A DNA stretch of 38,572 nucleotides from Betaproteobacteria bacterium. GTDB lineage: Bacteria > Pseudomonadota > Gammaproteobacteria > Burkholderiales > SG8-41. The notes under the pieces are model-generated. The model made no database searches and was not told the origin of the DNA. It was given only the letters and a program-made list of their open reading frames with translations. The number at the start of each line of letters is the position of its first letter. Positions within the stretch are counted from its first letter, which is position 1. The DNA lies in NCBI GenBank assembly GCA_016199485.1, contig JACQGO010000210.1:1-38572 (forward strand), in the 5' to 3' direction. Made by a program: the position numbers and the translations under genes. Shown piece by piece: positions 1-38,572 of the stretch.

Positions 1-5
1 ATACC

Positions 6-81
6 GGGTGCTTAGCTCAGCGGGTAGAGCGTCGCCCTTACAAGGCGAATGTCGGCGGTTCGATCCCGTCAGCACCCACCA
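6..81 (+). tRNA. tRNA-Val (anticodon TAC)
   Basis: A cloverleaf can be drawn by eye. The 7-bp acceptor stem pairs GGGTGCT with AGCACCC. The anticodon stem TCGCC/GGCGA encloses the loop CTTACAA, giving anticodon TAC (Val), and a TTCGATC T-loop is present. The 3' CCA is encoded (79-81). It lies 89 bp upstream of tRNA-Asp in the same direction, an arrangement often found ahead of ppiD in betaproteobacteria. Confidence 0.97.
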
Positions 82-88
82 GATTTAC

Positions 89-166
89 AGTGCAAAGTGC
101 AAAGTGATGAGTGCAAAGTTGTCCTCGCCCGTCATTTTGCATTCTGCACTTTGCATTTTGCATTGA
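89..166. repeat. Imperfect inverted repeat built from TGCAAAG units
   Basis: The spacer between the two tRNAs holds several TGCAAAG/TGCAAAA units on the left (91-119). Their reverse complements (TTTGCA, CTTTGCA) lie on the right (135-165), so the transcript could fold into a long imperfect hairpin. It could be a dispersed intergenic repeat or a processing signal in the tRNA precursor. Only the internal symmetry is visible here. Confidence 0.6.
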
Positions 167-170
167 AATT

Positions 171-247
171 GGAGCGGTAGTTCAGTCGGTTAGAATGCCG
201 GCCTGTCACGCCGGAGGTCGCGGGTTCGAGTCCCGTCCGCTCCGCCA
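171..247 (+). tRNA. tRNA-Asp (anticodon GTC)
   Basis: Acceptor stem GGAGCGG pairs with CCGCTCC. The anticodon stem CCGGC/GCCGG encloses CTGTCAC, giving anticodon GTC (Asp). The T-arm carries GTTCGAGTC, and CCA is encoded (245-247). It ends 15 bp before the ppiD start codon. Confidence 0.97.
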
Positions 248-262
248 GTATCCGAGAAAGAA

Positions 263-2167
263 ATGTTTGATTTCGTCACCCGGCACAAGCGGCTGATCCA
301 GGTCGTCCTGGCGGTCATCTTCCTGCCGTTCGCGTTCTTCGGCATCGACACCTATTTCCGGGGCGGCGGCGGCAGCCAGACGGTGGCGGAGGTCGGGGGC
401 CACGGCATCTCGCAGCAGGAGTTCGACCAGGCGTTGCGCCAGCGGCAGCAACTCCTGCAGCGCCTGGCGCAAGGGCGCGTGGATCCCGCAATGCTCGACA
501 ATCCGGAGCTGCGCTACGCCACGCTGGAGGGCCTGGTCCAGCGCCGTCTGCTGCTCGAGCGGGCCCTCGCCGGCGGCATGGCGGTGAGCGACGAGCAGCT
601 GCAGGGCGCCATCGGCGGAATGCCCGTGTTCAATGACGAGTCCGGCAAGTTTTCGATCAACCGCTACGACATGTATCTCAAGGCCGAGGGCATGAACCGC
701 GCGGCGTTCGAGGCGCGGGTGCGCCAGGACCTGATCCTGCGGCATCTCACCGACGGCTACGGCGACAACTATTTCGTGCCGCGCACCGTCGCCGACCGCC
801 TGGCGCGGCTCGCCGGACAGAGCCGCGAGGTGAGCACGTACGCGATTCCCGCGGACCGCTACCTCGGGCAGGTCAAGCTCGATGCCGCGGCCGCGAAGCA
901 GTACTACGACGCCAACCCGGGCGAGTTCCAGGTCGCCGAGCGGGTGCGGGTCGAGTACATCGCCCTGTCGGTCGACGCGCTCCTGCCGCAGGCGCAGATC
1001 GGCCGCGAGGAACTGGAAGGCGCCTATCAGCGGCAGGTGGTGGGGGTGAAGAAGGAGCGGGACGAGGCGCAGAAGCGGGCCGAGCGCATCCTCGGCGAGC
1101 TGCGCAAGGCCCCCGGCAGCTTCGAGGCGCTGGCCCGCAAGCATTCCCAGGACCCCGGCTCCGCGGAGAGGGGCGGGGATCTCGGGTTCTTCGGCAAGGG
1201 CGCGATGGCCAGGCCGTTCGAGGACGCGGTCTTCAGGCTCAAGGAAGGTGAGATCGGTCCCCTGGTCGCCACCGAATTCGGTTTCCACATCATCAAGCTG
1301 ACCGGCAAGCGGCCCGTTGCGGGCGCGAAGGGGCGGACGGCGGAGGAGCGGCGCGCGAGCCATATCCTGCTGACGGCGCCGAAGGACCCCGGGCCGCAGG
1401 CGGGGAGAAACGAGATCGAGCTCGAGTTGAAGCGCCAGGCCGCGCAAAAGCGTTTCGCCGAAGTCGCGGACAATTTCAACAACCTGGTCTACGAGCAGTC
1501 GGAGAGCCTCAAGCCGGCGGCGGAACTCGCCAAAATCGCGCCGCGGCAGAGCGGCTGGATCACCCGCGGGCAGGCGGACGACCCGCTGCTCAACAACCCC
1601 AAGCTGCTCGCCGCGATCTTCTCCGACGACGTGCTCAAGAACCGCCGCAACACCGAGGCGATCGACGTCGCGCCGAACACGCTGGTTGCGGCGCGCGTCC
1701 TCGAGCACAAGCCGGCGAGCATGCCGCCTTTCGCGGAAGTGCGCGCGGCGATCGAGAAAAAGCTCACGCTGCGCGAGGCGGCGCGGCTGGCGGCGCAGGA
1801 GGGACGCAGCCAGCTCGAGCAGTTGCGGCAAGGCAAGGATGCGCGGATCGCCTGGGGCGCCCCGCAGACGGTCAGCCGCTCCGACCACAAGGATCTGACC
1901 GAGCCGGTGCTGCGGGCGTTGTTCCGCGCGGACGCCTCGAAGCTGCCGGCGTACGCCGGCGTCGAGGGACCGCAGGGCGGCTATACGCTGCTGCGGATCG
2001 CCCGCGTCACCGAGCCGGCCGACGTGCCGGACGACAGACGCAGGTCCATGGCCGATTCATTGCGCCAGGTGCTGGGACAGGAGCAACTGGCGGCCTATAT
2101 CGCGAGCCTGAAGCAGCAGGCCAGGATCAGGACCAGCAAGGAAGCGCTGGAGAAGAAGGACCGGTAA
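263..2167 (+). CDS. ppiD: Peptidylprolyl isomerase PpiD, membrane-anchored periplasmic chaperone
   Basis: 634 residues, close to the usual PpiD length (about 620). A short cytoplasmic N-terminus (MFDFVTRHKR) is followed by one transmembrane helix (about residues 11-34). A SurA-N-like helical chaperone region comes next, then a parvulin domain around residues 230-350, recognised by HSQDPGSAERGGDLGFF and GFHIIKL. The remaining roughly 280 residues form the second, degenerate parvulin-like and helical region typical of PpiD. The family sits at the periplasmic face of the inner membrane near SecYEG and helps newly exported outer-membrane proteins fold. The start ATG lies just after tRNA-Asp with a GAGAAAGAA stretch as possible ribosome site. 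A long antisense open frame here is a GC-rich shadow. Confidence 0.95.
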   Translation: MFDFVTRHKRLIQVVLAVIFLPFAFFGIDTYFRGGGGSQTVAEVGGHGISQQEFDQALRQRQQLLQRLAQGRVDPAMLDNPELRYATLEGLVQRRLLLERALAGGMAVSDEQLQGAIGGMPVFNDESGKFSINRYDMYLKAEGMNRAAFEARVRQDLILRHLTDGYGDNYFVPRTVADRLARLAGQSREVSTYAIPADRYLGQVKLDAAAAKQYYDANPGEFQVAERVRVEYIALSVDALLPQAQIGREELEGAYQRQVVGVKKERDEAQKRAERILGELRKAPGSFEALARKHSQDPGSAERGGDLGFFGKGAMARPFEDAVFRLKEGEIGPLVATEFGFHIIKLTGKRPVAGAKGRTAEERRASHILLTAPKDPGPQAGRNEIELELKRQAAQKRFAEVADNFNNLVYEQSESLKPAAELAKIAPRQSGWITRGQADDPLLNNPKLLAAIFSDDVLKNRRNTEAIDVAPNTLVAARVLEHKPASMPPFAEVRAAIEKKLTLREAARLAAQEGRSQLEQLRQGKDARIAWGAPQTVSRSDHKDLTEPVLRALFRADASKLPAYAGVEGPQGGYTLLRIARVTEPADVPDDRRRSMADSLRQVLGQEQLAAYIASLKQQARIRTSKEALEKKDR

Positions 2168-2244
2168 AGCCGGGGGATCGCGAGATCGGGAGATCGTAAG
2201 ATGGATTATCGCTCTCCCGCACTCCCGCCCTCACGTTGATTGTT

Positions 2245-3036
2245 TCACCCGTCGGCGCCGTTCCCTCCGACCGTCGTATTGAATCCGCAATCCACGTAGG
2301 TGATCTCGCCGGTGATGCCGCTGGCGAGATCGCTCATCAGGAACGCCGCGGCGTTGCCGACCTCATCGATGGTCACGTTGCGCCGCAGCGGCGCGACTTC
2401 CTCGACGATTTTCTGCTTCTTGCCGAAGTTGCTGATGCCGGCGGCGGCCAGCGTCTTGATCGGGCCCGCCGAGATGCCGTTGACCCGTATCCCCTTCGGC
2501 CCCAGGTTGCGGGCGAGATAGCGCACGTTGGCTTCCAGGCTTGCCTTGGCGAGCCCCATTACGTTGTAATTGGGCACCGAGCGCGCGGCGCCGAGATAGG
2601 TGAGGGTCAGCAGCGCGCTGTTCCGCCCCTCCATCATCGGCAGCCCGGCCTTCGCCAGCGCGGCGAAGCTGTAGGAGCTGACATCGTGCGCGACGCGGAA
2701 CGCCTCCCGCGTAAGCCCGTCGAGCAGTTCCCCCTTGAGCGCCTCGCGCGGGGCGTAGGCGATCGAGTGCACGATGCCGTCGAGCCCGTTCCAGTGCCCG
2801 CCGAGGGCCGCGAACAGGGCGTGGATCTGCCCGTCCTCGGCCACGTCGCAGGGCAGCACCGGCGCGGCGCCGAACTCCCGGGCGAGCGACGCGACGCGGT
2901 CCCTGATGTCCTCGTTCTGGTAAGTGAACGCGAGCGTCGCGCCCTCGCGCGCGAGCGCCCGGGCGATGCCGTAGGCGATCGAGCGGTTGGAGAGCAGGCC
3001 GGTGATGAGAATTTTCTTGTCTTGCAGAAAGCCCAT
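2245..3036 (-). CDS. fabI: Enoyl-[acyl-carrier-protein] reductase (NADH) FabI
   Basis: 263 residues, almost exactly the length of E. coli FabI. It catalyses the last reduction in each fatty-acid elongation cycle in the cytoplasm. The N-terminus [20 protein letters not shown] carries the FabI-type nucleotide-binding motif. The catalytic Tyr-x6-Lys is in YNVMGLAK, inside a segment ([19 protein letters not shown]) that I recall as essentially identical in E. coli FabI. The start at 3036 is chosen because a GGGGAA ribosome site precedes it and the family begins MGFL. The open frame extends 12 codons upstream without family similarity. It is divergent from the ABC transporter operon, and a minus-strand TATAAT lies at 3082-3087. 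Confidence 0.96.
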
Positions 3037-3104
3037 GGGTATTCCCCGTCGCGCCCCGGCGCCGGGGAGCATTTTTGCGCCATTATAGGCTACACTTTGC
3101 GCCG

Positions 3105-5291
3105 ATGCTGGCCGATACCCGCCGCGCAGCGCTGATCGCGGTCGCGTTCGCCGCCGGATGCGGCGGCGCGCCGTGGAACGACCCGTACCCCGCCTCGGAC
3201 GCGGGCGCCAACATCCTGTATTCCTCGTTCTCCGAGCGCCCCAAGCACCTCGATCCGGTCCAGTCCTACAGCTCGAACGAGATCACCTTCACGGCGCAGA
3301 TCTACGAGCCGCCGCTGCAATATCACTATCTCAAGCGGCCGTACGAATTGGTTCCGCTAACCGCCGCGGCCGTGCCCGAGCCGTGGTATTACGACGGCCG
3401 GGGCCGGCGCCTGCCGGCCGGGGCCGCGCAGCGGGACATCGCCTACACCGTGTATGAAGTGCGCATCCGGCGCGGCATCCGCTACCAACCGCACCCGGCG
3501 TTCGCGCGCGATGCCGGCGGCCATCCGCTCTATCACGGGCTGACGCGCGCCGCCGTCGCGGACAAGTACAAGCTGGCCGACTTCAGGGAGACCGGCACGC
3601 GCGAGTTGAACGCGCGCGACTTCGAGCACCAGATCAAGCGGCTCGCGCACCCGCGTCTGCATTCCCCGATCTTCGGGTTGATGGCCGATTACATCGTGGG
3701 CCTGAAGGAGTACGCCGAGGCGCTCAAGCGCGCCAGCGAGGAATTGACGGCCAGGTCGGGCAAGGACGCGTGGCTCGATTTGAGCCGGTATCCGCTCGCC
3801 GGCGTCGAGGTCGTGGACGACCATACCTACCGCATCCGGATCAAGGGCCAGTATCCGCAATTCCTGTACTGGCTCGCGATGCCGTTCTTCGCGCCGGTGC
3901 CGCCGGAGGTGGACCGCTTCTTCGGCCAGCCCGGCATGGCGGAAAAGAACCTGACGCTCGACTGGTACCCGGTCGGCACCGGCCCCTACATGCTCGCCGA
4001 GAACGACCCCAACCGCGTGATGGTGCTGGAGCGCAATCCCAACTACCACGGCGAGACCTATCCGGCCGAGGGCGAGCCGGGAGACGCGGCGAAGGGGCTG
4101 CTGAAGGACGCCGGCAAGCCGCTGCCGTTCATCGACAAGGCGGTGTTCAGCCTGGAGAAGGAGGGCATCCCGTACTGGAACAAGTTCCTGCAGGGCTATT
4201 ACGACAGGTCGGGCATTACCTCGGACACCTTCGACCAGGCGGTGCAGCTGTCGAGCCGCGGCGACGCAGTCGTCACCGAGGCGATGGAGAAGCAGGGGAT
4301 ACGCCTGTCCACTTCCGTCGCCGTCTCGACCTTCTACATGGGGTTCAACATGCTCGACCCCATCGTGGGGGGCGGGCCGGACGAGAGAAGCCGCGAGCGG
4401 GCGCGCAAGCTGCGGCAGGCGATCTCCATCGCCGTGGATTACGAGGAGTACATCTCGATCTTCCAGAACGGACGCGGCATCCCGGCGCAGGGGCCGATCG
4501 CGCCGGGCATCTTCGGTTACCGCGGCGGCAAGGAGGGCGTCAACCCGGTGGTGTACGACTGGGACGGAAGAGCGCCCGCGCGCAAATCCATCGAAGCGGC
4601 GAAGCAGCTGCTCGCAGAGGCCGGCTATCCGAACGGCGCGGATGCGAAGACCGGCGCGCCGCTGGTGCTCAATTTCGACGTCACCGCGCGCAGCGTGGAC
4701 GCGAAATCCATGCTCGACTGGACGCGCAAGCAGTTCGAGAAGCTCAACGTCCAGCTCGTCATCCGCGACACCGATTACAACCGCTTCCAGGACAAGATCC
4801 GCAAGGGCAACGCGCAGATCTTCGAATGGGGCTGGCACGCCGACTACCCCGACCCGGAAAATTTCCTGTTCCTGCTGCACGGGCCGCAGGGCAAGGTGAA
4901 GAACCAGGGCGAGAACGCCGGCAATTACGAGAACCCGGAGTACGACCGGCTGTTCGAGCGGATGAAGAACATGCCGAACTCGCCCGAGCGGCAGGCGATC
5001 ATCGACCGCATGATCGCCATCCTGCGCCACGACGCGCCGTGGCTGTGGGGCTTCCATCCCAAGGACTACGCGCTGTCCCACGCCTGGCTCGGCAATCTCA
5101 AGGCCAACAAGATCGCGTACAACACCGTCAAATACCAGCGCGTGGATACGGCGCTGCGCGAGCAGAAGCGGCGCGAGTGGAACCCGGCGGTGCTGTGGCC
5201 GTTCGGCCTGCTGGCGGCTCTGCTCGCGGCGTTCACCGCGCCGGCGGTGCTCGCCTACCTCCGGCGCGAGCGCAGCGCGGGGCGAGCATGA
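3105..5291 (+). CDS. ABC transporter substrate-binding lipoprotein (SBP_bac_5, peptide type)
   Basis: 728 residues. Residues 1-19 form a lipoprotein signal peptide with lipobox AAGC (Cys19), so the mature protein is anchored in the periplasm. The body has features of the SBP_bac_5 (DppA/OppA/YejA) family: [12 protein letters not shown] near the N-terminus, [11 protein letters not shown] and [11 protein letters not shown] in the middle, and [17 protein letters not shown] toward the C-terminus. A hydrophobic C-terminal helix ([24 protein letters not shown]) is unusual and may give a second membrane anchor. It is longer than typical receptors (about 530-600). The stop overlaps the permease start (ATGA), so the genes are translationally coupled. 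The order receptor-permease-permease-double ATPase resembles yejABEF. The substrate is unknown. Confidence 0.9.
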
Positions 5292-6265
5292 TCGCCTACA
5301 TCCTGCGCCGCATCGCCTACGCGATACCGATACTGATCGGCGTCAACGTCGTCACTTTCCTGCTGTTCTTCACCGTCAACACGCCCGACGATGTGGCGCG
5401 CATGCACTTGGGCCTGAAGCGCGTCACGCCGGAGGCCATCGCCAAGTGGAAAGCCGAGCGCGGATACGATAAGCCATTGTTTTTTAATACTAAATTATCT
5501 GGCGGCGGGCAGCTGACCGACACTATCTTCTACGAGAAATCGGTGCGCATGTTCGCCCTCGATTTCGGCGCCGCGGACGACGGGCGCGACATCGCGCGCG
5601 AGATCGGGGCCCGCATGTGGCCGAGCCTCGCGGTGGCGGTTCCGGTGTTCGCCGTCGGGCTGCTGGCGTACATCGCGTTCGCGCTCGTCGTCGCGTTCTT
5701 CCGCGCGACCTACATCGATTTCTGGGGCGTGGTGATGTGCGTGGCGATGATGTCGATCTCGGCCATGTTCTACATCATCGGCGGGCAGTACCTGGTGAGC
5801 AAGCTGTGGCACCTGACGCCGATCTCCGGGTTCGCCGGTGGCGCCGACGCGTTCAAGTTCGTGGTGCTGCCGGCGGCGATCGGGATCGTCGGCAGCTTCG
5901 GGGCGAGCACGCGGCTCTACCGCACCTTTTTTCTCGAGGAGATCAACAAGGATTACGTGCGCACCGCCCGCGCCAAGGGGCTTTCCGAGGTGACCGTGCT
6001 GTTCAAGCACGTGCTCAAGAACGCGCTGATCCCGATCCTCACCGGCGCGGTGGTCGCGATCCCGTTCCTGTTCATGGGCAGCCTCATCACCGAGTCGTTC
6101 TTCGGCATCCCCGGGCTCGGCAGCTACACGATAGACGCGATCAACTCGCAGGACTTCGGCGTTGTGCGCTCGATGGTGTTCATCGGCGCGGTGCTCTACA
6201 TCGTCGGGCTGGTGCTCACCGACATCTCGTACACGCTGGTCGACCCGCGCATCAGGTTCGAATAA
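5288..6265 (+). CDS. ABC transporter permease (YejB/DppB type)
   Basis: 325 residues. The N-terminus [28 protein letters not shown] is the classic first helix of DppB/YejB permeases. A periplasmic loop of about 80 residues follows, then further helices. The EAA coupling loop (DYVRTARAKGLSEVTVLFKHVLKNAL, about residues 221-246) contacts the ATPase, and the C-terminus LVDPRIRFE is typical of the family. It overlaps the receptor gene by 4 bp and the next permease by 1 bp (TAATG), indicating one operon. An AT-rich run around 5478-5503 uses codons rare in the surrounding sequence (TTT, AAT, ACT, TTA, TCT). Confidence 0.93.
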   Translation: MIAYILRRIAYAIPILIGVNVVTFLLFFTVNTPDDVARMHLGLKRVTPEAIAKWKAERGYDKPLFFNTKLSGGGQLTDTIFYEKSVRMFALDFGAADDGRDIAREIGARMWPSLAVAVPVFAVGLLAYIAFALVVAFFRATYIDFWGVVMCVAMMSISAMFYIIGGQYLVSKLWHLTPISGFAGGADAFKFVVLPAAIGIVGSFGASTRLYRTFFLEEINKDYVRTARAKGLSEVTVLFKHVLKNALIPILTGAVVAIPFLFMGSLITESFFGIPGLGSYTIDAINSQDFGVVRSMVFIGAVLYIVGLVLTDISYTLVDPRIRFE

Positions 6266-7731
6266 TGCCTTTTCTCCCCGTTGTCCTGTTTACCGACTGG
6301 CTGATCGGCGCGCTGCTCGCGGCGGTGGCGGTGCTCGTCTGGTACGTGCGGGGCCACGAGCACCTCGCGGCGCCGTGGCAGCGGGTCGCGCGCAGCAAGA
6401 GCGGCATGGTGGGACTCACGGTGCTCGCGGTCTACGTCGTGGTCGGCGTGCTCGATTCGCTGCACTTCCGGCCGCGGCTCGAGGCGGGCGAGCCGGGCCG
6501 GCCGGTGTATGCGGTCGAGGTGCTGTCGTTGTTCGACGTGATCGTGGGACCGTTGCGCGCGCGCGCGGAGAAAACCTATTCCGCGCCGTTTGCAACGCAT
6601 CTCTATGCCAAGGAGGCGCTGGAGCCCGCGGGCGGGCGCCAAGTGCGCGACTACCCGCGGCTCAAGTACGGCGGCGCGCATCTCGCGGACCCCGAGGCGG
6701 AGTTCGCCGGCGACGTGGCGAAACGCGTTGTCGCGGGGGTCGCCGCCGGCGCGCTCGGCTGGCTCGTGCTCGCCGCGCTGCTGTGCGCGCTGCTTGCGCG
6801 GCGCCATGGAGCCGACCTCGACCGCGCGTGGAGGGCAGTCTGGCGGGGCGAGACCGACGTGCCGTGGGCGGTCGTGCTGATCGTCGTCCTTGTGCTCGCG
6901 CAGCTCGCGGCGCTGGCGACGGCCCTGAGCGGCGGCTACCACGTGTTCGGCACCGACAAGGTCGGGCAGGACGTGCTCTACCTCGCGTTGAAGAGCGTGC
7001 GCACGGGACTCGTGATCGGAACGCTCACCACGCTGGTGATGCTGCCGTTCGCAATCGCGCTCGGCATCGCCGCGGGCTATTTCGGCGGCTGGGCCGACGA
7101 CCTCATCCAGTACGTCTATACCACGCTCAATTCCATCCCCGGCGTGCTGCTGATCGCCGCGGCGGTGCTGATGATGCAGGTCTACATCGACACCCGCCCC
7201 GAGCTGTTCGCGACCTCGGCGCAGCGCGCGGACCTGCGGTTGCTGTTCCTGTGCGTGATCCTGGGAGTGACGAGCTGGACCAGCCTGTGCCGGCTGCTGC
7301 GCGGCGAGACGCTGAAGCTGAAGGAACTCGAGTATATCCAGGCGGCACAGGCGTTCGGGGTGCCGCACCCGCGCGTCATCTCCCGGCACATCCTGCCTAA
7401 CGTGATGCACATCGTGCTGATCTCGGTGGTGATGGAGTTCAGCGGGCTGGTGCTCGCGGAGGCGGTGCTGTCCTACGTGGGTGTGGGCGTCGATCCCTCG
7501 ATGATCAGCTTCGGCACCATGATCAACAACGCGCGGCTGGAGATGGCGCGCGAACCCATGGTGTGGTGGTCGCTCACCGCGGCCTTCATCTTCATGTTCG
7601 TGCTGGTGCTCGCGGCGAATCTCTTCGCGGATGCGGTGCGCGACGCGTTCGATCCGCGGCTCGCAAGCCTCGGGGCGGCACCGCTCAGGCTCAAGCCGCT
7701 GCCGGCCGGTCGCGTACAGGGGGCGCGGTGA
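6265..7731 (+). CDS. ABC transporter permease (YejE/DppC type) with an enlarged N-terminal half
   Basis: 488 residues, clearly longer than usual YejE/DppC proteins (about 300-350). A first helix (about 8-28) and [20 protein letters not shown] match the N-terminal part of the family. About 150 extra residues with their own hydrophobic segments ([23 protein letters not shown] and [20 protein letters not shown]) then precede the canonical core, which begins at [24 protein letters not shown]. The EAA loop is [25 protein letters not shown] (about 355-380). [12 protein letters not shown] is the usual family ending. It starts inside the stop of the preceding gene and its TGA overlaps the GTG of the ATPase gene. 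Confidence 0.92.
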
Positions 7732-9764
7732 GCGCTCCGCTGATTTCGATCAGCGAGCTTCGCACCTGGCTTGCCAGCGGCGAGGGCGTGGTGCGCGCGG
7801 TGGACGGGCTCTCGCTCGCTCTCGAGCGCGGCGAGACTTTTGCGCTGTTGGGGGAGTCCGGATGCGGCAAGTCGATGACCGCTCTTTCGGTGATGCGGCT
7901 GCTGCCCGATGCGGGGCGCATCGTCACCGGGGAGGTGCGGATCGACGGTCTCGATCTGCTCGCGTTGCCGGAAGCGGAGATGCGCGGCATACGCGGGCGG
8001 CGGGTGGCGATGATTTTCCAGGAGCCGATGCTTTCCCTCAATCCGGTGCTGACGGTCGGCGAGCAGGTCGGCGAGGCGCTGCGCCGGCACACCACGCTGC
8101 GCGGCGCGGCGGTCGCGGGCCGCGTGCGCGAGCTGCTCGACGCGGTAGGCATTCCCGACGCCGCGCGCCGCGTGCGCGAGTACCCGTTCCATCTCTCCGG
8201 AGGCATGAAACAGCGCGTGATGATCGCGATGGCGCTGGCGTGCAACCCGGAGCTGCTGGTCGCCGACGAGCCCACCACGGCGCTCGACGTTACGATCCAG
8301 GCGCAGGTGCTCGATCTGCTGCGCGAGCTGCAAAGACAGACGGGCATGACGCTGCTGCTGATTACGCACGACCTGGGGGTGGTCTCGGAAATGGCGCATC
8401 GCGTGGCAGTCATGTACGCGGGGGAGATCGTCGAGGTGGCGCCGCGCGCGCAGTTCTTCTCGCACCCCGCGCATCCCTATTCGCGCAAGCTGTTCGATTC
8501 GCTGCCGGGCAGGCACCACCGCGAAGGCGCGCTCGCGGTGATCAGGGGCAGCGTGCCGCCGCTCACGAGCGAATTCCGGGGTTGCCGCTTCGCCGAGCGC
8601 TGCGATTCGGCGTGGGCGCTGTGCCGCGAGACGGCGCCGGCGTGGCACGAGGTGGGAGAGGGGCGGGGGGTGCGGTGCCATCTTTTCGCCCCGGGCGAAA
8701 AGCGTGAGGCGTCGGTCGCGAGGCGTGAGGAAAGAAAACCACGCCCCCCTCCGGCCGCCGCCACGGAATCCGGCGCACGCCCTGCTCCTGGCTCCTCACT
8801 GCTCACCGTCGAAGGACTCAAGGTCCACTTCCCGGTGCGCAAGGGCGTCCTGAAGCGCGTCGCAGGCTACGTGAGGGCGGTCGACGGCGTGTCGCTCGCG
8901 ATCGGGCGCGGCCGCACGCTGGGACTGGTCGGCGAGTCGGGTTGCGGGAAGACCACGGTGGGCAAGGGCATCCTACGCCTGATCGAGCCGACGGCGGGGA
9001 CGGTGCTGTTCGCGGGCGAGGATCTGTCGCGCATGCCGCGGCGCGAGCTGCGCCCGCGCCGCAAGCACGTGCAGATCATTTTCCAGGACCCGTTTGCCTC
9101 GCTCAATCCGCGCATGCGCGTCTCCGAGATCATCGAGGAGGGCATGGTTGCGCTCGGCATCGGCGCGGACGCCTTCGAGCGCGCGCGCCGCATCGACGCG
9201 TTGCTCAATGAAGTGGGGCTCGCCCCGGAGGTGAAACACCGCTATCCGCACGAGTTTTCGGGCGGCCAGCGCCAGCGCATCGCGATCGCCCGCGCGCTTG
9301 CGGTGGAGCCGCAGCTCATCGTCTGCGACGAGCCGACCAGCTCCCTCGATATCTCGGTGCAGGCGCAGATCCTGAACCTGCTGCGGGACCTGCAGCGCAA
9401 GAAGGGACTCGCGTATCTGTTCATCACCCACAACATCTCGGTGGTCGAATTCCTCGCGCACGAGGTGGCGGTGATGTACCTCGGGAGAATCGTCGAGCAC
9501 GGCACGGTGGACGAGGTGCTGGGAAATCCACAGCACCCGTATACGCGCGCCCTGCTCTCCGCGGTGCCGATGATCGATCCGGCTGCCAGGCGGGAGGTGA
9601 TGCGGTTGCCGGGCGACCTGCCGTCACCCCTCAGTCCGCCGGCGGGCTGCCATTTCCATCCGCGTTGTCCGGCGGCGATGCCGCGCTGCAGGGAAGCGTA
9701 TCCGGAGAGCAACGCCGTGAGCGCAACCCGCACCGTGTGTTGCCACCTCTATTCCGGCGGTTGA
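7728..9764 (+). CDS. ABC transporter ATP-binding protein, two fused nucleotide-binding domains (YejF type)
   Basis: 678 residues with two complete ATPase domains. The first has Walker A GESGCGKS, signature LSGGMKQR, Walker [13 protein letters not shown] and H-loop LLITHD. The second has [28 protein letters not shown] and LFITHN. Each is followed by an oligopeptide-type C-terminal segment with a spaced cysteine set ([14 protein letters not shown] and [14 protein letters not shown]), as in DppD/OppD ATPases. The GTG start at 7728 is chosen because it overlaps the permease stop (GTGA) and begins directly before the domain. A Pro/Arg/Ala-rich linker of about 50 residues joins the halves. It powers the transporter encoded just upstream and ends 10 bp from the convergent mltD stop. 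Confidence 0.94.
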
Positions 9765-9774
9765 TCCCGCAGGC

Positions 9775-11226
9775 TCAGCGGTCGCGCGCGTTTCTTCGGT
9801 TCTGCGCAAGAACGATCTTCTTGCCGCCGCGCGCGGTGGGCTTCATGATCACCTTGACGCGCTTCGCCCCGGTCTTCTGCACCACCAGCTTCTTGCCGCC
9901 GCGGTAGCCCGCCTTCCGCACCGCCCGGGCTTTGTTGCGCGCGGCGAGGGCGGGTTTCGCCTTCCGGACCCGCATCTTCGCAAGCGACGGCGCGGGAAGA
10001 TCGGGCAGGTGCGGCTCGGCGGTGCCGACAGCGGGCACGAGCAGCGGCATGCCCGGAGTGATCTTCCGCCGGCCGTTGATCCCGTTGATCTCCTTCAGCT
10101 TGGCGAGCGTTATGCCGTACTTCGCCGCGATCTTCTCCGGCCGATCCCCGCGCTTCACGGTGTACGCCTGCCAGGACACGAGCGGGCCGTCATGCTTCGC
10201 GAGGTTGTTGAGAAAGGTTCCGATCTTCTCCTTGGGCAGCACGATGGTTTCGCTGCCGTCGGCCTTGATGACGGGCTTGTTGTGCCCGGGATTGAGCGAC
10301 CGGAACTCGTCGATCGGCAGCTCGGCGAGCTTCGCGGCGAGCCGCACGTCGATGTGCCGGTCGGTGGTGATCACCGCGAAGTAAGGCTCGTTGGGTATGT
10401 CCGCGAGCGCGAGTCCGAAGCGTGCGGGATCGGCCACGATGTTCTTCACCGCCTGCAGCTTGGGCACGTAGGCGCGCGTCTCCGCGGGCATCGTGAGGCT
10501 CTCGTAGTCGGCGGCGAGCCCACGCGCCTGGTTCCTGGCGATCGCGCGGCTTACCGCGCCCTCGCCCCAGTTGTACGCTGCGAGCGCGAGGTCCCAGCTG
10601 CCGAACATTCCGTAGAGCTTCTCCAGATAATCGAGCGCGGCGTTGGTTGCCGCGAGGATGTCGCGCCGCCCGTCATGCCACCAGTTCTGGCGCAGCCCGT
10701 AGAGCTTGCCGGTCGAGGGGATGAACTGCCAGATGCCTGAAGCACGGGAGCGCGAGTAAGCCTGAGGATTGTAGGCGCTCTCGATCATCGGCAGCAGCGC
10801 GATCTCGGTTGGCATGCCGCGCCGCTGGACCTCCTCGACGATGTAATATAGATAACGGCTGCTGCGCTCGACCATGCGCGCGACGTAGTCGGGCCGGCTC
10901 GAATACCATTCCTCCCACTCGCGCACTAGCGGATTGCTCAATTCCGGCAGGCTGAAACCGGCGCGAACGCGTTCCCACAGGCTGACCGGACGGGCGAGCT
11001 CGCGCGCGACGCCGGCGGCACCCTCGCCCGCTGCGATCTCTTGCGGACGGGCGGCGAGGGCGGTCTCGGCCGGTTGGGGTGCCGCAAGCGACTCTGCAGC
11101 CGCTGCCTCGCGCTCTGTGGAAGCGTTGTCGCGTGCAGCGATCGTCGCGTCGCCCGCGGTCGGCAGCTGGGCGCACGCCGCGGTAAACATGATTGCCGCC
11201 AGCAAAACTGCTGTCTTGAAGCCCAT
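9775..11226 (-). CDS. mltD: Membrane-bound lytic murein transglycosylase D-like lipoprotein with LysM domain
   Basis: 483 residues. The N-terminus has a lipoprotein signal ending TAAC (Cys18). The SLT catalytic domain lies around residues 125-260, with catalytic Glu in LLPMIESAYNPQA and the family motifs GIWQFIPSTG and ALAAYNWGEGAV. A LysM peptidoglycan-binding repeat (YTVKRGDRPEKIAAKYGI, about 358-400) follows. The last 70 residues are rich in Lys and Arg, which may bind cell wall or nucleic acid. The enzyme cleaves the MurNAc-GlcNAc bond to give 1,6-anhydro ends. It lies downstream of gloB on the same strand with a gap of about 160 bp, a neighbourhood I recall from many proteobacteria (gloB next to mltD). 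Confidence 0.93.
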   Translation of the reverse strand: MGFKTAVLLAAIMFTAACAQLPTAGDATIAARDNASTEREAAAAESLAAPQPAETALAARPQEIAAGEGAAGVARELARPVSLWERVRAGFSLPELSNPLVREWEEWYSSRPDYVARMVERSSRYLYYIVEEVQRRGMPTEIALLPMIESAYNPQAYSRSRASGIWQFIPSTGKLYGLRQNWWHDGRRDILAATNAALDYLEKLYGMFGSWDLALAAYNWGEGAVSRAIARNQARGLAADYESLTMPAETRAYVPKLQAVKNIVADPARFGLALADIPNEPYFAVITTDRHIDVRLAAKLAELPIDEFRSLNPGHNKPVIKADGSETIVLPKEKIGTFLNNLAKHDGPLVSWQAYTVKRGDRPEKIAAKYGITLAKLKEINGINGRRKITPGMPLLVPAVGTAEPHLPDLPAPSLAKMRVRKAKPALAARNKARAVRKAGYRGGKKLVVQKTGAKRVKVIMKPTARGGKKIVLAQNRRNARDR

Positions 11227-11387
11227 GACGATGTCGTTATGCGTTTTTCATAGGGGCAAGTCGTGGCCATGGTAACCAAGCCCCTCGCCTCGCGTCAAGG
11301 GAAATCTGCTTAAGAATCAGCGGAATTTACCGTTTGCGCGGGATCGACGGCAGCCGCCGTCATAGGCGGGAATGATCATGGTTACCG

Positions 11388-12155
11388 TCAAGACCGGTTT
11401 TTCCATTCGCGGAGCGCGGCAAACACGTCGACGGGGTCCTCGAGATTCTTGCCCGCGTATCCGGATGCTGCGGCGACCACGACGGGCTCCAGGCAGCGCA
11501 GAAAGGGGTTGGTCGCCTTCTCCCGGGCGATGGTCGAGGGCACGGTCGGAAGGTCGCGGCTGCGCAGTTCCTGGGCCTCGTGCTCGAGCGCGAGCAGCGC
11601 CGGATTGCCGCCGTCAACGGCCTTGGCGAAGCGGATATTGGACAGAGTGTACTCGTGGCCGCAATACACACGCGTGTCTTCGGGCAAGGCCGCCAGCTTC
11701 GCGAGCGAGGTGACCATCTCGCGCGGCGTGCCCTCGAAAAGCCGCCCGCACCCGCATGCGAACAGCGTGTCGCCGCAGAACAGCACGCGCGGCGCGTAGA
11801 ACGCGATATGGGTGCGCGTGTGGCCGGGGATCTCGAGGACTTCGAATTCGAGCGTGAATTGCGGGAGGCGTAACCGGTCGCCGGCACGCAGCCGGTGTGT
11901 GACCTCGGCGATGCGCTCATCGTGCGGTCCGTAGACGGGAACGTCACGGCGCCGCAGCAGTTCGGCGTTGCCGCCGACGTGATCGGCGTGATGGTGGGTG
12001 TTGAGAATCGCGACGAGCCGCAGCCGCTCCTGCGCGAGATAATCGAGCACCGGCCGGGCGTCGCCGGGGTCGACCACCGCCGCGCACTTCCGGTTGCGGA
12101 TCGTCCAGATGTAATTGTCCTGAAAGGCGCGGACCGGGATAATTTCGAAACTCAT
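11388..12155 (-). CDS. gloB: Hydroxyacylglutathione hydrolase (glyoxalase II)
   Basis: 255 residues, the normal GloB length. It hydrolyses S-lactoylglutathione to lactate and glutathione, the second step of methylglyoxal detoxification. Metal ligands are visible in NTHHHADHVGGN (THxHxDH motif), GHTRTHIAFY, the bridging Asp region GDTLFACGCGRLFEG and YCGHEYTLSNIRFA. The C-terminal NPFLRC segment is typical of the glutathione-binding domain. The start MSFEIIPVRAFQDNYIW at 12155 fits the family, and the longer open frame upstream does not. It is divergent from the methyltransferase gene, with an AT-rich 77-bp spacer likely to carry both promoters. Confidence 0.95.
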   Translation of the reverse strand: MSFEIIPVRAFQDNYIWTIRNRKCAAVVDPGDARPVLDYLAQERLRLVAILNTHHHADHVGGNAELLRRRDVPVYGPHDERIAEVTHRLRAGDRLRLPQFTLEFEVLEIPGHTRTHIAFYAPRVLFCGDTLFACGCGRLFEGTPREMVTSLAKLAALPEDTRVYCGHEYTLSNIRFAKAVDGGNPALLALEHEAQELRSRDLPTVPSTIAREKATNPFLRCLEPVVVAAASGYAGKNLEDPVDVFAALREWKNRS

Positions 12156-12232
12156 GACCGTGACGCGGGTTGCGGCGAGGCGCCGGTGAAATTCGTTATC
12201 GCCGGGCAGTATATTTGTTTTAAACTGGCCGG

Positions 12233-12997
12233 ATGTCAAATGATGCGCTGCCCGCCACGCTGAACGGGTGGTTCGCCACGCCGCTCGGCCGCTACGTGCT
12301 CGAGCGCGAGCAGCGCTACTTTGACGACGCGGTGGCCGACGTCTTCGGTTACAACGCGCTCCAGCTCGGGCTCGCCGACATCGATTTCCTGCGGGCGAGC
12401 CGCATCCCGTGGCACTGCCGCGCCGGCTTCCAGGGCCCGGTCCAGTTGCAGGCGGATTTTCGCGACCTGCCGATTGCCAGCCAGAGCGTCGATCTCGTGC
12501 TCGTGCCGCACGTGCTGGAGTTCAGCCCCAATCCGCACCAGGTCCTGCGCGAGGTGGCGCGCGTGCTGCTGCCCGAGGCGCACGTGGTGGTGGCGTGCTT
12601 CAATCCGTGGAGCCTGTGGGGGATGAGGCGGGTGTTCAGCGCAATGGATCACCGCTATCCCTGGCGCGGGCGGTTCATCAGCCTGGTGCGGATCAAGGAC
12701 TGGCTCGCGCTGCTCGGTCTCGAGATCATCGCCGGCCAGATGAGCTGCTATGTGCCGCCTTGCGCGCAGCAAAAATGGCTTACCCGCTTTTCCTTCATGG
12801 AAGCGGCGGGGGATCGCTGGTGGCCGGTTGCGGGCGGAGTGTATTTTCTGCAGGCGGTTAAGCGCGTGCGGGGCCTGAGGCTGATCATGCCGAAATGGAG
12901 CGACCGCCTGGCGCCGAAGAAGACCCTCGCCCCGGTACCGAAGAGGGTGGGGAGCAATGGCGAGGCGACGGCGCGGGAGCCGATCGAGGTCCGATGA
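12233..12997 (+). CDS. Class I SAM-dependent methyltransferase (gloB-rnhA neighbourhood family)
   Basis: 254 residues. The N-terminal segment [34 protein letters not shown] leads into a Rossmann-type methyltransferase fold. The post-motif region [45 protein letters not shown] matches the Methyltransf_11 group. The canonical glycine-rich motif I is weak, as is common in this conserved family between gloB and rnhA. The substrate is not known to me. The gene overlaps rnhA by 4 bp (ATGA), so the two are translationally coupled. The basic, Pro-rich tail beyond about residue 220 looks disordered. Confidence 0.85.
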
Positions 12998-13434
12998 GCG
13001 AGTGGGTGGTGATCTATACCGACGGCGCGTGCAAGGGCAATCCGGGGGCGGGCGGCTGGGGCGCCGTGCTCGGGTACGGCGGCCGCACGCGCGAGCTCTA
13101 CGGCGGGGAGGCGCTTACCACCAACAACCGCATGGAGCTCACCGCGGTGATTCGGGCGCTGGAAACGTTGAGGCGGCGATGCCGGGTGAGGCTCCACACG
13201 GACTCGCAATACGTGCAGCGGGGAATCAGCGCCTGGATTCACGACTGGAAGAAACGCGGCTGGCGCACCGCCGGCAAGAAGCCGGTCAAGAACGAGGATC
13301 TGTGGCGCCGGCTCGACGAGCTGGCGCAAAAGCACGAGATCAAGTGGATCTGGGTGCGCGGCCATGCGGGACACGACGGTAACGAGCGCGCTGATGCGCT
13401 CGCCAACCGCGGTGTAGAATGCGCAAGATCGTGA
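12994..13434 (+). CDS. rnhA: Ribonuclease HI
   Basis: 146 residues. It removes the RNA strand of RNA-DNA hybrids. All four acidic catalytic residues are visible: Asp in [11 protein letters not shown], Glu in NNRMELTA, Asp in HTDSQYV and Asp in NERADALA. The catalytic-loop His is in GHAGHDGNE. The start at 12994 is chosen because [13 protein letters not shown] matches the family and overlaps the upstream stop. dnaQ follows on the same strand, as in many proteobacteria, but the two genes are separated by a repeat element. Confidence 0.97.
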
Positions 13435-13580
13435 GCCACAGAGGACACAGAGACCGCAGAGGTTTCCCGGAAGCCTGGCGGGAACGAAGGACGCGCGAGC
13501 CTCGATGGCACTTGTGCTTGCTGGTTGTGACGCGCGCCGCTCGCGCGTTCTCTCGGTGCTCTCTGTGCGCTCTGTGGCGA
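13433..13580. repeat. Inverted-repeat intergenic element with CACAGAG arms between rnhA and dnaQ
   Basis: The left arm (about 13434-13463) contains GCCACAGAGGACACAGAG. The right arm (about 13549-13580) contains the reverse-complement pattern with CTCTGTG units ending CTCTGTGGCG. The arms enclose about 85 bp. Similar CACAGAG/CTCTGTG intergenic repeats recur in many proteobacterial genomes, so this is probably a dispersed non-coding repeat. The right arm ends a few bases before the dnaQ ribosome site. Confidence 0.7.
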
Positions 13581-13587
13581 GCGGGGG

Positions 13588-14298
13588 TTGTTGAAAGTGC
13601 GGCAGATCATACTTGACACCGAAACTACCGGGCTGGAGCCCGCGCTCGGGCACCGCATCATCGAAATCGCGGGGGTGGAGCTCGTCAACCGGCGGCTCAC
13701 CGGCAACAACTTTCACCGCTACGTGAATCCGGAGCGAGAGATCGAGGACGGTGCGCTGCAGGTCCATGGCATCACGGCGGAGTTCCTGCGCGACAAGCCG
13801 CGCTTCAAGGAGATCGTCCACGAGTTTCTCGACTACGTGAGCGGGGCCGAGCTCGTCATCCACAACGCGGCGTTCGACATCGAGTTCCTCAACTACGAGC
13901 TGGGCCTCATCGACATGAAGCCGATCACCGAGTATTCCACCGGCGCGATCGACACGCTGCGCATGGCCCGCGAGCTGCACCCGGGGAAGAAAAACAGTCT
14001 CGATGCGCTGTGCGAGCGCTACCAGATCGACAACTCGGCGCGCACGCTGCACGGCGCGCTGCTCGACGCGCAGCTGCTCGGCGAGGTCTATCTCGCGATG
14101 ACGCGCGGCCAGGACAGCCTGATCATCGACATCGGAGCGGCGCCCGCCGGCAGTGCCGCGTACGAGAGCGATGCGGGCGCGCTCGAGCTGATTGTCGTTC
14201 CTGCGAGCGCCGGGGAACTCGCCGCGCACGAGCAGCAGCTTGCTGATATCGACGGGGCGAGCGGCGGCACCTGCGTGTGGAAGGCGCTCCGCGCGTAG
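13588..14298 (+). CDS. dnaQ: DNA polymerase III epsilon subunit (3'-5' proofreading exonuclease)
   Basis: 236 residues, the usual DnaQ length. DEDDh exonuclease motifs are complete: ExoI ILDTETTG, ExoII VIHNAAFDIEFLNYEL, and ExoIII with catalytic His in TLHGALLDAQLLGEVYLAM. The C-terminal 60 residues, which bind the alpha subunit in the family, are present but divergent. No ATG fits the N-terminus. Adjacent TTG codons (13588 and 13591) or GTG 13597 must serve as start, close behind a GGGGG ribosome site. The upstream repeat element separates it from rnhA and may affect its expression. Confidence 0.95.
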   Translation: MLKVRQIILDTETTGLEPALGHRIIEIAGVELVNRRLTGNNFHRYVNPEREIEDGALQVHGITAEFLRDKPRFKEIVHEFLDYVSGAELVIHNAAFDIEFLNYELGLIDMKPITEYSTGAIDTLRMARELHPGKKNSLDALCERYQIDNSARTLHGALLDAQLLGEVYLAMTRGQDSLIIDIGAAPAGSAAYESDAGALELIVVPASAGELAAHEQQLADIDGASGGTCVWKALRA

Positions 14299-14623
14299 GT
14301 CTGCGCCGCCGTGGTTTTCCTTGACTCCCGCCGTCGCGGATCGCAGGCGGGGACCTCGGGCGCACTCGTGCGGCCCCGGCGGTTTTCCGTACCCGGCGAT
14401 GTCTGCCCGGATGAAGCCCGCGTTAATGTAGCCATAAGATTATTTTATAAATAAATTCTCATATCAGTGTTCACTAATGCGCTTATGATCGGTATCATTA
14501 GCCGCTTATTTTGTCATGGTTTTTGCGCCCGACGCGGCACGACGATGTCCGGCGCCCGCTCTTGGAGTGGGTGACGGACTTGGGTGAACCAGCGCGATGG
14601 GTGCTGCGAAGGAGGAACGATTT
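14299..14623. promoter_or_regulatory. Intergenic region with AT-rich imperfect palindrome upstream of the DsrE2-like gene
   Basis: I see no gene in these 325 bp. The first 130 bp are GC-rich with no signal. From about 14428 to 14515 the sequence turns sharply AT-rich. It contains an imperfect palindrome at 14483-14500 (TTATGAT-CGGT-ATCATTA, 6 of 7 arm bases paired) and direct repeats of CGCTTAT on either side. A promoter and an operator for the DsrE2-like gene are likely here. The regulator cannot be named with confidence. Confidence 0.4.
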
Positions 14624-15226
14624 ATGCCCGACACGATCGAGCTGTCGCGGCTCGACCAGTTGATCAGCGAGCGGCTCGACCAGTTGCTGCCGAAAAAACT
14701 GGGAGAGCTCGAGGCGCGCAGGACGCCTTCGATGATGATCATCGCGACGAAGGGAACGCTCGACTGGGCGTATCCGCCCTTCATCCTCGCCTCGACCGCC
14801 GCGGCGCTCGGCTGGAACGTGTCCGTGTTTTTCACGTTCTACGGTCTCGCCCTGCTCAGGAAAGATCTCGACATGCACGTGAGCCCGCTCGGCAATCCGG
14901 CGATGCCGATGAAGATGCCGGTAGGGCCCGCCTGGTTCAGAAAGATCAACTGGAACATTCCCAACGTCGTGCAGGCGGCGGTGCCCGGTTTCGAGTCGCT
15001 CGCCACCGCGCTCATGAAGAAGACGATCAGGAACGCGGGCGTGGCGCAAATCGAAGAGTTGCGCAGCCTGTGCATCGAGGCGGGCGTGAACTTGATCGCG
15101 TGCCAGATGACGGTGGATCTCTTCGGGCTCAAGCGCGAGGACTTTATCCCGGAAGTGAAGGATTACGTGGGCGCCGCGACCTTCCTGCCGATGGCGAAGG
15201 ACGCCGACGTGAGCCTGTTCATTTAG
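14624..15226 (+). CDS. DsrE/DsrF/DrsH-like family protein (DsrE2-like)
   Basis: 200 residues, the size of DsrE2-like proteins. The N-terminal 40 residues form a charged helix (LDQLISERLDQLLPKKLGELE). The DsrE/F fold follows: MMIIATKGTLDWAYPPFILASTAAALGWNVSVFFTFYGLALL, then LRSLCIEAGVNLIACQMTVDLFGLKREDFIPEV. Two cysteines (in LRSLC and IACQM) sit where the family places candidate persulfide-carrying residues. Members are linked to sulfur transfer or oxidation in cytoplasm or at the membrane. The start is fixed by a strong GGAGGA ribosome site 7 bp upstream. It appears to be a single-gene unit behind an AT-rich promoter region. Confidence 0.88.
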   Translation: MPDTIELSRLDQLISERLDQLLPKKLGELEARRTPSMMIIATKGTLDWAYPPFILASTAAALGWNVSVFFTFYGLALLRKDLDMHVSPLGNPAMPMKMPVGPAWFRKINWNIPNVVQAAVPGFESLATALMKKTIRNAGVAQIEELRSLCIEAGVNLIACQMTVDLFGLKREDFIPEVKDYVGAATFLPMAKDADVSLFI

Positions 15227-15241
15227 AAATTGCGGTCGCGG

Positions 15242-15255
15242 TTGACACAGATCAA
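15242..15255 (+). promoter_or_regulatory. FNR/ANR-type binding site
   Basis: TTGACACAGATCAA matches the FNR/ANR/DNR consensus TTGAT-N4-ATCAA with one mismatch. A plausible -10 (TATGAA, 15275-15280) lies about 27 bp from the site centre, so the box would sit near -39 to -41, as in class II activation. The target would be the small cold-shock-domain gene. Confidence 0.55.
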
Positions 15256-15346
15256 CACCGTGCGGTGCCGTCGGTATGAACATTACGGCAGGTTGCCGCC
15301 GCGAGCGGGGCGTGCGGCGCTCTTTTCATTGCGCCGGTCGCCGCCC

Positions 15347-15547
15347 GTGCGGAGGATCGCCCGCTGCGGGCATTCTTTCATCGAGATGCCGGACGGCGGA
15401 GAGCTCTATTTTCACCGCGACAACGCGATGAGCCCGGGCTTCGACCGGCTCGAAGTGGGAATGGACGTGCAGTTTCTGCAGCAGACGGGGGACGAAGGAC
15501 CCCAGGCGAAGCGCGTCAGCGCCGGCAAGCATCAGTTCGGGGGATAG
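15347..15547 (+). CDS. Small cold-shock-domain-like protein
   Basis: About 66 residues from GTG 15347. The same frame stays open back to 15230, and TTG 15329 is another possible start. The stretch SFIEMPDGGELYFHRDNA followed by FDRLEVGMDVQFLQQTGDEGPQAKRV matches the second half of cold-shock/OB domains, especially those fused to RaiA/HPF-like ribosome hibernation factors in proteobacteria. The RNP1-like part reads GHSFIE instead of KGFGFI. No RaiA/HPF part is visible upstream, so this is either a free-standing domain or the remnant of such a fusion. The FNR-type box upstream suggests induction at low oxygen. Confidence 0.55.
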   Translation: MRRIARCGHSFIEMPDGGELYFHRDNAMSPGFDRLEVGMDVQFLQQTGDEGPQAKRVSAGKHQFGG

Positions 15548-15614
15548 GCGCGGGGGGTCCGTAAGGGGACACGGGGTGGCTCGCGCCCCGCGGGATGCCG
15601 GTTTCTGCGGTATG

Positions 15615-16049
15615 CTATTTTACGGCGCGGCGCGCACGTTCTCTCCGCAGCGCGAGCCCGTGCCACACCAGCGCTGCTTCGAAATCGGCAAGATCCCTTG
15701 CCGGCATTCCCGACCGCCGCCACCGTCCTTGCAGCAAGTCGAGCGCGTCCTGCCGGTCCGCGAGGCGCGGTGGAATGAGCCCGAGATCGCGGGCGGCGTC
15801 GAGCGCCAGCGCGGAGGGCAGCGGTCGCGCCTTGGGCCAGATCCCGCGCAGCTCGCGCAGGAAAATGCCGGCGGTCACCTCGCCGATGCCCTTGCCGATC
15901 CCGCGGAGCTGCTGTTCGAGGTCGCGCGCACCGTGGGCCGCGTCGTGCAGCGCATTCAGATTCCCGCCGAACCTCCCGAGCAGCGCCGCCTGCTCGTTTA
16001 CGACAACGCTCCGGACCGGAGTTCCCGGCGCGAATACGCTCGCCCGCAC
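15615..16049 (-). pseudogene. HhH-GPD (endonuclease III-like) DNA glycosylase, N-terminally truncated
   Basis: 144 codons. The helix-hairpin-helix region LRGIGKGIGEVTAGIFLRELRGIWPKA resembles the C-terminal half of uncharacterised endonuclease III-superfamily proteins, preceded by the family-like GGNLNALHDAA. The N-terminal half of the fold, roughly 80-90 residues, is absent. Upstream, the BCAM0308-family gene ends only 6 bp away and the only start is GTG at 16049. The fragment could be expressed as a downstream gene of that unit, but is more likely the remainder of a deletion. Function is doubtful. Confidence 0.55.
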
Positions 16050-16055
16050 CGCCCG

Positions 16056-16556
16056 CTAGCGGCTCCAGCGCACGCGCAGCAGGGTCTGTTCCTGATTGTA
16101 ATGAAACTCCAGTTTGCCGCGGTACGCGTGCTGCAGCGCCTCGCCGATGCCGCGCGCGAGATGGATGTCGGTGGTCGTCACCAGGATGCCTCCGTCCTCG
16201 GCGGAGATGCCCATGATCCGCTGCAGCGGGTGCTCGCGTTTTTCCTTTGCCTCGACGTTGCGTATGAGGTGCAGCAGCTCGTCGTGATGCGCCGCGACGA
16301 ACTTCCCGTCGGCGGACACGAACCCGGCGGGAAACTTGTCGTGAATGCGGTGACACGCCGGGCACGTCTCGCGCTGGGCGCGTGACGGCTCCGGCAACCA
16401 CTGCCAGCGACCGCCCTCGAACACCGCGCCGCAGCGCGGGCACACCGTGGGCTCCACCGGCTTGCGGCGCCACTTGTAGCTGTCATGCACATGTTCTTGA
16501 ATGAGCTTGTCGCGCCGCACGCGCCTCAATCCCGGCGCCGTAGGTCTCGCTTTCAT
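16056..16556 (-). CDS. BCAM0308 family protein (zinc-ribbon, function unknown)
   Basis: 166 residues. A basic N-terminus (RRVRRDKLIQEHVHDSYKWRRKP) precedes a treble-clef or zinc-ribbon made from CPRCGAVFEGGRWQW and CPACHRIHDKFPAGFV. The C-terminal part (HHDELLHLIRNVEAKEKREHPLQRIMGI, ILVTTTDIHLARGIGEALQHAYRG) is alpha/beta. This pattern is the BCAM0308 family, widespread in proteobacteria and without proven function. The zinc-ribbon and basic arm suggest nucleic-acid or ribosome contact. The truncated HhH-GPD fragment lies directly downstream. Confidence 0.85.
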   Translation of the reverse strand: MKARPTAPGLRRVRRDKLIQEHVHDSYKWRRKPVEPTVCPRCGAVFEGGRWQWLPEPSRAQRETCPACHRIHDKFPAGFVSADGKFVAAHHDELLHLIRNVEAKEKREHPLQRIMGISAEDGGILVTTTDIHLARGIGEALQHAYRGKLEFHYNQEQTLLRVRWSR

Positions 16557-16717
16557 CGCGTTCCTCGCAATCGCGGTTCAAAATGGCGGCCCGGCGCCCC
16601 GCTGGCGCACGGTCGTGGAGAAGCCAAGCACAAACCGAGCGGCGCGGGTTGATCCAAGTCGATCCCCCGTGCAGCGGGCATACGGAACGTGAATTGCCCT
16701 TCAGGGGGTAGGATGGC

Positions 16718-17962
16718 TCAGGCGCCCGCTTGCAAGCCCGCCGCATCGGCCGCCGCCAGACGCGCGCCGCGCAAGGTGCGGGGCGGCACCAGTACCGTGC
16801 CCGACGGGGTCACGACATAGCGTTCGCGGTCGGCACACGGGTCGTAGCCGATGCACACGCCGGCGGCGATGGTGTTGCCCCCGCCCACGACAACGCGCCG
16901 CAGGCGCGCGCCGCGTTGCACCGTGACGCCGTCCATGAGAATGCAGTTTTCGATCCTTGCCCCGGGCTCGAGATGCACCTCGCGCTGCAGCACCGAGTTG
17001 CGCACCGAGGCGCGGTCGGCGACGGATCCCGGCCCGAGTATGCTGTTGCGGGTGTGCGCGCTCCGTCGCGGCGCCGCGCCGGGCCCTCCGTTTCCGAAAA
17101 AAATCGGCCACTCGCGGTTGTTCAACTGGAAGCGGGGCGTGGCGCCGAGCACGTCGCGGTGCGCTGCCACGTACGACTCGACGCTGCCGACGTCGCGCCA
17201 GTAGGCGCGCTCCTCGTAGGGCTTGGTCCCGGGCACGAGATTCTCTCCCAGGTCGTAGGCATACACGCGGTGCGCGTGGATGATGCGCGGCAGCACGTGC
17301 TGCCCGAAGTCGTGTTCGCCGCGCTCCGCGGCCTCCCCGAGCACTTGCCTCAGCGCGGCGGGATCGAAGAGGTAGTTGCCCATCGAGGCATACGTCAGGC
17401 GGGCATTGCCGGGCATCGGCGTCGGCTCGCGCGGCTTTTCCTGAAAGGCGCGGATGCGCTGCTCGTGGTCGGCGCAGATGATGCCGAAAGCCGATGCCCG
17501 CTCAACCGGCACCGGCACCGCGGCGACGCTGGCTTCGGCATCGCGCTCCAGGTGAAAGCGCACCATTTGCCGCACGTCCATGCGGTAGACGTGATCCGCC
17601 GCAAACACGGCCACCACGTCCGGCTTGTGCTTCTCGACGAGGTGCAGGCTGCGGTAGACGGCGTGCGCGGTTCCCGCGAAAGGCTCGGCCTGTGGCAGGA
17701 CCGGCGTCACGAATTCATCGGGATCGTTGCCCGTGCACGCCCAGTACTCGGCGACATGATCGAGCAGGCACTGGGGGCGGTACTGCACCAGCACGTAGAC
17801 CGCGCGGATCGAGGAGTTGTAGAGGTTGCTCAGCACGAAATCGATGATGCGCAGCCCCCCGGCAAACGGCAGCGCCGGTTTCGGCAGGGTCTCGGTGAAC
17901 GGGCGCAGCCGGCTGCCTTCGCCGCCCGCCATCACAAAAGCAAGGACTTTCGGTGCTTTCAT
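16718..17962 (-). CDS. glgC: Glucose-1-phosphate adenylyltransferase (ADP-glucose pyrophosphorylase)
   Basis: 414 residues. It makes ADP-glucose from glucose-1-phosphate and ATP, the committed step of bacterial glycogen synthesis. The nucleotidyltransferase domain starts VLAFVMAGGEGSRLRPFTETLPKPALPF (normally GGxGTRLxPLT). Substrate-site segments FAADHVYRMD, FQEKPREP, ASMGNYLFD and YWRDVGSVESY are present. A left-handed beta-helix C-terminal domain follows from about residue 290 (NSILGPGSVADRASVRNSVLQREVHLEPGARIENCILMDGV). No other glg genes are in the window. The upstream region shares a 309-bp spacer with the divergent small gene at 18272. Confidence 0.94.
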   Translation of the reverse strand: MKAPKVLAFVMAGGEGSRLRPFTETLPKPALPFAGGLRIIDFVLSNLYNSSIRAVYVLVQYRPQCLLDHVAEYWACTGNDPDEFVTPVLPQAEPFAGTAHAVYRSLHLVEKHKPDVVAVFAADHVYRMDVRQMVRFHLERDAEASVAAVPVPVERASAFGIICADHEQRIRAFQEKPREPTPMPGNARLTYASMGNYLFDPAALRQVLGEAAERGEHDFGQHVLPRIIHAHRVYAYDLGENLVPGTKPYEERAYWRDVGSVESYVAAHRDVLGATPRFQLNNREWPIFFGNGGPGAAPRRSAHTRNSILGPGSVADRASVRNSVLQREVHLEPGARIENCILMDGVTVQRGARLRRVVVGGGNTIAAGVCIGYDPCADRERYVVTPSGTVLVPPRTLRGARLAAADAAGLQAGA

Positions 17963-18161
17963 CGGAAGTCTCCCCTCTTGGACGCGCGCCCCACCGGCGG
18001 CGCATGAGATATATAGACCAAACGGATCACGTGATGGTTCATCTGGAAGAGTCCGAATAGATCGTGCGGCCGTGCAATCCGGATGACCCGCGACTTGAAG
18101 CGCGAGTCGATTGCCTCGCCATGCCGCTGTATTACGTTAACCGCGGGCGGAGCATATGGGG

Positions 18162-18216
18162 TTGATCTAGATCAGCATTCTCTCGGATGCGGTGTCTATA
18201 ATTGCCGCGATATAAT
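18162..18216 (+). promoter_or_regulatory. Class II FNR/ANR-type promoter upstream of the small acidic protein
   Basis: TTGATCTAGATCAG (18162-18175) matches TTGAT-N4-ATCAA with one mismatch. A perfect -10 TATAAT lies at 18197-18202, which puts the box centre near -40 from the expected start, the class II activation position. A second TATAAT lies at 18211-18216. The box is in the 17963-18271 spacer between glgC and the small gene. The rest of that spacer shows no gene. Confidence 0.65.
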
Positions 18217-18271
18217 GCGGGACCGCATTTCCGCATGGCTGCGGTCCATTCCGTGATCCGCGAGGGCGAGC

Positions 18272-18496
18272 ATGAAGTATTACGTGTTGACGATATACGA
18301 CAGGACCGAGCCGGCGCTTTCCGACCCTTACACGAGCGAGAGCGAGCGCAACGAGGAGGCGGTCAACCTCCTCGAGGAGACTGACCCTGAAGAGGATGCG
18401 GTTTTCCTGATGGACGTCGACGAAGGCGGTGCGGTTGACATCTCTCTCTTGGAGCGACGGGACATCGAAGAGGAGCCTGAAGAACGGGAGGAATGA
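18272..18496 (+). CDS. Small acidic conserved protein, function unknown
   Basis: 74 residues, beginning MKYYVLTIYDRTEPALSDPYTSESERNEEAVNLLEE. The start MKY(Y/F)VLTIY and the following DPYxSExxRxxEA pattern recall a family of small uncharacterised proteins in beta- and gammaproteobacteria. The C-terminal third is very rich in Glu and Asp (EEEPEEREE). A ribosome site (GAGGGCGAG) precedes the ATG, and an FNR-like promoter lies about 60-100 bp upstream. This supports a real gene, probably induced when oxygen is low. No domain or biochemical function can be named. Confidence 0.75.
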   Translation: MKYYVLTIYDRTEPALSDPYTSESERNEEAVNLLEETDPEEDAVFLMDVDEGGAVDISLLERRDIEEEPEEREE

Positions 18497-18729
18497 CACG
18501 GCGCGCGCGGCTCGCTCGCAGCCGCTTGCCGTACCGTTCCGCGAGCGTGCTCGGTCGCCTGAAACTCCCCGAACCGCTTCAGCCCGTCGCGCGGCACCCG
18601 CGCCCTCCGCGAACCCGGAAGCGCGGTGATGAGAATGTTCCAGTGATGGAAAGCTCGCGACGCTTGACAGCACCCTCGATTATCTTGCGGCGAAGTGCGA
18701 CGCCGGAGCATGAGGCCCGGCCGCCGCGC

Positions 18730-19587
18730 TTACTTGGGATACCGGGCGATGAGCGCGGCGGCTGTAGTGTCGATGAGCCGGCGCGAGATGCTGATCGGCG
18801 GCGGAAGCCTGGGCAGATGCTCCGGATCGAACCAGCGCGCCTCCTCGATTTCCACCCCGTCCGGGCGCACGTCACCGCCCGCATACCCGGCGGTGAACGC
18901 TATCATCAGCGAATGCGGGAACGGCCACGGCTGGCTGCCGAAGTAGCGCAGATCGCGGATCTCGACGCCGACTTCCTCGCGCGTTTCACGGATCGCCGTG
19001 TCTTCGAGCCTTTCCCCCGGTTCGACGAATCCCGCGAGCGCGCTGTACCGGTCGGGCGGGAAAGAAGGCTTGCGTGCGAGTAGCAGCTCGCGGCCGCGCG
19101 TCACCAGGATCATGATCGCCGGCGATACCCGCGGGTAGCTCACGTGGCCGCAACCGGGACAGGCGCGGGCGCGCTCATCGGCGCGCGCCACGGTCGGCGT
19201 GCCGCAGCGCCCGCAGTACTGGTGGTTGCGGTCCCAGTCCATGATCTGGAAGGCGCGTCCCGCGAGCGCGACCAGCATCTCGTCGCAGCGCCCGAACAGC
19301 TCGCGCAGCCCCAGGAACGCCCAGCCGGCGGGCGCGACCGACTTCTCGTCCACTTCGGCGCTGAAGCAGTGCCGGCCCGCATAGCTGCCGAGGTACTGGC
19401 GGCGGACGACGGTGAGCCCGTGCTCGGTGAGATCCAGGCAGCACGGCAGTCCCCATGTTTCGGCGCTCGCGTCGACCAGGACGCGGGCGCGCTGAAAGGC
19501 GAACCACCATGCGGGTTGTTCGCGACGATCGGGCGCGACGACGCCCGGAATGAAAAGCTCCGGTGCAGTGAACGCGAGGTCTTTCAT
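18730..19587 (-). CDS. nudC: NAD(+) diphosphatase / NAD-decapping Nudix hydrolase
   Basis: 285 residues. Four zinc ligands are visible in CGRCGTP and CPGCGH. The Nudix box GFVEPGERLEDTAIRETREEVGV fits Gx5Ex7REUxEExGU. The NudC-specific SQPWPFPHSLM segment follows it. The enzyme splits NADH to NMNH and AMP, and in studied members removes NAD caps from RNA 5' ends. The start MKDLAFTAPELF at 19587 is preferred. The frame continues 28 codons upstream into an AT-rich promoter-like stretch (19634-19660) without family similarity. The divergent exported-protein gene starts 101 bp away. Confidence 0.94.
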   Translation of the reverse strand: MKDLAFTAPELFIPGVVAPDRREQPAWWFAFQRARVLVDASAETWGLPCCLDLTEHGLTVVRRQYLGSYAGRHCFSAEVDEKSVAPAGWAFLGLRELFGRCDEMLVALAGRAFQIMDWDRNHQYCGRCGTPTVARADERARACPGCGHVSYPRVSPAIMILVTRGRELLLARKPSFPPDRYSALAGFVEPGERLEDTAIRETREEVGVEIRDLRYFGSQPWPFPHSLMIAFTAGYAGGDVRPDGVEIEEARWFDPEHLPRLPPPISISRRLIDTTAAALIARYPK

Positions 19588-19688
19588 CCTGGTTCCGGTA
19601 ATTGGACGGCCGCAGAGCGCCGTGTTCCCGGATGATATGGATGATAATATAATTTGAACTTGACGTGCCATTGAAGAGTCTCAGCCGC

Positions 19689-20087
19689 ATGTCGCAGCGC
19701 GTCTTCCAGCTCATTCGGCGAGCGGCCGCGGTCGCCGGGTTGGTGCTGCTCACGCAGATGTCGTTCGCGGCGCAGCTCTGCGTTTCGACCATGGCGGCCG
19801 GGAACGCGATGGCCTCCTCGCAAATGGTGCGGGCCGCGGAGAACGGCGAAGATACCGCCGCGGCCTGCTGCGATGAGGTGCCTCAACCGAGCGCGTGCGT
19901 CGTCGATTCGCATTCTCTTGTCGAGCCCGCGCTCGCCGGCGCCACGGCCGGACTCGGCGTCTCGCCGGGCCCCGCCGCGGCGGATTTTGTCGCGCGGCGC
20001 GACGCCTGCGCGAGCAGCGCCCGTATCGTCTCCGAATACGGCCCCGGAACGCGCACGCCGCTTCCCATTCTCTACTGCGCTATCTGA
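19689..20087 (+). CDS. Exported cysteine-containing protein of unknown function
   Basis: 132 residues from ATG 19689. Residues 1-28 form a signal peptide (RRAAAVAGLVLLTQMSFAAQL). The mature part has several cysteines (QLCVS, AACCDE, SACVV, DACAS, LYCAI) and no recognisable domain. It opens a cluster with a Met-rich protein, cytochrome c, thioredoxins and a multicopper oxidase, and small Cys-bearing exported proteins are common in copper clusters. A role in metal handling is therefore inferred from context only. Coding bias supports the frame, and the SD-like signal is weak. Confidence 0.55.
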   Translation: MSQRVFQLIRRAAAVAGLVLLTQMSFAAQLCVSTMAAGNAMASSQMVRAAENGEDTAAACCDEVPQPSACVVDSHSLVEPALAGATAGLGVSPGPAAADFVARRDACASSARIVSEYGPGTRTPLPILYCAI

Positions 20088-20439
20088 ACTAGCCGGTCCA
20101 GGCGAAGCAGCGCGGGGTCCCCGGTTGCCAGACCACGCTGTGATGCCGCGGTGGCGTAGAAGCCCGCAGACCTCGGTATTCGCTGAAATCCGACGGCCGC
20201 ATCGGGATCACGCTTCCGCCGTTGACGCGGGATGCAGTGGGCCACATCGCGCAGAACGCGGCGGACAGGAACGGGTATGCGATCCTAACGTTCGGACGCA
20301 GCGTGTTTCTCATGAAGAGCATCGGCAAGAGCTGGATGCAGATCGCGCAAGACGGTCAGACCGAATGACAAGCATGAGTGAGTGGTGGCCCTCACGGTCC
20401 GGATCGCAACACCCGTTGAAATTTACAAGGAGATCTGAA
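20088..20439 (+). other. Inter-gene stretch with a short unassigned reading frame (20144-20368)
   Basis: There is no recognisable gene in this 352-bp gap. One frame on the plus strand (20144-20368, 74 codons, no ATG near its beginning) gives a protein-like sequence ending in LTRDAVGHIAQNAADRNG, then YAILTFGRSVFLMKSIGKSW. It looks like the C-terminal remnant of a gene whose 5' part is lost, but I cannot name a family. The last 40 bp carry the AAGGAG ribosome site of the Met-rich gene. Confidence 0.3.
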
Positions 20440-20790
20440 ATGGAAAAGACACGAGTCGTCAAAGTGGCGTTGATTGCAATCTTGCTAGGCGGAATCGGGC
20501 CGGGGTTTGCTGCGGAAAAAGGAGCGACGGGTAAGCCTCCGGCCGGCATGCCCGGGATGGAGCAGATGCCCATGGGACGAGGAATGATGGGCGGCGGAAT
20601 GATGGACATGATGCATATGATGGGCGCATGCAGCCGGATGATGGGCGGCGGCATGATGGGGGGCGCGATGATGCCTCAACTCCCGCCCGGCAACGAGAAA
20701 TTGCAGTTGCAGATGCAGGCGGAGATGCTGCAGAAAATGGGTGAGATTGCAGCGAGGTATGCGGAGCACATCAAGACCGACAAGAGGTAG
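20440..20790 (+). CDS. Methionine-rich exported protein, probable periplasmic copper binder
   Basis: 116 residues. A signal peptide (about residues 1-24, ending GFAAE) is followed by a Met/Gly-rich block of about 50 residues with repeated GMMGGGMM and MxxM patterns, one Cys and one His. A short amphipathic helix (KLQLQMQAEMLQKMGEIAARYAEHI) ends the protein. Methionine clusters of this kind bind Cu(I) in the periplasm, as known for CusF/CopC/PcoE-type proteins. The function is inferred from composition and from the multicopper oxidase and cytochrome genes downstream. The start is fixed by AAGGAG 8 bp upstream. Confidence 0.75.
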   Translation: MEKTRVVKVALIAILLGGIGPGFAAEKGATGKPPAGMPGMEQMPMGRGMMGGGMMDMMHMMGACSRMMGGGMMGGAMMPQLPPGNEKLQLQMQAEMLQKMGEIAARYAEHIKTDKR

Positions 20791-20805
20791 ACGCATCCGG
20801 CCGTC

Positions 20806-21309
20806 GTGGATCCCGCACCGTTGACTCCCGCTCAAAAGCGGCTTGCGCGGTTGATCAGCGCCGGAATACTCATCGGCGGAACGCTGTTCATGGGCGTCGC
20901 GTATTACATTCAGACGTCACGCGTCGCATCGGGCATCGATGCGGGCGGCAAGGATCAGATCGCGCTGGGCCGCATGGTGTACGAAAAGAATTGCGCCGCC
21001 TGCCACGGCGCGCGACTCGAAGGACAGCCCAACTGGCAGCGGCGGCTGCCGAGCGGTCGCATGCCCGCGCCCCCGCACGAGGACACCGGGCACACCTGGC
21101 ACCATCCCGACCGCGTGCTGTTCGGCATCGTTAAGTACGGCGTGGTGCCGCCCTACGGACCGCCGGGCTACCAGAGCGACATGCCGGCGTTTCAGTTGGT
21201 CCTCTCTGATGATGAAATCCGTGCGGTACTGGCGTACATCAAGAGCCACTGGTCCGACAAGGTCGTGCAGTGGCGGGTGGAGACGCTCAAGAACCTGGAG
21301 CAGCCGTGA
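20806..21309 (+). CDS. Membrane-anchored cytochrome c (single heme)
   Basis: 167 residues from GTG 20806. One N-terminal transmembrane anchor (about 13-35) is followed by a cytochrome c domain with heme site CAACH (63-67) and probable axial Met126 in SDMPAF. The C-terminal LSDDEIRAVLAYIKSHW is the usual last helix. It lies in the periplasm at the inner membrane. Neighbouring thioredoxins and CcdA may serve its heme attachment. The partner oxidase encoded downstream is broken. Spacing to the Met-rich gene is 15 bp, so they are probably co-transcribed. Confidence 0.85.
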   Translation: MDPAPLTPAQKRLARLISAGILIGGTLFMGVAYYIQTSRVASGIDAGGKDQIALGRMVYEKNCAACHGARLEGQPNWQRRLPSGRMPAPPHEDTGHTWHHPDRVLFGIVKYGVVPPYGPPGYQSDMPAFQLVLSDDEIRAVLAYIKSHWSDKVVQWRVETLKNLEQP

Positions 21310-21420
21310 TGAACGGCGGTCGGATGCTTGCGCGGTGACCGTGGCACCGGGAGCGGGCGGTGTGGGGTTTTATCGCGCTGCGGCGCAACGGTGCGCCGGA
21401 AGCAAACTAGGGAGCCACTT

Positions 21421-22011
21421 ATGCAAGAACCTCAAAGCGCATCCGGGATGCAGATGCAGGAACGACGCCGTTTCTCGCCCGCGATCCCGCTGCTCGCGTT
21501 CGTCGCGCTTGCCATCGTGTTCGCGATCGGCTTGACGCGCAATCCGCGCGAGATTCCCTCGCCGCTGATTGGACGGCTGGTTCCTCAGTTCGCGCTGCCG
21601 CCGGTGCTCGGCCGCACGCTGGGCCTTTCCGACAAGGACCTGAAAGGCGAGGTATCGCTGGTCAATGTCTTCGCCTCGTGGTGCGTTTCGTGCCGCGAGG
21701 AGCATCCGCTGATGATGCGGCTCGCGCGCGAGCGTATCGTTCCGGTCCACGGGCTCAATTACAAGGACCGGCCGGAGGATGCGGCGAAGTGGCTCGATGA
21801 GCTGGGAGATCCTTACACTCGCACCGGCGCCGATTTGAACGGCAGGGTCGCAATCGACTGGGGCGTCTACGGGGTTCCGGAAACCTTCGTCATCGATCGC
21901 GAGGGACGCGTGGCGTACAAGCACATCGGTCCGCTCACGCCGCGCGTGCTCGACGAGAAGCTGCTGCCGCTCATCCGCAGCCTGCAAAAGCGGGAAAATG
22001 GCAGTCGATGA
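21421..22011 (+). CDS. Membrane-anchored thioredoxin-like protein (TlpA/CcmG/DsbE family)
   Basis: 196 residues. An N-terminal helix (about 21-38) anchors it in the inner membrane. The periplasmic thioredoxin fold begins LVPQFALPPVLGRTLGL and carries the redox motif WCVSC (87-91) in VNVFASWCVSCREEHP, then GVYGVPETFVIDREG with the cis-Pro. The motif context fits CcmG/DsbE, which reduces apocytochrome c before heme attachment. The ribosome site AGGGAG precedes ATG 21421. It overlaps the next thioredoxin gene by 14 bp. CcdA downstream is its likely electron donor. Confidence 0.88.
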   Translation: MQEPQSASGMQMQERRRFSPAIPLLAFVALAIVFAIGLTRNPREIPSPLIGRLVPQFALPPVLGRTLGLSDKDLKGEVSLVNVFASWCVSCREEHPLMMRLARERIVPVHGLNYKDRPEDAAKWLDELGDPYTRTGADLNGRVAIDWGVYGVPETFVIDREGRVAYKHIGPLTPRVLDEKLLPLIRSLQKRENGSR

Positions 22012-22628
22012 ATCCGCCGGACCCGCGCGGCGCGCATCGATCCCGGTGCGGGTGGCACTTGCGCTGCTGGGCGGTCTCGTGCTGCTCGTCTCCGGGGTCG
22101 GCGTGTATCTTACGCTCGGGCCGGCGACTCGCGAACGCCCCGCCGCGACGTTACAGCCGCCGAAAGGATTCGTCTTCCGGGCGCACCCCGCGCCGCGCGT
22201 GCTTCCGAACGTGGGATTCAAAGACGGCCAGGGGCGGGGGCTCACGCTGGCGGAATTTCGCGGAAGGGTCGTGCTGCTCAACCTGTGGGCCACCCTGGTG
22301 CTCGCCGTGCCGCAAGGAAATGCCGGCTCTCGACCGGCTGCAGCAGCGGCTCGGGGGCCCCCGCTTCCAGGTCGTTCCGCTCTCGATTGAACGCGACGGA
22401 GCGGTCGCCGTTCAAAGCTTCTACGAGGAAACCGGCGTTCGCACGCTCGGGGTGTACGTCGATTCATCCGGACAGGCGGCCTCGGCGCTCGGGGTAGTCG
22501 GTATTCCGACAACGCTGCTGATCGATGCAGAAGGGCGTGAAATCGGTCGCGTGACCGGGCCGGCCGAGTGGGACAGCCCCGCGGCGCTCGTGGTGATCCG
22601 GGAATATCTGGCGCGCACACCCGGATAG
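21998..22628 (+). pseudogene. Second TlpA-like thioredoxin, broken by a +1 frameshift at the active site
   Basis: From ATG 21998 the frame encodes an N-terminal anchor (VALALLGGLVLLVSGVGVYL) and a thioredoxin start (DGQGRGLTLAEFRGRVVLLNLWAT), then goes out of frame. Removing one C from the run ACCC at 22292-22295 restores ATWCSPCRKEMPALDRLQQRL. The rest (IPTTLLIDAEGREIGRVTG) then runs to the stop at 22628. The corrected protein would have about 209 residues with a WCSPC motif. The break is either a real inactivating insertion or a sequencing error in a C run. Its 5' end overlaps the upstream thioredoxin gene. Confidence 0.85.
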
Positions 22629-22645
22629 TGAAAGGAGGGGATTCC

Positions 22646-23349
22646 ATGTCGATGTCCCTGCGCGCGACGTGGACGCGACGCGCGGTGTTGCGGGCCCTCG
22701 CTGCGGCAGGAGGAACGCTGGCAGTGCCGCCGCCCGTCAGGCTTGCACTGGGGGCAGCTGAACCCGATCTGGTGCTGAGGCTTACCGCAGCCCCTGACCG
22801 CGTGCCGATCTGGCGGGGGCCGGAGACCGCAGTGCTCCGGTTCAAGGCCGAAGTGCTGCGCGGGCGAGCGAATGCCCTCATGCCCTCCACAAGCTATCTC
22901 GGACCCACGCTCGAGCTCAATCGCGGCGAACGCGTGCGCATCGAGTTCGTGAACCGGACGCGCGAACCGAGCTCGCGTTCCGGCACATGCGGGGATTCCT
23001 CAACGGGCGCTCCTTCGACATGGAATCCGTCGCCCCGGAGGAGCGGCTGCCCCTCGCGAAGCCGGTGGCATGGACATTCTCGAACACCGGGGCGGGCATG
23101 CTCATGCCGCATCCGATGCACGTTCACGGCGTGCGCTTTCGCGTCATCGAACGCGACCTTGCGTCGTCTCCGCCGTCCGACCTCGCGGAGGGCATCATCG
23201 ACGCCGGCTTCAAGGATACCGTCCTGGTGTTCCCCGGGGGGCGCGTCAAGCTGCTGCTCACGCCCACCGAGCCGGGGCTATTTCTGTATCACTGCCACAA
23301 CCTCGAACATGAAGATGGCGGTATGATGCGCAACTATCTCGTGAGCTGA
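22646..23349 (+). pseudogene. Multicopper oxidase with an internal out-of-frame deletion
   Basis: A strong AAAGGAGGGG ribosome site precedes ATG 22646. The N-terminus has a twin-arginine-like signal (TRRAVLRALAAAGG) and the start of the first cupredoxin domain (YLGPTLELNRGERVRIEFVNRTREP). At about 22969 the similarity jumps, in another frame, to the end of the third cupredoxin domain (ELAFRHMRGFLNGRSFDME onward). That part keeps the copper ligands HPMHVHG and FLYHCHNLEHEDGGMM. About 230 codons remain, against about 450-500 in the family, so the middle domain and the first type 2/3 copper ligands are missing. No active oxidase can be made. Confidence 0.85.
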
Positions 23350-23476
23350 ATCGGTGCGGCCGCACGTACGTATGAATGGTCTTGATCATTTTGGACAGGA
23401 ATGCGCCTATGGGAGACCCGCAAGTGGAACGAGCACAACCTATTGACGGTTGTAGAAGCAGGTGACATCCATTCAC

Positions 23477-23601
23477 ACCACCCCGCGCTGCGCGCGACCC
23501 CTCCTCGGAGAGGAGGGGAGAGCCCTTTCCCGCCTCGCGAAGGAGGGAGAGCCTTTCCCGTCCTTGCTAAGGAGGGGTGGCGATGAAATCGCCGGGGTGG
23601 T
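23477..23601. repeat. REP-like intergenic element with nested hairpins
   Basis: Ends are inverted: ACCACCCC at 23477-23484 and GGGGTGGT at 23594-23601, each followed inward by GC-rich sequence and CCCCTCC/GGAGGGG. Inside are three further small hairpins around CCTCCTCGGAGAGGAGG, CCTCGCGAAGGAGG and CCTTGCTAAGGAGG. It lies in the 317-bp gap between the oxidase remnant and ccdA, which holds no gene. A perfect 12-bp palindrome (GTGCGGCCGCAC) also lies at 23354-23365. Confidence 0.6.
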
Positions 23602-23666
23602 TCTGCCTCGTCGTGACGGAGCGGCGTGTCACTCAGTTTCGCGAAGTTCAGTAATAACCTCCTGCG

Positions 23667-24398
23667 ATGAGTGAAGTCTCGAGCATCGGTGTCCTGACCG
23701 CTTTCGCCGCGGGGATCATCTCTTTCCTCTCGCCGTGCGTGCTACCGCTGGTGCCCGGCTACCTGTCGTATGTCACGGGCGAGTCAATTGGCGGCGGGCA
23801 GCAGCGGGCGAAGCTCCACGTGCTGATGCTGAGCGGGCTTTTCGTGCTTGGCTTCTCGGCGGTGTTCGTGGCGCTCGGCGCGAGCGCGTCCGCGCTGGGG
23901 CGCCTGCTGCTCGCCTACCGCTACGAGATGAACATCATCGGCGGCATCATCGTGATCGTGTTCGGGCTGTTCATGCTCGGTGGGATGAGAACCATGGGGT
24001 GGCTCTCCCGCGAGGCACGGTTCGAGGTGGCGATGCCCGGCGGCAGGCCTGCCGCGGCGTTTCTGCTTGGAACGGCATTCGGCTTCGGGTGGACGCCGTG
24101 CATCGGGCCGGTGCTGGGCACGATACTCACGGTGAGCGCCGTGAGCACCTCCGTCGCCGCCGGAGTGATTCTCTTGGCGATCTACTCGCTCGGGCTCGGC
24201 GTGCCGTTCCTGCTCTCCGCGGTATTCCTGCGCGGGCTCGCCCAGCGCTACAACTCGCTGCGCAAGCTCGGAAGAACGGCCCACATCCTCGCCGGCGTCG
24301 TCATGATCGTGATGGGGATCGCGATGATCACCGGCAAGCTCACCGCGTTCAACTCCTGGCTGCTGCAGACATTCCCGGTGCTCGGCCGCATCGGCTGA
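23667..24398 (+). CDS. ccdA: Cytochrome c biogenesis protein CcdA
   Basis: 243 residues with about six transmembrane helices. The two conserved redox cysteines are in FLSPCVLPLVPGYLSYV (near residue 24) and WTPCIGPVLG (about residue 148). CcdA passes reducing equivalents from cytoplasmic thioredoxin across the inner membrane to periplasmic thioredoxins such as the TlpA/CcmG-like proteins encoded upstream. It is the last gene before the island boundary and so marks the ancestral left flank of the tRNA-Val site. Confidence 0.94.
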   Translation: MSEVSSIGVLTAFAAGIISFLSPCVLPLVPGYLSYVTGESIGGGQQRAKLHVLMLSGLFVLGFSAVFVALGASASALGRLLLAYRYEMNIIGGIIVIVFGLFMLGGMRTMGWLSREARFEVAMPGGRPAAAFLLGTAFGFGWTPCIGPVLGTILTVSAVSTSVAAGVILLAIYSLGLGVPFLLSAVFLRGLAQRYNSLRKLGRTAHILAGVVMIVMGIAMITGKLTAFNSWLLQTFPVLGRIG

Positions 24399-24433
24399 GA
24401 GGTGCGCGGCTCGCGCTGCGCGGATCGAGGGGA

Positions 24434-24475
24434 GTGGTGGGTGGTACTGGGTTCGAACCAGCGACCCCTGCCGTG
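24434..24475 (-). repeat. Left attachment site: tRNA-Val 3'-half fragment
   Basis: In minus orientation this runs from the anticodon CAC through the variable loop, T-arm (GGTTCGAACC) and acceptor strand to CCA. It is a perfect copy of the tRNA-Val at the right end, and similarity stops abruptly at 24476. It cannot make a tRNA because the D-arm and 5' acceptor strand are absent. Confidence 0.85.
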
Positions 24476-24587
24476 ACCCAGCGGACGGGCTGTCCGGATC
24501 GAACATGCTGAAGCCGTCAGGATCCGTCGCCTATCGATCGCACCCCGAGCCGTTGGCGATTCACGCGTCTCTCGGCAGCGGGGTTGG

Positions 24588-24652
24588 TTGAGTAAAGCCT
24601 GCTTGACCCAAGGTCGTCTTCGGTAAAGCGAAATCAGTGTTTCTTTACTCAA
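24588..24652 (+). promoter_or_regulatory. Inverted repeat TTGAGTAAAG/CTTTACTCAA upstream of fic
   Basis: A perfect 10-bp inverted repeat: TTGAGTAAAG at 24588-24597 and CTTTACTCAA at 24643-24652, with another GGTAAAG between them at 24622-24628. The right arm overlaps a possible -35 (TTTACT) placed 16 bp before a possible -10 (TAAACT, 24666-24671). The fic start follows at 24680. This fits an autoregulatory operator for the Fic protein, whose C-terminal part looks like a winged helix. Confidence 0.5.
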
Positions 24653-24679
24653 GCGCGGGCCGGTGTAAACTGCTTCCTC

Positions 24680-25798
24680 ATGCCGTCCGTCAGACCGTTC
24701 GTTGCCAAGCTCCTGCCGCGCGCCGGCCTCGACTGGAAGGGGCTGGTGCCCGCCATCGGCCGGGCGACCCGGGCGCTCGCCCGTTACGACGGCATCCTGC
24801 ACGGCGTGCCGGACCCGGCGGTGCTGCTGTCGCCGCTCACCACACAGGAAGCGGTGCTGTCCTCGAAGATCGAGGGCACGCAGGCGACCCTGGGCGACGT
24901 GCTGCGCTTCGAGGCGGGCGAGCCGCCGGCGAGCGGCGAGCGGCGCGAGGACATCCGGGAGATCCTCAACTACCGCAGGGCGCTGAGGGAGGCCGAGCGG
25001 GCGCTGGCGAAGGGGCGATTCAGCCTGTCCCTGCTCAAGCGCCTGCACGCCGTGCTGCTCGAGAGCGTGCGCGGACGCGGCAAGACGCCGGGTGAGTATC
25101 GCCGCGCGCGGGTCTGGGTCGGGGAGCCCGGCACGCCGATCGAACAGGCGCGTTTCATTCCGCCGGAACCCGCGCGGGTGCCGGCGCTGCTCGCCAACCT
25201 GGAGGCGTACTGGCGCGCCGAGGAACTCGACCCGCTGGTGCAGCTCGCGCTCATCCACGCCCAGTTCGAGATCATCCACCCGTTCCGGGACGGCAACGGC
25301 CGGATCGGGCGCATGCTGGTGCCGCTGTTTCTCTACGAGAAGAAGCTGCTCTCACGGCCGATGTTCTACCTGTCGCAGTACTTCGACACGCGCCGGACCG
25401 AGTACATCGCACGGCTGCGCGCCCTGAACGGCCCCGCATCGTGGAACACCTGGGCGGCGTTTTTCCTGCGCGCGCTGGCGGAGCAGGCGGACGCGAATGC
25501 GGACAAGGCGCGCCGTATCCTCGCGCTCTACGAGCGGCTCAAGGCACGGACCATCGAATTGACGCGCTCGCAGTATGCGGTGCCGCTGCTTGACCGGTTG
25601 TTTGCCCGGCCGGTCTTCGCGTCGAACGACCTGTTCCGCGACCCGAAAATGCCAACCAAGCCCGTAGTGACGCTGCTGCTGCAGCGCTTCCGCGACGCGG
25701 GCATACTCAAGCGCCTGCGCGAGGCGAGCGGGCGGCGGGCGCAGGTGCTGGCGCTGGCGGAGTTGGTGAATCTATGCGAAGGGAAGAAAGTCCTGTAG
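24680..25798 (+). CDS. Fic family protein (class II AMP-transferase with N-terminal inhibitory helix)
   Basis: 372 residues, full length for the Fic_N/Fic/winged-helix architecture. The Fic core motif HPFRDGNGRIGR is intact (200-211), with catalytic His200. The N-terminal inhibitory motif (S/T)xxxE(G/N) is visible as SSKIEG (61-66), so the enzyme should be self-inhibited as in class II Fic proteins. About 130 C-terminal residues (TKPVVTLLLQRFRDAGILKRL) look like a winged-helix DNA-binding domain. Such proteins transfer AMP from ATP to target hydroxyls. The target is unknown. It is the first gene of the island and retains the GC-rich composition of the chromosome, unlike the next 1.3 kb. Confidence 0.93.
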   Translation: MPSVRPFVAKLLPRAGLDWKGLVPAIGRATRALARYDGILHGVPDPAVLLSPLTTQEAVLSSKIEGTQATLGDVLRFEAGEPPASGERREDIREILNYRRALREAERALAKGRFSLSLLKRLHAVLLESVRGRGKTPGEYRRARVWVGEPGTPIEQARFIPPEPARVPALLANLEAYWRAEELDPLVQLALIHAQFEIIHPFRDGNGRIGRMLVPLFLYEKKLLSRPMFYLSQYFDTRRTEYIARLRALNGPASWNTWAAFFLRALAEQADANADKARRILALYERLKARTIELTRSQYAVPLLDRLFARPVFASNDLFRDPKMPTKPVVTLLLQRFRDAGILKRLREASGRRAQVLALAELVNLCEGKKVL

Positions 25799-25911
25799 AA
25801 GAGACGACTGGCTTCGTCAGGTTGTTGCGTTCTTTGTGTTGCATGGCTCCCCGAACAGGGCAAAAGTGGGCAGCACTGGAAGATATGGATATCGATTCGC
25901 TAGGCTCTCGG

Positions 25912-26595
25912 TTATTTCAGCTTCTTCTTGGTTTCCTGATCGATCGCTTCGATACGGAAATCATTGAAGGGCGCGTCATTGATAATTTTGAAAGCGTCAA
26001 CGAATTCGCGGCCGGCGGTTACGACTCTTATCCGTGCAATGTGACGGCCCTTGTCTAGCTTCCATGACGGATGCTGAAAATTATGTAAGTAACTTTCATT
26101 GGTCCATCCGTAGCAACTCTCGCTGTCCTTTGCACGATACGCCAGCGCTATCGTCCCGCATTCTCCAGTTGGAATATCGATTGCGTATTGCACAGATTCT
26201 AGGGCGGCCACGTAAGTTCCGTCGGGCCTAGAAGTTTGCATAACTCTTGGTGGGTCGGCCTCGCTCCAGCGCGCGGTCATTTCTTCACCAAAAATGCGCC
26301 CGCCATCTGTTGGATTGTGGAAAGAAATCCACGCGCGACACGCAAAAGCAGGATCGCCGCTGTAGACCTAAGATAGCCACCGAGGTATCTTGAGATTGTG
26401 AACTTCTACGTGCGGCCAGCGGCATTGCTTACGGCCCATCGGATCGTTCGCTGGAAGTCCGCGCACTTTCCCGATCTTGAACACAAGCCTAGGCCTGCGT
26501 TGACGCTCTAACGCTAGGACGATGAGAATGCCGACCACAGTCGCTAGCAAGTTGATGAGGAAATCAAAGTACTTGGTAGAAATAAGACAATCCAA
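25912..26595 (-). pseudogene. Single-pass membrane protein of unknown function interrupted by an amber codon
   Basis: The frame starts at ATG 26595 with an N-terminal helix (FDFLINLLATVVGILIVLALE). A beta-rich soluble domain follows to 25912. A single in-frame TAG at 26368-26370 cuts it after RWLS. Beyond it the frame continues with VYSGDPAFACRAWISFHNPTDGG and ends FRIEAIDQETKKKLK, 227 codons in total. The downstream part keeps a protein-like pattern (CYGWTNESYLHNFQHPSWKL), so the stop is recent, perhaps TGG to TAG. I recall similar uncharacterised membrane-anchored proteins but no function. Composition is AT-richer than the chromosome. Confidence 0.75.
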
Positions 26596-27198
26596 TTGAA
26601 TTCCTCGTCTGGTATGGGCGCTGGTCGTTAAGGGCGCTCAAGCGTCTAGCCCCGTCAGTGATAACATGGGGGCCTATGGATACAGACTGTACGTCAACCG
26701 GTGCCACGGGAGCAAATGACGGCATCAAATTAATCCGGATGAGAGAATTATAGGCCGCTAACTTCTTCCGTTGTGCAAGGGGTCCATACTGCGTTTTCTG
26801 GTGATACCTCGATATCACCGACGTCGTGATCGTTGATCCTGGACGATTCTGAGAAGCCATTTCTTGGGGACCCGCGTCTCAAGCAGCGGTTTTCGGGTTT
26901 CCAGCGTGGACATTGGGAAACGTTTGCACGAATAGCGAAAGCGGTCTCGGCCCGGCGCCGTCTCATGTCAAAATGCCGGGTGCCTGAGTGTCGGACAATT
27001 CGCTAAGGGTTGCACGATGCCAACGTAGACCCGCTGAACAACGGCGCTTTAGCGATGGCGCGCACGGTCGCAGTGCCTTGATCTTGCGCTACGGACAAAT
27101 TTGTCCGATACTGTCCCACCAGGAACAGGGCTATCCCGTGCGCGGCAATGAATTCATCCGCACTTGGCCTGACGGACAAGGATATTTGAGGGAAACCC
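26596..27198. other. 600-bp gap without a recognisable gene, containing three CGGACAA motifs
   Basis: I see no credible coding frame on either strand. Points of structure are a 7-bp-arm hairpin at 26800-26819 (GGTGATA/TATCACC), CGGACAA at 26992 and 27173, and a perfect 16-bp palindrome at 27092-27107 listed separately. A HicA toxin gene, expected before HicB, is not present here. Confidence 0.5.
27092..27107 (+). promoter_or_regulatory. Perfect 16-bp palindrome, candidate operator for the HicB gene
   Basis: CGGACAAATTTGTCCG is a perfect palindrome about 90 bp before the hicB start. The half-site CGGACAA recurs about 100 bp upstream (26992) and 65 bp downstream (27173). HicB proteins have a DNA-binding C-terminus and repress their own promoters, so an autoregulatory operator is a reasonable inference. 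Confidence 0.5.
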
Positions 27199-27624
27199 AT
27201 GCGGCGATTTACTTATCCGGTCAAGCTTACGCGCGATAAGGACGGCGGATTTGTCGTGACCTGCCGTGATCTTCCCGAAGCGATTACGCAGGGCGATACC
27301 GTCGAAGAAGCCTTGCGGGAGGCCGAAGGCGCGGTGCAGGCGGCAATCGAAGGGCGCATCGAGGACGGCCTTGACATCGCCGAACCTTCGCGCCCGAAGC
27401 GCGGCGAACGATTGGTTGCGACGCCCGTGACCACGGCGCTCAAGGCGTCCGTGTATCTCGCCATGCGCGAGCAGGGTGTCACGAAAATCGAGCTCGCGCG
27501 CCGCATGAAGATCGATGAAAAAGAAGCGAGGCGGATGCTCGACCCGAACCACCCGACTAAAGTGCCGACGCTTGAGCGGGCACTGACCGCCCTCGGTCGG
27601 CGGGCCGAAGTGGCGGTGACATAG
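27199..27624 (+). CDS. hicB: HicB family antitoxin (orphan, no HicA visible)
   Basis: 141 residues. The N-terminal HicB fold reads RRFTYPVKLTRDKDGGFVVTCRDLPEAITQGDTVEEALREAEGAVQAAIE (partial RNase H-like). A helix-turn-helix C-terminus follows (LKASVYLAMREQGVTKIELARRMKIDEKEARRMLDP). HicB neutralises the mRNA interferase HicA and represses the operon. hicA normally lies directly upstream, but neither side contains a HicA-like frame, so this is a solitary antitoxin or HicA has been lost. Ribosome site GAGGGAA precedes ATG 27199. It lies in the accessory part of the island. Confidence 0.88.
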   Translation: MRRFTYPVKLTRDKDGGFVVTCRDLPEAITQGDTVEEALREAEGAVQAAIEGRIEDGLDIAEPSRPKRGERLVATPVTTALKASVYLAMREQGVTKIELARRMKIDEKEARRMLDPNHPTKVPTLERALTALGRRAEVAVT

Positions 27625-27775
27625 CCGCTCCGGGCTTTGCTCGTTTCATGACGCGGCAACCCGCAAGTGAAAGGCCTCGCTGCGATTCTCGGCGCGTGCG
27701 GCTCACTGGACGGCGCCAAGGTGACACCGATCAAGAAGCAAGCGGCATAGATTCAACAGTCTTGGACGGTTTCGT

Positions 27776-28366
27776 GTGAACAAGCTCGCTTTTCTGGGGC
27801 TCGGTTTCGCTCTCGCGTTCAACGTGCACGCTGCGTCAAGCTGCCGCGCCATTGATGGCGACACCGTGCAGTGCGGCAAAGAACGAGTCCGGCTTCGCGG
27901 AGTGTACGCAGCGGAAAAAAGCGGCCCGGGTGGAGAACAAGCGCGCGCAAATCTACAGAGGAAGCTCGACTCAGGCGAAGTGCGGATCGCGCGACGGGGA
28001 AAAGACCAATATGGCCGCACATTGGGTGACATTTACGTGAGCGGCAGAAAGGTCACGCAGAGCGACATTGGCCCCAAGGGTGGCCGAGGCGCAAAGCAGG
28101 CAACGAAAACGCGCTCGCGAACCCGCGCGGCCCGCGGGGACGTAGCGGCGCGCGTACCTAGATCAAAAGGCGCAAGCGGGCCGAAGCAGGCATCGGGAAG
28201 ATCCGCGTGGGGCAGTTCGCTTAGCACACCCCGCAGTTCCGCAACCGGCAAGTCCCTATCCAGCGGGCGCAACTCATCCGTTTCCCGGGGAAGTTCCGTT
28301 AGCCGAAGTCCATCCGGGAGCCGCAGGAGTGGAGGCGGTAGCCGCAGCGGAGGACGCCGGCGATGA
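27776..28366 (+). CDS. Exported staphylococcal-nuclease-like protein with a basic Ser/Arg/Gly tail
   Basis: 196 residues from GTG 27776. A signal peptide (1-19, ending VHAA) precedes a short SNase-like (TNase) domain, residues 22-97: AIDGDTVQCGKERVRLRGVYAAEKSGPGGEQARANL and DQYGRTLGDIYVSGRKV. Active-site-type residues Asp (DGDT), Glu (AAEK) and Arg (YGRTLG) are in place, although the usual GIDAPE reads GVYAAE. The last 95 residues are low-complexity, Ser/Arg/Gly/Lys-rich and strongly basic, perhaps for DNA or envelope binding. It is probably a secreted or periplasmic nuclease, with activity unproven. The 150 bp before it contain only a short fragment ending at 27750. Confidence 0.75.
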   Translation: MNKLAFLGLGFALAFNVHAASSCRAIDGDTVQCGKERVRLRGVYAAEKSGPGGEQARANLQRKLDSGEVRIARRGKDQYGRTLGDIYVSGRKVTQSDIGPKGGRGAKQATKTRSRTRAARGDVAARVPRSKGASGPKQASGRSAWGSSLSTPRSSATGKSLSSGRNSSVSRGSSVSRSPSGSRRSGGGSRSGGRRR

Positions 28367-28572
28367 TTTTCCCGTCGCCGCGCCTGGCCTGACGGCGCAA
28401 TAAGATGGAGCCTGCTCCCGGCTATGCGCGGTACACTGCCTTGGGAGTTTCGCCGTTACTTAAGAAATCACACGGCGCTTTGCGATCTAATCAAGGTTCC
28501 ACATTTAAGGTGGAATATCTTCTTCGCCAAAATCGTCAACTGTTGAGTGATAATAAACTAAAGGAAGGTTAT

Positions 28573-29553
28573 ATGAATAGCCAAACTGTCGTGGCGGCAG
28601 CTTGCGTGATTATTGCGTGTCTCGCTTCGCCGACGCTCGCGGCGACGCGCGCGGACCTGCAGTACCCGAATCGCCCCGTGCGGATCATTGTTCCAACGTC
28701 GCCCGGTGGCGGTACCGATTTCCTCACGCGGCTCGTGGCGCAGCGGCTGAGCGAGCGTTGGGGCCAGTCCCTGGTGGTGGACAATCGCTCTGGGGCAGGC
28801 GGCTTAATCGGACTCGAGATCCTCGCGCACGCGACGCCCGACGGCTATACGCTGATTATGACCGGCGTCAGCAACTTGCTGCCCGCACTGCTTTCCGGCC
28901 GCCTGTCCTTCGACCGCGACGGCGATTTCACTCCGATCTCGCGCGCCGCGACCAGCGTGCTGGTGCTGGTGATGCACCCCGGAGTGCCCGTGAAATCTGT
29001 GAAGGAGTTCGTAGAACTGGCACGAGCGAAACCACGCCAGATCATGTACGCGTCAGGGGGAACGGGCAGTACGGCGCATCTTGGGATGGAACTCTTCTCC
29101 AGCATGGCGGGAATCGAGTTGACGCACGTACCGTACAAGGGCACCGGTCCGGCGCTCAACGACCTTCTTAGTGGTCGGGTGCAGTTCTCCCTGATAGGCC
29201 CCGCTCCTGCCCTCCCGCACGTGCGTGCAGGCCGGCTGCGCATACTTGCCATCACTGGCACGAAGCGCGCAACCACCTTTCCCGAAGCCCCGACGTTCCC
29301 CGAAGCCGGTTACCCGCGTTACGATGCATCGCTGTGGTGGGGAGTACTCGCTCCGGCGCGCGTGCCGGCACTCCTAGTGGCACGGCTCAATACGGATTTG
29401 AACTGGGTCGTGCAGCAGCCGGACACGGCCGACCGATTGGCCGCGGCAGGAATTGTCTCCGCTGGAGGACTGTCTCCAGCGCAATTCGCCGACTATATAG
29501 CGACCGAGAATGTCAAGTGGAATAACGCCATCAAGGCCGCTGGATTGCGTTGA
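28573..29553 (+). CDS. Bug family (TctC-type) tripartite tricarboxylate receptor
   Basis: 326 residues with a signal peptide (about 1-24, ending TLAA). The Bug family body shows YPNRPVRIIVPTSPGGGTDFLTRLVAQRL, VVDNRSGAGGLIGLEILAHATPDGYTLIM, THVPYKGTGPALNDLLSGRVQF and HVRAGRLRILAITG. It is a periplasmic solute receptor for small carboxylates. The matching TctAB membrane genes are not in the window, which is common for the expanded Bug families of Burkholderiales. The start is chosen from the AAGGAAGG ribosome site 7 bp before ATG 28573, although the frame is open further upstream. It converges on the aldolase-like gene with a 32-bp gap. Confidence 0.92.
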   Translation: MNSQTVVAAACVIIACLASPTLAATRADLQYPNRPVRIIVPTSPGGGTDFLTRLVAQRLSERWGQSLVVDNRSGAGGLIGLEILAHATPDGYTLIMTGVSNLLPALLSGRLSFDRDGDFTPISRAATSVLVLVMHPGVPVKSVKEFVELARAKPRQIMYASGGTGSTAHLGMELFSSMAGIELTHVPYKGTGPALNDLLSGRVQFSLIGPAPALPHVRAGRLRILAITGTKRATTFPEAPTFPEAGYPRYDASLWWGVLAPARVPALLVARLNTDLNWVVQQPDTADRLAAAGIVSAGGLSPAQFADYIATENVKWNNAIKAAGLR

Positions 29554-29585
29554 GCGCGGTGCCGGGCGGCTTGCTTATGTAAACG

Positions 29586-30482
29586 CTACTTCCACTCCTT
29601 GAGCATATCGGCCCGCCTTAGACCGGACTTGATTTGCTCGATGCGGTCTTCGGTCAACGGCAGGAATGGCAGCTTGGGAACTCCAATGTCAATGCCAAGC
29701 AGCGGCAGCACCGCATGATAAAACGGAACGGGAATTCCTTCCCCCGTCAGTTTGCGCACAGAATTCGCCTGCTTCTGCAAGGTTCCGGCTTCGAGAAATC
29801 GTCCGTCTTGGCATAGCTGATAGATCGCCTTGACGAACTTCGGAAAGGCGTTCGATAGGCCGGATACGCAACCGTGCGCCCCGCCTACCATGGCCGGCAC
29901 AAGGTGTGTCTGCGAGCCGATCAAAAAGAGGAAGTCGGGGACAGTTACCTTCCCCATATATTCATAGAACAAAGCAATGTCACCGCTGCTGTCTTTGACT
30001 CCCTGAACACCTTTTTCGGCGAGCCTGGAAAGGAGATCTGCCGATACAGAAAAATTGCTGTATTTGGGATTATTGTAGACGAGAACCGGAATTTTTACCG
30101 AGTTGATGATGGATTCGTAGTGGCGAATAATCGAGCCTTCGCTGTGCCGAAAATAGAAGGGCGTCACGGCAGCGACCGCGTCCATTCCGACAGACTCGGA
30201 ATGTCTGGCCAGCTCGATACTGCTTGCCGTATCCGGGCATCCGATGTGCATGATCAGAGGGATTCTTTTTTGGACCACTTCTACGCTAATTTCGGCGATT
30301 CTTTTTCGCTGGTCCACCGTCATGATGGGTCCCGACCCGTAGGACCCGCACAACCACAATCCATCCACCTGCGGTACGAGGTGCTCCAAGTAACGTCGTA
30401 GTGCCGTTTCGGCCACGCGACCATCGGCGTCGAATGGTGTGATCACTGCCGGATAGATTCCCTTGAATCTTGAAACATTCAT
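29586..30482 (-). CDS. DapA/NanA superfamily aldolase, resembling 2-keto-3-deoxygluconate aldolase
   Basis: 298 residues, the standard length. Schiff-base Lys163 is in GVKDSSGD and catalytic Tyr136 in VLVYNNP. The dihydrodipicolinate synthase GTTGES loop is replaced by GSYGSGP (46-52). This resembles the GTTGLGPALS loop that I recall from KDG/KDPG aldolases of this superfamily. With a KDG-kinase-like gene directly upstream, cleavage or formation of a 2-keto-3-deoxy sugar acid is the best guess, but substrate cannot be read from sequence. It is the last gene of the minus-strand block. Confidence 0.85.
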   Translation of the reverse strand: MNVSRFKGIYPAVITPFDADGRVAETALRRYLEHLVPQVDGLWLCGSYGSGPIMTVDQRKRIAEISVEVVQKRIPLIMHIGCPDTASSIELARHSESVGMDAVAAVTPFYFRHSEGSIIRHYESIINSVKIPVLVYNNPKYSNFSVSADLLSRLAEKGVQGVKDSSGDIALFYEYMGKVTVPDFLFLIGSQTHLVPAMVGGAHGCVSGLSNAFPKFVKAIYQLCQDGRFLEAGTLQKQANSVRKLTGEGIPVPFYHAVLPLLGIDIGVPKLPFLPLTEDRIEQIKSGLRRADMLKEWK

Positions 30483-30561
30483 TTGATATCGCCCCTTAAA
30501 ACATGATTGGTTTCGACGCTTGCCGGGTCATTTAAGTCGTGCCGCAGGTTTGCCGCTTCGG

Positions 30562-31596
30562 TCACCGGTGAATTGAGTCTCGCCCACCGAGAAACTGTTC
30601 GACCTGCTCTCTCGTCGGAAGGGCTTCGACGTTGCCGCGCACGGTTACCGTCAATGCGCCAACTGCGTTAGCGTAAACCAGCGATTCCCGAAGCTTCCAG
30701 CCGTTAAGGTATCCCGCCAGGAAACCAGCCGTAAATGCGTCGCCCGCGGCGAAGGTGTCCATAACCGGGACCTTGTGCCCTTCGACGGCGACTTCCTCCG
30801 TGTTCTTTTTGGCGACAGCGCCATTCGCGCCAAGTTTTATGGCAACTAGTTGCACTCCCAGGGTCTCCACCTTCCGGGAGACATGACCGAGCTCGGCAGA
30901 GCCGAAGAGCAGATTGCACTCCTCGATTCCCGGAAACAGAAAGTCTGTGTACTTGAGCATTTCATTGATGGTCTCACGCGCGTCGTCCTCATTCCACATC
31001 TTCAGCCGGATGTTTGGATCAAGGGACACTTTTACCCCGTGCTTTCGCGCAAGCTTCATCGCGTAGATAACGGCTTCCCGGCAGCTGGGGCTTAACGAAG
31101 GAGTAATACCGGTCACGTGCAGAACGCGGGCCTGTGAAATGTAACCCTCGTCGATATCCTCAACACTCAAGAAACTCGCGGCCGAGTGCTTCCGATAGTA
31201 GAAGTTCTGGCCGCCGCCAACTCCGGAGCGTTGCCGAACAAAAAGCCCGGTGGGATGTTCGCGATCGATTTTCACCTGCGAGACGTCGATGCCTTCGCCG
31301 CGAAAAAATGAGACGAGATAGTGGCCGAACTCATCTTCGCCAACTCGGCTGATCCAGCCCGCGGAATGCCCCAGTCTGAGCACCCCGACGGCAACATTAG
31401 TTTCCGCGCCCCCCGCGTGACGCTCATAGGATGTAACGTATCTAAGAAGTCCAGGGCGAGTCCCTTCGAATACAACGCACGTCTCGCCCACGGTCACAAC
31501 CTCTGGCACGATTGCGCTCTTCCCCGTGTCTGCTGGGCCGCCTGCATGTCGGGCACCTTGGCCTTTTGAATGCTGGACGCTGAGATTCGGATTCAT
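30562..31596 (-). CDS. PfkB family sugar kinase, 2-keto-3-deoxygluconate kinase-like
   Basis: 344 residues. The ribokinase fold is clear: GGAETNVAVGVLRLG (62-76), GRVGEDEFG-like SRVGEDEFGHY, SLDPNIRLKMW (191-201), and PfkB signature DTFAAGDAFTAGFLAG with catalytic Asp286. The DPNxR-LW segment and the overall pattern point to KDG kinases. The first 30 residues (HSKGQGARHAGGPADTGKSA) have no counterpart in the family, and a GTG just before PEVVTVGE could be the true start. The gene lies 79 bp upstream of the aldolase-like gene and 58 bp downstream of the LeuD-like gene, all in one direction. Confidence 0.87.
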   Translation of the reverse strand: MNPNLSVQHSKGQGARHAGGPADTGKSAIVPEVVTVGETCVVFEGTRPGLLRYVTSYERHAGGAETNVAVGVLRLGHSAGWISRVGEDEFGHYLVSFFRGEGIDVSQVKIDREHPTGLFVRQRSGVGGGQNFYYRKHSAASFLSVEDIDEGYISQARVLHVTGITPSLSPSCREAVIYAMKLARKHGVKVSLDPNIRLKMWNEDDARETINEMLKYTDFLFPGIEECNLLFGSAELGHVSRKVETLGVQLVAIKLGANGAVAKKNTEEVAVEGHKVPVMDTFAAGDAFTAGFLAGYLNGWKLRESLVYANAVGALTVTVRGNVEALPTREQVEQFLGGRDSIHR

Positions 31597-31654
31597 CGAC
31601 TCGGTTTCTTTCGGCGTCTACTTCGACTGTGGCGCTCTAATGACGCTTAGGGGC

Positions 31655-32206
31655 TCACCTGGGACCAAGGTGAAGCGTTCCGGCCTTCAGTTGCTGCTCA
31701 ATCCAGGGGTAGATTCCACCCGCATCCAACATTTCTAGGATGAAGGTCGGAAATGGCTTGAAGTTCAACTCTTCCTTCGTCCGAAGGTTTCTTGCGTAGC
31801 CCCTCTCCACATCCAACTCCAGTTCATCCCCCTGTTGGACTGCTTTTCTAATCCCCTTGAGTTCCACTACCGGAAGGCCATGGTCGAGGCTGTTGCGCAG
31901 AAAGTAGGGACCAGCACTTTCACATAGTACGGCAGCCACTCCCGCGCCCTTGATGGCCTTGGGTCCGGTATCGTGATCATGGCCGTATCCAAAGTTTTCG
32001 CCGGCCACGATGAAATCCCCTTTTCGCACTTTCTTGGGGAAATCAGGGTCCACCTTGATCATCGCAAACTGCCCAATTTGGTCATAGCGCCCCCAGACGC
32101 CAAGTTCGACTCCTGCACTTTGAAGCTCGGGAAAGGGACAGATCTCCCAATCCACATCCATGATGCCGTCGAAGACCCACGCCTTACCTCGCAGTGGTTT
32201 CACCAT
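31655..32206 (-). CDS. LeuD-like (aconitase small-subunit) protein with a replaced active-site motif
   Basis: 183 residues, the size of archaeal-type 3-isopropylmalate dehydratase small subunits. The frame fits from RGKAWVF to the C-terminus (PFPTFILEMLDAGGIYPWI), with KVDPDFPKKVRKGDFIVAGENFG well preserved. In LeuD the next residues are CGSSREHAP, where Ser and Arg act in catalysis. Here they read YGHDHDTGP (73-82), so both are gone and two His and two Asp appear. The N-terminal DTD-II motif is also changed (MDVDWEI). It should not be a normal isopropylmalate isomerase. The partner is the equally altered LeuC-like protein at 35853. Ribosome site GGGGG precedes ATG 32206. Confidence 0.85.
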   Translation of the reverse strand: MVKPLRGKAWVFDGIMDVDWEICPFPELQSAGVELGVWGRYDQIGQFAMIKVDPDFPKKVRKGDFIVAGENFGYGHDHDTGPKAIKGAGVAAVLCESAGPYFLRNSLDHGLPVVELKGIRKAVQQGDELELDVERGYARNLRTKEELNFKPFPTFILEMLDAGGIYPWIEQQLKAGTLHLGPR

Positions 32207-32290
32207 CGTTTGCCCCCGATGCGATAGCTTTGGAATTTAGCGCGCACAATACAATCCTATGGTCAGGGTGATGTCCATCTGACATCTCCT

Positions 32291-32656
32291 TTAGCCAAGC
32301 ACTTTTTCAGCGAAACCTTTCACCTGCTGGTAGCTTCCAATACATTTCTTTCCATCTTCAACACTCCACGCCCTCGCTCGTCGAAGATTGCGGCGAAGAT
32401 CCTCGATGTACTTCATTGCCGAAAACAGTGGTTGCAACTCGCGCTTAACCAAGGTCTCTAGCTGGGGCTTATCCGAATGCAGAAGATCCGCCCCTTCCTT
32501 TGTAACGGAATATTTGTGAAGGATCGCATTGAGGAGATGTGTCCCCGCTAGCATGCACGCCTCGACGAATATCTCGTGGTCCTGGTCACGGTCGAGTTTA
32601 TTGAGCATTGTTTGCTCGATCCGGTATGCCTTGGTTAAGTGGTCAATGATTCGCAT
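32291..32656 (-). CDS. Small helical protein of unknown function, paralog B of a tandem pair
   Basis: 121 residues, predicted mostly helical: HLTKAYRIEQTMLNKLDRDQDHEIFVEACMLAGTHLLNAILHKYSVT, then LFSAMKYIEDLRRNLRRA and KCIGSYQQVKGFAEKVL. It aligns over its whole length with the next gene upstream. Shared positions include the DxEI-x4-C block, N-x2-LHK, TKE-x2-DL-x-H, K-x-IEDL and C-x3-Y-x2-V-x3-AEK. I recognise no family. The HEPN-like look (a bundle with LHK and long helices) is only an impression. It sits between its paralog and the LeuD-like gene and may be an accessory subunit of that enzyme. Confidence 0.75.
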   Translation of the reverse strand: MRIIDHLTKAYRIEQTMLNKLDRDQDHEIFVEACMLAGTHLLNAILHKYSVTKEGADLLHSDKPQLETLVKRELQPLFSAMKYIEDLRRNLRRARAWSVEDGKKCIGSYQQVKGFAEKVLG

Positions 32657-32680
32657 AAGTTTCTTCTATGGTCTACGCGA

Positions 32681-33052
32681 TTATCCGTTGATAAGTTTCT
32701 CAGCGTATGCTCTAACCTTTCCGTACGCAGCCAGACAATTTCTCACCGCTTGCGGATCGATAGGTTCAATGCCCCTCACAAAACGCGGTCCCAAATCTTC
32801 GATCGATTTCAAGATGGCCAACATCTCAGCCACGGCAGGTGGCACTTCACGATTTAACTCTGGCATGTTCGCGTGAATAAGGTCAAAGGTCTCTTTTGTA
32901 ATTCCAGCCTTGTGAAGCACGACATTCGCCAACTGGGCCCCTCCCTGGATACAACTCCAAATGATTATTTCGTAGTCATCTTTGTCATTGAGCTTGGTCG
33001 TCCTGGTTGTCTCCAAGCGTCTGGCCTTTGCCCAGTGTTCTTCTGCGCGCAT
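32681..33052 (-). CDS. Small helical protein of unknown function, paralog A of a tandem pair
   Basis: 123 residues, homologous to the gene 24 bp downstream. Key shared segments are MRxxxHxxKAxRxE at the start, DYEIIIWSCIQGGAQLANVVLHKAGITKE in the middle, LKSIEDLGPRFVRG, and CLAAYGKVRAYAEKL at the end. No signal peptide or membrane helix is visible. AAGGGA lies before ATG 33052. The two genes are clearly old duplicates, and an adjacent pair like this often forms a hetero-oligomer. Position within the catabolic block suggests a role with the aconitase-like pair, but this is inference. Confidence 0.77.
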   Translation of the reverse strand: MRAEEHWAKARRLETTRTTKLNDKDDYEIIIWSCIQGGAQLANVVLHKAGITKETFDLIHANMPELNREVPPAVAEMLAILKSIEDLGPRFVRGIEPIDPQAVRNCLAAYGKVRAYAEKLING

Positions 33053-33251
33053 TGAATAATCCCTTATTTTCTCGGTTTTGAAGTTATCCCCAAACCTTTA
33101 AAAATCTCGGCTGACGTTTCTCTTCAAAGCAACCACCCTAGTAGATCAAACACCTGCCGCCGTTCATCTGCGAGTACCGCACAAAGTGGATAAAAATTGA
33201 AGGTACGCCACGGATGATCCGACCGGCTCTTTGGGTGCCAAGTTGAGTGAG

Positions 33252-33434
33252 AGAGACTCAACCCGGAAAGGAGCGAAACACGCCAAGAAGGCATTTACCC
33301 TTGAGCCGATGGTCGCGAAACTACGGCAGATTGAGATGTCCGTGGCGCGAGGCAAAAACGTGACTGTGGTGAGCTACGAAGCCGGTATCTCGGAGTAATG
33401 CTGCTATCGCTGGTACATGAGTATGAGTTCATGA
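33252..33434 (+). pseudogene. IS3-family transposase orfA relic
   Basis: In the 467-bp gap between the paralog pair and the SDR gene, one plus-strand frame reads KKAFTLEPMVAKLRQIEM, then SVARGKNVTVVSYEAGISE, a stop (33396-33398), then CCYRWYMS and a second stop. This matches the helix-turn-helix start of IS3-type OrfA (RFTPEQIxxKLRQxEV, GKTxxxACKEAGISEQTYYRWRKEYG). The Q to stop change, lost start and missing OrfB show a decayed fragment. It lies on the opposite strand to its neighbours. Nothing else is recognisable in the gap except a palindrome. Confidence 0.75.
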
Positions 33435-33444
33435 CTCATGAACT
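33426..33444. repeat. 19-bp palindrome with 9-bp arms
   Basis: AGTTCATGA-C-TCATGAACT pairs perfectly around a central C. It overlaps the end of the IS3 relic and lies about 76 bp past the SDR stop codon. It could be an operator-like site, a weak hairpin or a target/end of a mobile element. Confidence 0.5.
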
Positions 33445-33519
33445 ACCCGCCGTTACCTGATAATGGCCTTCGTACAATAGGCGGAGAATCTGAGTCGGAC
33501 GGATTGCTCGCAGGAAGGG

Positions 33520-34350
33520 CTACGTTGTTCCACCACACACGCTGATAGCCTGACCCGTTACGTACGAGCTTGCTTCGGAAGCCAAGAAGGCAACCATTGC
33601 CGCAACTTCCTCCGGGTGGCCTTGCCGACCGACTGGTATATGCTCGACGCGTTTGGCAAGCCCTGCTTCCAAATCGTCTCCCGGGTGGCTTAGCCTCGCT
33701 GCACTAAGCGCCCTGCTCGTGAGAATGGCGCCGGGACAGATTGCATTGACAGTGATTCCGTGCGGGGCAAGATCCACCGCCAATGCACGTGTGAAGCCTA
33801 CAATTGCCGCCTTGGACGCTGAATAGACCGCCTTATGCTTTCTGCCGTACTTAGCAGAAGCCGAAGAAATACTAATGATTCGTCCCCATCCTTGCTTTCG
33901 CATAGGTGTCACGGCAGATCGTGACATCAGGAATACTCCACGGGCATTGATTGCCATCACGTTCTCCCACACGTCCAGAGGTACATCCTCGATATCGGCG
34001 CGATCTCGACCATAGGGTGCGCCAGCATTGTTAACAAGAATGTCGAGTCGGCCATATCGCGCCAGAACCTCGCGGACCATGCGTGCCGCATCAACTTCAG
34101 AGGTCACATCTCCTTGCCCCGAAGAAGCGGTACCACCGGCCGCGACGATCTCATCCACGAGAGATTCAAGCCCTCGCCAGGACTGATCAGTATCATTCTG
34201 CAAATCACCTACATTGGCAACGCCTCGTATCGCCACATCGGTTACGACCACAATCACGCCAGACGCAGCTAACGCACGTGCCGTAGCAGATCCGATCCCT
34301 TTTTGTTTACCGCAACCCGTTATCAGCGCGACTCGGCTAGACGCTTTCAT
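33520..34350 (-). CDS. Short-chain dehydrogenase/reductase (SDR), 3-ketoacyl reductase-like
   Basis: 276 residues, classical SDR. Cofactor motif is TGCGKQKGIGSATARAL (11-27), slightly expanded compared with TGxxxGIG. NNAG is at 107-110, the catalytic Ser in IISISSAS, and YSASK gives Tyr176 and Lys180. The C-terminal VTGQAISVCGGTT is usual. It oxidises or reduces a hydroxyl/keto group with NAD(P). Substrate is unknown. As part of the minus-strand block it probably handles a hydroxy or sugar acid intermediate. GAGGAAA precedes the ATG. Relics of two insertion sequences flank the gene. Confidence 0.9.
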   Translation of the reverse strand: MKASSRVALITGCGKQKGIGSATARALAASGVIVVVTDVAIRGVANVGDLQNDTDQSWRGLESLVDEIVAAGGTASSGQGDVTSEVDAARMVREVLARYGRLDILVNNAGAPYGRDRADIEDVPLDVWENVMAINARGVFLMSRSAVTPMRKQGWGRIISISSASAKYGRKHKAVYSASKAAIVGFTRALAVDLAPHGITVNAICPGAILTSRALSAARLSHPGDDLEAGLAKRVEHIPVGRQGHPEEVAAMVAFLASEASSYVTGQAISVCGGTT

Positions 34351-34428
34351 AGATTTCCTCGAGTATAGACAGGCTTCAAGCAGTACTCAAACACGAATTA
34401 CCAAGGCGAAACAAAGCATCCGATCATG

Positions 34429-34612
34429 TCAAGCTGCGGCGTAGCGCACGCTCGGGTGCCGGAAGAGGGCTCGCACGAGGGCAGGAGTTTTTTGCAGCGT
34501 GCGAAAGAACCTCTTGGCCGCCCGCTTATCCTGCCGCGGCAGCACTTCATCCTAGTCGACCGCGCGCCAAAGATAGCTGCAGCTTGCCGTTGATTCTGCG
34601 GAAGACTTCAAC
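34429..34612 (-). pseudogene. IS6-family transposase relic
   Basis: In the 339-bp gap before the Bug gene, the minus strand encodes pieces of an IS6-type transposase. EVFRRINGKL is followed, after a frameshift near 34582, by YLWRAVD, a stop codon, then DEVLPRQDKRAAKRFFRTLQKTP and ALVRALFRHPS. The intact family reads roughly RINGKxxYLWRAVDQxG and then RRDxxAAKRFF. It is a small internal remnant with several inactivating changes. No terminal inverted repeats were found by eye. Confidence 0.72.
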
Positions 34613-34689
34613 AAGATTCCTTTGCTACGCTCGCAATGACAAACCGAAGGGTCTTACATCAGCCTGCCAGACCCCATTTTTCTCGTGCT

Positions 34690-35682
34690 TTAATCGACTT
34701 TGGCGCCGGAAGCCTTGACTATCGTCTCCCACTTGGCGATCTCGTCGCGCACAAAAACCGCAAATTGCTCGGGCGTACTGCCGACACGCTCCGCACCTTG
34801 GCTCAGAAACCGTTCATTCATTTCATTCGAGTTGATGGCCCTGATGAGTGCGGCATTAAGGTAGGAGTAGAGGGTCTTGGGTGTGCCGGGCGGTAAGAAT
34901 ACACCATGCCAGGTCGAAGGTTTAAAGCGGGCAAGGCCCGACTCGGCGGAGGTCGGTACTTTGGGCAGCAGCGCTGAGCGCCGTTCAGCCGTGAGAACCA
35001 GTGCGCGCAGCTTCCCGCTTCGCACATGCGGCAACAGTGACGGGATGGTGTTGAATGTCAGGTCCACTCGCCCCGCAAGCAGATCCGACAGCGACGCAGG
35101 GAAACCCTTGTACGGAACGTGCGTGATGTCGATACCCGCCACGATTTTCAGCATCACCCCCGTAAGGTGCGAGCCGCTGCCGTTGCCCGCCGACGCGAAG
35201 GTAATCTGGCCGGGTTTAGTTTTGGCGAGAGCAATTAAATCCTGCAGCGAGTTCGTCGGCACAATCGGATTCGAGACCAGCAGATACGGCAGCGTCGTGA
35301 GTTGGGTGATGGGAACAAAGTCTTTCAGAGGATCATAAGGCAGTTTTGACAACAGGGTAGGGGTGATCGCGAAGGCGACATTCGTCATCAGCAACGTATG
35401 GCCGTCGGGCGATGCCTTGGCAACCAGATCCGAACCGATTACCCCTCCCCCACCGCCGCGATTCTCGACGACTACCTGCTGGCCGAGGACAACGCCAAGA
35501 CTTTGGGCAACAAGGCGGGCAACAGTATCGATCGACCCTGACGCGAGGAATGGCACGATCATTCTGATCGGCTTGGACGGATAAGCCTGCTCTGAACTTG
35601 TCGAACGGGACTGCGCGGCCGTCGCGCACGCAAACCCGAACGCGACCGCAAGCACAAACGCACGCAGCAGTGGATGTCTCAT
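34690..35682 (-). CDS. Bug family (TctC-type) tripartite tricarboxylate receptor
   Basis: 330 residues. Signal peptide 1-23 (AFVLAVAFGFACATAAQ) and a full Bug domain: YPSKPIRMIVPFLASGSIDTVARLVAQSLG, VVENRGGGGGVIGSDLVAKASPDGHTLLM, THVPYKGFPASLSDLLAGRVDL and HVRSGKLRALVLTA. It is a periplasmic high-affinity receptor for a small acid. It is clearly different from the other Bug protein in the island, so two related substrates or two acquisitions are possible. Its ATG overlaps the stop of the CobW-like fragment upstream. It lies in the same direction as the LeuC-like gene and is presumably its importer component. Confidence 0.92.
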   Translation of the reverse strand: MRHPLLRAFVLAVAFGFACATAAQSRSTSSEQAYPSKPIRMIVPFLASGSIDTVARLVAQSLGVVLGQQVVVENRGGGGGVIGSDLVAKASPDGHTLLMTNVAFAITPTLLSKLPYDPLKDFVPITQLTTLPYLLVSNPIVPTNSLQDLIALAKTKPGQITFASAGNGSGSHLTGVMLKIVAGIDITHVPYKGFPASLSDLLAGRVDLTFNTIPSLLPHVRSGKLRALVLTAERRSALLPKVPTSAESGLARFKPSTWHGVFLPPGTPKTLYSYLNAALIRAINSNEMNERFLSQGAERVGSTPEQFAVFVRDEIAKWETIVKASGAKVD

Positions 35683-35813
35683 GGCGGTTCTCTTGCTCTC
35701 GTTGATGATGACAAAACTATTCTATTCTTGAGCCCCGGATGCTGCAACAAACGATTCAACAGCGCCGTTTTGCCACTGCCAAGAAAACCAGTGATGATTG
35801 AAACGGGCAGCAT
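35679..35813 (-). pseudogene. Truncated N-terminus of a CobW/COG0523-family metal-chaperone GTPase
   Basis: 44 codons. The start MLPVSIITGFLGSGKTALLN plus RLLQHPGLKNRIVL is the typical beginning of CobW/YjiA/ZigA proteins, with Walker A GFLGSGKT complete. After about 33 codons similarity is lost and the frame ends at the start codon of the Bug gene. The remaining roughly 300 residues, including the CxCC metal site, are absent. A deletion probably fused the start of this gene to the region before the Bug gene. It may still provide a leader that couples translation. Confidence 0.8.
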
Positions 35814-35852
35814 GGCGTGGTCCTACACTTCTTGATTTTCTCCGAAGTTCCA

Positions 35853-37109
35853 TCACAGATATTTTCGTGGGTCTGTTATCTTTCCTGCGACGCAGGATGC
35901 GGTGACGGTATACGGCGCCGCCAAGAACATCTTTGCTGAGAGATCGCCGCCCCGTCCCGGGGGATTGGTTGACCCCGTGTTTACGCCTATCTCTCCAATT
36001 CCCAACGGCGTATTCTTATCTGTGCCGGGGACGTGCAGAACGCATTCGGCAGCCAGCAGCGTCGAAACGAAGCCCTCATTCACTGCGTCTCGAAGGATGT
36101 TCATACTACCTGGCACGATATCCATGATAACGTCAGGATGAATTTTGCGGCCTTCCAGAATCTCGGCTGCCATCCTTATGTCGGCCAGCCAGCCGTTGTG
36201 TTCCGTGCCAACCATACCCTTGTTAATCGTGACCCCCGCCACCTCAGACACAGGTTTTACCGTGTAGCGATTGTCTGGCATCACCACTTGCGGTTCGATG
36301 TTAGACACGTCAAATTCATACACTTTCGCATAGTGCGCGTCCGGATCACTGACTAACGGCTCAAATTCCTCACCAGAGTGATGCCTCACCCAGGATAATG
36401 TCTTCTCATCAGGATTCATGATTGAGGTCCACGCACCAGTGAACAGCGTCACTCCACATAAGCAGAACCTTGCGTCCATGTCCATCTCGTCAACGACGGG
36501 CCCCACCCACTCCGTAACCATGCCAACGGCACCCGACGGCCCGATTCGTCCCAGCGTGTACTCCGAAATGTCTCTGGCGGATACCCCCTTGGGGAGCTTG
36601 CCCTTGATGATCATCTTGCAACTCTGAGGAACCTTGATCCATGTCTTGCCTCTGGCGAGGTAAGCGCCTGTGCCAAAGGAAAGTGCTAAGGAAAAGCAGC
36701 CTAGCGCTCCTACAGTGCAGGTGTGACCATTAACTCCTTGAAAGATACACTCCCCAGGTAGTGCCCAGCCCTTTTCCGCAGTAATTATCGCTTCAGCACC
36801 CTGCCGTCCCAGCTCGTAGATGTATTCCTTGCGGATACCCATTGCCTTGGCCCACTCGCGCGTCGTTCGCCTGTTCTCTTGAGCGACCTTGCTCTCGGTG
36901 GCTCCATAGTGACCGTCTACGATCCTGATGCGATGAACATCGAACGGCTTGATACCCCATAATGCGAGTCGATCTGCTCCTTTGCCAAGCGCCGAGTGGT
37001 GCGCCATGGTCGTCGGTCGATTGCTCGTTACCTCAATGTAATCGCCGGGCGACACTTCTTTCTTATTTGCTGCTCTCGCCAGGATCTTTTCTGTGATGGT
37101 CTTGCCCAC
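35853..37109 (-). CDS. LeuC-like (aconitase large-subunit) protein lacking the iron-sulfur cysteines
   Basis: 418 residues, the length of archaeal-type 3-isopropylmalate dehydratase large subunits, and alignable from MGKTITEKIL to AGKITDPRKYL. Conserved pieces include HTCTVGALG, ARGKTWIKVP, DARFCLCGV, PDEKTL, KPVSEV and AAEILEGRKIHPDV. Two cluster-binding motifs are replaced. GSCTNGR reads GTEHNGW (301-307). The TCGPC region reads VPGTDKN (360-366). GADSHTCT has become GVNGHTCT (125-132). None of the three [4Fe-4S] cysteines remains, so normal hydratase chemistry is excluded or changed. The frame is intact with GTG start at 37109 behind GAGGAGG. First gene of the block next to tRNA-Val. Confidence 0.87.
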   Translation of the reverse strand: MGKTITEKILARAANKKEVSPGDYIEVTSNRPTTMAHHSALGKGADRLALWGIKPFDVHRIRIVDGHYGATESKVAQENRRTTREWAKAMGIRKEYIYELGRQGAEAIITAEKGWALPGECIFQGVNGHTCTVGALGCFSLALSFGTGAYLARGKTWIKVPQSCKMIIKGKLPKGVSARDISEYTLGRIGPSGAVGMVTEWVGPVVDEMDMDARFCLCGVTLFTGAWTSIMNPDEKTLSWVRHHSGEEFEPLVSDPDAHYAKVYEFDVSNIEPQVVMPDNRYTVKPVSEVAGVTINKGMVGTEHNGWLADIRMAAEILEGRKIHPDVIMDIVPGSMNILRDAVNEGFVSTLLAAECVLHVPGTDKNTPLGIGEIGVNTGSTNPPGRGGDLSAKMFLAAPYTVTASCVAGKITDPRKYL

Positions 37110-37153
37110 GCGTGCCTCCTCTATGGCCTTGCCCCCGTATCTTAAATCTTATA

Positions 37154-37176
37154 GCCGGGCCATTATCCGACCCGGC
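37154..37176 (-). terminator. Hairpin downstream of tRNA-Val, possible terminator
   Basis: GCCGGG (37154-37159) and CCCGGC (37171-37176) can pair around an 11-base loop. On the minus strand it lies 46 bp past the tRNA 3' end and is followed by an A/T-rich but not pure-T stretch. It may end the tRNA transcript before the LeuC-like gene. Confidence 0.4.
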
Positions 37177-37221
37177 GGCGAAACAGCGAATGGAGCTACT
37201 TCGATAAGTGCTTGAGTTTGG

Positions 37222-37296
37222 TGGTGGGTGGTACTGGGTTCGAACCAGCGACCCCTGCCGTGTGAAGACAGTGCTCTACCGCTGAGCTAACCACCC
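37222..37296 (-). tRNA. tRNA-Val (anticodon CAC), island integration site
   Basis: In minus orientation the acceptor GGGTGGT pairs with ACCACCC, the D-arm reads TAGCTCAGCGGTAGAGC, the anticodon stem CTGTC/GGCAG encloses TTCACAC (anticodon CAC), and the T-arm is CTGGGTTCGAACCCAG. CCA is encoded. The half from the anticodon to CCA is duplicated at 24434-24475, marking this gene as the attachment site of the island. Confidence 0.96.
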
Positions 37297-37362
37297 GCGT
37301 TTCGGTCGTGGAACGCGCTCGATTCTAGCACCTCTGGCGGGCCGTCTTCAATTCGGAAAGGG

Positions 37363-37368
37363 TATAAT
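37363..37368 (+). promoter_or_regulatory. Possible -10 box for the CoA-transferase gene
   Basis: A perfect TATAAT lies 98 bp before the ATG at 37467, in the spacer between tRNA-Val and the CoA-transferase. No convincing -35 is visible at 17 bp, so this is only a candidate. Confidence 0.35.
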
Positions 37369-37466
37369 TCCAATCGCCTGGTCAACGCGGCGGGGCAGAG
37401 CCCGCCGGTTATTTTCGCACAAGAAAAATACCGCGCCGCCGTATTCGCGAGTTCAGCCGACGCTTC

Positions 37467-38572
37467 ATGCTGCCATACGAAAGCCTGCCGCCACCACCGA
37501 GAGGCACGCCGTTCGGCCTGCTCGAGGGCGTCGTCGTGCTCGATCTCACGACTTCGATCGCGGGGCCGTATGCGACGCTGCTGCTCGCCGACATGGGGGC
37601 GGAGGTGGTGAAGATCGAGCGGCCGGGCCGCGGCGACGACTGCCGCGCGTGGGGGCCGCCGTTCCTGAACGGGGAGTCGCTGTGGTTTCTGAGCGTCAAC
37701 CGCAACAAGAAGAGCGTGACGCTGGACTACAGCGGGGAGAGCGGCCGCGCGGTGCTCTACGACATGGTGCGCAAGTCCGACGTCGTGGTGGTGAATCTCG
37801 TCGAACGCGCCCAGAAGAAGCTCGGCGTCGACTGTGCGGCGCTTGCCGGGCTCAGGCCCGATCTCGTGTTCGTGTCGGTCACCGGTTTCGGGATCTCCGG
37901 CACGCGCAGGGATTTTCCGTGCTATGACCTGATCGCGGAGGGCTACAGCGGGGTGATGGATCTGACCGGCGAGGCGGACAGCCCGCCGCAGAAGGTTGGG
38001 ACGCCCGCCGCCGATCTCATCGCGGGCATGGATGCGGCGTTCGCCACCGTGGCCGCGCTGCTCGACCGGCAGCGCACCGGCAAGGGACACAGGATCGATA
38101 TCTCGATGGTGGACAGCATGACGCGCTTCATGGCGCCGCGCATCGTGCCCTACCTCGGCTCGGGCGAGGTCCCGCGCCGCACCGGCGCGAGGGACAGCGT
38201 GATCGCGGTGTATCAGACCTTCGATACCGCGGACAAGCCGCTCACGCTGGGGCTCGGGAACGATGCGATCTGGAAACGCTTCTGGAGCGCAGCGGGACGC
38301 GCGGAAATGGGCGAGGATCCGCGCTACGCGACCAATGCTCTGCGGCGGGCCGCGCGCGCGGAGGTCGTCGCGGAAATCCAGAAGGTGCTCGCCGCGCGCC
38401 CGCGCGACGAGTGGCTCAAGCTCTTCGTCGAGGCGAAGGTGCCCGCGGGCCCGGTGAACCGCGCCGACGAGGTCGCCGCCGATCCCGAGCTTCTCGCGCG
38501 GGGTTTGTTCTACGCCGCGGAAAAAGACGGCGCACGCGTTCCGCAGGTGGGCCTGGGGATCGCGGTCGATGA
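37467..38572 (+). CDS. CaiB/BaiF (family III) CoA-transferase, 3' end outside the window
   Basis: 368 codons are present and the gene runs past the right edge. Family III CoA-transferase features are clear: LEGVVVLDLTTSIAGPYATLLLADMGAEVVKIERPGRGDDCR at the N-terminus, FLSVNRNKKSVTLDY, and catalytic Asp in CYDLIAEGYSGVMDLTG. VGTPAADLIAGMDAAFATVAALL and GHRIDISMVDSM follow. Such enzymes move CoA between acyl-CoA and free carboxylic acids such as formate/oxalate, carnitine or aromatic acids. The substrate cannot be read here. The GC-rich composition matches the core chromosome, so it is the ancestral right flank of the tRNA-Val site. Confidence 0.92.
   Translation, partial: MLPYESLPPPPRGTPFGLLEGVVVLDLTTSIAGPYATLLLADMGAEVVKIERPGRGDDCRAWGPPFLNGESLWFLSVNRNKKSVTLDYSGESGRAVLYDMVRKSDVVVVNLVERAQKKLGVDCAALAGLRPDLVFVSVTGFGISGTRRDFPCYDLIAEGYSGVMDLTGEADSPPQKVGTPAADLIAGMDAAFATVAALLDRQRTGKGHRIDISMVDSMTRFMAPRIVPYLGSGEVPRRTGARDSVIAVYQTFDTADKPLTLGLGNDAIWKRFWSAAGRAEMGEDPRYATNALRRAARAEVVAEIQKVLAARPRDEWLKLFVEAKVPAGPVNRADEVAADPELLARGLFYAAEKDGARVPQVGLGIAVD

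Follow-up and report, generated by a model that had tools for sequence, protein, structure and literature searches.

The described proteins closest to the two-gene locus analysed here belong to the HEPN superfamily, in which inserts between helices 2 and 3 set the fold apart from other four-helix folds and an acidic residue in helix 2 is found in many members (PMC3710099, in the part available). According to the same part of that paper, the superfamily tolerates loss of the RNase motif Rx4-6H: at the end of helix 3, HEPNs of the AF0298/AbiV type retain the basic residue and have lost the His, an alternative conserved His sits in their helix 2-3 insert, and proteins of the AF0298 type may still cut RNA. 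Many members of MtlR also lack Rx4-6H; MtlR lies in the mannitol operon and represses it with no binding to promoter DNA (PMC3710099, same part).

The locus compared with these systems consists of two adjacent genes, A and B (Table 1), in the window, by which we mean the whole 38,572-nucleotide stretch of DNA analysed. Like the AF0298 (PDB 2hsb)/AbiV type, which is their best structural match, their products have a basic residue at the end of helix 3, have lost the motif His and carry a His in the insert region (as that type is described in the available part of PMC3710099). They differ from this type in being two paired paralogues rather than one protein, with no detectable sequence match, in also conserving H6, N43, H47 and D57, and in belonging to catabolic operons, with no nucleotidyltransferase partner seen among the window neighbours tested. 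With the MNT-HEPN systems (HepT/MntA) the pair shares a predicted HEPN-like four-helix fold (MntA-HepT structures matched at Z 8-9) and the layout of two small adjacent genes, whereas here the partner is another HEPN-like protein, Rx4-6H is missing from its usual position and the context is metabolic. MtlR, like the pair, is often a motif-less HEPN protein within a catabolic operon (PMC3710099, in the part available), but the pair consists of two proteins instead of one, occurs in many pathways instead of one, has no Pfam match to MtlR and contains strongly conserved polar residues.

Table 1 Genes and other features around the A/B pair (positions are those of the whole window)
Feature	Coordinates	Strand	Remarks
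DHDPS-family aldolase/lyase	29586..30482	-	Pfam/NCBIfam
PfkB-family kinase	30562..31596	-	nearest NCBIfam model is KDG/KDGal kinase, matched below cut-off
LeuD-like small dehydratase subunit	31655..32206	-	PF00694; TIGR02087 113.3 bits vs cut-off 108.95; downstream, 84 bases from B
13-codon ORF	32237..32278	-	directly after B
Gene B	32291..32656	-	121 aa, ATG; 'second' subunit; predicted HEPN-like four-helix fold (AlphaFold2 pLDDT 90.9, pTM 0.86)
A-B gap	32657..32680	-	24 bases, both genes in same frame; 74/79 other pairs overlap instead
Gene A	32681..33052	-	123 aa, ATG; 'first' subunit; predicted HEPN-like four-helix fold (AlphaFold2 pLDDT 91.6, pTM 0.87)
Short degraded-looking stretch	33164..33440	+	between SDR gene and A
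Short-chain dehydrogenase (SDR)	33520..34350	-	Pfam/NCBIfam; upstream, 467 bases from A
TctC-family solute-binding protein	34690..35682	-	Pfam
LeuC-like (aconitase family) large subunit	35853..37109	-	PF00330; TctC, SDR, A and B separate LeuC from LeuD

The initial annotation had described A and B as tandem paralogues of unknown family that align over their whole length, share several motif blocks and are clearly diverged, and this description held. BLASTP gave 35% identity and 57% positives over 121 aa with one gap (E 1e-26 in a single comparison), and all the blocks were found: D26-x-E28-I29....C34, N43..L46-H47-K48, I84-E-D-L87 and C106...Y110..V113...A117-E-K119. Profiles of the first and second families, built from relatives, aligned with a probability of 99.4% (E 2e-21), compared with 0.5% in a reversed-column control, so that the likeness goes beyond chance. 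Searches of Pfam, NCBIfam, PADLOC and PDB sequences with the single proteins and the family alignments returned no credible match to a known family, and the PDB sequence searches gave nothing below E 0.1. The HEPN and HepT families (PF05168 and PF01934) were not matched in Pfam by any of the 73 and 62 members of the two kinds. Weak Pfam or NCBIfam matches to GP16.7, DUF2755, DUF433 and RtcB, under or far from the cut-offs and inconsistent between the two subunits, were discarded, as were the similarly weak and inconsistent ones to Hydant_A_N (15/73 members, best E 0.018) and HrpE (12/62 members, best E 0.00095). A carboxymuconolactone decarboxylase/AhpD-like protein, considered for its size, was rejected as well, AhpD appearing only at a Foldseek probability of 0.05-0.08. 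Literature searches on the operons, on HEPN in catabolism and on HEPN with MtlR yielded no description of the pair in the titles and opening lines of abstracts.

We then examined the distribution of the two genes. The host genome (a 3.95-Mb MAG, 383 contigs) contains A and B as its only members, with no additional copy. Members were found in 5 of 399 sampled genomes of the order (12 matches forming six pairs, all with adjacent genes), and in a sample of the phylum the only genome with members, among 299, was the host itself. A species-level scan of 84,980 genomes, one per species, gave 81 confirmed places, 80 of which were kept; as its pattern was derived from the second subunit, any locus that has the first gene alone would escape it. 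The 80 loci are mostly from Burkholderiales and extend to Alphaproteobacteria, four Streptomyces and five Rhodococcus loci. Profiles of both kinds placed the two genes side by side in 79 of the 80, always in the order first-second, and in 74 of these 79 the genes overlap, by exactly 4 bases in 38 and by 11 in 24; these gene ends were assigned automatically, and a few starts may be misplaced. The two-gene family is thus kept as a unit across several bacterial groups, and the observation of a pair is not only correct but more general than the window alone could tell. The median lengths are 153 aa for the first gene and 121 aa for the second, and nearly all other first subunits have about 28 extra residues ahead of D57, an insert between helices 2 and 3 that A lacks. 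Locus L109, 68-69% identical to the window pair, forms with it a rare variant in which this insert is missing from both subunits. The sole locus with a lone second gene, L077 of Paralcaligenes ureilyticus, may offer a natural test of partner-free function. On plasmids, three records with a related second gene were found.

To follow the descent of the pair, a tree was built from 27 first and 27 second subunits, taken from 27 of the 80 pairs that were picked for spread. First and second subunits fell on the two sides of one branch (support 99/86; 98% of bootstrap trees), with A on the first side next to the L109 first subunit (100/98) and B on the second side next to its L109 counterpart (98/95). 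The two kinds co-evolve: their distance matrices were correlated with r = 0.91 over 79 loci (L081, whose first gene is damaged, was omitted), against 0.15 or less in 500 permutations, and r was still 0.90 when the window and L109 were left out; within a locus, the two subunits have a median identity of 32%. Given the single supported split and the correlated distances, the simplest reading of these sequence comparisons is one old duplication, after which the pair would have been inherited jointly. Together with the fixed side-by-side order, the split and the correlation also make it likely that A and B form a hetero-oligomer, which is the part of the initial proposal, a hetero-oligomer linked to an aconitase-like enzyme, that stands.

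AlphaFold2 models, each computed from an alignment of its own kind (73 and 62 of 80 members), predict with confidence an up-down four-helix bundle for both proteins, with helices at residues 3-20, 27-48, 72-92 and 99-120 in B and at 3-20, 27-48, 72-85/87-92 and 100-122 in A. The loop between helices 2 and 3 is long in both models (residues 49-71), which fits the HEPN feature described above. The best PDB match of Foldseek for both was 1wol, an archaeal HEPN homologue (probability 1.00; E 0.051 for B and 0.018 for A), while VIA-align ranked AF_0298 (2hsb) first, with Z 12.2 and an rmsd of 2.6 A over 114 residues for B and Z 12.3 and 3.0 A over 117 for A. It was followed by 1wol, 3o10 and 1ufb, the sacsin HEPN domain being among these, and the top rows had Z 10.9-12.3; values below about 13 among helical bundles may reflect a mere common arrangement, an alpha-catenin domain reaching 10.1 against A. 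Because HEPN entries occupy the top rows for both models, kinship with HEPN is favoured; the fold is called HEPN-like here, and A and B are likely members of the HEPN superfamily. Comparison by hhalign with our own HEPN and HepT alignments (17 rows each, from 24 loci each) gave 0.2-1.6%, and the positive control, HEPN against HepT, likewise reached only 0.5%.

The conservation of single residues was then compared between the subunits. All 80 first and all 80 second subunits have N43, H47, D57, H60, E85 and the last Arg, which is R93 in A and R92 in B; next come H6 (79/80 firsts, 80/80 seconds), R88 (78/80 firsts, Gly in A; 80/80 seconds), D26 (74/80 and 77/80) and the acidic E28 in helix 2 (72/80 and 80/80). 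In Proteobacteria and Actinobacteria alike, seven positions thus show no exception, or a single one, in each of the two subunits. Each kind also has residues of its own: E32 and H40 are found in 80/80 second subunits, and W32 and T52 (80/80) as well as C91 (74/80, Phe in A) in the first. Tested from the conserved Arg columns, Rx4-6H occurred in one of the 80 firsts (L083) and in none of the 80 seconds, so the pair was not filed as a HEPN RNase. By sequence, the AF0298/AbiV-type signature, H60 in the helix 2-3 loop plus an Arg at the end of helix 3, is present in 80/80 of each kind.

What the pair may do was approached through its neighbours. A script clustered all ORFs lying within 10 kb; ten representatives were named with Pfam and the remaining cluster names come from reading. 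Over 81 loci including the window, the clusters near the pair were an ADH_zinc_N oxidoreductase (49 loci), TauD (48), TctC (46), Ldh_2 (34), the UxaA-type dehydratase GD_AH_C (33), an AMP-ligase (21), BKACE (16), Amidohydro_2 (15) and the AcnX swivel domain (2). There is no universal neighbour, and the neighbours vary between loci; 22 of the 81, the window with neither a TauD nor a UxaA-type gene among them, have no TauD, UxaA-type or AcnX gene in the clusters used, some of these loci being truncated at contig edges. The oxidoreductase lies within 250 bases on the same strand of 39/80 pairs (25 downstream, 14 upstream), and the AMP-ligase within the same distance downstream, on the same strand, of 14/80. 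In eight actinobacterial loci (L041, L050, L051, L061, L064, L083, L092 and L105) the order is oxidoreductase, first, second, AMP-ligase, with a 4-base overlap at each junction; this packing in Streptomyces and Rhodococcus is the tightest operon form observed.

These counts were set against background in eight whole genomes with 11 pairs, matched through contig numbers and positions, which agree with the ORF clusters. TauD genes, of which each genome has 2-17, lie within 10 kb of 9/11 pairs, the exceptions being the window and, in G002, the C50 locus, where a GD_AH_C dehydratase is present; GD_AH_C genes (1-5 per genome) lie within 10 kb of 5/11. A binomial estimate with a high density gives 2e-9 for TauD and 5e-7 for GD_AH_C, illustrative values only, as several loci are related. 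TauD dioxygenases and UxaA-type dehydratases are near the pair above background, in tallies that are not independent, several loci being the same operon in related genomes. TctC, near the pair in 46/81 loci, was rejected as a functional partner and taken as mostly background: there are at least 115 TctC genes in six of the eight genomes checked, and a neighbour so common is weak evidence of function. P. domus has no TctC, yet two pairs, and P. terrae, with two TctC genes, has pairs as well. Four Burkholderiales-type MAGs (G000, G002, G055 and G175) each hold at least 115 TctC-type binding proteins (241-447 first-look candidates).

We favour the reading, with a probability of roughly 0.4, that A and B are a two-subunit HEPN-fold heteromer acting as a small-molecule enzyme or substrate-handling component of organic-acid-degrading operons, and rank it above both an MtlR-like regulator and an RNase or toxin. 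That pairing is strict, that the reading frames are coupled and that invariant polar residues recur in both subunits speaks for a stoichiometric heteromer having a defined site. The two proteins would be made together from one transcript and would form an obligate heteromer, in the simplest case a heterodimer. Its putative site, drawn from the residues kept in both subunits, would comprise H6; D26/E28 and N43 with H47, from the start and the end of helix 2 respectively; D57 and H60 of the helix 2-3 loop; and, where helix 3 ends, E85, R88 and R92/R93. The heteromer may work beside the ADH_zinc_N oxidoreductase together with one of two further enzymes, a TauD-type dioxygenase or a dehydratase of hydroxy acids, the latter of the UxaA type elsewhere and LeuC/LeuD in the window. 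The diversity of these operons suggests that the pair performs a step or service common to several pathways. A fuller version, which we regard as rather doubtful, is that the HEPN fold, familiar mainly from RNA-cutting toxins and also from other RNases and the handling of nucleotides, was turned into a heterodimeric small-molecule enzyme, an old duplication having supplied two subunits that became a cassette travelling between unrelated degradation operons of Proteobacteria and Actinobacteria, where it would carry out one common step beside TauD, ADH_zinc_N and dehydratases. We know of no enzyme of HEPN-like fold with such a small-molecule role, and if the pair is catalytic, it would represent a new use of this fold. 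A pair found in two phyla, in which some ten polar residues hardly vary and which has no Pfam, NCBIfam or PADLOC model, marks a function in the degradation of organic compounds that concerns Burkholderiales, Rhodococcus and Streptomyces.

The strongest alternative, which we nevertheless consider unlikely, is that of a motif-less HEPN heterodimer resembling MtlR that represses or tunes the catabolic operon non-catalytically, by binding RNA or a partner protein. The pair lacks Rx4-6H, as do many MtlR members (PMC3710099, in the part available), and a generic regulator could serve catabolic operons of as many kinds as are seen here; such a pair would be a second case beside MtlR. However, seven near-invariant positions in both subunits are more than we would expect for a binder of diverse RNAs, ordinary regulator clusters (GntR, AraC and LysR, not all of these names Pfam-tested) are present in 45/81 loci, and no member of the pair matched any Pfam regulator family.

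A toxin-antitoxin or defence module, in which a heterodimeric HEPN RNase would use an alternative active site made of the loop His and the helix-3 Arg, appears improbable. Toxin-antitoxin loci are typically two small overlapping genes, a layout that the pair shares, and its predicted fold is HEPN-like, with R92/R93 and H60 matching the Arg and alternative His of the AF0298 type (PMC3710099, in the part available). On the other hand, the same residues are kept in both partners, rather than one being active and the other neutralising; the neighbours are metabolic, the pair is rare (5/399 genomes of the order) and, in actinobacteria, it is embedded in operons by 4-base overlaps. We set this module aside because no minimal nucleotidyltransferase (MNT) was seen among the window neighbours tested and PADLOC gave no credible match for ten members, its lone weak one being to Cas12a (E 0.015). 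Automatic annotation of such pairs as toxin-antitoxin modules calls for caution.

In the window itself, one strand carries LeuC, TctC, SDR and LeuD along with a kinase of the PfkB family and an aldolase of the DHDPS type, a set that resembles a sugar-acid route. Unusually, TctC, SDR and the pair come between LeuC and LeuD, which may form one dehydratase. As dehydrogenase (SDR), dehydratase (LeuCD), KDG-type kinase and DHDPS-type aldolase are present and no ring-opening step was seen, the pair could be a lactonase or isomerase filling the missing step. We hold this to be very improbable: it is read from one locus, neighbours elsewhere (AMP-ligase, TauD, BKACE) are unlike a sugar-acid route, and the direction of the route is itself conjectural.

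The second half of the initial proposal, the link to the aconitase-like enzyme, fared differently from the first. The LeuC/LeuD isopropylmalate-type dehydratases are neighbours of the pair in the window, have no sequence relation to it and are missing beside it elsewhere: when the window LeuC and LeuD were compared by BLASTP (E 1e-5) with the ORFs from the 80 other loci, no locus gave a hit. Another recognised aconitase-type part occurs in two of the 80, both from Alphaproteobacteria (L062 and L089), where an aconitase X swivel-domain gene lies 37-60 bases ahead of the first gene. The gene-neighbourhood survey thus found neighbours without aconitase-like genes at nearly all loci, an outcome that the initial annotation had itself named as refuting its proposal, and an aconitase-linked complex as a general role was ruled out because LeuC/LeuD occur in 0/80 other loci. 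In a weaker form the link is partly retained, since GD_AH_C/UxaA-type dehydratases, a different family, are near the pair in 33/81 loci. That A and B are accessory or assembly subunits of the LeuC/LeuD-like dehydratase is the least probable reading of all, for although LeuC and LeuD flank them on their own strand, and AcnX swivel or UxaA-type genes accompany some relatives, LeuC/LeuD are missing at the 80 other loci, TauD is near the pair in 48/81, and of 200 genomes of the order 10 have LeuD-like proteins (E 1e-20) and 5 the pair, with only 3 shared (G000, G002 and G175), in two of which (G002 and G175) the two are on different contigs.

Two smaller features flank the pair in the window. The degraded-looking stretch upstream of A, which we take to resemble the beginning of a helper ORF of an IS3-type transposase, may have cut the pair off from the genes upstream. 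The 13-codon ORF after B, to which a Shine-Dalgarno-like AGGAG just behind the B stop belongs, may be a leader or a remnant ahead of LeuD.

Follow-up and report, generated by a model that had tools for sequence, protein, structure and literature searches.

A large subunit of LeuC/HacA type (418 aa) that lacks all three cysteines of the [4Fe-4S] cluster is encoded on the minus strand at 35853-37109 of the window, the 38,572-nucleotide stretch of DNA analysed here. Aconitase-type enzymes are a textbook example of iron-sulfur-cluster catalysis. At least three relatives that lack the same cysteines have genes kept intact by selection, and the arrangement looks like a natural redesign, not a broken gene. 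We give about even odds to the window protein and its small subunit forming a functional heterodimeric lyase or hydratase of the LeuCD fold that works without a cluster, its carboxylates probably holding one hard divalent metal ion. The protein is a new variant within a known fold family, outside LeuC/HacA.

An intact large subunit with a rewritten active site

The reading frame starts with GTG at its 37109 end, runs for 418 codons without an internal stop and has AGGAGG five bases upstream, bearing out the intact frame, start and ribosome site of the preliminary description. The end-to-end alignment with archaeal-type LeuC/HacA proposed there is also seen, both with the Methanocaldococcus IPMI/HACN large subunits MJ0499 and MJ1003, over their full length and at ~31-34% identity, and with the profiles NF001614 and TIGR01343. 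The best of these profile scores is 306 bits against a cut-off of 385, and the protein falls under every NCBIfam cut-off for membership of LeuC/HacA. Membership of the aconitase superfamily, with domains 1-3 in the large subunit and domain 4 as its separate partner, is indicated by matches to PF00330 (148 bits in the Pfam profile search) and, for the small subunit, PF00694, and by structure prediction. The large subunit is predicted with confidence (pLDDT 92.6; TM 0.91 to MJ0499/MJ1003), the block at residues 361-370 less so (77); the small subunit (pLDDT 90.9; TM up to 0.94 to 3vba) has a fold resembling archaeal IPMI small subunits. Structure prediction with the LeuD-like partner had been suggested as a check; the predicted folds of both subunits are intact and match archaeal isopropylmalate isomerase at a TM of about 0.9. 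The host genome has other, separate aconitase-family large subunits, and these carry the cysteines.

The changes reach far beyond the cluster cysteines. In what follows, aconitase residue numbers are assigned by motif from the aconitase literature. At the site of Cys358 the usual GSCTNGR reads GTEHNGW (residues 301-307; 36189-36209), with Glu for Cys and Trp for Arg. The place of Cys421 and Cys424 is taken by a shortened loop, VPGTDKNT (residues 360-367; 36009-36032), which aligns with PSCSACMG of MJ0499 as VPGT-D-KNT, about four residues having been deleted in frame, with Asp364 left as the single acid. VDGH (residues 64-67; 36909-36920) retains His101, with Asp100 replaced by Gly and an Asp shifted by one position, and the subfamily signature NGH (residues 127-129; 36723-36731) retains His167, with Asn for Asp165 and Gly for Ser166. 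Just upstream of GAWT (residues 225-228; 36426-36437), F223 replaces Glu262. In GSTNPPGR (residues 379-386; 35952-35975), Arg452 is retained and Thr381 stands at the Arg447 position, which is Cys in the cysteine-containing relatives. All of these motifs were located by alignment and lie on the minus strand.

Alignment among 93 distinct long homologues agrees that the window protein has none of the three cysteines, as first described. Cysteine occupies all three sites in 87 of them; the others have Asp/Glu/Glu (four), Glu with the shortened loop (the window protein) or His/Thr/Asn (one distant paralogue). None of the eight cysteines of the window protein fits as a substitute, C356 alone being conserved across the group that lacks the cluster cysteines. 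The idea that cysteines from elsewhere in the chain take over, named in advance as the result that would overturn the description, was rejected on the same group, which has no conserved cysteine triad. The Glu, His and Asp singled out earlier as the set occupying the altered loops did not hold up as such: relatives have D303 and H310 where the window protein has E303 and H304, and an acid at 303 is the one feature of these loops common to all five Cys-less members.

The small subunit and its neighbours

The LeuD-like partner assumed in the preliminary description lies in the same minus-strand cluster at 31655-32206, where a LeuD/HacB swivel domain of 183 aa matches TIGR02087 with 113 bits. In place of the catalytic GSSRE (Ser642-Ser643-Arg644) it has GHDHD (residues 75-79; 31970-31984, by alignment). 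Four genes separate the two subunit genes: a TctC-type solute-binding protein (34690-35682), an SDR-family dehydrogenase (33520-34350) and two similar-looking orphans of 121 and 123 aa (32291-32656 and 32681-33052), neither of which has a Pfam, NCBIfam or PHROGs match. Beyond the small subunit, and likewise on the minus strand, are a PfkB-type kinase nearest to KDG/KDGal kinases (30562-31596; NF040938, 285 bits, below the cut-off) and a DHDPS-family aldolase/lyase (29586-30482).

Every related locus has a small-subunit homologue near the large-subunit gene. TctC or other solute-binding proteins are also found nearby, as are PEP-mutase/ICL-family lyases (L010, L014 and L017) and MmgE/PrpD proteins (L010 and L019). 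These catabolic neighbours, with the kinase and aldolase, point to a hydratase or lyase for an imported hydroxy acid in organic-acid catabolism, a suggestion that covers both chemistry and substrate. At L016 two more aconitase-type large-subunit genes (1072-2613 and 6895-8301) bring the number within about 10 kb to three.

The large-subunit gene lies in a 12.8-kb island bounded by perfect 42-bp direct repeats of the 3' part of tRNA-Val(CAC). The proximal copy (37221-37262) is inside the tRNA gene (37222-37296) and the distal copy (24434-24475) marks the island end. The GC content of the island is mostly below that of its flanks, at 50-62% from 26 kb on. Such a location and lower GC fit a rare subfamily that has spread by horizontal transfer. 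Pfam searches of the island reading frames gave no integrase, and a genome-wide search for one integrase-associated domain family gave matches on another contig only. Towards the far end the island encodes a Fic-domain protein (24680-25798), a HicB-like antitoxin (27199-27624) and an SNase-like protein (27776-28366).

A rare subfamily with and without cysteines

Eight relatives with 45-57% identity were recovered by a small-alignment scan and whole-genome searches: L014, L015, L016, L017, L018, L019, G1047/L103 and G293, where L016, L017 and L018 are taken to be the same contigs as G404, G429 and G425. With the window protein they make a clade of nine members (support 100/99), separate from the rest of the LeuC-like proteins in the tree, in nine genomes of Betaproteobacteria (L016, L017 and L018 among them), 'Deltaproteobacteria' (L015) and Chloroflexi (the label of L019, whose genome is of the same class as that of G1047/L103). 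Sampling by class, order and phylum added few members, so the subfamily is rare. A single-sequence scan of genome contigs and scans of viral contigs returned no relatives, and in the plasmid tblastn search identity was at most 38% among the matches listed.

All three cysteines are retained in four of the nine members (L014, L019, L103 and G293) and absent from the other five, the window protein and L015-L018. In L015-L018 the replacement is exact, Cys to Asp, Cys to Glu and Cys to Glu, with loop length unchanged. The Cys-less members also differ from the cysteine-containing ones in having Thr for Cys at the Arg447 position, Ala or Asn for His147 and Trp for Arg in the first cluster motif, so that the cysteine loss is one part of a concerted set of changes. 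The traits by which a 'cluster-free NGH subfamily' can be recognized (VDGH, NGH, FxGAWT, a GHD small subunit and no cluster cysteines) are all present in the window pair.

Much of the rewriting seems older than this division. Compared with other LeuC-like proteins, the whole clade, cysteine-containing members included, has Gly for Asp100 (VDGH), Phe for Glu262, Trp for Lys (GAWT), Cys or Thr for Arg447 and, except in G293, which keeps Asp, Asn for Asp165 (NGH); the window-like small subunits have GHDHx or a near variant (GHDx) in place of GSSRE. Because the cysteine-containing members already lack Asp100, Glu262, Arg447 and the small-subunit Ser and Arg, the rewriting of the active site seems to have started ahead of the loss of the cluster. 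These members share with the window locus the NGH/GAWT/GHDH signature (DGH in G293, GHDN in L019) and the solute-binding-protein context; they differ in keeping all the cluster cysteines and in carrying a fourth Cys where Arg447 would be. This fourth Cys, in the column of window residue 381, is confined to L014, L019, L103 and G293 and lies near the cluster site; it could complete the ligation of the cluster, which would then no longer act as a Lewis acid. Three of four cysteine-containing loci (L014, L108 and L010) have two tandem small-subunit genes, whereas one was seen per Cys-less locus; in the second copy of L014 and L108 an insertion replaces the GHDH loop.

With all alignment columns the Cys-less members form one clade (99/97). 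When the motif columns are removed its support drops to 56/14, and a tree placing the window protein beside L014, which would imply two separate cysteine losses, is not rejected (p-AU 0.31). With those columns left out, the tree does not divide one loss from two. A distant LeuC-like paralogue in the L015 genome, L102 (G827; 1501-2745, minus strand), has His/Thr/Asn at the three sites (GGHGGGR and PASTGSNQ in the alignment) and retains Asp-His, DSH and Arg447. It has its own small subunit, scores above the NF001614 cut-off and lies next to an OCD/mu-crystallin-like gene. Its lack of cysteines means that, as judged by alignment, cysteines seem to have been lost in at least two lineages.

A proposed metal site and other readings

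How might the pair work without a cluster? Under the preferred reading, the Asp or Glu at 303 and the acids of the 363-367 loop, with a nearby His, would be ligands at the place of the old cluster for one hard divalent ion, Mg, Mn or Fe(II), which would polarise either the hydroxyl or the carboxylate group of a hydroxy acid taken up by the cell. The acid-base work of Ser642, Glu262 and Asp165 would pass to His67, His129 and the GHDH of the small subunit, and the kinase and aldolase encoded nearby would take over the product. Least certain of these steps is the metal; Glu303 and Asp364 are the putative ligands that the window protein retains. That a different metal site might exist, as suggested at the outset, gains from the exact Cys to Asp/Glu/Glu change in the relatives and loses from the lack of conservation of the window's own set: its loop deletion leaves one of the two acids found there in relatives, and the His near the site has no fixed position (304 in the window protein, 310 in relatives). 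It is a tentative proposal that evolution exchanged the [4Fe-4S] cluster for a carboxylate-held single-metal site at the same three positions, with the cysteine-containing members as living intermediates.

The pair could instead be a lyase or isomerase free of both metal and cluster, relying on acid-base residues, in which the acids fill the cavity or bind substrate. MmgE/PrpD dehydratases are a known replacement for Fe-S dehydratases. His67 and His129 are invariant in the clade, the GHD of the small subunit is conserved, and the window protein and its relatives lack one fixed set of acids, all of which would suit such an enzyme. However, the change of three thiolates to exactly three carboxylates in L015-L018 is not expected of cavity filling, and this explanation appears rather unlikely. 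The alteration of almost all classical catalytic residues might also suggest a pseudoenzyme, a conserved pair with a dead site and a binding or regulatory role like that of apo-IRP1/IRP2. Yet Arg386 is conserved along with the two histidines, the neighbours are catabolic, and the conservation of the new GAWT, NGH and GHDH residues suggests a new active site; a pseudoenzyme would be an improbable outcome. This reading and metal-free catalysis are the two chief competitors of the metal site.

Decay had been named at the start as a possible undoing of the description. Among the L016-L018 large subunits dN/dS is 0.08-0.16, and for their small subunits 0.10-0.16; synonymous sites are saturated between the window gene and every relative, so that dN/dS has no useful value for it, and no close orthologue of this copy was found among the relatives searched. 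Simple decay is argued against by the occurrence of the cysteine loss in four other genomes as well. The narrower case, in which function is being lost in the window copy itself but not in the other Cys-less members, which would be active enzymes, is where the objection keeps some force: this is the most divergent Cys-less member, with the longest end branch in the group (0.5-0.6), its loop has an in-frame deletion, four genes part its subunit genes and it sits in an island. Against this stand the good ribosome site, the confident predicted fold and the open frame itself, which under simulated neutral point change survives in 10% of trials at 5% change and 0.9% at 10%. The latter figure excludes long-standing neutral decay, whereas the shortened loop and long branch leave room for a recent loss of function, to which we would give a low probability.

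It is very doubtful that a cluster is still bound through carboxylates and His or through cysteines elsewhere in the complex: C356 is common to the Cys-less members and Fe-S clusters with a single Asp or Ser ligand occur in other proteins, but the group has no conserved cysteine triad and we know of no cluster held by carboxylates alone.

Relation to known systems and implications

The window pair appears, from its sequence, to share fold, length and a heterodimer of large and small subunits with archaeal LeuCD/HacAB, as well as His101, His167 and Arg452. It differs from them in lacking Cys358, Cys421 and Cys424, in its changes at Asp100, Asp165, Asn258, Glu262, Arg447 and small-subunit Ser642 and Arg644, and in its sub-threshold NCBIfam scores. 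IRP1 and IRP2 are examples of an aconitase fold able to exist without a cluster. Unlike the window pair, they are eukaryotic, single-chain, RNA-binding proteins, and they are a more distant structural match; there is no indication of a similar RNA-binding role for the window pair. Aconitase X (cis-3-hydroxyproline dehydratase and mevalonate-5-phosphate dehydratase) is likewise an aconitase-fold enzyme whose active site has been rebuilt. Its Fe-S cluster is still held by cysteines (PMC8184944, PMC10040528), in contrast to the window protein, and the structural match is distant (TM 0.5-0.6). No AcnX family is among the Pfam and NCBIfam matches of the window protein, which also lacks a conserved cysteine triad.

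Published surveys report that every member outside AcnX conserves the cysteines of the cluster and most residues of the active site (PMC8184944). In the literature covered, which takes in a minority of subscription papers, no account of a prokaryotic aconitase-family enzyme without these cysteines was found. Annotation models may name such proteins isopropylmalate dehydratases, since L102, in which all the cluster cysteines are missing, scores above the cut-off of NF001614. If the present reading is true, a selected cluster-free branch alongside cysteine-containing sisters would make the evolution of cofactor replacement directly testable in the aconitase fold, and the separate L102 lineage would mean repeated escape from the cluster. 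Such a branch would also be relevant to the suggestion that the aconitase superfamily descends from an ancestor without a cluster (PMC8184944).
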